From Spirochaetales bacterium (GTDB lineage: Bacteria; Spirochaetota; Spirochaetia; Treponematales; Treponemataceae): 45,185 bases of DNA. Positions 1 through 45,185 of this stretch are shown piece by piece (the stretch's first letter is position 1; every line of letters begins with the position of its first letter). The notes below the pieces were generated by a model, which had not been told where the DNA came from, ran no database searches, and worked only from the letters and a program-made list of their open reading frames with translations. Position numbers and translations under genes: made by a program. The DNA lies in NCBI GenBank assembly GCA_003246765.1, contig QKDA01000007.1:1-45185 (forward strand). The letters are read 5' to 3'.

Positions 1-412
1 CCAGGAGGGAAGCATAGGGGGCCGCCGTGGCGGGATCGAGCAGGTTTAGCCAGGAATCCCTGAAGGCGGCGGCGGTGATGGGGGTACCGTCGGAAAAGAA
101 GGCGCCCTCGCGAAGGGTGAAGGTCCACTGAAGGCCGTCCTTGCCGGTGACGTAGGATGAGGCCAAGCCCGGAAGGGGATCCAGGTTGTAGGGATCGTAA
201 ACGAAAAGACCCTCGTAGAGGGCGGTGAGGATTTGCGCTTCGTCGGCGTTGTAAGCCCGATGGGGCCTCAAATCGGGCTCTGACGACGAAATGCTGGCGA
301 TGAATTCCCTTTGGGGATAGGGCGTTTCCGACGAGAACGACGCCCCGGGCGCGGCTGCGGAGAGCGCGATCAGGGCCGAGACGGCGAGAGGCAGGTAGCG
401 TTGTCTATGCAT
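1..412 (-). CDS. Oligopeptide ABC transporter substrate-binding protein, OppA-like (N-terminal part)
   Basis: The reading frame starts at ATG 412-410 and runs off the left edge, giving 137 residues. The first 25 or so form a signal peptide (MHRQRYLPLAVSALIALSAA) without a lipobox cysteine. Then comes the opening typical of family 5 solute-binding proteins (SBP_bac_5): EPDLRPHRAYNADEAQIL, LYEGLFVYDPYNLDPLPGLA, and the WTFTLREGAFFSDGTPITA block with a following DSWLNLLDP. These proteins bind peptides (sometimes other solutes) outside the inner membrane for an ABC importer. The start overlaps the end of the upstream 471-aa gene by 8 nt (ATGCATAG), so the two are probably translationally coupled. 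The C-terminal lobe, and hence any clue to substrate, lies outside the window. Confidence 0.85.
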   Translation of the reverse strand, partial: MHRQRYLPLAVSALIALSAAAPGASFSSETPYPQREFIASISSSEPDLRPHRAYNADEAQILTALYEGLFVYDPYNLDPLPGLASSYVTGKDGLQWTFTLREGAFFSDGTPITAAAFRDSWLNLLDPATAAPYASLL

Positions 413-1820
413 TCGTTATTCCCAGTTTCTTAAGCTGCTGCTGTTCCTCGAGCTGCGAGGCGTATTCGGCGCGGCATTGATTCGCCTTGTTAAGGCTGTT
501 CCTCAGGGACGATATCTCGACCTTCACCCCGCGGATCCTTTCCCGGTCCAGGGGGGCCGCGTTCTGCTTGAAGTAGTTGTCCAGCCCCGCGCACTGCTTG
601 AGCAGCACGTTTATTTCCGCGATATGCCTGGTCAAAAGGTCGAGAATTTCCGGTTCTTCCTGGGACTCTATCTTTAGGTAGGCCGGGGAGGTTTTGATGG
701 AAAACCCGGCGTAAATCCGGGAACGATGCCTGAGTTCGTCGACGAACTCGGGGACCTTGAGGCTTTCCCTCTTGCCCGTTTGGGTTACGGGATCCACGGT
801 GGTGATCTGGATGGCTTCGTCTTTTTCGGGAATGTTGAAGGCCTTGCGGAGCGCCGCGGCGAGCTTGTCGAAAAAGCTCCGCTCCGCGGACTTGAGCACG
901 TGGTGGTTTTCCGCGATCTTGACCGCCAACTCGTCCATTTGGGGCGAAACCCCTCCCAAGATGCGGACGCCGTCCATCAGTACCGGTTTCAGGGTTTCCT
1001 GCTTGGCGGCCTTGGCCGTATCCGCCTGGGCTACCGACAGCCGCGCCAGGAGCTCCTGCTGCATCACCGCGTGATCCGGGGAATAGTCTTCCCTGAGAAT
1101 TTCCTCGATGAGCTCGTTGTAGAAGGGCTGACCCTTCATGGTCGCGGCGAAAGACCGCTTGATCTCGTTTACCGTGTCCCGCATGTTGGTCATGACCCGT
1201 TCGGGATCGATCACCGCCCCGGGAAGCACGATCTTTCTCACCGCCACCTTATAGCGTTCCCGGTGGAATTCGGTGAGCCCCTTGAGGGTTTTGGTTATGT
1301 TTTGGGTCGATTTCGAGAGCTGCGTCAGGGCGTCGTTTACGATGCTGATCGAAAGGGGGTCGTTGCCCGAGCGCAGGGTATACACGAGGTCCGCAAGCCC
1401 CTTGGTGTTTACCCTGGTGGAGGTATTCGAGAAGGCTTCCCATGAAAAGGTCCGGTTCAGGGCGACGAGCTTTCCTACCCGCTCGGTGGTGATGAAATCG
1501 CAGGTAAAACTGTAGTAGTTGCTCATGTAGTCGAGCATGGCCTCGTACTGGGAGAGCCTCCGCCCGATAACTGCGGCCCGCTCGGTGTCGGTAAAGCTGT
1601 CCTCCGGGGGAACCTGTATCTCGTTGATCTTGCTGTCGTACTTGTAGGGGTCGTCGTGGATTATGCCCTTCTTGATAAGTACCGTGCGGATCGTTTTGGC
1701 CGCGCTTTGGGATATCCGGTACTCTTCCTGCATCTTCGGCAGGAGAAAGGCGTCAAACATCTTCTGCCGTTCCATGACCGCCTGGAACAGTACATCGTTA
1801 AAATTTTGCTCTTGTTCCAT
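405..1820 (-). CDS. Conserved-looking cytoplasmic protein of unknown function, 471 aa
   Basis: I do not recognise this protein. It is 471 aa, has no signal peptide or membrane segment, and is rich in charged helices. The last 60 residues (LDNYFKQNAAPLDRERIRG onward, ending EEQQQLKKLG) look coiled-coil. Codon use is that of a normal gene for this GC-rich genome. The start ATG 1820-1818 has no Shine-Dalgarno, but a promoter-like pair, TTGCCG then 17 nt then GATACT, ends 9 nt upstream, so the mRNA may be leaderless. It overlaps the following OppA-like gene by 8 nt. Pairing with a peptide-binding protein might suggest a linked role, but nothing in the sequence states one. Confidence 0.8.
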   Translation of the reverse strand: MEQEQNFNDVLFQAVMERQKMFDAFLLPKMQEEYRISQSAAKTIRTVLIKKGIIHDDPYKYDSKINEIQVPPEDSFTDTERAAVIGRRLSQYEAMLDYMSNYYSFTCDFITTERVGKLVALNRTFSWEAFSNTSTRVNTKGLADLVYTLRSGNDPLSISIVNDALTQLSKSTQNITKTLKGLTEFHRERYKVAVRKIVLPGAVIDPERVMTNMRDTVNEIKRSFAATMKGQPFYNELIEEILREDYSPDHAVMQQELLARLSVAQADTAKAAKQETLKPVLMDGVRILGGVSPQMDELAVKIAENHHVLKSAERSFFDKLAAALRKAFNIPEKDEAIQITTVDPVTQTGKRESLKVPEFVDELRHRSRIYAGFSIKTSPAYLKIESQEEPEILDLLTRHIAEINVLLKQCAGLDNYFKQNAAPLDRERIRGVKVEISSLRNSLNKANQCRAEYASQLEEQQQLKKLGITNA

Positions 1821-1828
1821 ACCGTTTC

Positions 1829-1857
1829 AGTATCGGTTAAAAAGGGCAAAACGGCAA
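1829..1857 (-). promoter_or_regulatory. Possible promoter of the 471-aa gene
   Basis: On the minus strand, a TTGCCG -35 box (1857-1852), a 17-nt spacer and a GATACT -10 box (1834-1829). The -10 box ends 9 nt before the ATG, which leaves almost no 5' leader. It sits back to back with the thrS promoter at 1871-1899. Confidence 0.4.
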
Positions 1858-1870
1858 GCGTCTGGGTCCC

Positions 1871-1899
1871 TTGACAAGAGAAAACGCTCGGGATACTGT
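1871..1899 (+). promoter_or_regulatory. Promoter of the thrS T-box leader
   Basis: Perfect -35 box TTGACA (1871-1876), 17-nt spacer, -10 box TACTGT (1894-1899; keeps the TA...T pattern). Predicted start of transcription is near 1906, immediately upstream of the T-box stem I region, giving a leader of about 380 nt to the thrS ATG. Confidence 0.65.
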
Positions 1900-1905
1900 A
1901 ATGGC

Positions 1906-2288
1906 AACGACACAGACGGAGACGAGTAGGTTCTGTCCAGGGCGTCACCAGAGAAGCGGCACGGATGAGACGGCGGAGGTCCCGAATAAAATCGGGGATA
2001 CCGCCCCTCCTGGCTGGAATGCCGCGGCCCCTGAGAACCGAAAACCCCTCCCGAGTCGCCGGGACCAACGCGCCTTTCGGGCGCCAGTATTTCCGGCCGC
2101 TTTCCGGGCGTTATCGGCGAAGAGCGCGTTCCCCGTCGCGGGGAAACGAAGCGGGGTGGAACCGCGGAACCTCATCGGGCCTCCATGGCCTGGATGGCGT
2201 TTCGTCCTCGCGGGAACGGCGGTCCGTATGGACTTGCCCGATACCGTGAGAAGGTTTCAGCGCCTCCTCACCTTGAGAGGAGCCCTCC
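1906..2288 (+). promoter_or_regulatory. T-box leader (riboswitch) of thrS, probably translational, tRNA-Thr responsive
   Basis: The T-box core GGGGTGGAACCGCGG (2153-2167) matches the family consensus exactly. The antiterminator-type helix is complete: GCGGGG (2151-2156) pairs with CCTCGC (2206-2211), and GCGGAAC (2164-2170) pairs with GTTTCGT (2199-2205), leaving the 7-nt bulge TGGAACC (2157-2163) that would bind the tRNA acceptor end. Upstream lie stem I-like elements in the expected order: AGTA (1925-1928), AGAGA (1950-1954) and GGATG (1963-1967). A Thr codon ACC (2000-2002) is the best specifier candidate; I could not fold stem I completely, so the specifier is not proven. A stem III-like hairpin precedes the core (TTCCCC/GGGGAA near 2129-2145). 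The bulge base A predicts a tRNA-Thr with discriminator U73. There is no U-tract before thrS. This element explains the 468-nt gap between genes. Confidence 0.9.
2264..2282 (+). promoter_or_regulatory. Hairpin covering the thrS Shine-Dalgarno
   Basis: CTCCTC (2264-2269) pairs perfectly with GAGGAG (2277-2282), which is the thrS ribosome-binding site, across a 7-nt loop. GAGGA can also pair with TCCTC (2205-2209), which is part of the 3' strand of the T-box helix. Either pairing would hide the ribosome-binding site when uncharged tRNA-Thr is absent, consistent with translational rather than transcriptional control. Confidence 0.6.
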
Positions 2289-4046
2289 ATGAGCGCGACG
2301 ATCCCCCCGAAAACAGAGAAACTCGATCTTCTCAGGCATAGTACCGCCCACGTCATGGCCGCCGCGGTGGTCAAAAAGTATCCCGGCGCCAAAGTCGCCA
2401 TCGGTCCCGCCATCGACAACGGGTTTTACTACGATTTTGACCTCCCCCAGTCGATCAATCCCGACGATCTCCAGGAGATCGAGAAGGAGATGCGCCGTTT
2501 CCTCGGCGGAAACCACGATTTCCTCCGCGAGGAGGTCTCCCGGGAGAAGGCCCTGGAGATGTTCGCGGGCGAACCATACAAATGCGAGCTCATTCGGGAG
2601 CTTCCCGAGGGAGAGACCATATCCGTATACCGCTGCGGCGACTTCGTGGACCTTTGCCGGGGCCCCCACGTGGCCTCCACCCGGGAGATCAACGCCCAGG
2701 CCTTCAAGCTCATGAAGGTCGCCGGGGCCTACTGGCGGGGCGACGAAAACCGGCCCATGCTCACGAGAATTTACGGTACCGCCTGGGAAAAGCCGAACGA
2801 TCTTAAGGCCTATCTCGACATGCTCGCGGAGGCGGAAAAGCGGGACCACCGCAGGATCGTCAAGGATCTCGACTTCCTCCATATCGACGACGAGAATCCC
2901 GGCCAGATCTTCTGGCATCCCGACGGATGGACGGTTTACCGCCTCATCGAGGACTACGCCCGGGACCGGATACTCAAAGACGGCTACGTGGAGGTGAAAA
3001 CCCCCTTCGTCATGCCCCAGGGCCTCTGGGAGCGTTCCGGCCACTGGGCTAAGTACCGGGAGAACATGTTCATCACCGAGAGCGAGAAGCGGATCTTCGC
3101 CCTGAAGCCCATGAACTGTCCCGGCCATATCGAGATCTTCAAGCAGGGAGTGAAGAGCTACCGCGACCTGCCCCTGCGCATGGCGGAGTTCGGCTCCTGT
3201 ACCCGGAACGAGCCCTCGGGCTCCCTCCACGGAATCATGCGGGTGCGCGGCTTCGTGCAGGACGACGGCCATATCTTCTGCACCGAGGAGCAAATTCCCT
3301 CGGAGGTGGCGAAGTTCTGCGAGCTTTTAAAGTCCATGTACCGGGACTTCGGCTTTGATCCCGAGGGCATCCTGGTGAAGTTTTCCACCCGGCCGGAAAA
3401 GAGGGTGGGCGACGACGCTACCTGGGACCGGGCCGAGAAGGCCCTGGCGGACGCCTGCGTGGTGGCGGGCCTTACCTACGAGATCGCGCCGGGGGAGGGG
3501 GCTTTCTACGGGCCGAAGCTCGAGTTCACCCTGGTGGACGCCCTGGGCCGGGGCTGGCAGTGCGGTACCATCCAGGTGGATTACCAGCTTCCCTCCAAGG
3601 AGCGCCTTAACGCCGAGTTCATCGGGGACGACAACGCGAAGCACACCCCGGTGATGCTGCACCGCGCGGCCCTCGGCTCTCTGGAGCGTTTTCTGGGCAT
3701 CCTGATCGAGCATTACGCCGGGGCGCTGCCCGCGTGGCTCAGCCCCCGTCAGGTAGTGGTGGTTCCCGTGGCCCCGGGCTTTGACGAATACGCCGAGAAG
3801 GTGGCCTCGACCCTTCGGGCCGCGGGATTCCGCGCCAAGGCCGACCTGGACAACGACCGCATGAACGCCAAGATCCGAAAGCACCAGGGCTTCAAGGTTC
3901 CCTATCAGCTCGTGGTGGGGGAGAAGGAAATGAGCGAGAATGCCGTGGCGGTTCGTTTCAGGGACGGAAGGCAGGACAAGATGGGGCTTGGGGAGTTCGC
4001 CGCGTACCTGGGCGAAAAGGTAAAATCCCACTCGGTAGAGCTGTAA
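2289..4046 (+). CDS. thrS: Threonyl-tRNA synthetase (form without TGS domain)
   Basis: Class II synthetase that charges tRNA-Thr in the cytoplasm. The 585 residues begin directly with the N2 editing domain (HSTAHVMA near residues 17-24, then [13 protein letters not shown] with the editing-site residues). The catalytic core follows with motif 2 ([10 protein letters not shown]), and an anticodon-binding domain closes the protein ([17 protein letters not shown] onward). Zinc ligands Cys277 (MNCPGH), His328 (DDGH) and His458 (MLHRA) are all present. The roughly 60-residue N-terminal TGS domain of the 642-residue E. coli enzyme is absent; short ThrRS of this kind are known, for example in Borrelia. 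The start is fixed by the AGAGGAG site 6 nt upstream. Expression is predicted to be governed by the T-box leader, and a strong terminator follows. Confidence 0.97.
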
Positions 4047-4073
4047 GGCGCCTTCTTTCAGGCGGCGCGGTAG

Positions 4074-4117
4074 GGGCCTTCGCGGGGGTACAAAGCCCTC
4101 GGGGAGGCCCTTTTTTT
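4074..4117 (+). terminator. Intrinsic terminator of thrS
   Basis: GGGCCT (4074-4079) pairs with AGGCCC (4105-4110), enclosing a further GC-rich helix (GGGGG with CCCTC), and is followed by seven T residues (4111-4117). It lies 28 nt after the thrS stop codon. Confidence 0.85.
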
Positions 4118-4133
4118 ATTTTCCGCCGCTGCT

Positions 4134-4862
4134 TTAGAGACCCTTCGCGGGAGGCGTGATCGTCACCGCGAGAAGGTACATGACCGAGTCCTCCAGGGGA
4201 ACCGATGGGCTGGACCACAGGTTGGCCAAGGGGTAGGAAACCCGCAGGGTAAAGCCCCCTCCCCATCCCGTTTCGAGCCGGTATCGGGCTCCGACCTGGA
4301 GGGAGGGGTAGAACCACCTTCCGGAATCCCAAAAATAGGCGTTGATTTTCTTCACCTGTTCCCCGGCAGTATAGAGTTCCCCGGAGTTTATTTCGTCGGA
4401 GGCCACCCCCGAATCGAGAAAGCCGTAACGGGCCAGGATGCCGAAGCCCCCCCCGGCGGACAGGAGAAACCTTCCGGATTCCCGGGTCCAGAGGACGGGC
4501 AGGTCCAGTAACAGGCAGGGCACGTAGGCGGTGCGGTTCTCGATCTCTGCGGGCAGGGGCCGGTCGTTCGCCCAAAGATACTGGAGCGAATAGATCGAGA
4601 CCGAGGGGGCGAGGGTTAGCTTGAATCGGGGCAGGGGAAAGCGGTATTCCCCGCCGAAGAAAACGGCCAGCGGGCTCGGTGCGCTCTCCAGCCCCCCGGG
4701 GTTCCCGTCTTCCTCCATGCCCGGGATGTCGGTTACTCCCTCGCCGTCGGAATTCCAAACGAGGTTGAGCCCCCCGAAGAGGGTGAAGGGCGCGTACTCC
4801 GCGGCAAGGGGCGCCCCCAGCAGAGAAAAAAGGATAAGTGCGGCGGTCAGCCGAGCTTTCAT
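4134..4862 (-). CDS. Secreted, probably outer-membrane beta-barrel protein, 242 aa
   Basis: A clear signal peptide (MKARLTAALILFSLLGAPLAA, cleavage likely before EYAPF) is followed by alternating aromatic/polar beta-strand pattern, Gly-rich turns (LLSAGGGFGILARYGF) and paired strands such as SLQVGARYRLETGWGGGFTL, with no internal membrane helix. This is the look of a small outer-membrane barrel or a periplasmic barrel-like protein. I cannot name the family. A good Shine-Dalgarno (GGGGAGGAG) precedes the ATG and a TATAGT -10-like box lies just upstream, so it may have its own promoter within the gap after the lipoprotein gene at 4898. Confidence 0.75.
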   Translation of the reverse strand: MKARLTAALILFSLLGAPLAAEYAPFTLFGGLNLVWNSDGEGVTDIPGMEEDGNPGGLESAPSPLAVFFGGEYRFPLPRFKLTLAPSVSIYSLQYLWANDRPLPAEIENRTAYVPCLLLDLPVLWTRESGRFLLSAGGGFGILARYGFLDSGVASDEINSGELYTAGEQVKKINAYFWDSGRWFYPSLQVGARYRLETGWGGGFTLRVSYPLANLWSSPSVPLEDSVMYLLAVTITPPAKGL

Positions 4863-4897
4863 GGCTCCTCCCCTCGCTTCACTATAGCGCTTTTCCG

Positions 4898-5986
4898 TTA
4901 AAATAACCCCTCGGGGAGGCTGATTTCGTATAAACCCGCCCGGCCGGTCTCAAAAAAGCGCTGCTCCTCCCAGGCGACGATGAGCCGCCTTCCCACCAAA
5001 ACGAAATCCCCGTACACGTAGCCCGCGGATAATGCCGGAAGCCTGAGGGTTTTTACCGTGTCCATGGAGTTGTCGGGCCGGAAATAGAAGGTCCCGTCGG
5101 CGAAAAGAACCGAGGTCGCGTCGTCCGATAGCCAGGCTTTCGCGAGGAGGGGGTCTCCGGTTCCCTCGCGGACGTAGGACTGGGGCGAGCGGTCTGCCCG
5201 GGACCGGGCTCTCACCGAGATGGACGTCTCCTGGGGCAGGGCCGAAAGGAGGGACCGGAGCTGGTCCGGCGCTTGGCTCCAGCCGAAGGGGGCTACTGAG
5301 TCCTGATAGGCCGCGGTTTCGAGCTTGCGGAATTTCGAAAGATCGTAGGCGCCGGTCTCCGGGTTTCGCCCGGGAAAGGCGGGAAACTCTAGGTAGGCGA
5401 AGTCGACCTTGCCCGCCTTTTCGCTCTTGAAGGCGGCGTACCACATGGTTCCTACCCTGTCCAGGGCAACGCACTGGGCCTGGGGTGGCAGGCCGAAATC
5501 GGCGGCATACAGCAGGTCCGAAAAGGCCCCCGAAGACCCTTCGTAGAGGGCCATAAAAAGGCCGCTTTTCGTGTCTTCCGCGAAGAAGCTGTTACGGTAC
5601 AGGCGTACGGCGGTGCCGTTCTCGGTACGGTAGAAGCCCCCGGCGGTGAGCTTGGCAAAGCGGTCCGGATCGGTGCGGACGCCTCCCTTTGAATCGGAAA
5701 TGGCAAGCACGCCGATGCGGTTGATCAGGAACGAGGGAACCCCGTCGATCACGGCCACGTCGGCGACCCTTACCGCTTCCGTCCAGGGCACGAAGGCCCT
5801 GCCCGGAATATCCGCCGGAGAGGGAGCCATGTGTATGCCGGAATCGGAAAACCAGTACCAAGCGGATCCGCGGCTTTCCGCTTCCGGGGAGGCCGTCTTT
5901 GCGGATTCGGATGGGGCGCTGCCGTTTTTGGCGCAGCCGGAGAAGACCATGACGAGGGTAAGAAGGAGGGGCAGGATTCGGCTCAT
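4898..5986 (-). CDS. Lipoprotein of unknown function, 362 aa
   Basis: Starts at ATG 5986-5984, giving a lipoprotein signal MSRILPLLLTLVMVFSGC with the acylated cysteine at residue 18. A longer open frame extends upstream to 6868, but it overlaps the preceding gene and has no coding look; the lipobox fixes the start. The mature part contains repeated short blocks of hydrophobic strands ending in a colour-wheel of SDDATSVLFADGTFYF and GYVYGDFVLVGRRLIVAWEE, suggestive of a beta-propeller-like fold, but this is only an impression. The start codon overlaps the stop of the upstream lipoprotein gene (ATGA), so the two are translationally coupled and probably act together at the membrane surface. Confidence 0.8.
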   Translation of the reverse strand: MSRILPLLLTLVMVFSGCAKNGSAPSESAKTASPEAESRGSAWYWFSDSGIHMAPSPADIPGRAFVPWTEAVRVADVAVIDGVPSFLINRIGVLAISDSKGGVRTDPDRFAKLTAGGFYRTENGTAVRLYRNSFFAEDTKSGLFMALYEGSSGAFSDLLYAADFGLPPQAQCVALDRVGTMWYAAFKSEKAGKVDFAYLEFPAFPGRNPETGAYDLSKFRKLETAAYQDSVAPFGWSQAPDQLRSLLSALPQETSISVRARSRADRSPQSYVREGTGDPLLAKAWLSDDATSVLFADGTFYFRPDNSMDTVKTLRLPALSAGYVYGDFVLVGRRLIVAWEEQRFFETGRAGLYEISLPEGLF

Positions 5987-6849
5987 GGATCCATTGAAGC
6001 ATAGGAGCGGAAAAAAGTACAGTCGACGTTTCCCGAGCTTGTTTGAATTACGAGGCACCCGGATTTTCCGAAGAGCCGGTTGTGCCCCTCCCGGAGATTC
6101 GCGAACAGGCTGCTGTCTTCGGCGGGGACCAGGGGATCTTCCCCGGGATCGAACCCGATAAACGGGGACTCCTCCGCCATTTCCGCGGCGAGAAGGATCC
6201 GCCGGGAATAGACCTCCTCCTCCCTCACTGAGCGGGAGGTGAAGCTCCCCGACAGGATGAGCGCCGCGAGGGCGTCCCGGTCGACGCGGTGAGGTCTCGG
6301 GAGGGAGCCGAGAAGGTCTTTTAGCCTTCCCCAATTGAAGCTGTCCGCGATCCTCTTGCCCTCGCGGCGTCCCCCGCGGGCCGAGGAGACCGTCTTTACC
6401 GCGATGGAAGCGCATATGCCGCCTGCCCGGTCGGGATACAATCTCGCTAAGGGTTTTCCCTCCCGGGCGTCCAGGGGAAACAACGCCCCCGCGGGGGGTA
6501 CCTCTCCCCATGCGAAGCCGGGGAGGACCGTCTCCTCCCGCATCAGAATAGGGGTTACCCTTTCGCCCGAAAGCCTCAGCCTCGTCTCGCCCCTGACGTG
6601 TTCCAGGGTGCGTTCGCGCCCATCCTCGTCGATCCAGAGGAGGGTCCAGGCAACGGAAGCGCCCTCGCCGTAGGCAGCGACCGCCGGGTGGGGGCGGGGC
6701 GGGACGACGACGCAGGTTACCTCCGCGGGGGGAAGCGATGGAAAGCGGCAGCCCGCGAGGCAGGCTGCCGCGATTGCCAGTACGGCGATAGGCAGGGGCG
6801 TTCTCACGGCTTTCTTGTCGCCGCCAAGGGCCGTGCTGCCCGGGAACAT
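5983..6849 (-). CDS. Lipoprotein of unknown function, up to 288 aa
   Basis: The frame has an ATG at 6849, but the lipoprotein signal (VRTPLPIAVLAIAAACLAGC) fits a start at the GTG 6807-6805 better, which would place the lipidated cysteine at residue 20 (34 from the ATG). Neither start has a strong Shine-Dalgarno. After the signal, the mature protein contains Pro-rich and beta-strand-like stretches and ends with a short CLVIQTSSGNVDCTFF segment holding two cysteines. No family was recognised. It overlaps the next lipoprotein gene by 4 nt (ATGA). The 5' end abuts the divergent promoter of the epimerase gene. Confidence 0.75.
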   Translation of the reverse strand: MFPGSTALGGDKKAVRTPLPIAVLAIAAACLAGCRFPSLPPAEVTCVVVPPRPHPAVAAYGEGASVAWTLLWIDEDGRERTLEHVRGETRLRLSGERVTPILMREETVLPGFAWGEVPPAGALFPLDAREGKPLARLYPDRAGGICASIAVKTVSSARGGRREGKRIADSFNWGRLKDLLGSLPRPHRVDRDALAALILSGSFTSRSVREEEVYSRRILLAAEMAEESPFIGFDPGEDPLVPAEDSSLFANLREGHNRLFGKSGCLVIQTSSGNVDCTFFRSYASMDP

Positions 6850-6853
6850 TAGA

Positions 6854-6881
6854 TTGACAGGCTCCCATTCAGGGTTATACT
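6854..6881 (+). promoter_or_regulatory. Promoter of the epimerase gene
   Basis: TTGACA (6854-6859), 16-nt spacer, TATACT (6876-6881). Start of transcription is expected near 6888, followed by the Shine-Dalgarno AAGGAGG (6897-6903) 5 nt before the ATG. Confidence 0.8.
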
Positions 6882-6908
6882 GAATCCAGAAAGGACAAGG
6901 AGGCCACG

Positions 6909-7937
6909 ATGCGGGCTTTATTTATCGGCGGCACCGGAACCATAAGCGGTGCCATCACGGAGAGGGCCCTTGCTTTGGGATGGGACCTGTGGCTTTTAAA
7001 CCGCGGGCAGCGTTCTTCCCGTATCCCCGCGGGAGTTAACCTTCTGGTGGGGGACATCAACGGCGACGAGGGCCTTCTGGCGGATCTGGTCAAAGACTTC
7101 CGTTTCGACGTGGTGGTGGACTTCATCGCCTTCGTCCCGGGCCAGCTCCAGCGGGACCTTCGCCTTTTCGAGGGAAAAACCCGCCAGTTTATCTTCATCA
7201 GTTCCGCCTCGGCGTACCAGAAACCCCTGGGCCATTACCGGGTAAACGAGTCCACCTCCCTTTCGAATCCCCTGTGGGAATACTCCCGGAACAAGATCGC
7301 CTGCGAGGAATACCTCATGGGGGAATACCGGTCCCGGGGCTTTCCCGTGACCATCGTCCGTCCCAGCCATACCTACGACGACCGTTACCTTCCCGTGGCC
7401 ATCCACGGCAAGCGGGGCGGTTGGCAGGTGGTGGACCGCATCATGAAGGGAAAACCCGTGCTGATCCACGGGGACGGCTCTTCCCTCTGGACCCTCACCC
7501 ATGCGGAAGATTTCGCCAAGGCCTTCTGCGGCATCATGGGCAACCCCGCGGCCGTGGGGGATACCTTCCAGATCACGAGCGACGAGTCCCTTACCTGGAA
7601 CCAGATTTACGACCGAATCGGGGCCGCCTGCGGCATGGGCGTCCAAAAATACCACGTGGCCACGGATTTTCTCGCCGCTTGCGATCCTGAGTACACCGGA
7701 ACCCTCCTCGGGGACAAGGCGAACGCCGTGGTATTCGACAACGCGAAAATCAAGCGCCTCGTGCCGGATTTCGTCGCGACCATTCGCTTTGACCAGGGGG
7801 CGGCCCGGTGCGTCAGGTACCTGCTGGACAACCCCGCCGCCCAGGTACCCGACCCGGAGTTCGACTCCTTTTGCGAGAACGTCATCAAGGCCCAGGAACA
7901 GGCGAAGGCGACCTTCTTTTCGCTCATTACCAGCTGA
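6909..7937 (+). CDS. NAD(P)-dependent epimerase/dehydratase family protein
   Basis: An extended short-chain dehydrogenase of 342 aa. The nucleotide-binding turn is GGTGTIS at residues 7-13, and the catalytic Tyr-Lys pair is YSRNK near residue 128, preceded by the serine strand FIFISSASAY. Substrate-side elements such as VRPSHTYDD and the THAEDFAKAF block are typical of this superfamily, which acts on nucleotide sugars, isoflavones or chloroplast RNA; the true substrate cannot be read from sequence. The gene is monocistronic, with its own strong promoter and Shine-Dalgarno, and converges on the GH13 gene with only 6 nt between stop codons. Confidence 0.9.
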   Translation: MRALFIGGTGTISGAITERALALGWDLWLLNRGQRSSRIPAGVNLLVGDINGDEGLLADLVKDFRFDVVVDFIAFVPGQLQRDLRLFEGKTRQFIFISSASAYQKPLGHYRVNESTSLSNPLWEYSRNKIACEEYLMGEYRSRGFPVTIVRPSHTYDDRYLPVAIHGKRGGWQVVDRIMKGKPVLIHGDGSSLWTLTHAEDFAKAFCGIMGNPAAVGDTFQITSDESLTWNQIYDRIGAACGMGVQKYHVATDFLAACDPEYTGTLLGDKANAVVFDNAKIKRLVPDFVATIRFDQGAARCVRYLLDNPAAQVPDPEFDSFCENVIKAQEQAKATFFSLITS

Positions 7938-7943
7938 CCTTTT

Positions 7944-9317
7944 TTAGTCCTCAGGCACGAGAAGCCTGAGCCATGAGGGCGGAACGGAAAGGTTAAGATC
8001 GCCCCCGGCGCCGGATCCGAATCTTCGGTTCCCGTCGAGGGCGTCCTTCCACCCGCCGCCGAGCCCCTTCAGGGTAAGGGGTTGTGCGGTTTCGGCGGCG
8101 TTCACCGCGACGACGGCTCTCGATACACGGCCTTCGGCGTCGGTGTATTCCCTGGCGTAGGCCAGCTGCTCCGACGATACGTGAAGCTGCCGGTAGCCCC
8201 CGAGTCTCAGGGCCGGAATTTCCCGGCGAAGGCGGATAAACCGGGCGATGGCCGCCGCCAGGTCGCCCCCTGCGTCCCCTGGGGACCGCTCGGCGGCGAT
8301 ATCAAGGGCGGGGCGAAGTTCCGAGTCGCTCGTGGCCGACCTCCTCCCCCCAATTCCCCACTCGCTTCCGTAGTAGACCGAGGGAACCCCCGGAACGGTA
8401 AAGAGGATTCCGTAGAGCGGGAAGAGGTGTTCCCTCCTGGGAAGGAGGCTCGCGACCCGGTCGACGTCGTGGTTGTCGGCGAAATTATAGAGATCTATGT
8501 CCCGGTAGAGCCCTTCGGGACCAAACTGGCGGTTCAAGGACCAGGCGATCTCGAAGAAATTGCGGTCCTTGAAACTCGACCACAGGCCCTTGTACAGCTC
8601 GTAATTGGTTACCGAATCCAGGCGCCCCCGGGCGGCCCAGGTACGGTAATCGCCGTGGACCACCTCGCCCATGAGCCAAAAATCGCCCTTCAGGGATGCG
8701 GTAAAGGCCGAAAGGGCATCCATGAAGGATGGGGAGAGCACGTCCGCCGCGTCGAGACGCAGGCCGTCAATCCCGAACTCCTCGATCCACTGGCGCACCG
8801 CGTCGAAGAGATGGGATCGGACCTCGGGATGCTCCGTGTCGAGCTTTACCAGGTCATAGTGGCCGCTCCAGCCCTCGTAGGCGAAAGGATCCCCCAGGGG
8901 GCTGTTCCTCGAGAAATCTACACCCTTGAACCAGCCGCGGTAGGGCGAATCCTGTCCTCGCTCCCGCAGGTCCCGGAAGGCGAAAAAGTGCCGACCCACG
9001 TGGTTCAGCACCGCGTCGAGCACCACCGCGATGCCAAGGGAGTGAGCCTCCTGCACCAGGGCCTTGAGGTCTTCGTTGGTGCCCAACCGCCGGTCTACCC
9101 ACCGGTAGTCCAGGGTATCGTATCCGTGGGCGGTGGACTCGAAGAGGGGTCCAATATACAGAGCGTCGTACCCCTCCCGGGCAAGACGGGGCAGGGCCGC
9201 GGCGATGGCCTTCAAGCCTCCCCCGGGGGGGCTTGAGAAGTCGTTTCGTCGTGGTGCCCCCGCGGCACCCAAGGGATAAACGTGGTAAAAGGTCCTTTTT
9301 GTAACGTCGTGCTTCAT
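7944..9317 (-). CDS. GH13 alpha-amylase family glycosidase
   Basis: A 457-aa cytoplasmic glycosidase without a signal peptide. All four GH13 signature regions are present: DAVLNH, GLRLDAADV with nucleophile Asp189, GEVVHG with acid/base Glu218, and FADNHD with transition-state Asp284. A (beta/alpha)8 barrel thus occupies about residues 10-370 and a small beta domain (PALRLGGYRQLHVSSEQLAY onward) the C terminus. The lack of export suggests action on imported oligosaccharides. Shine-Dalgarno GGAGGA lies upstream. A palindromic operator (9361-9384) sits 44 nt before the ATG and matches sites at the neighbouring tetR gene, so repression by that TetR is likely. Exact substrate (maltodextrin, isomaltose, trehalose) is unknown. 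Confidence 0.93.
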   Translation of the reverse strand: MKHDVTKRTFYHVYPLGAAGAPRRNDFSSPPGGGLKAIAAALPRLAREGYDALYIGPLFESTAHGYDTLDYRWVDRRLGTNEDLKALVQEAHSLGIAVVLDAVLNHVGRHFFAFRDLRERGQDSPYRGWFKGVDFSRNSPLGDPFAYEGWSGHYDLVKLDTEHPEVRSHLFDAVRQWIEEFGIDGLRLDAADVLSPSFMDALSAFTASLKGDFWLMGEVVHGDYRTWAARGRLDSVTNYELYKGLWSSFKDRNFFEIAWSLNRQFGPEGLYRDIDLYNFADNHDVDRVASLLPRREHLFPLYGILFTVPGVPSVYYGSEWGIGGRRSATSDSELRPALDIAAERSPGDAGGDLAAAIARFIRLRREIPALRLGGYRQLHVSSEQLAYAREYTDAEGRVSRAVVAVNAAETAQPLTLKGLGGGWKDALDGNRRFGSGAGGDLNLSVPPSWLRLLVPED

Positions 9318-9360
9318 GATTCCTCCAAGGTTCGTGTCGGCAGGTATCGGGACATATCCC

Positions 9361-9384
9361 GCTATACCTACCGGTAGGTATAGC
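9361..9384. promoter_or_regulatory. Palindromic TetR operator before the GH13 gene
   Basis: A perfect 24-bp palindrome (left arm GCTATACCTACC, right arm its complement). It can be read as two TACC-N4-GGTA sites staggered by 4 bp. The same TACC-N4-GGTA motif occurs twice at the tetR promoter (10024-10073), which ties both genes to one repressor. Confidence 0.75.
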
Positions 9385-9434
9385 GCAGATCAATAATCGT
9401 ATGCCCTAGTCCGATTCAGTGGCTTGCCGCAAGA

Positions 9435-10013
9435 TTACGAGAAAATTCCGTGCATGAAGTGATGCACCACCCGCTCCATCGCGGGCGCGTCCAGCTCCGT
9501 TTCATGGTTGAGCGCTAGCATGGTCCAGGCGCGCAGCATGCTCTGGAAGGATTCGCTGTAGGCCCTCTGTCTGCCTTTCATGTTTCCGTGATCCTCGGAG
9601 GCGGCGGCGAAAAGGGCCTCATAAAGACGGTTGAGCCGTTCCTTGAGGGGGCGGTACGCCCCGTAGCTCTCGCTTTCGGGGGCCGCGACCGACATGGTCA
9701 TGATAAGCCTGTAAAAGAAGGGGTTCGCCAAGGCATACCGGAGTTCTTCCCGGGTAAGGGCGTTGAGGGTCGCCGTGAGGTCGTGCCCATAGTGGGCCGC
9801 CCTTTCCAGGTCCTGAAGGTACTCATCACCGTAGACGTCGAGCAGGGCCTCCAGGAGCCCTCTCTTGCTTCCAAAATAATGGTAGAGGGTCGGTTTTGTT
9901 ACTCCCGACCTTTGGACTATCTCCTGGGTACCCACGGATTCATAGCCCCGAAGGGCAAACAGTTCCAGGGCTTGCGCGAGCAAAAGGCTCTTCGTGTCCA
10001 TGCTTTCATGCAT
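9435..10013 (-). CDS. TetR-family repressor, probably of itself and the GH13 gene
   Basis: A 192-aa TetR/AcrR-type regulator. The N-terminal HTH is canonical (ALELFALRGYESVGTQEIVQ, then SGVTKPTLYHYFGSKRGLLEAL). The rest is the all-helical ligand and dimer domain. ATG 10013 is exactly 7 nt after the -10 box, so the mRNA is predicted to be leaderless; an internal ATG at 10001 (Met5) with a weak GAAAG site is the alternative start. The promoter carries a TACC-N4-GGTA operator over the -10 box and a second palindrome just upstream, so autorepression is likely, and the matching palindrome before the GH13 gene suggests a carbohydrate-type inducer. The inducer itself is unknown. Confidence 0.92.
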   Translation of the reverse strand: MHESMDTKSLLLAQALELFALRGYESVGTQEIVQRSGVTKPTLYHYFGSKRGLLEALLDVYGDEYLQDLERAAHYGHDLTATLNALTREELRYALANPFFYRLIMTMSVAAPESESYGAYRPLKERLNRLYEALFAAASEDHGNMKGRQRAYSESFQSMLRAWTMLALNHETELDAPAMERVVHHFMHGIFS

Positions 10014-10019
10014 GAAAGA

Positions 10020-10049
10020 AATATACCGAACGGTAAGTAACTTTGTCAA
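10020..10049 (-). promoter_or_regulatory. Promoter of tetR
   Basis: On the minus strand, TTGACA (10049-10044), 18-nt spacer, TATATT (10025-10020). The spacing places transcription start at about 10013, the A of the ATG. Confidence 0.75.
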
Positions 10050-10073
10050 GCTTTTATATACCGATCGGTATAT
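10024..10073. promoter_or_regulatory. Two operators at the tetR promoter
   Basis: A TACCG-AA-CGGTA site (10024-10035) overlaps the -10 box, and an 18-bp perfect palindrome ATATACCGA/TCGGTATAT (10056-10073) lies just upstream of the -35 box. Both are TACC-N4-GGTA, the same pattern as at 9361-9384. Confidence 0.7.
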
Positions 10074-10111
10074 TTTTTTATCCCGGTCACGAATACTGCT
10101 GTAGCGAGTAA

Positions 10112-10148
10112 CCGGGAAGGGGATAACCGGTATAGGCCCCCTTCCCGG
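10112..10148 (-). terminator. Stem-loop after asnB
   Basis: An 11-bp perfect stem, CCGGGAAGGGG (10112-10122) with CCCCTTCCCGG (10138-10148), with a 15-nt loop, 6 nt past the asnB stop. No T-tract follows, so it may stabilise the mRNA end or act with Rho rather than as an intrinsic terminator. Confidence 0.45.
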
Positions 10149-10153
10149 CGGCA

Positions 10154-11827
10154 TCAGTAAGCCTTGTCGTGAACCCCTGATACGGCCCTTCCGGAGGGGT
10201 CGTTCATGGTTTTCCAGGCCGCGTCCCATTCGAGGGCCTTGGCGGTACTGCAGGCTACGCTTGCCTCGTAGGCCACGGTTTTAGCCGCGCTGGCGGAGGG
10301 GAAGAATTCCTCGAAGACCGTGCGGTAGTAGTACTGCTCCTTGGTCATGGGGGGATTGACGGGGTAGCGGTCAGCGGCCCGGGCGAACTGCTCGTCCGAA
10401 ACCTTCTCCTCGCAAAGCTTTTTCAGGGAATCGATCCAGCTGTAGCCCACGCCGTCGGAGAACTGCTCCTTCTGCCGCCAGACGATCTCCTCGGGGAGAA
10501 TGTCCTTGAAGGCCTCCCGCAGGGCCCACTTTTCGATACGGCCGTCGCCGGCCTTGCCCGAGAGCTTCTCCTTAGGGTTCATCCTCATGGCAACGTCGAT
10601 GAATTCCTTGTCCAGGAAAGGAACCCGGCCTTCGACTCCCCATGCCGCGAGGGACTTGTTGGCCCTCAGGCAGTCGTAGAGATGGAGCTTCGAAAGCTTG
10701 CGCACGGTTTCCTCGTGAAGCTCTTTCGCGTCGGGGGCCTTGTGGAAGTAAAGGTAACCCCCGAAAAGCTCGTCGGAGCCCTCGCCGGAAAGTACCATCT
10801 TGATTCCCATCGCCTTGATCGCCCTCGAAAGGAGGTACATGGGGGTGGAGGCCCGGATGGTGGTAATGTCGTAGGTTTCTATGTGGTAGATCACGTCCCG
10901 GATGGCGTCGAGGCCCTCCTGGACGGTGAAGTGTATCTCGTGGTGCACGGTGCCGATGTAGTCCGCTGCCTTCCGGGCGGCGGCGAGGTCCGGGGAGCCC
11001 TGGAGCCCTACGGCGAAGGAGTGAAGCCGGGGCCACCATGCTTCCTGGGTGTCGTTGCTCTCAACGCGCTTTTTTGCGAATTTCTGGGTAACCGCGGCGA
11101 TAACGGAGGAATCGAGGCCGCCCGAAAGGAGAACCCCGTAGGGAACGTCGCTCATGAGCTGGCGCTTTACAGCCGCCTCGAGTCCGGCTCGCAGCGCCTT
11201 CAGGTCGGTAACCCGGTCCTTTACGGCGTCCCATTCCATCCAGTCCCGCTTGTACCAGGTCTCGGTCTTGCCCGTCTCGCTCCAGAAGTAGGTTCCGGGA
11301 AGGAATTCCCGGATCTCCGTGCAGGTTCCTTCCAGGGCCTTCATCTCGGAAGCGACGTAGTAGCGCCCCTCGGCGTCCCAGCCCTGGTAGAGGGGAATAA
11401 TGCCTATATGGTCGCGGCCGACGAGGTAAAGGTCCTTTTCGATGTCGTAAAGCGCAAAGGCGAAGATGCCGTTGAGTTCCTCCAGAAGGTCGGGCCCCTT
11501 GTCCCGGTAGAGGGCGAGAATTACCTCGCAGTCGCTCTGGGTCAGGAACTCGTAGCTGTCCTTGTAGCGCTCCCGAATCTCCATGTGATTGTAGATTTCC
11601 CCGTTTACCGCCAGGGCGAGTTTTCCGTCCTTGCTGAAAAGGGGCTGGTTTCCCGAAAGGGGGTCGACGATGGCGAGCCGCTCGTGGGCGAGCACCGCCT
11701 TTTCCCCGGAATAGATGCCGGACCAGTCCGGTCCGCGGTGTCTCAGGGTTTTCGCCATCCTAAGGATCTGATTACGGAACGGCTCCGTATTTTGTTTGAT
11801 GTCAAAGGCGCCAACGATTCCACACAT
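10154..11827 (-). CDS. asnB: Asparagine synthetase B (glutamine-hydrolysing)
   Basis: Makes asparagine from aspartate, glutamine and ATP. The 557-aa size is that of E. coli AsnB. The N-terminal class II glutaminase begins with the nucleophile Cys2 (MCGIVGAF), and includes RHRGPD and NGEIYNH. The C-terminal synthetase domain has the PP-loop LLSGGLDSS (residues 233-241) and the GEGSDELFGGY motif. The ATG has a strong GGAGGAAT Shine-Dalgarno. A TGCAT-N4-ATGCA inverted repeat (11930-11943) lies about 100 nt upstream and could be an operator. The gene stands alone, followed by a stem-loop. Confidence 0.96.
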   Translation of the reverse strand: MCGIVGAFDIKQNTEPFRNQILRMAKTLRHRGPDWSGIYSGEKAVLAHERLAIVDPLSGNQPLFSKDGKLALAVNGEIYNHMEIRERYKDSYEFLTQSDCEVILALYRDKGPDLLEELNGIFAFALYDIEKDLYLVGRDHIGIIPLYQGWDAEGRYYVASEMKALEGTCTEIREFLPGTYFWSETGKTETWYKRDWMEWDAVKDRVTDLKALRAGLEAAVKRQLMSDVPYGVLLSGGLDSSVIAAVTQKFAKKRVESNDTQEAWWPRLHSFAVGLQGSPDLAAARKAADYIGTVHHEIHFTVQEGLDAIRDVIYHIETYDITTIRASTPMYLLSRAIKAMGIKMVLSGEGSDELFGGYLYFHKAPDAKELHEETVRKLSKLHLYDCLRANKSLAAWGVEGRVPFLDKEFIDVAMRMNPKEKLSGKAGDGRIEKWALREAFKDILPEEIVWRQKEQFSDGVGYSWIDSLKKLCEEKVSDEQFARAADRYPVNPPMTKEQYYYRTVFEEFFPSASAAKTVAYEASVACSTAKALEWDAAWKTMNDPSGRAVSGVHDKAY

Positions 11828-11929
11828 TGCTCATTCCTCCTCGATTAATCCTCGTGCGTTCAGCCCAACGGGCCGGGGTATACGCAGTGGCAAAGGTATC
11901 CGAAAGGAGGAATTAAATCAAGGTGATTA

Positions 11930-11943
11930 TGCATATTTATGCA
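11930..11943. promoter_or_regulatory. Inverted repeat upstream of asnB
   Basis: TGCAT-ATTT-ATGCA in an AT-rich patch. Its geometry recalls ArgR/AhrC boxes (TGAAT-N4-ATTCA) but with different bases. It lies between asnB and the end of marC; which gene it serves, and by which factor, is unknown. Confidence 0.35.
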
Positions 11944-11985
11944 ATAACCGGGAGGAAAAAGGCATGAATTTACGGTTTTCCTGGC

Positions 11986-12597
11986 TTAGTTCAGTATACC
12001 GGGCACTATGCTGAGGGCTCGAAGTCCGTCAATGAACATTTGGACCGAAAGCATGAGCAGCAGCATTCCCATAAGCCGTTCCATGGCTGCCAGGCCCCTT
12101 TCCCCGAGAATACGGTAGAAAGCCGGCGCGAGAATCAGGATCGCCGCGGTAATGGCCCAGGCAAGCATAAGGGCCGCGAAGGAGAGGACCCGGGTGAGGC
12201 TGTGGCTTTCGCTCATGAGTATGAGGGTGGCCAGGGCGGAAGGACCCGCTATGAGGGGGATCGCGATGGGCACGATAAAGGGCTCTTCCTTGGCCTGGGT
12301 CATGGAGCTCGGCCCGTCGGGAAAGACCATGCGCAGGCCTATGACGAAGAGCACGGTTCCCCCGGCGATACGGATGACCCCGCTTTCAAGGCGGAAAACC
12401 GCCAGGATGGAACTGCCGAAAAAGAGAAACACCAGCATGACCGCCAGGGCAAAGACCATTTCCCGGAAGATCACCCGGCGCTGGCGCTGAGGCGGGTAGC
12501 CCTTGAGAATGGCCAGAAGCATGGGAATATTCCCGAAGGGATCGAGAACGAAAAGGAGGATGAGGGCAGAAGACCAAACGGAAAGGATCATGTCCAT
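11986..12597 (-). CDS. MarC family (UPF0056) inner-membrane protein
   Basis: A 203-aa protein with six predicted membrane helices. Family marks are DPFGNIPMLLAIL in the first helix pair and IPLIAGPSALATLI in the middle, as in MarC and E. coli YhgN. The family is related to amino-acid or small-solute transporters, but function is poorly known. The ATG (12597) has no Shine-Dalgarno; a TTGCCC-17-TAGAAT promoter ends exactly 7 nt before it, so the transcript should be leaderless. Divergent from the hybrid kinase gene, with promoter -35 boxes only 7 bp apart. Confidence 0.9.
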   Translation of the reverse strand: MDMILSVWSSALILLFVLDPFGNIPMLLAILKGYPPQRQRRVIFREMVFALAVMLVFLFFGSSILAVFRLESGVIRIAGGTVLFVIGLRMVFPDGPSSMTQAKEEPFIVPIAIPLIAGPSALATLILMSESHSLTRVLSFAALMLAWAITAAILILAPAFYRILGERGLAAMERLMGMLLLMLSVQMFIDGLRALSIVPGILN

Positions 12598-12603
12598 GAC
12601 AGG

Positions 12604-12632
12604 ATTCTACCGAACCCTGACCCCCTGGGCAA
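12604..12632 (-). promoter_or_regulatory. Promoter of the marC-type gene, leaderless
   Basis: TTGCCC (12632-12627), 17-nt spacer, TAGAAT (12609-12604). The A of the start codon is 7 nt past the -10 box, the usual position of transcription start. Confidence 0.7.
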
Positions 12633-12639
12633 GGGGAAT

Positions 12640-12667
12640 TTGACAGGCCCCCAGGAAGCCCTATGCT
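12640..12667 (+). promoter_or_regulatory. Promoter of the hybrid kinase gene
   Basis: TTGACA (12640-12645), 16-nt spacer, TATGCT (12662-12667). A leader of about 36 nt follows, with AAGGGG (12693-12698) as a distant Shine-Dalgarno. Confidence 0.7.
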
Positions 12668-12709
12668 ATGTAGTGACGGGTACTTTACATCGAAGGGGAA
12701 TCATTTTCC

Positions 12710-15700
12710 ATGGGATTTTACGAAGATCAGCCGGCCCTGAACATGGCTGGCGCTCCGTCAATGTTGCTGGTGGCGGCGGAAAGCGGGAGAATCCTGGACT
12801 GCAACCGGATTGCGGAGGACTTCTGCTCCCTGCCCAGGGAGACCCTCCTGGGGTCCTCTATCCAGTCCCTCGGCTGGTCGGTACCCCCCTTTCCGCTGGA
12901 GGTGGGGGAAGGGGAATCCCGTCATTACCTGGTGCGCTGCAGGAGGCCTGGCAAGGAAGCCGAGGATACGACCCTGCATGTCACGGCCCTGACCCTCGAT
13001 GGCGTAGGCTGCGTCCACTGCGTCTTTTCTCCCTTGGGAGAGTCCCGCGGGAGCGCCCGAAAGTACGAGATCATCCTGGGCAAACTCCACACCGAGCACG
13101 AGCTTTTTTCCTCCGGCCCCGTTTGCATCCTGGTCTGGGAGAACAGCCCGGGCTGGCCCATGCGCTACGTCTCCGGCAACTCCGCCGAGATCCTCGGGTA
13201 CGCCCCGGCGGAGCTCACCGGCGCTGGTTTCGCCTTCGCCTCCCTCATCCATCCAGAGGATCTCGACCGAATCCGCGGCGAGGTTGCCTCCTATCAGGCC
13301 TCCGGGGCTGAAAGCTTTACCCAGTCCTACCGGCTGCGGCGTCCCGACGGGGAGTATCGGTGGTTCTCGGACTACTCCCGCCTTATTCGGGGCAGCGACG
13401 GCTCGGTACGGGAAATTCACGGGTATCTTTTCGATGAAACCCGGCTGTTCGAGACCGAGAGAACCCTGGAAGACGAGCGGGAGCGGTTAAGCGAGATCAT
13501 TCGGGGAACCGACGCGGGGACCTGGGAATGGAACGTTCAGACCGGTTCCCTGGCGATCAACGAGCGGTGGGCGCAAATGCTTGGCTTTACCCTGGAGGAA
13601 CTCAGTCCCCTCTCGATCGATACCTGGCTCGAGAGGATACATCCCGACGACCTAACCCGGTCGAACGAGCTCTTGAACCTTCATTTTGCCGGTAAACTCA
13701 GCCATTACGAGTGCGAGGCCCGCATGCGCCACAAGAACGGCGAGTGGATCTGGGTCATAGACCGGGGCAGGGTATCCTCGTGGACCGCTGACGGCAAGCC
13801 CCTGGTAATGTTCGGTACCCACCAGGACATAACTGTCAGGAAGAAGACCGAAGCGGACCTTTTGGCAAAGGAGTCGGTTTACCGCTCGATCTTTGAGAGC
13901 GCCCCCTTGGGTATATGCCTTTTCGACTCCCAGGGACGAATCCTTTCCTGTAACGACCGCTTGCTTGGCATTCTCTCCACCGATCGGGAAGCATTTTTCG
14001 CGTCGAATCTCCTGGATTCGGACACCGAGGGCTTGGCCCCCGCGGTCAGGAGCGCCCTCGACGGGGAGTCTTCACGATACGACGGAACCCTGAGATTCGA
14101 TTCGGGGGTGCTCCGCCACTTTCACGCCTACCTAAGCCCGATCTCCCTGGCCGAGGGGGCTTCTTCCGGGGGAATTCTCATCCTTGAGGATGAAACCGAG
14201 CGCCGGCACGTGGAGGAGGAACGGAGCTTTCTCTCGGCGATCGTCGAGTCGAGCCTCAACGAGGTCTATATCTTCGACGCCGAAACCCTCAGGTTCTCCT
14301 TCGCCAACCGCGGCGCCATCGGCAACATCGGCTACGCGATGGAAGACCTGCGGGGGATGACCCCCCTGGACATCAATCCCGAGATGAGCCCCGAGGCCTT
14401 TTCCTTTATCATCTCCCAGCTCCGGGAGGGGGCGAGGGAAAAGCTGACCTTCGAGACCCTGCACCGGCGCTCTGACGGGACCCTGTACCCCGTGGAGGCC
14501 CATTTCCAGATGCACCGCTTCGGCGACCGCCCCAACTGCGTCGCCTTTATCCATGACATAACGGAGCGCAAGGAAGCGGAACGGAACTTCCTGCGCAGCC
14601 AGCGGGCGATCGCGGAAAACGAGGCGCGGTTAAGGCAAATTATCGACGGCACGAAGCTCGTGATCTGGGATTGGGACGTTCTCTCGGGCAAGGTAAATCA
14701 CAGCCCCTATTGGTTCACCCTCCTCGGCATGCCCCGTTCATCCGGCGAGAATGACCGTTCCGAGCCCTTTTCCCGGGTGCATCCCGACGACTTGGGGGCC
14801 GTACGCTCGCGGATGGATCAGGCCCTGTTGGGTCCTGCCCAGGATTTCGTTTCCGAGTACCGCCTCCTCCGGCAGGACGGTTCCGAGGTATGGATTATCG
14901 ACAACGGGGTGGTGACCGAACGGGACGGCATGGGTAAGGCCCTACGGGTGAGGGGCTTTATGCTCGACATAACCGCGAAAAAGCGGTTTGAGTTAGAGCT
15001 CCAACAGGCCAATGAACGCTTGAAGGGGGCGATTCTAGACGCGGAACGCCTGGCGGTGGAGGCCGAAAAGGCCAACGTGGCGAAGGGAGAATTCCTCGCC
15101 AACATGAGTCACGAGATACGGACCCCCCTGAACGGGGTAATCGGACTGACGGGCCTTCTCCTGGGCACGGAACTTGACCAGGAACAGCGTTATTTCGCCG
15201 AGACTATCCGTTCCAGCGGGGAAACCCTGCTCGCGATCGTCAACGATATCCTGGACTTCTCGAAGCTTGAGGCGGGTAAGCTCGAACTGGACCGCATAGA
15301 CTTTCCCCTGCGGGGGCTTTTGGGAGACATCGCCTCGTCCCTGTCCGTGGAGGCTTTCCAGAAGGGACTGGATTTCATGTGGTCCGCGGAGGCTTCCCTG
15401 CCCGTCAACCTTTCAGGGGATCCGGTAAGGATTCGGCAGGTTTTGACGAACCTGGTGGGCAACGCGGTCAAGTTTACCGAGAAGGGCGAAATTAGCCTGG
15501 GGGTCAGGCTCCTTTCAGAATCCGACAGGGGAATGCTCCTTGAGTTTTCGGTCCGCGACACCGGGATCGGCATACCCGAGAAGAAACGGGAGCTTCTCTT
15601 CCGAAAATTTACCCAGCTTGACGCCTCGGTCTCCCGCCGTTTCGGGGGGACCGGACTGGGCCTGGCGATTTCCCGGGAACTCGCGGAACGCATGGGCGGC

Positions 15701-17002
15701 GAGATCGGCGTGGAAAGCGTTCCGGGGGAGGGCTCCCTCTTTTGGTTCACCGCCGTGCTTCAGCGCTCCCGGGATCAGGGGGACCCGGTGGTACTCACAG
15801 CGGACGCGATCGGGAAACGGGCCGTCGTCGTAGCGCCGAATCCCCGCTCCGGGGGCATCCTGCGGGACTTGCTCTCGCATTGGGGCATGCAAGCCGAGCT
15901 CTTCGACTCTCTGGACGGCGCTGTGGGGCGGTACCGTTCCCTGGCGGCGGAGGGAAGTCCCTTCGAGCTGGTCGTGGTGGACTCCTGTCCCCCGGGGGGA
16001 AAACTGTTGGCACCCCACGGCCTCAACCCCGCGCTTCCTCCCGGTCCGCATCCTCCGGTCATCCTGATCACGAGCCGGCAGGGGAACGACTCTCTCGAAT
16101 CGGCGATACCCATAGCCGCCACGGTCTCCAAACCCCCGAGACACCGCGACTTGGCGGACGCCGTCGATCTGGCCCTTTCGGGACTGAGCGGAAAGCAGGG
16201 CCTATCGCCGACGGGTACGGGATCCGAATCCGTGCCCCTCGCCGCGGTAAGGATCCTCGTAGCGGAGGATAATCCGACAAACCAGCGCGTTGCCCTGGGC
16301 ATACTGAACCGTCTGGGCTACGAGGCTCAGCTCGTCTCGAACGGCCGGGAGGCTTTGGAATCCCTGTCCAAGCAAAGTTTTGACCTGGTGTTCATGGACA
16401 TCCAAATGCCCGACATGGACGGTATCGAGGCGGTGAAGTCCCTCAGGGATGCCTCCTGGGCCGGACCCAATCACCGGGTTCCGGTGGTGGCCATGACCGC
16501 CCACGCCATGGCGGGAGACCGGGAACGCTGCCTCGCGGCGGGCATGGACGACTACCTGGCGAAACCCCTGGTCCCGGCGGAATTGGGGGCGGCGATCCAA
16601 AAATGGGTTCCCCTTTCCGCAGGCAAGACAATTCCGCGAAAGACCGTAAGCATACGCCGGGGCATACCGATATTTGACCGCCAGGACCTGAGGGAGCGTC
16701 TTTTGGACGATGAGGACCTAGCCCGGACGGTGTGCGCGGTTTTTCTCGGGGACATGCCCTCCCAGATCGAGCTGCTCCGTTCCTACGCGGAAAAGGGCGA
16801 CCACAAGGCCGCGGAACGGCAGGCCCATTCCATAAAGGGGGCCTGCGCCAACGTAGGGGGCTTACGAATGAAGGAAGCGGCTTTGGAAGCGGAGAAGGCT
16901 ATCCGGGAAGGCCGCAGCGAGGACCTTCCGGAGGTTCTGGAGCTCCTGGGGAGGGAATTCGATACCCTCCGAAGGGCTTTGGAAAGCGATACCGGCGATT
17001 GA
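12710..17002 (+). CDS. Hybrid sensor histidine kinase: six PAS, HisKA, HATPase, two REC, Hpt
   Basis: A 1430-aa phosphorelay protein without membrane segments, so a cytoplasmic sensor. About six PAS-type domains occupy residues 14-760 in blocks starting near 14, 125, 255, 388, 505 and 635; several end in the PAC pattern (YRLRRPDGEYRWF, RHKNGEWIWVIDRG, YRLLRQDGSEVWI). HisKA has the phosphorylated His801 (NMSHEIRTPLNG), followed by the ATPase with Asn918 (NLVGNAVKF) and GTGLGLAI. The first receiver (about 1040-1160) is degenerate: Asp1091 and Lys1141 remain but the acidic pair is lost (VAPNPRS). The second receiver is intact (Glu1186/Asp1187, Asp1230, Lys1285). The C-terminal Hpt domain has His1373 (AHSIKGACANVGG). 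Signal and final partner are unknown; no regulator gene is adjacent. Confidence 0.95.
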   Translation: MGFYEDQPALNMAGAPSMLLVAAESGRILDCNRIAEDFCSLPRETLLGSSIQSLGWSVPPFPLEVGEGESRHYLVRCRRPGKEAEDTTLHVTALTLDGVGCVHCVFSPLGESRGSARKYEIILGKLHTEHELFSSGPVCILVWENSPGWPMRYVSGNSAEILGYAPAELTGAGFAFASLIHPEDLDRIRGEVASYQASGAESFTQSYRLRRPDGEYRWFSDYSRLIRGSDGSVREIHGYLFDETRLFETERTLEDERERLSEIIRGTDAGTWEWNVQTGSLAINERWAQMLGFTLEELSPLSIDTWLERIHPDDLTRSNELLNLHFAGKLSHYECEARMRHKNGEWIWVIDRGRVSSWTADGKPLVMFGTHQDITVRKKTEADLLAKESVYRSIFESAPLGICLFDSQGRILSCNDRLLGILSTDREAFFASNLLDSDTEGLAPAVRSALDGESSRYDGTLRFDSGVLRHFHAYLSPISLAEGASSGGILILEDETERRHVEEERSFLSAIVESSLNEVYIFDAETLRFSFANRGAIGNIGYAMEDLRGMTPLDINPEMSPEAFSFIISQLREGAREKLTFETLHRRSDGTLYPVEAHFQMHRFGDRPNCVAFIHDITERKEAERNFLRSQRAIAENEARLRQIIDGTKLVIWDWDVLSGKVNHSPYWFTLLGMPRSSGENDRSEPFSRVHPDDLGAVRSRMDQALLGPAQDFVSEYRLLRQDGSEVWIIDNGVVTERDGMGKALRVRGFMLDITAKKRFELELQQANERLKGAILDAERLAVEAEKANVAKGEFLANMSHEIRTPLNGVIGLTGLLLGTELDQEQRYFAETIRSSGETLLAIVNDILDFSKLEAGKLELDRIDFPLRGLLGDIASSLSVEAFQKGLDFMWSAEASLPVNLSGDPVRIRQVLTNLVGNAVKFTEKGEISLGVRLLSESDRGMLLEFSVRDTGIGIPEKKRELLFRKFTQLDASVSRRFGGTGLGLAISRELAERMGGEIGVESVPGEGSLFWFTAVLQRSRDQGDPVVLTADAIGKRAVVVAPNPRSGGILRDLLSHWGMQAELFDSLDGAVGRYRSLAAEGSPFELVVVDSCPPGGKLLAPHGLNPALPPGPHPPVILITSRQGNDSLESAIPIAATVSKPPRHRDLADAVDLALSGLSGKQGLSPTGTGSESVPLAAVRILVAEDNPTNQRVALGILNRLGYEAQLVSNGREALESLSKQSFDLVFMDIQMPDMDGIEAVKSLRDASWAGPNHRVPVVAMTAHAMAGDRERCLAAGMDDYLAKPLVPAELGAAIQKWVPLSAGKTIPRKTVSIRRGIPIFDRQDLRERLLDDEDLARTVCAVFLGDMPSQIELLRSYAEKGDHKAAERQAHSIKGACANVGGLRMKEAALEAEKAIREGRSEDLPEVLELLGREFDTLRRALESDTGD

Positions 17003-17032
17003 GCCCCGCAAGGGGCCCACCTCCGGGGCCGC

Positions 17033-20000
17033 CTAGGCGAAAATCTTGACGATATCCAGGGGTTCCAGAACCTGACCGAGCCCGCGCTCCACCGAGGAGG
17101 CGAAGGCCTTCGCCGTGTCCAGGGAGGTAAGGCAGGCGCAGTTGTGCTCCACCGCGCTCCGCCTTATGCGGAAGCCGTTTCGGTTCCTGTCCCGTCCCCG
17201 GGTGGGGGTATTGATCACCAGGGTCAGTTCCCCCTTCTGGAGGGCGTCCAGGATATTCGGGGAGGGCTCCGAGGGTCGGTTGATCCTCGCGGCGGCGATG
17301 CCGTGCTCGTTGAGGTACTTCGCGGTTCCCTCGGTGGCCACGATGGCGAAGCCCGCGTCGGCGTAGCGCCTCACGATGGGCAGGGCCTCCTCGTAGTCCC
17401 GCTCCCTAAGGGAGACCGCGACCTTCCCCTTTCCTTCCTTGTTGAGCCGGATCTTAATTCCCGAGCCCCGGAAACCCTTGTAGAGGGCGTCTTCCCATTT
17501 TTTCGCTATCCCCAGGGCCTCGCCGGTGGACTTCATCTCGGGACCTAAGGCGGTCTCCACTCCGTAGAGCTTCTCGAAGGAGAAAACGGGCATTTTCACG
17601 GCGAAGTAGGGCGACTCCCGGAAGAGTCCCGTGCCGAAGCCCATGTTCTTGAGCTTTTCGCCGAACATGCACCTCGTGGCGATGTCCACGATGGGAACCC
17701 CGGTCACCTTGCTGATGTAGGGAACCGTGCGGCTCGAGCGGGGGTTCACCTCGATCACGTAAATGTCCTCGCCCTTGGCGATGAACTGGATGTTGATGAG
17801 CCCGATCACCTTGAGTTCCTTCGCGAGGCGCTCGGAGTAGTCCGCGATCTTGGCTTTTTGGGAGACCGTGAGGTTCGGCGCGGGGTACACGGAGATGGAG
17901 TCTCCCGAGTGGATTCCCGTCCGCTCCACGTGCTCCATGATGCCCGGGATGAGGATGTCGGTGCCGTCGCACACCGCGTCGACTTCTGCCTCGGTGCCCT
18001 CGATGTACTTGTCCACCAGGATCGGGTTCTCCTGCTGGATCTGGTTGATGATGTCCATGAACTCGACGACGTCGGAGTCCCGGTAGGCGATCTCCATGCC
18101 CTGGCCGCCGAGGACGTAGGAGGGGCGCACGAGCACGGGGTAGCCGAGGGAGTTTGCCGCCGCGAGGGCTTCCTCGGTGGTGAACACGGTCTTACCCGCC
18201 GCCCGGGGAATCTTGGTGGCCTCGAGTACCCGGTCGAAAAGCTCCCGGTCCTCGGCGCGGTCCACGTCCTTCGCGCTCGTTCCGAGGATGGGCACGCCCA
18301 TGGCGGAAACGGCTTTGGTGAGCTTGATGGCGGTTTGGCCGCCGAACTGCACCACCGCGCCCACGGGCTTTTCGTTCTCGATGATGTGCTCCACGTCTTC
18401 CGGGGTGAGGGGCTCGAAGTAGAGCCGGTCGGAAATGTCGAAGTCCGTCGAAACCGTCTCGGGGTTGTTGTTCACGATGATAGTCTCGTAGCCCAGCTCC
18501 TTGAGGGCCCAGACCGAGTGTACCGAGCAGTAATCGAACTCGATGCCCTGGCCGATGCGGATGGGGCCCGAGCCGAGGACGAGGACCTTGCCCTTGTTGA
18601 GGCCCGCGTTTCCCGAGGCGGCGCCGTGGCCCGAGCGGTTCACGTGGTGGGCGAACTCCTCGTCCACCGCCTCGTTGGTCGTGGAGTAGGCGGAGTAGAA
18701 GTAGGGGGTTACCGCCTCGAATTCCCCGGCGCAGGTGTCCACCATGTTGTAGCCCGGAACGATGCCCATGCGCCGCCTCAGGTAGCGGATTTCCTTCTCG
18801 TCCACGTTAAGGAGGCGCGCGATCTCCCGGTCCGGGAAGCCGCATTCCTTGGCCTCCAGGAGGGTGTCGTAGTCCTTGGCCCCGAAGGAGATCCTCTTTT
18901 CGATGTCCAGGATATGGGCGAGCCGTTGGAGGAACCACCGGTCGATTTTCGTGATCTCGAAGATCTCGTCCATGGTCGTTCCCCGCCGCATGAGTTCGGA
19001 GATTTCCCAAAGCCTCTCGTCGGAGATCTTCTCGGTAACCCTTTTCATGAGGTCCTCGGTGCTCATGGCGGCGAACTTGCGGTGCCACAGCCCCCACACG
19101 TTCTGCTCCAGGGAGCGCACCGCCTTCATGAGGGCCCCCTCGAAGGACCAGCTGATGGCCATGACCTCGCCGGTGGCCTGCATCTGGGTGCCGAGCTTCC
19201 GCTTGGCGTTCACGAACTTGTCGAAGGGCCAGCGGGGAATCTTCACGACGCAGTAGTCCAGGGCGGGCTCGAAGGCCGCGTAGGTCTTGCCGGTCACCGC
19301 GTTCTTGATCTCGTCCAGGGTATAGCCAAGGGCTATCTTGGCCGCGACCTTGGCGATGGGGTAGCCCGTGGCCTTGGAGGCGAGGGCCGAGGAGCGGCTC
19401 ACCCGGGGATTCACTTCGATGACCGCGTAATCGCTCGAGGTGGGGTGGAGGGCGTACTGTACGTTGCAGCCCCCTTCCACGCCCAGGGCGTTGATGATGT
19501 TCATGGCGCTGGAGCGGAGCATCTGGTGGTCTTTGTCAGTGAGGGTCTGGCTCGGGGCCACGACGATGGAGTCGCCGGTGTGCACTCCCACGGGATCGAA
19601 GTTTTCCATGTTGCAGACGATGATGCAGTTGCCCGCGCCGTCCCGGATCACCTCGTACTCGATCTCCTTCCAGCCGGAGATGTCCTTTTCGATGAGCACC
19701 TGCCCGACCCGGGAAAGGGAGAGTCCGTTCGGCGCGATCTCCTCGAGTTCCCCCTCGTCCTTGGCGATGCCGCCGCCGGTGCCCCCCAGGGTATAAGCGG
19801 GGCGCACGATGACGGGGAAGCCGATTTCCCGGGCGAAGTCCCGGGCGTCCTCGTAGGTGGTTACCACCTTGCTGATGATGCAGGGCTCCCCGATGGATTC
19901 CATGGTGTCCTTGAAGGCCTGCCGGTCTTCGGCCTTCTTGATGGTCTCGCTCTTGGTGCCGAGGAGGGTTACCCCCCGCCCTTCGAGCCACCCGGAGTCG

Positions 20001-20308
20001 GCGAGCTCCATGGCGAGGTTGAGGCCGGTCTGTCCTCCCAGGGTGGGGAGGATGGAGTCGGGATTTTCTATCTCGACGATTCGTTTTACCGTGTCCGCCG
20101 TGAGGGGCTCAATGTAAACCCGGTCCGCGATGTCCCGGTCGGTCATGATGGTGGCGGGGTTCGAGTTGATGAGGACGACCTCGAGACCCTCTTCCTTCAG
20201 GGTGCGGCAGGCCTGGGTTCCGGCGTAGTCGAACTCCGCGGCTTGGCCGATGATGATGGGGCCCGAGCCGATGACGAGCACCTTGTGAATATTCGTTCTC
20301 AGGGGCAT
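17033..20308 (-). CDS. carB: Carbamoyl-phosphate synthase large subunit
   Basis: Makes carbamoyl phosphate for pyrimidines and arginine, using ammonia tunnelled from CarA. The 1091 aa are standard: two homologous ATP-grasp halves, each opening with the LVLGSGPIRIGQGIEFDY or VIGSGPIIIGQAAEFDY turn, the oligomerisation domain between, and a C-terminal MGS-like allosteric domain (about residues 950-1070, AIVATEGTAKYL and NTPTRGRDRN). It follows carA by 3 nt, with its Shine-Dalgarno (GGAGGG) inside the end of carA. The 3' end almost touches the converging hybrid kinase gene (30 nt). Confidence 0.97.
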   Translation of the reverse strand: MPLRTNIHKVLVIGSGPIIIGQAAEFDYAGTQACRTLKEEGLEVVLINSNPATIMTDRDIADRVYIEPLTADTVKRIVEIENPDSILPTLGGQTGLNLAMELADSGWLEGRGVTLLGTKSETIKKAEDRQAFKDTMESIGEPCIISKVVTTYEDARDFAREIGFPVIVRPAYTLGGTGGGIAKDEGELEEIAPNGLSLSRVGQVLIEKDISGWKEIEYEVIRDGAGNCIIVCNMENFDPVGVHTGDSIVVAPSQTLTDKDHQMLRSSAMNIINALGVEGGCNVQYALHPTSSDYAVIEVNPRVSRSSALASKATGYPIAKVAAKIALGYTLDEIKNAVTGKTYAAFEPALDYCVVKIPRWPFDKFVNAKRKLGTQMQATGEVMAISWSFEGALMKAVRSLEQNVWGLWHRKFAAMSTEDLMKRVTEKISDERLWEISELMRRGTTMDEIFEITKIDRWFLQRLAHILDIEKRISFGAKDYDTLLEAKECGFPDREIARLLNVDEKEIRYLRRRMGIVPGYNMVDTCAGEFEAVTPYFYSAYSTTNEAVDEEFAHHVNRSGHGAASGNAGLNKGKVLVLGSGPIRIGQGIEFDYCSVHSVWALKELGYETIIVNNNPETVSTDFDISDRLYFEPLTPEDVEHIIENEKPVGAVVQFGGQTAIKLTKAVSAMGVPILGTSAKDVDRAEDRELFDRVLEATKIPRAAGKTVFTTEEALAAANSLGYPVLVRPSYVLGGQGMEIAYRDSDVVEFMDIINQIQQENPILVDKYIEGTEAEVDAVCDGTDILIPGIMEHVERTGIHSGDSISVYPAPNLTVSQKAKIADYSERLAKELKVIGLINIQFIAKGEDIYVIEVNPRSSRTVPYISKVTGVPIVDIATRCMFGEKLKNMGFGTGLFRESPYFAVKMPVFSFEKLYGVETALGPEMKSTGEALGIAKKWEDALYKGFRGSGIKIRLNKEGKGKVAVSLRERDYEEALPIVRRYADAGFAIVATEGTAKYLNEHGIAAARINRPSEPSPNILDALQKGELTLVINTPTRGRDRNRNGFRIRRSAVEHNCACLTSLDTAKAFASSVERGLGQVLEPLDIVKIFA

Positions 20309-20311
20309 GGT

Positions 20312-21385
20312 TTAGAGCCCTCCTTGGATTTGCGCGATGAAGTCGTCGAAGAGATAGGCGGTTTCCCGGGGACCCGGGCTCGCCTCGGGATGGAACTGGA
20401 CCGAGGACACGGGGATTCCCTTGAAGCGGAGTCCCTCCACGGAGCCGTCGTTCACGTTCACGTGGCTGATCTCGGCCACGGCGGTATCCACCGTGTCGGG
20501 CTTGACGCAGTAGCCGTGGTTTTGGCTGGACATGTACACCCGCCGGGTGGCGAGGTCCATCACCGGGTGGTTGCAGCCCCGGTGCCCGAACTTGAGCCGC
20601 TCCGTGTCGAAGCCCGCCGCCAGGGCCATGAGCTGGTGCCCGAGGCAGATCGAGAGGATCGGGATGCCCGACTCCATGAGTTCCCGGATATGGCGGAGCA
20701 CGGGGGCGCATTCCTTGGGGTCTCCGGGGCCGTTGGAGAGCATGATTCCGTCGGGCTTCGCGTCCAGGATGACGTAGGCCGGGGTGTCCCAGGGCCACAC
20801 GGTGACGGTGCAGTCCCGGGCGACCAGGGACCGGATGATGTTTTCCTTGGCGCCGAAGTCGATAAGGCTCACCTTGACGCGTCCCTTGCCGAAGGTTTCG
20901 GGGTGCTTGCGGCTGACCCGGATCACGCTGTGGCGCACGGAGTATTTCCTGATTTCCTCCAGGCGGAGGGTTATGTCCTCGGGAAGCTGCCAGGTAATGA
21001 GGCCGTTCATGGTTCCCGCGTCCCGGAGGCGGCGGGTAAGGGCCCGGGTGTCTATGCCGGAAAGGACCGTGACCCCGTGGCGGGCGAGAAAGTCCTGGAA
21101 AGGTTCCTCGTTGCGGTAGTTACTCGGAAAGGGAGAGAGTTCGCGGACAATGAGGGCGGAGATCCAGGGACGCTTCGATTCCATGTCCTCGGCATTGGAG
21201 CCGTAGTTGCCGATCATCGGGTAGGTGAGCACTACCCCCTGTCCTTCAAAGGAAGGATCCGTCACGGTTTCTTCGTAGCCCATCATGCCCGTGGTAAATA
21301 CCACCTCGCACAGGGTTTCTTTTTCCTCGCCGTGAAACTTCCCTTCAAAGACCGTTCCGTCTTCAAGAATCAAGTATCCTCTCAT
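20312..21385 (-). CDS. carA: Carbamoyl-phosphate synthase small subunit
   Basis: The glutaminase partner of CarB, 357 aa. The class I amidotransferase triad is visible: Cys247 (ILSICLGHQL), His332 and Glu334 (QFHPEASPGP). The N-terminal half (YLILEDGTVFEGKFHG, GMMGYEETVTDPSF, TRALTRRLRDAG) is the CarA-specific domain. First gene of the carAB operon. Its leader holds an 11-bp AT-rich inverted repeat (21401-21431) just before the AGAGG ribosome-binding site, behind a TTGTAT-18-TATTTT promoter. Confidence 0.97.
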   Translation of the reverse strand: MRGYLILEDGTVFEGKFHGEEKETLCEVVFTTGMMGYEETVTDPSFEGQGVVLTYPMIGNYGSNAEDMESKRPWISALIVRELSPFPSNYRNEEPFQDFLARHGVTVLSGIDTRALTRRLRDAGTMNGLITWQLPEDITLRLEEIRKYSVRHSVIRVSRKHPETFGKGRVKVSLIDFGAKENIIRSLVARDCTVTVWPWDTPAYVILDAKPDGIMLSNGPGDPKECAPVLRHIRELMESGIPILSICLGHQLMALAAGFDTERLKFGHRGCNHPVMDLATRRVYMSSQNHGYCVKPDTVDTAVAEISHVNVNDGSVEGLRFKGIPVSSVQFHPEASPGPRETAYLFDDFIAQIQGGL

Positions 21386-21400
21386 GTATCCCTCTTTGCG

Positions 21401-21431
21401 CGTTTTTTAAGAAAATAAGGCTTAAAAAACG
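21401..21431 (-). repeat. Inverted repeat in the carA leader
   Basis: CGTTTTTTAAG (21401-21411) and its exact complement CTTAAAAAACG (21421-21431) around a 9-nt loop. It would form a hairpin at the very 5' end of the carA mRNA, or act as an operator, 5-7 nt from the ribosome-binding site. No U-tract follows. Confidence 0.7.
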
Positions 21432-21441
21432 TGTTTTACGA

Positions 21442-21471
21442 AAAATAGCATTTATCACCCATAAAATACAA
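21442..21471 (-). promoter_or_regulatory. Promoter of carAB
   Basis: TTGTAT (21471-21466), 18-nt spacer, TATTTT (21447-21442). Predicted start near 21435, immediately before the inverted repeat. Confidence 0.5.
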
Positions 21472-21605
21472 GGGATAATCCCGAATAACCCGGGGATGCT
21501 TTAAAAAAAATGACCGCCATAAGGGGGTAGATTTTGTAATAACCGAGAGCGAGCCCAGAAAATAACTGAAAAAACGATGGGGATTTCTCAATCTTGGGGG
21601 GGACT

Positions 21606-21683
21606 ATGGAAAGTATGGTTAAAAAAAAGAGCTTTTATGATGTTCCCTCTATGAATTACCGGGAATTTTGGGGGGCGGATTAA
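21606..21683 (+). CDS. Possible small ORF, 25 codons
   Basis: ATG 21606 to TAA 21683 encodes MESMVKKKSFYDVPSMNYRE followed by FWGAD. A G-run (21595-21601) sits at Shine-Dalgarno distance. The stop codon TAA overlaps the start of the A8/T8 hairpin at 21682-21709. It could be a small protein or a leader peptide for the gene at 21743; it could equally be chance. No known family. Confidence 0.3.
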   Translation: MESMVKKKSFYDVPSMNYREFWGAD

Positions 21684-21709
21684 AAAAAAGAAACAAATTT
21701 CTTTTTTTT
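21682..21709 (+). terminator. A/T hairpin ending in T8
   Basis: A8-G-AAA (21682-21693) pairs perfectly with TTT-C-T8 (21698-21709) across CAAA. Its U-rich 3' arm gives it a terminator or attenuator look, though the stem is nearly all A-U. It lies 33 nt before the gene at 21743. The rest of this 357-nt gap (21386-21742) is AT-rich with four A8/T8 runs and no other gene I can support. Confidence 0.4.
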
Positions 21710-21742
21710 CGGGTTACAGTCTCTTAGGAGGATGGGATAGGT

Positions 21743-22474
21743 ATGGAAGAAATGAAGGATTCTCAGGAAACGGTTCGGGGCCTGATGACTGCCGGGGGGG
21801 TGGCGGGTCTGCTTGCTCTCGTGTTGGGTATTTTCGATATTGTCATCGGTTCCGTCACGGGAGCTAATCTGGAAGCCCTCAGCTCCGATGCCCTTGGCCG
21901 TTTCGCGGACTTTGCGGCTTCTCCCCTGTTGGGGCTGTATCGGCTGGACGCGTTGAACCTCGTCTCCAGCGTTGTGACCCTGGTCTTCGCTGCCGCCCTT
22001 TACGTATCCCTTAAGGACATAAGCGGCCCCTTAAGCCTTCTCGCGCTCCTGTTTCTAGGCATAGGGACTTCGGCGATGATCTCGGGCAATGCCGCCTTCG
22101 CCATGATGAGTCTCGCGGGGAAGTTTTCCGTTGCTCAGGGGGAATCCTCCAAGGCGGTATTTATCGCCGCAGGTGAGGCCTTGCTCGCTCGTGGCGCCCA
22201 TGGGTCCCCGGCTATGTTTTTCGCCTTTTCCCTTCCTTCGTTGGGGAATACCCTTTTTGCCCTGGGGATGCTCCGCTCGGGAAGGTACGGAAAGAAAACC
22301 GCCTGGGCGGGGATTTTAGGGAGCGGACTTCTTCTGGTCTACGTGGTATTGGTGACGTTCGTTCCGGGTGCGGGCCGTTTTGCCCTGTATCTGGCCGCTC
22401 CCGGCGGTATTGCGGCGCTGCTGTGGATTCTTGGATCCTCCCTTAGCCTTTTTAGGCATGGCAGGGAGGCGTAG
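21743..22474 (+). CDS. Membrane protein resembling the DUF4386 family
   Basis: A 243-aa protein with six hydrophobic helices (for example VAGLLALVLGIFDIVIG, VVTLVFAAALYVSL, ILGSGLLLVYVVLVTFV). The pattern of an N-terminal helix, a loop with a short helix (LLGLYRLDALNLVSSV) and four further helices resembles DUF4386 proteins, whose function is unknown. AGGAGG (21726-21731) precedes the ATG. The following gene begins 3 nt after the stop, so the two are co-transcribed. Codon use in the first third is less GC-biased than in neighbours. Confidence 0.7.
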   Translation: MEEMKDSQETVRGLMTAGGVAGLLALVLGIFDIVIGSVTGANLEALSSDALGRFADFAASPLLGLYRLDALNLVSSVVTLVFAAALYVSLKDISGPLSLLALLFLGIGTSAMISGNAAFAMMSLAGKFSVAQGESSKAVFIAAGEALLARGAHGSPAMFFAFSLPSLGNTLFALGMLRSGRYGKKTAWAGILGSGLLLVYVVLVTFVPGAGRFALYLAAPGGIAALLWILGSSLSLFRHGREA

Positions 22475-22477
22475 TAG

Positions 22478-22957
22478 ATGGCTCCCACCGGTCACATAGG
22501 AATTGCCCTGGGTCTCAGGAATCTCGCTCCCAAGCTTCCCCTGGCAGCATGGATCGTCTTGCCCTGCCTGACTGACATCTTTTACGGGATCTTATCCGCC
22601 GCAGGGATTGAAAGCCAAGAATACAGTCCCTATACCCACAGTATCGCGGGGGCTTTCGTTCTTTCGCTTCTCGCGGCGGCAGCGGCCTTCGCCTGTCTGC
22701 GGGACCGGCGGGCGGCCCTGGCGGCCTTCGCCGTGACCCTATCCCACATCGCGGCGGATTTTACGGTTTGGTCCAACCTCTCCCTGGCCCCGGGCTTTCC
22801 GTCAAACCTGGGCCTTGGATTCTATGACCGAATAGGCTTTTCCATGGCGACCGCGGGCATGAATGCGCCCAGCCTCATGGCAACGGCCTTTGAACTGCTG
22901 CTGCTTGCGGCGGGGATCGCCGTGATGAGGCGTTCGGCGAGGGCAGCCCGTCCTTAG
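22478..22957 (+). CDS. Small membrane protein, YdjM/DUF457-like
   Basis: A 159-aa protein with four hydrophobic segments. Conserved-looking polar residues sit where membrane-bound metal-dependent hydrolases of the YdjM type have them: GHIGIALGL at the N terminus, LTDIFYG, YTHSIAG, and SHIAADF. These suggest a His/Asp metal site facing the membrane. Assignment is from motif pattern only. It lies 3 nt after the DUF4386-like gene and forms a two-gene unit with it. Confidence 0.55.
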   Translation: MAPTGHIGIALGLRNLAPKLPLAAWIVLPCLTDIFYGILSAAGIESQEYSPYTHSIAGAFVLSLLAAAAAFACLRDRRAALAAFAVTLSHIAADFTVWSNLSLAPGFPSNLGLGFYDRIGFSMATAGMNAPSLMATAFELLLLAAGIAVMRRSARAARP

Positions 22958-22973
22958 CTCCCCCAGCTTTCCG

Positions 22974-24227
22974 CTACAGCAACAGCAGGGTAATCAATAT
23001 GGATAGCGGCGCGATGATGCCCCCGGAGCGGAAATACTCAAAAAAGCCGACGTGGATTCCCTTTGTCTTGGCTCCCTCCGCCATGATGAGGTTCGCCACG
23101 CTCCCGAGGAGGGTGAAATTTCCCGCCAGAGTCGTGACCCCCGCGAGCATGAGGGCCGTTCGATCCGGGTCTATAAGCCCGTCCAGGGATGGCAGCAGCA
23201 CCATAACGGCGGGCACGTTCGAAATGACCTGGCTGAGGCCCGCGGCGAACCATCCCAGGGCGGGACCGTCCAACCCTCCGGAAACCAGGGTCATGAGAGC
23301 CCCGTATGAGCGGGTGGTTACGGCCGCCCGGGTTATGACGAAGAGCCCCGCGAACAAGACCAGCAGGGTCCAGTCCACCTCGGCGAAGATCTTCTCCGGC
23401 CTCACCCGGCGCGTCACCAAGAGGATGGAAATACCCGCCAGAGCCCCCAGGGAAACGGACATGCCCGCGGCCCAGCACGCTGCCATCACCGCGAAGGAAA
23501 GGGCGCACTTCAGGAACAGGGGCCGGTAGACGGGAAAGGATCCTGTTTTGGCTCGTATCGGGCTCAGGGTATCCGGGATCGGCGCTGGCGTAACCGCCGC
23601 GGGCCCTGGGGCGAAGTCTTTTCGGTAGAGGAAAACCACTACGGCGTAGGTAATCAGAAGCGAAATCAGGGCGCTCGGTCCCAGGGCCGACATGAAGTCC
23701 CCGAATCCAAGCCCCCGGCCGGTGGCGATGAGGATGTTTTGGGGATTCCCTATAGGTGTCGCCATACTGCCGACGTTGGCCGAAAGCGCCAAGGCGATAA
23801 GGTAGGGAACCGGGTTGAGTCCCAGGGCCAGTGCCGTCTCCGCCGCCAGGGGCGTGAGCATCAGCACTGCGGTATCGTTAATAAAGAGCGCCGAGAGCAG
23901 GGCCGAGAGGGCCATGACCAGGGCCAGCAGCGTTCGGGGGCGCGCGCTGGCGCGCAAGGCCCCTCCCGCCCAGCGAAAGAACCCGGAGAGGCGAAGGTTC
24001 GCGTTAAAGACCATCATGGCGAAAAGGAGGATGATGGTCTGGCCGTCTATCGCCGCCAGGGCTTCCTCGACGGAAAGGGCCCCCGAGAGTACCAGGGCCG
24101 CCGCCCCCACGAGGGCTAGCCCTGCCCGGTTGATCCTGAGCCGGGGAATCCTACCGGCCGCTACCGCCGCAAGACTGGCAAATACCAGAATATCCGTTGT
24201 CATGGCGAGAAGCATATCGCTTCCCAA
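22974..24227 (-). CDS. Anion permease, ArsB/NhaD (YbiR-like) family
   Basis: A 417-aa inner-membrane carrier with about eleven helices. The family's two repeated signature loops are present: INDTAVLMLTPLAAE with SANVGSMATPIGNPQNILIA in the first half, and SQVISNVPAVMVLLPSLDG with TTLAGNFTLLGSVANLIMAE in the second. Relatives carry arsenite, sodium or dicarboxylates; the substrate cannot be told. Met1, Met5 and Met9 are all possible starts. It follows a TetR gene by 41 nt and an SDR gene, probably one operon controlled by that TetR. Confidence 0.88.
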   Translation of the reverse strand: MGSDMLLAMTTDILVFASLAAVAAGRIPRLRINRAGLALVGAAALVLSGALSVEEALAAIDGQTIILLFAMMVFNANLRLSGFFRWAGGALRASARPRTLLALVMALSALLSALFINDTAVLMLTPLAAETALALGLNPVPYLIALALSANVGSMATPIGNPQNILIATGRGLGFGDFMSALGPSALISLLITYAVVVFLYRKDFAPGPAAVTPAPIPDTLSPIRAKTGSFPVYRPLFLKCALSFAVMAACWAAGMSVSLGALAGISILLVTRRVRPEKIFAEVDWTLLVLFAGLFVITRAAVTTRSYGALMTLVSGGLDGPALGWFAAGLSQVISNVPAVMVLLPSLDGLIDPDRTALMLAGVTTLAGNFTLLGSVANLIMAEGAKTKGIHVGFFEYFRSGGIIAPLSILITLLLL

Positions 24228-24268
24228 GGGGAATGAGAAGCGGGTTTACCCTCTGGGGAGCCGCCGGT

Positions 24269-24916
24269 TCAGCGGTCCAAGGCGCCCTTTAGATAGGTTT
24301 CGATCGCCCGTCGATAGGATGTGCGGAAGTCGATTTTTAGGGACGAAAGCCCCGGTTCAGCGAGTACCTTCTCCTGCATGGGGCTGTATTTCGCCATGGG
24401 GGCGAGGCCGGAGGTCAATCCCACGTGGACTTGGAGGAAGGCGAGGGCGGCGCCGTCGCTCGGGAAGGGAAGGGCCGCCCTCAGGGCGGAAAGGCCCCGT
24501 TCCAGGAGGGCCCGAAAGCGAAGCTTTGTTTCCCGGTATACCCCCTCGCTCGCGTTGCGTTCGAGGGATACGGCAAGATGAGGGTGGAGTTCCAGGAGCC
24601 TTTTTTGCCGGAGCAGTATATCGGTCCATCCCTCGACGAAGGTTTCCATGTCCATGTCCGGCCCTAGGAAAGCGATGACCTCCTCCAGCCAGAGACTGAG
24701 GTCATCCAGGAAGAGGCGGAGAAATACCTCTTCCCGGGTGGAAAAGTACCGGTACAGGTTTGACTGGGAGACGCCTATTTCCCGGGCGATCATTTGCATG
24801 GTTACCCGTTCGTACCCCAAGTCCGCGAAGAGCCTCTCCGCGGACTCAAGTATTTGCCGTTCCCTTTCGGCCCGCTGCTCGGCTGTCCTCGCCCGCTGCC
24901 ATCCGTCGCTTTTCAT
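24269..24916 (-). CDS. TetR-family regulator
   Basis: A 215-aa TetR protein. The HTH region is ILESAERLFADLGYERVTMQ, then MIAREIGVSQSNLYRYFSTREEVF at about residues 22-64. The ligand domain is of the TetR_C_17-like all-helical type. It lies 8 nt after an SDR oxidoreductase gene and before an anion permease gene, so it probably regulates this three-gene operon; an inverted repeat around the operon promoter (25772-25814) is the likely operator. Inducer unknown. Confidence 0.92.
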   Translation of the reverse strand: MKSDGWQRARTAEQRAERERQILESAERLFADLGYERVTMQMIAREIGVSQSNLYRYFSTREEVFLRLFLDDLSLWLEEVIAFLGPDMDMETFVEGWTDILLRQKRLLELHPHLAVSLERNASEGVYRETKLRFRALLERGLSALRAALPFPSDGAALAFLQVHVGLTSGLAPMAKYSPMQEKVLAEPGLSSLKIDFRTSYRRAIETYLKGALDR

Positions 24917-24924
24917 GGCCTGAA

Positions 24925-25752
24925 TTAACTCATAAAACCGATGATTCTGTCAAAGGCGCGGTCCGGGAGGATCCCCCGGAGAAATACCGCCGGCTTTGCC
25001 ATGAATCCCGTAAGGTACCGGGTCCTTGGGCGTTTGGCGGTCACTGCCCGAAGCACCGTATTCGCGATGGCCCGGGGATGGGTAAGCCCCTTCCCTCCGT
25101 ACATCCTCGAAATTCCCTCGGCGGTGCGGGACGCGGACTCTGCGTAAGGGCCACCGGCGGAGGTTTTGCGCAGGTTCTCCGCGGCGATGGCTCCCCAGTC
25201 GGTCTTGATCCCGCCGGGTTCCACCAGGACCGCGTCGATCCCGAAGGGCTTCGTCTCGAGGCGAAGACAGTCCGTCAGGGCTTCCACCGCGTATTTGGTC
25301 GCGTGATACCAGGCCCCGAAGGGGGTATACATCCGGCCTCCCATAGACGAAATGTTGACGATCCTGCCCCAACCCTTTTCCCTCATTCCCGGGAGCGCCA
25401 TTTGCGTGAGCCGGGCGAGGCCGAACACGTTCACGTCGAACTGGCGGCGGGCCTCATCCAGGGGGACGTCTTCGAGGGCACCGTAGGAACCGTAGCCCGC
25501 GTTGTTCACCAGGATGTCGATGGCCCCCGCTTCCTGCAGGATTCTCTCCACAGCGGGCTTCAGGGAATTTTCGTCGGTCACGTCCAGGGCAAGGGTTCTG
25601 GCGCCCTTTCCCTCGAGCCCCGCCATGCGATCCACCCGTCGGGCTGCTGCGTACACCACGGCTCCCTCGCTCAACAGGGAAAGAACCGTTTCATAGCCTA
25701 TCCCCGATGAGGCCCCGGTAACGAGGGCAGTTTTGCCCTTTAGCTTGTTCAT
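24925..25752 (-). CDS. Short-chain dehydrogenase/reductase
   Basis: A classical SDR of 275 aa: cofactor turn TGASSGIGYE (residues 13-22), LDVTDENS, structural motif NNAGYGSYG, catalytic Ser in IVNISSMGG, and YHATK with Tyr and Lys. The arginine-rich segment after the second strand (AAARRVDRM) suggests NADP. The substrate is unknown. First gene of the SDR-tetR-permease operon, with Shine-Dalgarno AAGGAG and a strong promoter overlapped by an inverted repeat. Confidence 0.93.
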   Translation of the reverse strand: MNKLKGKTALVTGASSGIGYETVLSLLSEGAVVYAAARRVDRMAGLEGKGARTLALDVTDENSLKPAVERILQEAGAIDILVNNAGYGSYGALEDVPLDEARRQFDVNVFGLARLTQMALPGMREKGWGRIVNISSMGGRMYTPFGAWYHATKYAVEALTDCLRLETKPFGIDAVLVEPGGIKTDWGAIAAENLRKTSAGGPYAESASRTAEGISRMYGGKGLTHPRAIANTVLRAVTAKRPRTRYLTGFMAKPAVFLRGILPDRAFDRIIGFMS

Positions 25753-25771
25753 GTTTCGCTCCTTATTAAGA

Positions 25772-25823
25772 GAAACTGTATCACTTATACATGGAATATA
25801 AGAGAAATAGTTTCACTAGTCAA
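25772..25823 (-). promoter_or_regulatory. Promoter and operator of the SDR-tetR-permease operon
   Basis: TTGACT (25823-25818), 17-nt spacer, TATATT (25800-25795). Two nested inverted repeats cover it: GAAACT (25772-25777) with AGTTTC (25809-25814), and CTTATA (25784-25789) with TATAAG (25797-25802). The inner repeat spans the -10 box, as expected for a TetR autorepressor site. Confidence 0.65.
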
Positions 25824-25917
25824 GGTCGTTTTTCCGCATTCTAACCTCGCATGAAGGAATGAAATGCGAAAAAAGGCAATATTTGCGCTATTTTCTAGAT
25901 ATTTCAGTCAAACGCCC

Positions 25918-25946
25918 TTGGCAGGATACAAATAATTCGATAAGGT
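25918..25946 (+). promoter_or_regulatory. Possible promoter of the DEAD-box helicase gene
   Basis: TTGGCA (25918-25923), 17-nt spacer, TAAGGT (25941-25946). It would give a leader of about 230 nt. The -10 box is weak. Confidence 0.35.
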
Positions 25947-25963
25947 AATGCCACAGTCGAGTT

Positions 25964-26067
25964 ACCGTGAACCCCGAATTGGAGGCTTTCACGGTGAGGA
26001 GCGGCATGTATACGGCCGCGTTGTACCGTAAGAACGGCATGAATCGAAGACACGCATGAATGAAGAC
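25964..26067 (+). promoter_or_regulatory. Structured leader of the helicase gene
   Basis: ACCGTGAA (25964-25971) pairs with TTCACGGT (25988-25995), a perfect 8-bp stem. A near-tandem repeat follows (GCATGAATCGAAGAC at 26037-26051, GCATGAATGAAGAC at 26054-26067). Long structured leaders are usual for cold-shock DEAD-box helicase genes, which makes an RNA-based control plausible. No coding sequence is supported in the 430-nt gap. Confidence 0.4.
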
Positions 26068-26182
26068 CAATACGGGGACCTTCCGGACAGCTGCCGGCCG
26101 GGGCCCGTGGTGATCCCCTGCGCAACCGGGTCGTCGAACCGCCGCTGTCATTTCCTGAACGCTACATTTTTAAGGAATTTAC

Positions 26183-28159
26183 ATGGAATCTATTTCCCCG
26201 GACCCCGTTTCCAGCGAAGCCATTTCGCAGGAAACCCTTTCCTCGGACGCGAAGGAACTGTCCTTTGCCGATCTCGGCCTGGACGAGATCTCCCTCAAGG
26301 CTATTGAAGTCAAGGGCTTCACCGAGCCCACTCCCATCCAGGTACTCGCCATTCCCCGCCTTCTGGACGGCGACGCCAACGTCATCGCCAAGGCGCGTAC
26401 TGGTACCGGCAAGACCGCGGCCTTCGGGCTTCCCCTCATGCAGGAACTTCGCGGCGACAACGGGACTCCCCGGGCCCTGGTGCTCGTTCCCACCCGGGAG
26501 CTGGCGATCCAGGTAACCAACGAGCTCGAATCTTTCCGATCCGAAACCTGGCCCCGCACGGTTACCGTGTACGGCGGCGCCTCCATCGTGGACCAGCTCA
26601 AAAAACTGCGCTCCGGCGTCGAGATCGTGGTGGGTACCCCCGGCCGCGTGATTGACCACCTCGAGCGGGGTTCCCTGAACCTCGACAAAATCGAGTACTT
26701 TATCCTGGACGAGGCCGACGAGATGCTCAACATGGGCTTCGTGGAGGATATCGAGGCCATATTCGGGCGGGCGAACCCCGAAGCGCGGGTGCTCATGTTC
26801 TCCGCCACCATGCCCCGGGAAATACTCTCTATCGCGACGAACTTCATGGGCGACTACGAGATCGTGGAGGAGGAAACCCCCGAGGAGGAGCCCATCCTCA
26901 CGGACCAGTGGTGGTGGCCCGTCCGGGAGGACGACAAGACCGAGGCCCTGGTGCGCCTCATCGACTCGGCCTCAGATTTTTACGGCCTCGTGTTCTGCCA
27001 GACCAAGGCGGATACCGACGCGGTCGCGAAGGAGCTCGACGAGCGCCACTACCAGGCTGCGGCCCTCCACGGCGACATCGCACAGAGCCAGCGGGAGAAG
27101 ATCCTTTCCCGGTTCCGCTCGAAGAAAACCAGAATTCTCGTGGCTACCGACGTGGCCGCCCGGGGCATCGACATTGAAGGGCTTACCCACGTGGTGAATT
27201 ACGCCCTTCCCTTCGACGGTCCCACCTATACCCACCGCATCGGCCGAACGGGCCGCGCTGGGGCTTCCGGCGTGGCGGTTACCTTCGTTCGCCCCGAAGA
27301 GCGGCGAAGGCTCGGCTACCTGCGCAAGCACGGCCGGGGAGAGCTGAAGGAAGGCTCCGTGCCCACCGTGGCGGATGTCCTGAAGGTAAAGCGCGAGCGC
27401 CTCATGAGCGGCACCGAATCCGGCATCGCCCGGTACTTTCCGGAAACCCCGGCCGAAGGGTCCGAGGCTCCCGCCGCCGAGCGGACCGTGGCTCAGGAGC
27501 TTCGGGGTTTCGCGGACCGCCTTTGCGAGGGGAGGGATCCCCGGGAGGTGCTCGCCGCCGCCCTTTCGATCCAGTACGGCGAATCCCTGTCCCCGGAACA
27601 GTACAACGAGATCAGGCCCGTCCGCCCCCAAGGGGAGGACCGCGCCCACATACGCCTGTATATTGGCCTGGGACGCCGGGACGGCATGACCCGCCGGGGC
27701 ATCGCCCAGTTTTTCCGGGACCTCATCGGCCTTCCCGAACGCCTCGTAGACCGTATCGACGTACTGGACGCCTTTTCCCTGGCGACCCTTCCCGCTGACG
27801 CCGCCCGTGCGGCCTTGGACCTTTCCAAACAGCGGAGAAACGTTCCCCATATGCACGTGGACGTGAAGGACCAGGGGGGCGACTTCCATTCCGGCCCGAG
27901 GGGAGGCAGACCCGGCGGTTACGGCGGCGGACGCCGTTTCGGCGGGCCCGGCGGACAAGGCGGATACGGGCGGGGGCCCGGCGGACCCGGCGGTAATTTC
28001 GGCCGCGAAGGCGAGGGCCGCCGGGAAGGTCCTCCCTGGCAGGACCGCGAGGGCGGGCGTCCCGGCAGGGGCAGGGGCGACCGAAAGCCCTCGGGGGTAG
28101 GCGCCGAAGGCTACCGCAAGCGCCGCGACGACCGCTCTCCCCAGGGGGGCGGATACTAA
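26183..28159 (+). CDS. DEAD-box ATP-dependent RNA helicase, DeaD/CsdA type
   Basis: A 658-aa RNA helicase for ribosome assembly or mRNA turnover. The Q motif (GFTEPTPIQ), Walker A ARTGTGKT (71-78), PTRELA, GTPGR, DEAD (176-179), SAT (207-209), ARGID and HRIGRTGRAG are in order. A DbpA-type RNA-binding domain follows (about 485-565: RLYIGLGRRDGMTRRGIAQF, with IDVLDAFSLATLP). The last 85 residues are a disordered Gly/Arg-rich tail (GGYGGGRRF, GPGGPGGNFG). The start is set by AAGGA 7 nt upstream. A bidirectional terminator follows directly. Whether it is cold-induced cannot be read here. Confidence 0.96.
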   Translation: MESISPDPVSSEAISQETLSSDAKELSFADLGLDEISLKAIEVKGFTEPTPIQVLAIPRLLDGDANVIAKARTGTGKTAAFGLPLMQELRGDNGTPRALVLVPTRELAIQVTNELESFRSETWPRTVTVYGGASIVDQLKKLRSGVEIVVGTPGRVIDHLERGSLNLDKIEYFILDEADEMLNMGFVEDIEAIFGRANPEARVLMFSATMPREILSIATNFMGDYEIVEEETPEEEPILTDQWWWPVREDDKTEALVRLIDSASDFYGLVFCQTKADTDAVAKELDERHYQAAALHGDIAQSQREKILSRFRSKKTRILVATDVAARGIDIEGLTHVVNYALPFDGPTYTHRIGRTGRAGASGVAVTFVRPEERRRLGYLRKHGRGELKEGSVPTVADVLKVKRERLMSGTESGIARYFPETPAEGSEAPAAERTVAQELRGFADRLCEGRDPREVLAAALSIQYGESLSPEQYNEIRPVRPQGEDRAHIRLYIGLGRRDGMTRRGIAQFFRDLIGLPERLVDRIDVLDAFSLATLPADAARAALDLSKQRRNVPHMHVDVKDQGGDFHSGPRGGRPGGYGGGRRFGGPGGQGGYGRGPGGPGGNFGREGEGRREGPPWQDREGGRPGRGRGDRKPSGVGAEGYRKRRDDRSPQGGGY

Positions 28160-28162
28160 AAA

Positions 28163-28198
28163 AAAAGGCAGCCCGGCTTGAACCCCGGGCTGCCTTTT
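28163..28198. terminator. Bidirectional terminator between the helicase and the 297-aa gene
   Basis: AAAAGGCAGCCCGG (28163-28176) pairs with CCGGGCTGCCTTTT (28185-28198), 14 bp with an 8-nt loop. T-rich flanks occur on both strands (TTTTCTTTTT on plus, nine T on minus), so it serves both converging genes. Confidence 0.9.
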
Positions 28199-28217
28199 CT
28201 TTTTCCCCTCACGGGTC

Positions 28218-29111
28218 TTAGTGTATGAAGCCTTCCATCGTGTACGCGTTGAGCCAGCGCTGGAGCGGGGTAACCCAATAGTCGTCGTGGCAGCCTTCCA
28301 AAAGGAGCCGCTCGTACATATCCGCTATGTGGCTTTGTATTTTCTTCACCTGCTCGGGACTGACGTCCTCGGCCCCGGCGAAGAGGCTTTCCGTGAAGCG
28401 TATAACCTCCACCGGCGTCACCTCTTCCGGGGTAATGCGGGTCATGGCGTACAGCGCCGCGGGAATGCAGTTCACGCTGTGCTGCTTGATGTAGAGCACC
28501 GTTTCCGCGATGGCCACCGCGCCCTCGTAGAGCTCCCGATTGAGGAGTTCCGCCTCCTCCCCCTCCATCCCCAATTCCTTGAAGGTCTTTCGGTAGAAGG
28601 TATAGGCCAGCACCACGATTATGACGTGCAGGCTCGGGACGCACAGGTAATGGGGGTCAAAAAGGTGGATGGTGAGAAAATGCCCCCGGTAGTATTTTGG
28701 CCGCTTCGTGGTGGTCATCCTGAAACGGTAGACCTCCGCCGCGTCCCGGTAACAGCGGTCGATGAGCGTGAGGAGACTCTCAAGGGCGTCTTGCTCCGCC
28801 TCGCGCCCGAAGCGCTCCCGAATGTAGCCGATGGGGCGTATCCAGAAGGCCACGAAATCGAGATAAACCCCCACCCGTTCAGGGGTAAAGGGAACCGACT
28901 TGTCCAGAGGATGGTCCACGTCGAGAATCGGAATTTTTCGGACGCCCAGTTTTACGGAGAACTGGAGCCAGAAAAAATCCCGGAGTACGGTGCCGAGATA
29001 GCGGAAGAGGGCCTTTCTCGATCTTTTACCCGCCAGGGCATGGAAGAAAATGGGCGGTATGGCGATTCCCCTCGCGGTGCGCTTCGCCACGGCCCGCGCG
29101 GCTGACCTCAT
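28218..29111 (-). CDS. Unknown protein, 297 aa, with PAP2-like motifs
   Basis: I do not recognise this family. An arginine-rich N terminus (MRSAARAVAKRTARGIA) precedes a mostly helical protein. Conserved-looking motifs TTKRPKYYRGH, FDPHYLCVPSLHVIIVVL and KQHSVNCIPAALYAM recall the KxxxxxxRP, PSGH and SRxxxxxH series of PAP2-type phosphatases, but the third motif does not match, so this is a weak likeness. It overlaps the end of metF by 4 nt (ATGA) and is therefore translationally coupled to it. Any link to folate is unproven. Confidence 0.6.
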   Translation of the reverse strand: MRSAARAVAKRTARGIAIPPIFFHALAGKRSRKALFRYLGTVLRDFFWLQFSVKLGVRKIPILDVDHPLDKSVPFTPERVGVYLDFVAFWIRPIGYIRERFGREAEQDALESLLTLIDRCYRDAAEVYRFRMTTTKRPKYYRGHFLTIHLFDPHYLCVPSLHVIIVVLAYTFYRKTFKELGMEGEEAELLNRELYEGAVAIAETVLYIKQHSVNCIPAALYAMTRITPEEVTPVEVIRFTESLFAGAEDVSPEQVKKIQSHIADMYERLLLEGCHDDYWVTPLQRWLNAYTMEGFIH

Positions 29112-29980
29112 CGCGCTTCCTTCACGATTTCCGAGATGTTTCGCATGATATGGGTGACCACGTCGCTTTTGTTCATGGCGTAGATATGGATGCCCCTGAC
29201 CCCGTTGGTCACGAGGTCGATTATCTGTTCCGTGGCGTAGGCTATTCCCGCCTGCTTCATAGCCTCGGGGCTGTCGCCGAAGCGGTCCACCAGGGAGAGA
29301 ATCTTGGGCGGCAGGTAGGCGTTGGAGAGCTCCACCATTCTCTTAACCTGGGCGGCGTTGGTCACGGGCATTATTCCCGCCAGCACCGGAACGTTGATCC
29401 CCTTGGCCTGGGCGCGGTAGAGAAAGCTGTAGAGCATGTTGTTGTCGAAGAACATCTGGGTCGTCAGGAAGCTGCAGCCCGCGTCCACCTTGAATTTGAG
29501 ATTGTCCAGATCCCGGTCCTTGTGGCCGCTTTCGGGATGCCCCTCGGGATAACAGGCCCCGCCGACGCAAAAGTCGCCCCGGGAAAGGATCTCGCCGACC
29601 AGGTCCGAGGCATGGCCGAAGTCTCCCGGGGGAACGAAGGAAGGGTCCTTCGGGCGGTCACCCCGGAGGGCCAGGATATTCTCTATTCCCCGGGAGGCAA
29701 GGTCGTCGATGATACGCCGTACCTCGTCGCGGGTGGAGGAAAGACAGGTGAGGTGCGCCAGGGGCGTTACCCCGATCTGCTGGATATGGGCCGCGATTTT
29801 GGCCGTATTCGCTGAGGTTCCGCCCCCGGCGCCGTAGGTAACGCTGATAAAGTCCGGCTCCCAGGCTGCCAGCTCTTCCGTGCAGCCAAGAACCGCGTCA
29901 AAGGCCGAATCCTGCTTTGGGGGGAATATCTCAAAGGAAACGCTGAGCCTGCGTTTCTCCAGAATATCGCTGATTTTCAT
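29108..29980 (-). CDS. metF: 5,10-methylenetetrahydrofolate reductase
   Basis: FAD enzyme that reduces methylene-THF to methyl-THF for methionine synthesis. The 290 aa match the bacterial MetF size and carry its marks: SFEIFPPK at the N terminus, FISVTYGAGGG, HLTCLSSTRDEVRRI, ILALRGDRP (the RGD flavin/folate loop), CYPEGHPES, FLTTQMFFDN, and MPVTN. No regulatory domain of the eukaryotic type. An AAAGGA Shine-Dalgarno-like element lies upstream. The next gene is coupled by an ATGA overlap. Confidence 0.95.
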   Translation of the reverse strand: MKISDILEKRRLSVSFEIFPPKQDSAFDAVLGCTEELAAWEPDFISVTYGAGGGTSANTAKIAAHIQQIGVTPLAHLTCLSSTRDEVRRIIDDLASRGIENILALRGDRPKDPSFVPPGDFGHASDLVGEILSRGDFCVGGACYPEGHPESGHKDRDLDNLKFKVDAGCSFLTTQMFFDNNMLYSFLYRAQAKGINVPVLAGIMPVTNAAQVKRMVELSNAYLPPKILSLVDRFGDSPEAMKQAGIAYATEQIIDLVTNGVRGIHIYAMNKSDVVTHIMRNISEIVKEAR

Positions 29981-30048
29981 GATACTGTACGTCCTTTATC
30001 CCGAGTGTACCAGTTCCTAAGCTCTTACGGCAAGCGCCTCTTTGGGTG

Positions 30049-30054
30049 TATACT
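30049..30054 (+). promoter_or_regulatory. Possible -10 box of the RqcH-like gene
   Basis: TATACT, with the ATG at 30062, 8 nt after it; no convincing -35 box. If used, the mRNA would be leaderless. Confidence 0.3.
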
Positions 30055-30061
30055 GAACGCC

Positions 30062-31471
30062 ATGTCCCTCAATTGCGCCGAAATCAACCTGATCCTCGAG
30101 GAACTGGATCTCGAAGGCTCCTTCATACAAAACGTAGTGCAGCCTTCCTACGACACGATCGCCTTTTATACCTATAAGGAAGGGGTTTCCCGGACGGTTC
30201 TGGTCTGCCTCGCGCCGGGGGTATGCCGAATGTGCGAAACCCGCAGAAAGGTCCCCAAAAACGACAAACCCCTCCGTTTCATGGAGTTTTTACGCTCCCG
30301 AATCAAGGGTTCCCGCATCGCCTCGGCTGCCCAAATCGACGACAACCGGCTGGTGCTGTGGGAGCTGACCCACGGGGACGAGCGGTTTCGGCTTTGGATT
30401 CGCCTTTGGAGCGGCGCGGCCAATATCGTCGTTACGGACGGCGCCGACGCCATTTTGGACGTGTTCTACCGCCGCCCCAAGCGCGGCGAGATAACCGGGG
30501 GCAGCTGGGTTATGCCGGACCCGCCGGGGAGCGGGAAAACCTGGGAGGTCAGGGCTTTTCCCCCCGGGGAAGCGCTATCCTTTAACGAGAATATCGATCG
30601 ATGGTACGCGGAACACGCCTCCTCCCTTTCCCGGGAGGCCCTGTTGGAAGAGGCGCGAAAGCGCCATGAGGGGCGGCGGGGCCGGCTTGAGGCCGCTCTG
30701 GCCCGGCTTGAGCGGAAGCGGGAATCCTTTCTCGACGCGGACCGCTTTCGCCACCAGGGGGACCTTCTCACGGCAAACCTCTGGAAGCTTTCTCCCGGCA
30801 TGGACTCGGTGGAGCTGGAGGATTACGAGAAGGACAACGCCCCCATACGCATCCCCCTGGATCCTCTCCTCAAGCCCCAGGAGAACGCCGCCCGGTACTA
30901 CACGAAATACAAAAAGGCCCTCTCGGGACTCTCGGAACTGGAAGACGACATAACCTCTACCAAGCGTACCCTCGCTACCCTGGCGGAGGAGCTAAGGCGC
31001 ATGGAGGACGAACCGAATCCCCTGGTGATCCACAAGCTCCTCCGCAAGCAGAATACCCCGAGGCAGCAGCTGGACAAAAAGTATCCGGGTCTCGTCTTTC
31101 GGGTCAATGACTGGATGATCCTCGTGGGGCGCACGGCGGCGGAGAACGACGCCCTTCTGCGGCGTCACGTTCGGGGCCACGACCACTGGCTCCATACCCG
31201 GGACTGGCCCGGGGGCTACGTTTTCGTCAAGGCCCGGCCCGGCAAGTCCGTTCCCCTGGACATACTCCTGGACGCCGCTACCCTGGCTCTCTTCTATTCC
31301 AAGGGCCGGAAGGCGGGAAGCGCCGACGTGTACCATACCCAGGTTAAATACCTGAGGCGGGCTAAGGGGGCCCCCAAGGGGACCGTGCTCCCCTCCAACG
31401 AAAAGAACCTTTCCGTAAGCCTCGACGAGGAACGGCTCAAGAGGCTTGAAACCTGCAAGGACGACGAATGA
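30062..31471 (+). CDS. rqcH: RqcH/NFACT-family ribosome quality-control protein, short form
   Basis: Family members bind 60S/50S-peptidyl-tRNA and add alanine tails. The frame is open from 30005, but MSLNCAEINLILEEL at 30062 is the natural N terminus (469 aa; 488 from the upstream ATG). An NFACT-N-like domain covers about residues 1-150, a coiled coil the middle (from about 180 to 330, including LDPLLKPQENAARYYTKYKK), and the NFACT-R domain ends it (GHDHWLHTRDWPGGYVFVKA). The HhH segment found in B. subtilis RqcH (about 570 aa) seems to be absent. At the Asp-Arg pair that recruits tRNA-Ala, this protein has Asn95-Arg96 (QIDDNRLV). No Shine-Dalgarno. It overlaps the next gene by 4 nt (ATGA). 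Confidence 0.85.
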   Translation: MSLNCAEINLILEELDLEGSFIQNVVQPSYDTIAFYTYKEGVSRTVLVCLAPGVCRMCETRRKVPKNDKPLRFMEFLRSRIKGSRIASAAQIDDNRLVLWELTHGDERFRLWIRLWSGAANIVVTDGADAILDVFYRRPKRGEITGGSWVMPDPPGSGKTWEVRAFPPGEALSFNENIDRWYAEHASSLSREALLEEARKRHEGRRGRLEAALARLERKRESFLDADRFRHQGDLLTANLWKLSPGMDSVELEDYEKDNAPIRIPLDPLLKPQENAARYYTKYKKALSGLSELEDDITSTKRTLATLAEELRRMEDEPNPLVIHKLLRKQNTPRQQLDKKYPGLVFRVNDWMILVGRTAAENDALLRRHVRGHDHWLHTRDWPGGYVFVKARPGKSVPLDILLDAATLALFYSKGRKAGSADVYHTQVKYLRRAKGAPKGTVLPSNEKNLSVSLDEERLKRLETCKDDE

Positions 31472-32388
31472 ACACCAAACTGCGCATCTTTTTGCTGAGC
31501 TTCCTGTGCTGTCTGGCAGCCTTGCTTTCCGCCGGCGCCGAGGAGTCTCCCGTACGGAGAACCGATAATCCCTGGGTTATCCTTCGGTCCTTCCTCGTTT
31601 CCTATCCCGACCGGATCGAGGCGGTGGACTACGACGTTTCCGTGAAGGACTGGTACATGGTAATCTCAGGCCAGCGCCTCTATTGGGCCGGCGGCCGCCT
31701 GCTGACCCGGGACGACCTTCCCCGCTTCGATACCTGGCGGCCCTACGTGGACTACCTGTATCCCCGGGAGATTCCCGACCCGGCGGGTTTTACCCCTGAG
31801 GTCATCGCCAACCTAAACCATAGGGTCGTCACCGAGCGGAGGGGAAACGCCCCCCGGTACAACCTGGCCTTTTACGACGCCCTTTACGACGGACGGACCC
31901 GCGCCCGCATCGAGTCCCACATAACCCGCTTTGACTACCTCGGAAAGCGCGTATCCGTCCACGAGCGGATCGTGGACCCCCTGAAGCGGGTGGAATCGCG
32001 CCTTCAGGAGCTCGCGAAAAAGGACCATGAGGTTGCGGCCTTCATCGCCTCCATCGGCTCCGTCGAGGGTTATAACTGGAGGGAGATCCGCGACAGCAAG
32101 GACCGCAGCAATCACAGCTGGGGCATTGCGGTGGACATCCTGCCGAAGAATTGGGGCCAAAAGAACATCTACTGGAGCTGGATAGGCTATTGGAACGACA
32201 AGTGGATGCTCATCCCCCTGGATCGCCGGTGGATGCCCCCCGAGGCGGCGGTGGATGCCTTCGAGGCGGAGGGCTTTATCTGGGGAGGGAAGTGGCTCCT
32301 CTGGGACAACATGCATTTCGAGTACCGCCCGGAGCTTCTTGCCCTTCGCTCCTGGGGCTATACCGGTAGGGTTACCGATGAGCCTTGA
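31468..32388 (+). CDS. Secreted M15-family D-Ala-D-Ala carboxypeptidase-like protein
   Basis: A 306-aa zinc peptidase of the VanY/M15 type, predicted to trim peptidoglycan side chains. A signal peptide (KLRIFLLSFLCCLAALLSAGA) leads to the periplasm. The metal-binding motifs are SNHSWGIAVDI (HxxxxxxD) and the second histidine WDNMHFEY (MHFE). A long N-terminal region (residues 27-180) is less conserved. It starts inside the stop codon of the rqcH-like gene and overlaps the next gene by 11 nt, so this is a tight three-gene operon. The substrate is inferred from the family. Confidence 0.88.
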   Translation: MNTKLRIFLLSFLCCLAALLSAGAEESPVRRTDNPWVILRSFLVSYPDRIEAVDYDVSVKDWYMVISGQRLYWAGGRLLTRDDLPRFDTWRPYVDYLYPREIPDPAGFTPEVIANLNHRVVTERRGNAPRYNLAFYDALYDGRTRARIESHITRFDYLGKRVSVHERIVDPLKRVESRLQELAKKDHEVAAFIASIGSVEGYNWREIRDSKDRSNHSWGIAVDILPKNWGQKNIYWSWIGYWNDKWMLIPLDRRWMPPEAAVDAFEAEGFIWGGKWLLWDNMHFEYRPELLALRSWGYTGRVTDEP

Positions 32389-32860
32389 GGGATTCCTGGC
32401 CTCTCCCGCGTTTCTCATGGCCCTTGCCGCCGCGGCGGCAGCGTTGTGCATCGGCTTGGGCGTTTTTATCGGTCTCAAGCTCGGCTCGGCCCTGGGCAAG
32501 GCCCGCTCCGAGAGGGAGTTCGCGGGGCGCCTGGAAACCGGCCGTCTCGACGCGGTGAAGCGTTCCCGGGCGGTCCTGGGCGGGCAGTTTCTCGAACAGC
32601 TTGCCCCCTGGCTCCCGGGCTTTCCGGCGGAACCGACGGAGGTACGCTTTATCGGGAAACCGGTGGACTATATCGCCTTCCGCGGCTCTTCCTCGGGAGA
32701 GGTGGAAGGAATCTCCTTTATCGAGGTTAAATCGGGCTCCTCGAAGCTCTCCCCCGTGGAGCGGTCTCTCAGGGAGGCGGTGCGGGCGGGCCGGGTAGAC
32801 TGGCTGGAGTATCGAATACCCTCAACGGAAGACGCCCCGGAACCGGGCGGTCGGACGTAA
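32378..32860 (+). CDS. Holliday-junction-resolvase-like nuclease (PF10107 type), membrane-anchored
   Basis: A 160-aa protein starting at ATG 32378, inside the end of the M15 gene (a longer frame from 32255 exists but overlaps that gene). One N-terminal hydrophobic segment (FLMALAAAAAALCIGLGVFIGL) is followed by a cytoplasmic PD-(D/E)XK-like domain: RFIGKPVDYIAFRG, ISFIEVKSGSSKLSPVERSL, VDWLEYRI. This matches the Endonuc_Holl family, distant relatives of archaeal Holliday junction resolvases. DNA substrate and role are unknown. Last gene of the operon; the hairpin after it ends in T on the other strand only. Confidence 0.8.
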   Translation: MSLEGFLASPAFLMALAAAAAALCIGLGVFIGLKLGSALGKARSEREFAGRLETGRLDAVKRSRAVLGGQFLEQLAPWLPGFPAEPTEVRFIGKPVDYIAFRGSSSGEVEGISFIEVKSGSSKLSPVERSLREAVRAGRVDWLEYRIPSTEDAPEPGGRT

Positions 32861-32892
32861 AAAAAGGCCCCCTCGGCTTGCCGAAGGGGGCC
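32859..32892 (-). terminator. Terminator of the pot operon
   Basis: On the minus strand, GGCCCCCTTCGGC (32892-32880) pairs with GCCGAGGGGGCC (32877-32866) and is followed by seven T (32865-32859). It lies 32 nt after the potD stop and overlaps the stop codon of the convergent nuclease gene. Confidence 0.85.
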
Positions 32893-32923
32893 ATCGCTCA
32901 TGCCTGCCTATAAAAGCCCGGCA

Positions 32924-33979
32924 TTACTCGGTGAAGCGGATCTTCTGCCACACGTCGTTGTAGAGCTCGAGGTTTTCCCCGAGGTCCGCCTTCAGCTCGC
33001 AATTCTCCAGGGAATCCGCGGTGTAGTAGGGGGTAACCTTCTGGAGGGCGCCCGCCTCGGTGTGCACGGTGGAGGGGAAGCCGAAGCTGTCGAGGAACTC
33101 CGCGTAAATCTCGGGCCGGAGGATGAAGTTGATGAACTGGTGCGCCAGCTCGACGTTCTTGGCTCCCTTGGGAATGCACAGGCTGTCGATGTACATGGGG
33201 CCCCCTTCATTCTTGGGAATGAAGAAGGCGACCTTGTCCTTCATGTCCGGGGTAACCTCGGCGAAGACCGCCTCGGCGTATCCCTGAACAACCCAGAACT
33301 CCCCGGTAGCGAAGGACTTCGCGAAGCCCTCGGCGTCGAATTTCACCAGGTTGGGCTTCCACTGCTCGTTCACGAGCTTATAGGCCGCGTCGAGCTGCGC
33401 GGTGTCCGTGGTGTTGACCGAGTAGCCGAGGTAGGCCAGGGCGTCCCCGAGAACCTCCCTCATGTCGTCGAGCATGGACATCCGGTTGGCCAGGTCTTTG
33501 CGGGCGAAGATGGACCAGCTCTCGTCGAAATTCGGCACCATCTCGGTGTTTACCGCGACTCCCGCGGCGCCCATGTAGTAGGGAACCGAATACTGCATCG
33601 TCGGGTCGTAGGTCGCCTTTTCGAGGCATGAGGGCTTCACGTACTTGGCGTTGGGAACCTTCGAGAGGTCGATCTTCTCGAGCATCCCCTGGCTTTCCAT
33701 GATGGACACGTAATCCCCCGAGGGAACCACGATGTCGTAACCCGAACCGCCCGCCTTGAGCTTGGCGTACATGTCCTCGTTGGACGCGTAGTCGTCGTAC
33801 ACGACCTTCACACCGAATTCCTTCTCGAATTTCTCGATCACCGAGTCGGGGGTGTAGTAGGTCCAGTTGTACAGGTACAACGTCTTTCCGGATCCCTTGT
33901 TGCATCCGGTCAACCCGAGAGCGAGGAGCGTCAGCGCCCCGGCGCCCAGAACAGCAAAAACGCGCGTGGAAGCTTTCAT
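32924..33979 (-). CDS. potD: Spermidine/putrescine-binding lipoprotein
   Basis: Substrate-binding part of a polyamine ABC importer, 351 aa. A lipobox (ALGLTGC) puts the acylated cysteine at residue 26. The mature N terminus LYLYNWTYYTPDSVIEKFEK and DIVVPSGDYVSIM are PotD marks, as are YSVPYYMGAAGVAVN and the C-terminal AHQFINFILRPEIYAEF. Polyamine choice (spermidine or putrescine) cannot be told. Last gene of AKR-like-potA-potB-potC-potD, 60 nt after potC, ending in a terminator. Confidence 0.93.
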   Translation of the reverse strand: MKASTRVFAVLGAGALTLLALGLTGCNKGSGKTLYLYNWTYYTPDSVIEKFEKEFGVKVVYDDYASNEDMYAKLKAGGSGYDIVVPSGDYVSIMESQGMLEKIDLSKVPNAKYVKPSCLEKATYDPTMQYSVPYYMGAAGVAVNTEMVPNFDESWSIFARKDLANRMSMLDDMREVLGDALAYLGYSVNTTDTAQLDAAYKLVNEQWKPNLVKFDAEGFAKSFATGEFWVVQGYAEAVFAEVTPDMKDKVAFFIPKNEGGPMYIDSLCIPKGAKNVELAHQFINFILRPEIYAEFLDSFGFPSTVHTEAGALQKVTPYYTADSLENCELKADLGENLELYNDVWQKIRFTE

Positions 33980-34039
33980 GCGTTTATGCCTCCTTCTTTT
34001 TGTTTAGGCTATAGTCGTCAGGGTCCCCCAGGGAACCCG

Positions 34040-34927
34040 TCATTTCGAGGCGGCGATATTTTTCAGGAAGTTCCTGAGGAAGAAGGCTATAAGCATGGTC
34101 CCGAGGATCATCACGAAGGAAAGGGCGTTTATGACCGGGGAGATGCCGTAGCGCACCATGGAGAATACGTAGAGGGGCAGGGTAGTGGACCCGGGCCCGG
34201 AGACGAAGAAGGTGATCACGAAGTCCTCGAGGGACATGGTGATGGACATGAGAAAGGCCGAGAGGATGCCGGGCATTACCGCGGGAATGATTACCTTGAA
34301 GAGGGTCTGCCTCTCGCTGGCCCCCAGGTCCCTGGCCGCCTCGATGATCGAGTAGTCGAACTCGTCGAGCCGGGCGGTCACCATCAGGAACACGAAGGGA
34401 AGGCAAAAGGTGGTGTGGGCGATGAAGATGGTGAGCATTCCCAGGGGCAGGTTCACGGCGGAAAAGAAGATGAGCATGGAGATGCCGATGATGACCTCCG
34501 GGAGCACCATGGGAAGGAAGCTCAGGGTCTGTATGTAGGTCTTTCCGGGGAATTTGTACCAGTTAAGGCCGATAGAGGCCAGGGTTCCCACCACCGTGGC
34601 CATCAGGGCCGAGGTAAAGGCGATGACGATGCTGTTCCCGAAGGAAGTCCACAGCTTGTCGGAGTCGAGAAAGAGCTTTTCGTACCATTTCACGGAAAAC
34701 CCGTCCCACACCATGCCCTTGGCGGAGTTGAACGAATAGAATACCGTGACCGCCAGGGGCAGGAAGAGAAAGGCTACGGTGAGGGCCATGACCGTGCTCG
34801 AGAGCTTTCCGTCCTGCCGGTTTCGCAGGGCGCGGCGGGCGTGGCGGGCAGGTTCCGAGAGGGGTTTTTTGCCGGAGAAGCGGGACTTGACCGCCTTGTA
34901 CACGGTATTGCGGGTTATGTCGCTCAT
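34040..34927 (-). CDS. potC: Polyamine ABC transporter permease
   Basis: Inner-membrane permease, 295 aa, six helices, with the ABC permease EAA loop IEAARDLGASERQTLFKVIIP. The N terminus is a basic, cytoplasmic stretch of about 40 residues before the first helix. The start overlaps the potB stop (ATGA). Confidence 0.93.
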   Translation of the reverse strand: MSDITRNTVYKAVKSRFSGKKPLSEPARHARRALRNRQDGKLSSTVMALTVAFLFLPLAVTVFYSFNSAKGMVWDGFSVKWYEKLFLDSDKLWTSFGNSIVIAFTSALMATVVGTLASIGLNWYKFPGKTYIQTLSFLPMVLPEVIIGISMLIFFSAVNLPLGMLTIFIAHTTFCLPFVFLMVTARLDEFDYSIIEAARDLGASERQTLFKVIIPAVMPGILSAFLMSITMSLEDFVITFFVSGPGSTTLPLYVFSMVRYGISPVINALSFVMILGTMLIAFFLRNFLKNIAASK

Positions 34928-35835
34928 ATGCCGGACTCCTGCTTAACCCCGCTGACTGCCTTGGCCTTGGCCGCCTCCCGGGCGCTGGTGCCCATCATCC
35001 ACAGTACTCCCGCGGTGCTCGCCACGGTGATGACCATGGAAAAGGCCGAGGCCAGGGGCCAATTCCGTATTTTCGTCACCTGGTCCACGATCACGTTGCC
35101 GATCATGTAGGAGTCCTTGCCTCCCACGAGGAGGGGCACGGTATACACGCCGAAGATGGGAATGAAGGTAAAAATGACCGCCGTGACCACCCCGGAGCGC
35201 ACGTTCGGAAGGAGAACCTTGAACATGGACTGGCTCTTGGTGGCCCCCAGGTCCCGGGCTGCCTCGAGGAGGGAAAAGTCGAACTTGTCCATGGCCGTAA
35301 AAATGGGAAGGATGGCGTAGGGAAGGTACATGTAGACCATGACCAGGATGACCGCCGACTGGTTATAGAGAAGGGGCAGGCTTGCCTCTATAAGCCCTAG
35401 CCGCTTCAGGGTTTCGTTAATGAACCCCTCGTTGCCGAGAATGGCGATCCAGGCGTTTATTCGGATGAGGGAATTGGTCCAAAAGGGGATGATCACGAGA
35501 AAGAGGAGGAAGGTCTGCATCTTGCTCCTCGCCATGGCGTAACCGCAGGGCAGGGCGATCACGATGCACAGGACCGTGGAAATAAGCGTAACCCAGAGGG
35601 TGCGGACGAAGAGCTTGGCATAGCTGGAGTTGATCATCTGGACGTAGGCGTCCAGGGTAAACTGCCACACCACGCCCCCGTGTACCCCCTTCCTCATGAA
35701 GCTGTAGGTCACGATGATCGCCAGGGGAAGCAGGAAGAAAACGGAGAACCAGGCGCCCATGGGCCAGCCGTACATGGGCCCGTAGTTGCGGCCCGCCAGG
35801 GTATTTCGGGCCGCGGGGGGCTTCTCCGCGCTCAT
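34924..35835 (-). CDS. potB: Polyamine ABC transporter permease
   Basis: Partner of PotC, 303 aa from ATG 35835 (MSAEKPPAARN). The frame is open further upstream, but this start overlaps the potA stop (ATGA), as in the other pairs of the operon. The EAA loop is LEAARDLGATKSQSMFKVLLP, and six helices are evident. Confidence 0.93.
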   Translation of the reverse strand: MSAEKPPAARNTLAGRNYGPMYGWPMGAWFSVFFLLPLAIIVTYSFMRKGVHGGVVWQFTLDAYVQMINSSYAKLFVRTLWVTLISTVLCIVIALPCGYAMARSKMQTFLLFLVIIPFWTNSLIRINAWIAILGNEGFINETLKRLGLIEASLPLLYNQSAVILVMVYMYLPYAILPIFTAMDKFDFSLLEAARDLGATKSQSMFKVLLPNVRSGVVTAVIFTFIPIFGVYTVPLLVGGKDSYMIGNVIVDQVTKIRNWPLASAFSMVITVASTAGVLWMMGTSAREAAKAKAVSGVKQESGI

Positions 35836-36959
35836 TGGTTTATCACCTCGACGATGTAGCCGTCGTTGGCGCTCCAGGACACGTAAACCGTGTCCTTCCA
35901 CTGGATCTCCGGGCCGTCTTCGAGATAATTCTGGTGCTGCTTGAAGACCTTCAGGGTAGTGCCGTTCTCGAGCTTAACGTAAAATTTTGACTGGAAGCCC
36001 GAGTATACCGGCTCTTCCACGTAGCCCCGGAACACGTTGATCTCGCGGTTCGCCGCCTGGGGTTCCTCGGTGGTGATGCGGACCTTTTCGGGCCGAACCG
36101 TGAAGCTTACCTGCTGTCCCGGCTCGGTGCGGTCGTAGTCGGTTACCTTGATCTGTCGGCCCAGCTCGGGCACGTCCAGGGTCACCATGTAGTCGTCGTT
36201 ATGGTTGGGAACGCATTCCACGACCCGCGAATCGAAGAGATTGGTCTCGCCGATGAACTTCGCCACGAATTCCGTGGCGGGGCTTTCGTAAATCTCGTAG
36301 GGAGTGCCGATCTGGAGAACCTTTCCCTGGTTCATCACCGCGATGCGGTCCGAGACGGAAAGGGCCTCGCTCTGGTCATGGGTCACGTAAATGAAGGTAA
36401 TGCCGATCTGGTCGTGGATGGCGTCGAGCTCCACGAGGAGGTTCTGCCGGAGCTTGGCGTCCAGGGCCGAAAGGGGCTCGTCGAGCAGGAGCACGCTGGG
36501 CTCGTTGATGAGGGCCCGGGCGATGGCAACCCGCTGCTTTTGTCCGCCCGAAAGCTGATTCGGCTTCTTGTGGACGTGGGCGTCCAGCTGCACCAGGTGC
36601 AGGTAGTCGAGGACCTTGCGGTTAATCTCCGCGGCGGGAACCTTGCGGATGCGCAGGGGAAAGGCCACGTTCTCGTAAACCGAGAGATGGGGAAAAAGGG
36701 CGTAATTCTGGAACACCGTGTTCGACTGCCGCTTGTTCGCCTCAATGCCGATGATGTTTCTGCCGTCAAAGGCGACGGTACCGGTATCCGGGGTCTCGAA
36801 CCCCGCGATAATCCTCAGGAGCGTGGTCTTTCCGCATCCTGAAGGCCCAAGGAGGGAAAAGAATTCTCCCTTCTTAATGGAAATATTGGCATCCTCCAGG
36901 GCGCAAAACGTACCGAAGTTTTTGTACACCCCCGTAATCGAAACATCGCATCCTTTCAA
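35832..36959 (-). CDS. potA: Polyamine ABC transporter ATPase
   Basis: ATPase of the uptake system, 375 aa. Walker A GPSGCGKT, Q-loop VFQNYALFPH, signature LSGGQKQR, Walker B VLLLDEP, and the switch histidine YVTHDQ are all intact. The C-terminal TOBE-like beta domain (VRPEKVRITTEE and beyond) is present. A GAAAGGATG site precedes the ATG. It follows the AKR-like gene by 53 nt. Confidence 0.94.
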   Translation of the reverse strand: MKGCDVSITGVYKNFGTFCALEDANISIKKGEFFSLLGPSGCGKTTLLRIIAGFETPDTGTVAFDGRNIIGIEANKRQSNTVFQNYALFPHLSVYENVAFPLRIRKVPAAEINRKVLDYLHLVQLDAHVHKKPNQLSGGQKQRVAIARALINEPSVLLLDEPLSALDAKLRQNLLVELDAIHDQIGITFIYVTHDQSEALSVSDRIAVMNQGKVLQIGTPYEIYESPATEFVAKFIGETNLFDSRVVECVPNHNDDYMVTLDVPELGRQIKVTDYDRTEPGQQVSFTVRPEKVRITTEEPQAANREINVFRGYVEEPVYSGFQSKFYVKLENGTTLKVFKQHQNYLEDGPEIQWKDTVYVSWSANDGYIVEVINQ

Positions 36960-37012
36960 TCTGTTTCCCTGTCCCCCTTGAAGTCATTTCTGAATGTGTT
37001 CCATTTCAGCCC

Positions 37013-37831
37013 TTATGTCAATAGTTTTTCCCCGGCCATGCGGATTACTTCAAGTTCCGAGCGGGGAAGGCTGTTGGCCCGTCCCGCCCCCGCGAGGATG
37101 AGCCTCTGGTTCATGACCGCCTGGCTTGCGGGGGGCGCGACCGCCGTGACCACGTACTGATTCTCCCACACGGCCCGGAGCGCCCACTCTTCATGGGAAC
37201 GGGGCGAAGGCGCGTTGAAGTAGAGCTGATGCACCTCCGGCGGGACCGACGACAGAAGGCCTCCCCGGAAGGGATCCGTGGCGACGAGGGGGATCCCCTC
37301 CTCTCCAAGGGCTCTCGCCTCGGAATCGAGGATTCGGGCGTTGACGAAGTTGTAGTCTGCGCACCAGAAGGACCAGTCATCTCCCGAGGCCGCTAGGGTC
37401 CGGGCAAACCCGGGGGCCCCCTCGAGCCTGAAACCGAAACCGGCTATGACGCCTTCCCTGACAGCCTCCTCCGCGGCGGAGCCGAAGGCTTTCGCGGCGC
37501 TTTCCGCGCTTCCCGAATCCGTGCCCGAAAGGACGACGGCCGCGAGATCCGCCGGGCGGGCGCCCCTTTCGGCGAGATACGAAACGAGACGCCCGAGGGC
37601 CCCTTCTTTTGCCTGGAATAGCTCCCCGGGACAGAGAACGACCGCGGTGCCCGGGAAGTCCGGGCTCAGGGCTTCTTTCGCCCCCAAGGGCAGGTAGAAG
37701 GCGGAGAGCCCCATGTCGATGAGGGGCGCGATACCGCAGCCCAGGGGGAGCTCCGCCGCCAGGATCGAAATTTCTTTGTTTGCTATTTTAGGAAAACGGC
37801 GATATAACATGGATGAAGATATACCATACAT
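37013..37831 (-). CDS. Aldo/keto-reductase-like protein with a missing catalytic motif
   Basis: A 272-aa protein whose second half follows the AKR fold: IAGFGFRLEGAP, CADYNFVNARIL, GIPLVATDPFRGGLLSS, EEWALRAVWENQYVVTAV and NQRLILAGAGRANSLPRSEL. In the first half the AKR motif with catalytic Asp and Tyr (DTAxxYG) is replaced by LSAFYLPLGA, and no lysine/histidine pair is evident, so it may be inactive or use another mechanism. AGAGG lies 4 nt before the ATG. It precedes potA by 53 nt and may be co-transcribed with the polyamine transporter, though the link is unproven. Confidence 0.7.
   Translation of the reverse strand: MYGISSSMLYRRFPKIANKEISILAAELPLGCGIAPLIDMGLSAFYLPLGAKEALSPDFPGTAVVLCPGELFQAKEGALGRLVSYLAERGARPADLAAVVLSGTDSGSAESAAKAFGSAAEEAVREGVIAGFGFRLEGAPGFARTLAASGDDWSFWCADYNFVNARILDSEARALGEEGIPLVATDPFRGGLLSSVPPEVHQLYFNAPSPRSHEEWALRAVWENQYVVTAVAPPASQAVMNQRLILAGAGRANSLPRSELEVIRMAGEKLLT
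37780..37808 (+). promoter_or_regulatory. Promoter of the 142-aa membrane protein gene
   Basis: TTGCTA (37780-37785), 17-nt spacer, TATAAC (37803-37808). It lies within the 5' end of the divergent AKR-like gene, 40 nt before the ATG. Confidence 0.6.
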
Positions 37832-37847
37832 CCTCTAGGAGAATCAA

Positions 37848-38276
37848 ATGAAACGCAGTCTAGGCCTCATAGTGCTTCAAATCGCGGTAGCCCTCTACCT
37901 TCTCGTGTCGGGGGTCTCGGGCCTCATCGGCTCCAGCGCGGGGGACCTTCAGCCCGTGGTAGCCTTCCTGAACGGATTGTTCTCGAGCCCTTCCATCGTG
38001 ACTTTCATCATCATCGCCCTGTCGGTGGCCGAAATCATCGCGGGCTTTTTCCTCATCACCGAGCTGTTCACCACGGACTTGAGGATCACCGACATGATCC
38101 TGATGATCTTTATCGTCCTCTGGATCGTCAATATCGTCCTGGTGGACTTTATCTATCCCATCGGGGACGGGAAGAGCTTCCGCAGCGTTTCCGCGGTGCT
38201 TCGCTACCTCAGCGTCCTTTCCAGCCACCTGATGGTTCTCGGCGCCCTGGTCATGGTAGCCAGGAAGTTCGACTGA
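37848..38276 (+). CDS. Small membrane protein of unknown function, 142 aa
   Basis: Four hydrophobic helices (GLIVLQIAVALYLLVSGV, IVTFIIIALSVAEIIAGFFL, MILMIFIVLWIVNIVLVDFI, LSSHLMVLGALVMVA). No family recognised. An AGGAG site 7 nt upstream sets the start, and its promoter lies inside the divergent AKR-like gene. The 3' end is 3 nt from the converging azlD. Confidence 0.7.
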   Translation: MKRSLGLIVLQIAVALYLLVSGVSGLIGSSAGDLQPVVAFLNGLFSSPSIVTFIIIALSVAEIIAGFFLITELFTTDLRITDMILMIFIVLWIVNIVLVDFIYPIGDGKSFRSVSAVLRYLSVLSSHLMVLGALVMVARKFD

Positions 38277-38279
38277 GCC

Positions 38280-38606
38280 CTAACCCGTCAGCGCCCGCAG
38301 GATCATGAAGAACGCCGTGCCTCCGAATATGGAGAGCATGGCGTTTTTTTTCCATAGGTGAAGCGCCGTCACCAGGGCGATTGCGGAGAGCTCCCGAAGT
38401 CCCGAGGGCCACTGGGTCCACTGTATATCCTTGAGGCAGTAAAGTACCAGGACCCCCATGACCATGGGGGGGATAAACCTCTCGATGAAAAGGATGAGCG
38501 GCGGCGGCTCTCTCCGGGAAAAAAGGAGAAATGGGAAGGCCCGGGTGGCTAGAATTACTAAGGCCATCAGGGGAACGGCCGTGAGAGCCTGCGTTAGCGT
38601 CGTCAT
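38280..38606 (-). CDS. azlD: Branched-chain amino-acid exporter, small subunit (AzlD family)
   Basis: A 108-aa protein with four helices. Family marks are ATRAFPFLLFSRREPPPLI, and FIERFIPPMVMGVLVLYCL near the centre. With AzlC it forms a branched-chain amino-acid exporter; it is coupled to azlC by an ATGA overlap at 38603. Confidence 0.88.
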   Translation of the reverse strand: MTTLTQALTAVPLMALVILATRAFPFLLFSRREPPPLILFIERFIPPMVMGVLVLYCLKDIQWTQWPSGLRELSAIALVTALHLWKKNAMLSIFGGTAFFMILRALTG

Positions 38607-39295
38607 CGGTTCCCCCTTCCAGTGCCCTTAAGGAGGGCGAGAAGGGCGACCCCGAGCGAAAGGGCCGCTATGATCATGTTCGACTTTCCCGCGATCAGAA
38701 GGGCCGCGGCGCCGCTCATGATTCCCACGAGGGCGGGAAGGAGATCCCGGGAGGAACGCACCTGATCGATCAAGAGCACCACGAAAAGGGCGGTGAGGGC
38801 AAAGTCAACGCCCGCGAAGGATACGGGCAGCCAGGCTCCCGCAATGGCCCCGATTAGGCTTCCGGCGATCCAGTAAGCCTGGTTTAAGAGCGCGATGGAA
38901 CCGTAAAAGGCCCCCGGCGGGACCTGGGACGGCGGAAGGACCCCCGTCAGGAGGGCGTAGGTTTCATCGGTGAGGGAGAATACCAGGTAGGGCTTCCATC
39001 GGCCCACGGGGCGGAACTTGCCGATGAGGGACAGGCCGTACACGATATGCCGGATATTGACCGCCAGCATGGTGAGAAGCATGCCCCCAAGGGAAACCCC
39101 GGCGCTGAACAGTCCCACGGCTATGTACTGCCCGGCCCCGGCGTACATCAGAACGCTCATTATCGGGGCGAGATACCAGGGATAGCCTGCCTTCACCAGG
39201 ATGAGCCCGAAGGGAATGCCGATGGCGACGTAGCCGAAAAGGACCGGCACGGTCACCGGGAAGGCCTCACGGAAGGCGAATCGCTGTTTTTCCAT
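38603..39295 (-). CDS. azlC: Branched-chain amino-acid exporter, large subunit (AzlC family)
   Basis: A 230-aa inner-membrane protein starting at ATG 39295 (MEKQRFAFREAFPVTVPVLF); the frame is open upstream without a coding look. Family motifs: GIPFGLILVKAGYPWYLAP, MYAGAGQYIAVGLFSAG, NIRHIVYGLSL, FSLTDETYALL. The ATG has no Shine-Dalgarno. A TTGCCC-17-TATAGT promoter ends 10 nt before it, which suggests an essentially leaderless mRNA. First gene of azlCD. Confidence 0.92.
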   Translation of the reverse strand: MEKQRFAFREAFPVTVPVLFGYVAIGIPFGLILVKAGYPWYLAPIMSVLMYAGAGQYIAVGLFSAGVSLGGMLLTMLAVNIRHIVYGLSLIGKFRPVGRWKPYLVFSLTDETYALLTGVLPPSQVPPGAFYGSIALLNQAYWIAGSLIGAIAGAWLPVSFAGVDFALTALFVVLLIDQVRSSRDLLPALVGIMSGAAALLIAGKSNMIIAALSLGVALLALLKGTGRGNR

Positions 39296-39304
39296 AATGA
39301 ACCC

Positions 39305-39333
39305 ACTATATCGGTCCCAAACCCGGAGGGCAA
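39305..39333 (-). promoter_or_regulatory. Promoter of azlCD
   Basis: TTGCCC (39333-39328), 17-nt spacer, TATAGT (39310-39305). Transcription would start about 3 nt before the ATG. Confidence 0.65.
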
Positions 39334-39415
39334 GGGCAGGGCGGGTTGATGCCTTCGGTGTTGACCTCGCTGTGCAAGTATGAGAAAATATAAGGCGTAC
39401 ATCCTGGAGGAAACC

Positions 39416-39664
39416 ATGGTAGCCTTGATAACCGGTATACTTCTCATCCTGTTTACCCTTTTTGCGGCCCTTCCCCCGGAGCTTTTCGGGTTCGGTCTGG
39501 GCTGGGGCAGCGACATCCTGCTTTTTCTGAGGGGCGGCTCTCCGATAATCGCGGCCTTCGTAGGGCTTGTGGCGGTTTTTATCGGCATTGCGGACCTGAA
39601 GGACAAGGCGGAAGCGAAAAAGGAAGAAGCCGCCGCGAAAGCCAACGTTAATCCGGGGGATTGA
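39416..39664 (+). CDS. Small two-helix membrane protein, 82 aa
   Basis: The Shine-Dalgarno TGGAGG sets the ATG at 39416 (the frame also has an ATG at 39380). Two hydrophobic helices (VALITGILLILFTLFAAL and IIAAFVGLVAVFIGIADL) are followed by a charged Lys/Glu/Ala tail. Unknown function; the stop is 11 nt before the rplM promoter. Confidence 0.65.
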   Translation: MVALITGILLILFTLFAALPPELFGFGLGWGSDILLFLRGGSPIIAAFVGLVAVFIGIADLKDKAEAKKEEAAAKANVNPGD

Positions 39665-39674
39665 CAGTCCGCCC

Positions 39675-39704
39675 TTGACAGGCTTGGCGAATTTTCTATA
39701 TAGT
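39675..39704 (+). promoter_or_regulatory. Promoter of rplM-rpsI
   Basis: TTGACA (39675-39680) with TATATA (39697-39702, 16-nt spacer) or TATAGT (39699-39704, 18-nt spacer). Strong match, fitting a ribosomal operon. Confidence 0.85.
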
Positions 39705-39729
39705 GAATAACCCACATTATCTGCGCGTG

Positions 39730-39779
39730 GCGGGTAACCGTCAGGCGTTTTTTAAACGTCCCGCGGTACGGATGTACCG
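39730..39779 (+). promoter_or_regulatory. Structured rplM leader
   Basis: Two hairpins: GCGGG (39730-39734) with CCCGC (39760-39764) enclosing CGTTT/AAACG (39746-39750, 39754-39758), then CGGTAC/GTACCG (39764-39769, 39774-39779). L13 leaders are known autoregulatory sites in other bacteria; whether this is one is inference. Confidence 0.4.
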
Positions 39780-39806
39780 TGAACAGCTCATTTGTAAGGT
39801 ACGTAC

Positions 39807-40235
39807 ATGAAGACACTTTTCGTAAAAGAACATGAGGCCCCGCGCGCCTGGTTCGTCATCGATGCCGCCGACAAATCCGTCGGGCGCGTCGCTGCCAAGG
39901 CGGCGTACATGCTTCGCGGCAAGCACAAGCCCACCTACGCTCCCCATCAGGAGACCGGTGATTACGTGGTTATCATCAACGCCGAGAAAGCTCTTATGAC
40001 CGGCGCAAAGGCCACGGACAAGATGTATCACCACCACACCGGCTTTCCCGGCGGACTTCGCTCCGTCAGCTATGAAAAGCTCCTGCAGCGCCATCCCGGG
40101 GATCCCATCCTCCTGGCCATCAAGGGCATGCTCCCGAAGGGGCCCCTTGGACGGAAGCTTTTGACCAACGTTAAGGTCTATGCCGGTGATACCCACCCGC
40201 ATGCCGCCCAGAATCCCCAGGCTGTGGAAGTTTAA
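39807..40235 (+). CDS. rplM: 50S ribosomal protein L13
   Basis: A 142-aa large-subunit protein. WFVIDAADKSVGRVAAKAA at the N terminus, YVVIINAEKA, the MYHHHTGFPGGL block and KGMLPKGPLGRK are the L13 signature. First gene of the usual rplM-rpsI pair. The start is supported by a weak AAGGT site. Confidence 0.98.
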   Translation: MKTLFVKEHEAPRAWFVIDAADKSVGRVAAKAAYMLRGKHKPTYAPHQETGDYVVIINAEKALMTGAKATDKMYHHHTGFPGGLRSVSYEKLLQRHPGDPILLAIKGMLPKGPLGRKLLTNVKVYAGDTHPHAAQNPQAVEV

Positions 40236-40250
40236 CGAGGAGTTGCGAAC

Positions 40251-40643
40251 GTGATCAAGAATATCGGAATGGGAACCGGCCGGCGCAAGACCGCCGTGGC
40301 CCGCGTGTTTATCCGCGAAGGAAACGGAAAGCTCCTTGTCAACGATAAGGAAGTGAATGCCTACTTTGCCACCCCCGAGCAGGTTCAGACCGTAAGGCAG
40401 CCCCTCATGGTGACCGCCAGCGACACCAAGTTCGACATCGTAATAACCGTTGTCGGCGGCGGGCTCAACGGCCAGGCCGGCGCCTGCAGCCACGGCATTG
40501 CCCGGGCCCTCTCGCAGGTCGACGTCGCGAACCATTCTTCCCTCAAGGCCAACGGTCTCCTTACCCGGGATTCCCGCATGGTCGAGCGAAAGAAGTACGG
40601 TCAGCGCGGTGCCCGCAGAAGATTCCAGTTCAGCAAGCGCTAA
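40251..40643 (+). CDS. rpsI: 30S ribosomal protein S9
   Basis: A 130-aa small-subunit protein: GTGRRKTAVARVFIREG near the start, GGGLNGQAGA, and the conserved C-terminal RKKYGQRGARRRFQFSKR tail, whose last residues contact P-site tRNA. The start codon is GTG (40251), with GAGGAG 8 nt upstream. A terminator follows but lies inside recX. Confidence 0.98.
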   Translation: MIKNIGMGTGRRKTAVARVFIREGNGKLLVNDKEVNAYFATPEQVQTVRQPLMVTASDTKFDIVITVVGGGLNGQAGACSHGIARALSQVDVANHSSLKANGLLTRDSRMVERKKYGQRGARRRFQFSKR

Positions 40644-40665
40644 TCCGGCGATTTCAGTCCGGAAC

Positions 40666-41268
40666 GTGGAATGGGCCTCTGCCGGTATCCTCAAGGTTAT
40701 ACCGGCCGACGGCCCTTCTTTTTTTGTCCGCGTCGGCGATATCGGCGATTCCCTTGCCGCAAAGCTAACGGAAGGCCCCTTTCCCGCGGAGCTTGATCCC
40801 GACGAGGGGCTTGCCCTTTTGGGCGCGGCGGGTTCGTATGCCGCCGAGAGGGACGCCATGGCCTACCTGGCCCGCTCGGAACATACCAGGTATCAGCTTG
40901 CGGTCAAGCTTGGACGCAAGGGCCATGAACGTCCCCAGTGCGACAGGGCCCTGGACCGGCTCGAGGCGGCGGGTGCCTTAAGCGACTCCCGCTTCGCCCG
41001 GCAGTGGGTTGAGTCCCGGGGCCGGAGGAAAAGCGAGGGCCGCTCCAAGATACTCGCGGGGCTACTGGAACGGGGGGTCGCGAGGGACACCGCCCGGGAG
41101 GCCATCGAGGAATTCTTCCGCGAGCAGAGCGAGCGGGAACTGTGCATGCGCGCCGCGGAACGTTTCCGCCGAGCCGGGCGCTCAGGCGACGCCCTCGTGA
41201 GGTCGCTCCTCCGGCGGGGATTTCCCCTCTCCCTGGTCCGGGGCTGCGTGGAATCGACGGAAGATTGA
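40666..41268 (+). CDS. recX: RecA-modulating protein RecX
   Basis: RecX binds RecA filaments and limits recombination. The core LARSEHTRYQLAVKLGRKG, DSRFARQWVESRGRRKSEGR and ERGVARDTAREAIEEFF is clear; the helical repeats run to the end. The start is uncertain. The only starts in the region after rpsI are the GTG 40666 (200 aa, no Shine-Dalgarno) and, much later, a TTG (40819) or the ATG 40858. The segment between them reads like the long N-terminal extension of some RecX proteins. It contains the rpsI terminator, so recX is probably made by readthrough or from an internal start. Confidence 0.85.
   Translation: MEWASAGILKVIPADGPSFFVRVGDIGDSLAAKLTEGPFPAELDPDEGLALLGAAGSYAAERDAMAYLARSEHTRYQLAVKLGRKGHERPQCDRALDRLEAAGALSDSRFARQWVESRGRRKSEGRSKILAGLLERGVARDTAREAIEEFFREQSERELCMRAAERFRRAGRSGDALVRSLLRRGFPLSLVRGCVESTED
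40673..40725 (+). terminator. Terminator of rplM-rpsI inside the 5' end of recX
   Basis: GGGCC (40673-40677) with GGCCC (40711-40715) encloses GCCGGTAT (40681-40688) with ATACCGGC (40699-40706), followed by TTCTTTTTTT (40716-40725). This is a full intrinsic terminator 30 nt past the rpsI stop, within the recX reading frame. Confidence 0.75.
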
Positions 41269-41277
41269 AAAAAAGGG

Positions 41278-41306
41278 TTGAGCACGGGCTCGATCTGGTC
41301 TATCAT
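41278..41306 (+). promoter_or_regulatory. Promoter of the HTH-REC regulator gene
   Basis: TTGAGC (41278-41283), 17-nt spacer, TATCAT (41301-41306). A short leader with GAGGAA follows before ATG 41323. Confidence 0.7.
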
Positions 41307-41322
41307 GGGGGAGCGAGGAATT

Positions 41323-41934
41323 ATGGCAAAAGATATATCAACCCGGCGCATTCAGATCTTCTCCGCCCTCGAAGTGGCAAATATGTGCGGCGTCGTCAAC
41401 CAGACCGCCATCAACTGGATCAAAAACGGATACCTTAAGGCCTTTAATACCCCCGGCGGTCAATACCGTATCTATAAAGACGACCTGCTTGCCTTCATAA
41501 ACGAGAGGGGAATGCGGGTTCCCGACGAGCTTCTCGGGGATCAAGGCCCGGAGGCGGACTGGAAGACCATCATCGTAATCGACGACGACGAAGTCCTGAA
41601 CGGCGCGATTTCGGGATACCTGAAAAAGAACCTTGAAAAGCATTCGGTGCTCCAGTCGTACGACGGTTTTAACGCGGGCACCCAAATCATGGACAAAAAG
41701 CCCGGTTTTATTATCCTGGACCTTGCCCTCCCGGGGGTAAACGGAAAGGATATCTGCAAGAGGATTAAGACTGACCCCGCTTTCGGCAAGCCCTACATTA
41801 TCGTGGTTACCGCATTGGACGAAGAGGGCCTGGAGCAGGAGATGTACGAACTCGGGGCGGACCGGTTCTTCAAGAAACCCGTAAAGCTTCCGGAACTCCT
41901 TCAAAGCATCGATATCGCCATGGAGACCGTCTAG
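41323..41934 (+). CDS. Response regulator with N-terminal HTH and C-terminal receiver
   Basis: A 203-aa protein (start fixed by GAGGAA before ATG 41323). Residues 13-63 are an excisionase/MerR-type winged HTH (FSALEVANMCGVVNQTAINW, NTPGGQYRIYKDDLLAFI). Residues 83-198 are a receiver with the acidic triplet Asp87-Asp89, phosphoacceptor Asp133 (ILDLALPGVNG), Thr163 and Lys185 (KKPVKLP). The order HTH then REC is the reverse of the common response-regulator order. No kinase is adjacent; the upstream hybrid kinase at 12710 is far away and any pairing is speculation. Confidence 0.9.
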   Translation: MAKDISTRRIQIFSALEVANMCGVVNQTAINWIKNGYLKAFNTPGGQYRIYKDDLLAFINERGMRVPDELLGDQGPEADWKTIIVIDDDEVLNGAISGYLKKNLEKHSVLQSYDGFNAGTQIMDKKPGFIILDLALPGVNGKDICKRIKTDPAFGKPYIIVVTALDEEGLEQEMYELGADRFFKKPVKLPELLQSIDIAMETV

Positions 41935-41976
41935 TTTTTTTACGCCCGCCGCAGGCCGCGACGGGAGGAAACGGCG

Positions 41977-43827
41977 TTACCTCGTCTTAAACTCGCTGAG
42001 CTTTTCGTGCAGGGTACCTATTATCCCCCGGCTGTCGCCGCTTTTGGCGTGCACCCCGATCATCCTGTTCATTATGTCGTTGGATCCTGCCTGAATCTCT
42101 GAAATTTCCCCCAGGGCTTCCTCGAATATATCCCCCATCTGCGAGATCTCCCCTTGAACCTCGTCTTTCATCTGGTCGAGCCGCTGCGTCTTGCCCGCGA
42201 GCTCTCGGGTAGAAACGGAAAGCAGGTGGGAGTTTTCCGTAAGCACCGCGCTCTCGCCGTCCACCGCGGCGATTTCCCCGACGATCTCGTTGAGGGACGT
42301 AATGACCTCGCCGATCTCCCGCACGGTTCTCCCGAAGGTTTCCGTGGCGGTATGGCTTGAGGTTTTCGCCACCTCCACTCCCTGGATTATCTCCGTGAGG
42401 GTGTCCGTTATCAGCTTTGCGTTCTCCGAGGTGGAATCGGCGAGTTTTTGGATTTCGTCGGCGACCACGGCGAAGCCCTTGCCCGACTCGCCCGCGTGGG
42501 CGCTCTCGATGGCGGCGTTCATGGAGAGTATGCTCGTCTGTTCGGCGATGGAGTTGATGAGTTCGATGAAGTTATTCACCTCGCCGAGCTGCTGGGATAT
42601 GCCCGTCAGGAGAACCTCGGTGGCTTCCACGGTCTGTTCACCCTCCGAAACGGTGGCTTGGAGTCCCGTTATCCTCTCTGAACGGTCACGCCCCTTCATG
42701 CTTATGCGGGCGATGGACTGGTTCATGCTCGAGATGGCGGAGGCGCTTTTCTCGATCGCGTCGTTTTGGCCCTGAATATCCGAGACGACGTTGCCCATAA
42801 AGGAGGTCATGGCCTGCAGGGTGGCGATAGCCCCGGAAACCGTGCGCTGCAGCCGCTCGAACTGGGACCGCAGGGAATCGATATTCGAGGAAATCTCCGT
42901 GGTCGACGCGGTCACTTCCGCCGCCGCCTCGTCGACGGTTTCGCTCACTCCCGTCGCTTGGTCCGCCGTTGCCTTGACGTCGTCCATGAATGCCCGCAGG
43001 CTATCCGCGGTTTGGGCCAAATTAGCGGCCAGGGCGCCGATCTCGTCCCTCTGCCGGTCGAGGGCGGAGGCGGTTAAGTCTCTCTGGGCTATCTTTTCCG
43101 AGGTCTCTCGGATCTTTTCGAGGCGCTTCGTAATTCTTCCGGTGACCGCCAGGATAATCAGCAATATGAGGAGGTCCATGAGAACGAAGGCGACGATGAC
43201 GAGGGCATATAGTCTGGCTATAGTAGAGCTGACGGAAGCGTCCACCGCCGAGGCGAGCTCCGTCAGAAGCCCCTCAAAGGGACCGGTATAGACGTTGGCG
43301 CGGTTGATGAGGGTGGTTATCCGGGAATAAAGCAGCATGATCTTGCCGAGGTCTTCGTCCGCGACGGTTTCGCTGTTGTAGACATGGGCAAGTCCCGAAG
43401 ACTTAAGGAAGTTCCTCGTAGATGTCGTGACCTTGGCGGTAGAAAAGTCCTGAAGCTGTTCGGTAAGCTGATCGAGGCTTTCCCCGATAAGGGCATACAC
43501 CTTGTCGAGCCTTCCGAGGATCTCGTTTATCTCCCCGTTGAAAGACCGGTTCAGGGAAGAATTGACCACCCGGGAAAAGAGGTTTCTTTGGTTCTCAAGG
43601 GTAGCGCTCCATTCGTCCGGGGTAGACGCCGCGTCCAGGGACGTCGTAAGGATGGAAGAAAGGTATACGCGCATCCTGAACCAGTCGGTCATGGTCTCGT
43701 TGAGGGCAATCTGATAGGCTTTCAGCTCGAGGGCATGGCGGAAGGATTGGACGGTATAGGTGATTACGGCGCCGCTGAGAACGATAAAGAGCGCAATCAT
43801 CAGTCCGAATTGCGTTTTCAGCTTCAT
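41977..43827 (-). CDS. Methyl-accepting chemotaxis protein
   Basis: A transmembrane chemoreceptor of about 616 aa from ATG 43827. It has a first membrane helix (about residues 6-27: [20 protein letters not shown]), an extracytoplasmic helical sensor domain of about 180 residues, a second helix ([20 protein letters not shown]), a HAMP region, and a signalling domain with the conserved tip ([20 protein letters not shown], then [14 protein letters not shown]). The longer start MSMKLK at 43833 is disfavoured, because the TATAGT box overlaps the first codons and places transcription start at the second ATG. No Shine-Dalgarno, so it should be leaderless. Ligand unknown. Confidence 0.92.
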
Positions 43828-43833
43828 AGACAT

Positions 43834-43862
43834 ACTATAGAGGGGAATACTGTATTTTGCAA
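43834..43862 (-). promoter_or_regulatory. Promoter of the chemoreceptor gene
   Basis: TTGCAA (43862-43857), 17-nt spacer, TATAGT (43839-43834). The A of ATG 43827 is 7 nt beyond the -10 box. Confidence 0.7.
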
Positions 43863-43885
43863 CGATAATGGTTTAGTATGAGCCC

Positions 43886-44956
43886 ATGCCGACCTATTCC
43901 TATTTCGCGACGTGTCCCGCAGGCCTTGAAACCGAGGCCGCGCGTCTTCTGGCCTTAACGGTTCCTGCCTCCGAGGTAACCCGCCGTTGCGGGGGCGCGG
44001 TGTGGTTCAACCTTCCCGAAGCGCTCTCTCCCCAGAGAATTCCCGAATTCGTCACTAACGTGTTTTTTGTGATTCGGTCCTGGAATACCTCATCGGCCCC
44101 CTTCGCGGAGCTCGTTAAACAGGCGGGAAAAAAGTCCGGCCTGTCCTCGCTTCCCGAGGGCTACGCTCCTGAAACCTTCCGGCTTCGCTTTTCTCGGGAG
44201 AATCGGTTCGAGTCGGTAGACAAGGCCGTAAGCCGGGCAGCGGAAGGCTATATAGCGGCGGCCGCCGGGGGCCTTACCGACCGTGACGGGGAGGGCGGGG
44301 AATACTGGTTCATTATCCGCCGGGAGGATTGGTCCGCCTTTGCCCTCCGGCTCCCCCAACCCAAACGTTCCGAAGTTTCCTTGGCCCAGGGGGAACTGGC
44401 TCCCTCCTTGGCTTCCCTATTGGTCCTCCGGGTCCTCCGCGAGAGGGATCCCCGGGTAATACTCGATCCCTGCGCGGGCCACGGCGCCATTCCCGAGCGG
44501 TGTCTCCGCCTGTTTCCCGGCGCGAGGGTGATTTCCTGCGACGCGGATGCGAAGGCTGCCGCCGCTTTGGCCGGGCGGTTTTCCGAGTCCGGCAGGGCAA
44601 CCGTACGCCAGTCGGACTTGCGTGACCTCTCCTGGATTGAAGCGGGCTCCGTGGACGCGGTGATAACGGACCCGCCCTGGGGCATGTGGGAGGAGGGGGG
44701 GTACCGGGATCCGGAGGCCTTGAGGGACCTTTACCGCGGACTCCTTGCCTCGGCGGCCCGAATTCTCGTTCCCGGGGGGCGTCTGGGGGTTCTTACGGGG
44801 GCGAAGAGGGAATTCGAGGAGGCCCTTGCCTCGGACCCTCGCTTTTCGGCACCGGACGCTGAGAAAAGGACGGATTTACTGGTTAACGGAAAGAAGGCCG
44901 CCCTTTACGTTCTCGAGGCTTCCCCGCCTTCCGCTTCGCGAAGCATCTCGGTATAG
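43886..44956 (+). CDS. THUMP-type RNA methyltransferase (RlmL/Trm14-like)
   Basis: A 356-aa SAM-dependent methyltransferase. The N-terminal 150 residues (FATCPAGLETEAARLL, then VFFVIRSWNTSSAPFAELVK) have the ferredoxin-like plus THUMP arrangement of RNA N2-guanine methyltransferases. The catalytic half has motif I ILDPCAGHGAIPE, acidic SCDADAKAA, and motif IV TDPPWG. rRNA or tRNA is the likely substrate, not resolvable further. The ATG lies 9 nt after a TTTAGT -10-like box and has no clear Shine-Dalgarno. The 3' end overlaps the converging CYTH gene by 52 nt. Confidence 0.85.
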   Translation: MPTYSYFATCPAGLETEAARLLALTVPASEVTRRCGGAVWFNLPEALSPQRIPEFVTNVFFVIRSWNTSSAPFAELVKQAGKKSGLSSLPEGYAPETFRLRFSRENRFESVDKAVSRAAEGYIAAAAGGLTDRDGEGGEYWFIIRREDWSAFALRLPQPKRSEVSLAQGELAPSLASLLVLRVLRERDPRVILDPCAGHGAIPERCLRLFPGARVISCDADAKAAAALAGRFSESGRATVRQSDLRDLSWIEAGSVDAVITDPPWGMWEEGGYRDPEALRDLYRGLLASAARILVPGGRLGVLTGAKREFEEALASDPRFSAPDAEKRTDLLVNGKKAALYVLEASPPSASRSISV

Positions 44957-45185
44957 TGCCTTCCCTCTAGTTTCGACTCATCGATTCCGCAGCGACCGAG
45001 CAGGTCCAGGAGCATGACTCGGGTTCTCTCAATCTCGGCGTCGCTAGGGGCATCGGCGAGGGCTTCCAGTTCCAGAAACCAGCCGAGCCCCGCCACATGC
45101 GAAAGCTCTATGCCGATTTCGGCTTTCTCTTCGGGGGACGCGGCGTCACGGCGCGCGAGGGACCATCGCCGGGTGCTTTTCTCCT
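44905..45185 (-). CDS. CYTH-domain protein, CyaB/class IV adenylate cyclase-like (C-terminal part)
   Basis: An open frame enters from the right edge and ends at 44905. The visible 93 or so residues include KSTRRWSLARRD, AEIGIELSHVAGLGWFLELE and RHYTEMLRE, matching the C-terminal half of CYTH proteins (VxGLGxFLEIE and a final tyrosine helix). Such proteins act on triphosphates (thiamine triphosphate, ATP) or inorganic polyphosphate. The catalytic N terminus is outside the window. Its 3' end overlaps the methyltransferase gene on the opposite strand by 52 nt. Confidence 0.8.
   Translation of the reverse strand, partial: EKSTRRWSLARRDAASPEEKAEIGIELSHVAGLGWFLELEALADAPSDAEIERTRVMLLDLLGRCGIDESKLEGRHYTEMLREAEGGEASRT

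Follow-up and report, generated by a model that had tools for sequence, protein, structure and literature searches.

The question raised by this locus is whether the leader that precedes thrS in a spirochaete is a T-box and by what means it could control the gene behind it. T-boxes have been described mostly from Gram-positive bacteria. The window, i.e. the whole stretch of DNA that was analyzed (45,185 nucleotides of contig QKDA01000007.1, from a Spirochaetales bacterium), had been predicted from its letters to carry such an element. Computation established the parts of the leader in the sequence, its match to the family, the covariation, the gene of the partner tRNA and the class of the host. 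The leader is a T-box in all the respects tested other than its off state, although its score lies under the curated cut-off, and the probability that it regulates thrS through tRNA-Thr is estimated at about 0.88. The features of the region are summarized in Table 1.

Table 1. Features of the thrS leader region, with positions in the window.
Feature	Positions	Strand	Basis
Putative promoter: −35 TTGACA (1871–1876), 17-nt spacer, weak −10 TACTGT (1894–1899)	1871–1899	+	Sequence
T-box leader	1904–2187	+	RF00230, 47.5 bits, E 3.1e-9 genome-wide, under gathering score 93
Stem I, from AGTA motif (1925–1928) to specifier loop (2040–2047)	1925–2047	+	Covariance-model alignment; upper helix covaries in relatives
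Specifier codon ACC (Thr)	2044–2046	+	Read from sequence; conserved in relatives
Antiterminator-type helix, 2151–2156/2206–2211 and 2164–2170/2199–2205	2151–2211	+	13 pairs; covariation in 79 loci
T-box bulge UGGAACC, A2160 opposite U73 of tRNA-Thr	2157–2163	+	Sequence; tRNA gene
Predicted hairpin GUGAGAAGG/CCUCCUCAC (2246–2254/2263–2271), which would free the Shine-Dalgarno sequence	2246–2271	+	Thermodynamic prediction, one sequence
Predicted Shine-Dalgarno hairpin; Shine-Dalgarno sequence GAGGAG (2277–2282)	2264–2282	+	Thermodynamic prediction
thrS, threonyl-tRNA synthetase, 585 aa	2289–4046	+	Pfam PF00587, PF03129, PF07973; open reading frame; ATG at 2289

The leader, its helices and its partner tRNA

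In a search of 541 bases, the Rfam T-box model RF00230 matched the leader over its full length (model positions 1–219 of 219) with 47.5 bits and an E value of 2.2e-9, and the search of the whole 3.28-Mb genome returned this match alone. The covariance-model check suggested with the original prediction was thus positive, though under the gathering score of 93 bits, for which reason a default Rfam scan of the window comes back empty. The same search run on 14 named control genomes gave matches in five, of which two were above the gathering score. The folding energy of the leader was not exceptional (z −1.53; 6 of 100 shuffles equal or better), so the case for a T-box is drawn from the covariance-model match and the comparative data.

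The T-box core and the Stem I-like motifs that had been reported in the right order are read in the sequence as AGTA, AGAACC (3′ strand of the upper Stem I helix, 2034–2039), GAAAACCC (the specifier loop) and TGGAACC. The specifier codon agrees with the amino acid of the gene downstream. Among the relatives, ACC was found at a fixed place in 61 of 64 thrS leaders and one base shifted in three more, using a pattern that did not force ACC and left 13 of 77 thrS leaders unmatched. The seven-nucleotide UGGNACC bulge lies inside the antiterminator-type helix, which had been described as fully paired and does form its 13 pairs, three of them G-U.

These helices covary strongly in the spirochaete relatives. 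The first five Stem I pairs above the specifier loop were formed in 51, 60, 58, 56 and 59 of 64 leaders, against a maximum of 36–41 of 64 in shuffles; pairs six to eight were not above shuffles in these leaders. Concerning the antiterminator (n = 79), pairs −6 to −2 and +4 to +7 were above all 500 shuffles (−2 by just one), a significance that, as for Stem I, is overstated because the shuffles ignore relatedness; pair +3 equalled the best shuffle and −7 was unpaired. The anchors used did not force the counted pairs; the antiterminator count omits 12 of the 91 loci and the Stem I count omits 27. Comparison of leaders in related spirochaetes, suggested at the outset for thrS, found pairs of both helices conserved above shuffles.

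The promoter had been called good. Its −35 box is perfect and its spacer is of 17 nt, but the −10 box agrees at three of six positions and the consensus promoter scan gave no call at 1871–1899; the promoter is less convincing than had been stated. TTGAC occurred at most 75 nt upstream at 65 of the 91 T-box loci, versus a mean of 4.9 in shuffles.

Concerning the partner tRNA, 43 tRNA genes were found in the window's genome, ARAGORN being run on 30 retained loci. The tRNA-Thr(GGU) pattern had one match there, in a gene that ends in U73 with CCA not encoded; the genes of tRNA-Thr(UGU) and tRNA-Thr(CGU) have U73 as well. The U discriminator anticipated for tRNA-Thr(GGU) is therefore present, and base A of the bulge is able to pair with it. 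Across the group, U73 was found in 71 of 71 genomes with a tRNA match (that of G051 has its 5′ arm cut by the contig end). A tRNA match was available for 69 thrS loci, from 68 genomes, and was lacking for eight more; in the 69, the bulge base opposite U73 was U in 33 cases, A in 27, G in 7 and C in 1, and was not found in 1. The U-U mismatch is thus the commonest state (33/69), pairing or G-U wobble being available at 34 of 69 loci, and the bulge base changed at least nine times on the leader tree. With U73 fixed and the facing bulge base variable, the discriminator cannot be predicted from the bulge; the claim that it can holds in the window's genome, where A fits U73, and fails across the group. 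Covariation between the two bases as a proof of partnership was not seen in the 71 genomes, U73 being invariant in them.

TBDB gives Watson-Crick pairing of bulge and discriminator for a majority of T-boxes; the exception it cites is the Trp group, with G-U (PMC7778990). The U-U mismatch may mean that base 73 of the tRNA is not read, that the mismatch tunes the switch or that base 73 is modified. The spirochaete leaders are a natural set for asking if the bulge-discriminator pair is needed.

Mode of control

We infer that the window leader binds tRNA-Thr and responds to its charging, with the following direction of control. The Stem I codon would read the anticodon of tRNA-Thr(GGU), and the UCCA end of the uncharged tRNA would pair with UGGA of the bulge and hold the antiterminator-type helix; with the helix held, thrS would be on when charged tRNA-Thr is scarce. 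In most of the relatives examined, the helix would act by preventing a U-tract terminator. A U-tract hairpin with its 5′ arm inside the antiterminator was found in 48 of 72 thrS leaders (54 with a looser count). A run of four or more T is present in 36 of these; some of the hairpins are poor, e.g. that of L035. No terminator-like site was found in 1820–2300 of the window, nor by the scripted leader comparison, and no U-tract hairpin was found in five sister leaders (L038, L041, L044, L056 and L172). The mode of action in the window is therefore less sure than the identity of the leader.

Thermodynamic modelling points, with chances somewhat short of even, to control of the window's thrS at translation by a helix that frees the Shine-Dalgarno (SD) sequence. 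Without uncharged tRNA, the bulge would pair with GGUUUCA downstream (predicted at 2253–2259) and the SD would lie inside a hairpin; with the antiterminator-type helix formed, GUGAGAAGG would capture the anti-SD strand and the SD would open. In the predicted fold of the full leader, the bulge was paired downstream (0.98 for the tested pair 2160–2256) and the value for the SD hairpin was 0.82. The predicted openness of the SD was 0.04 without and 0.32 with a forced antiterminator; among 200 shuffles, a rise at least as large occurred in 4, a start as closed in 5, and both together in none.

The hairpin GUGAGAAGG/CCUCCUCAC was not seen in the sister leaders, and SD access was unchanged in all five on forming the antiterminator. 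No off state is apparent in them because the antiterminator is already their energy minimum, and among these six leaders the rival state is predicted in the window alone. Judged from the sequences, the SD-hairpin segment of the window seems to be inserted when set against L056 and L172. The idea of an SD switch common to terminator-less leaders found no support: access rises in L035, L055, L159, L183, L187 and L199, and not in others. As the structure was seen before it was tested and is not common to the sisters, the SD switch of the window is to be taken as a lead, not more.

It seems rather unlikely that transcription attenuation persists in the window, either Rho-dependent or through a weak hairpin without U-tract (GAACC...AUCGGGC with GCCCGAU...GGUUU). 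Such a mode would agree with the U-tract hairpins overlapping the antiterminator in 48 relatives' leaders, and AUCGGGC (2174–2180) is complementary to GCCCGAU (2236–2242), where the relatives have their terminator arms; however, both searches for a terminator were negative in the window and these arms have a probability of 0.00 in the free fold. It is unlikely, too, that the aptamer is retained with a weak or decaying regulation in the window's clade, towards the T-box loss of other Treponemataceae. The low score of the window copy, the antiterminator already at the energy minimum in the five sisters and the lack of a T-box at thrS in nine named Treponema genomes (of 13 named genomes examined) would fit such a decay, but the window, like the five sisters, has its specifier loop, bulge and antiterminator intact. 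In the 600 bases upstream of Treponema thrS, no core motif was found at two or fewer mismatches, bar one two-mismatch stretch in L071.

Keeping translational control as the preferred mode for the window, a broader joint reading can be proposed, which we consider doubtful: the spirochaete thrS T-boxes would have stopped reading base 73 (U73 constant, bulge drifting), the window's clade would have dropped the terminator, and the full-length T-box of the window would have turned into a translational switch, with a downstream GGUUUCA occupying the place of the tRNA 3′ end until uncharged tRNA pushes it aside.

Host, distribution and the gene behind the leader

As far as the kinship labels and record titles of the compared genomes go, the host, an uncultured bacterium, belongs to the class Spirochaetia. 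Two named Spirochaetales genomes (loci L061 and L069) have T-boxes at the same coordinates as G387 and G405, of the window's class, and the T-box stretch of L061 is identical to that of G387. The phylum check proposed originally was thus answered in part: 16S was not found in the window's assembly (273 contigs, 91% complete), while the class follows from the named genomes. In a ThrS search, the 11 best named matches were spirochaetes, followed by Betaproteobacteria (among the best 80 of 585). An assembly in 273 contigs with no 16S found would leave room for a stray Firmicute contig or for a recent transfer, but both are ruled out by the congeners: leader, thrS and neighbours are of the same kind there, and in some of these genomes they lie on contigs of 0.67 and 2.0 Mb. 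Both are also opposed by those ThrS matches and by thrS T-boxes in single-contig genomes of the phylum.

Counting the window's own genome, T-boxes were found in 32 of 59 near relatives and in 72 of 392 genomes of the phylum (25 of the 392 above the gathering score), with stricter filters under which weak matches are lost. Seventy-one of the 72 belong to the window's class, the exception being G087, with its T-box before an aminotransferase-like gene. The gene downstream is thrS at 77 of the 91 loci examined, spread over 14 families. The predicted combination of thrS target, Thr specifier and spirochaete host is borne out in the window. A T-box common to 14 families of the class does not go back to a single recent transfer, so that the choice first offered, a new phylum or a horizontal transfer, is answered in part. 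The simplest reading would be an old presence of the T-box in Spirochaetia, followed by losses. On the leader tree, the rows of f13, f5 and f3/f4 are mostly together, though support for the deep forks is low (33/88) and some rows fall elsewhere. By its spread over 14 families of Spirochaetia, the thrS T-box widens the known range of T-boxes.

Fourteen spirochaete T-boxes lie before genes other than thrS (L043, L141–L145, L149, L171, L176, L177, L184–L186 and L196). From translations read by eye, the gene is trpB at L043, sodium-symporter-like at L141, tryptophanase or tyrosine phenol-lyase-like at L145, aminotransferase-like at L171 and AMP-ligase-like at L142, L149, L176, L177, L184–L186 and L196.

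Concerning the synthetase itself, bacterial ThrS usually has a TGS domain; in the window's ThrS, the Pfam search found no TGS domain at the N-terminus and only the three domains of Table 1. A quick tree separated two groups (SH-aLRT 100), A with 49 rows and B with 56; every row of group A lies behind a T-box by selection, since these rows were taken from T-box loci only. Group B contains the window, other Treponemataceae, further spirochaetes and Proteobacteria. In G004 both types occur, each after its own T-box (L053 and L172). G006 (L048) and G009 (L057) have a type-B ThrS, near that of G008, and their leaders group with the type-A leaders of G003, G004 and G005 (100/99). Upstream of thrS, G006 and G009 share their neighbours with the type-A locus of G004 rather than with its type-B locus; none of these neighbours was found in the compared stretches of G003 and G005. 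The simplest reading of these sequences is that type-A thrS was replaced by type B behind a kept leader in G006 and G009. The leader-tree test against all type-B family leaders as one group was borderline (p-AU 0.047), this group being named post hoc. Spirochaete thrS thus offers a case of a leader seemingly outliving the gene behind it.

Two other observations concern the window's relatives. At L034 (G020, of the window's family), which has an odd base make-up, leader (99/99) and ThrS (95) both group with family f19, which suggests joint transfer of leader and gene. In the congeneric G001 and G011, the matches listed include none to ThrS stronger than about 1e-10; G011 is 99% complete, and there may be a more distant ThrS or a gap.

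Comparison with known T-boxes

A 2008 survey reports T-boxes in none of six spirochaete genomes and counts thrS with the ligases that carry T-boxes in nearly all Firmicutes (PMC2494555). The original statement that no T-box was established in spirochaetes agrees with the open-licence literature, where no published spirochaete T-box was found among the matches listed. Databases such as Rfam and TBDB may already hold some, since the strongest of the relatives' copies would be picked up in routine Rfam annotation.

The window leader resembles the RF00230 family and the transcriptional thrS T-boxes of Bacillota in that it matches the model over its full length, has a Thr specifier, a UGGN bulge and an antiterminator, and lies before thrS; it differs in its spirochaete host and in that no terminator was found in it. 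Among the synthetase genes of Bacillota, thrS alone has T-boxes in tandem (PMC12452182), whereas the window's genome has a single match. Translational T-boxes, mostly of Actinobacteria and before ileS, govern SD access through a tRNA-stabilized helix and, in most cases, have an intermediate or very short Stem I (PMC7583486). The control of the SD would be alike in the window, where it is predicted only, whereas the window's match spans the whole long model. Taken together, the spirochaete thrS T-box is an extension of the known RF00230 family, with a testable oddity at base 73.
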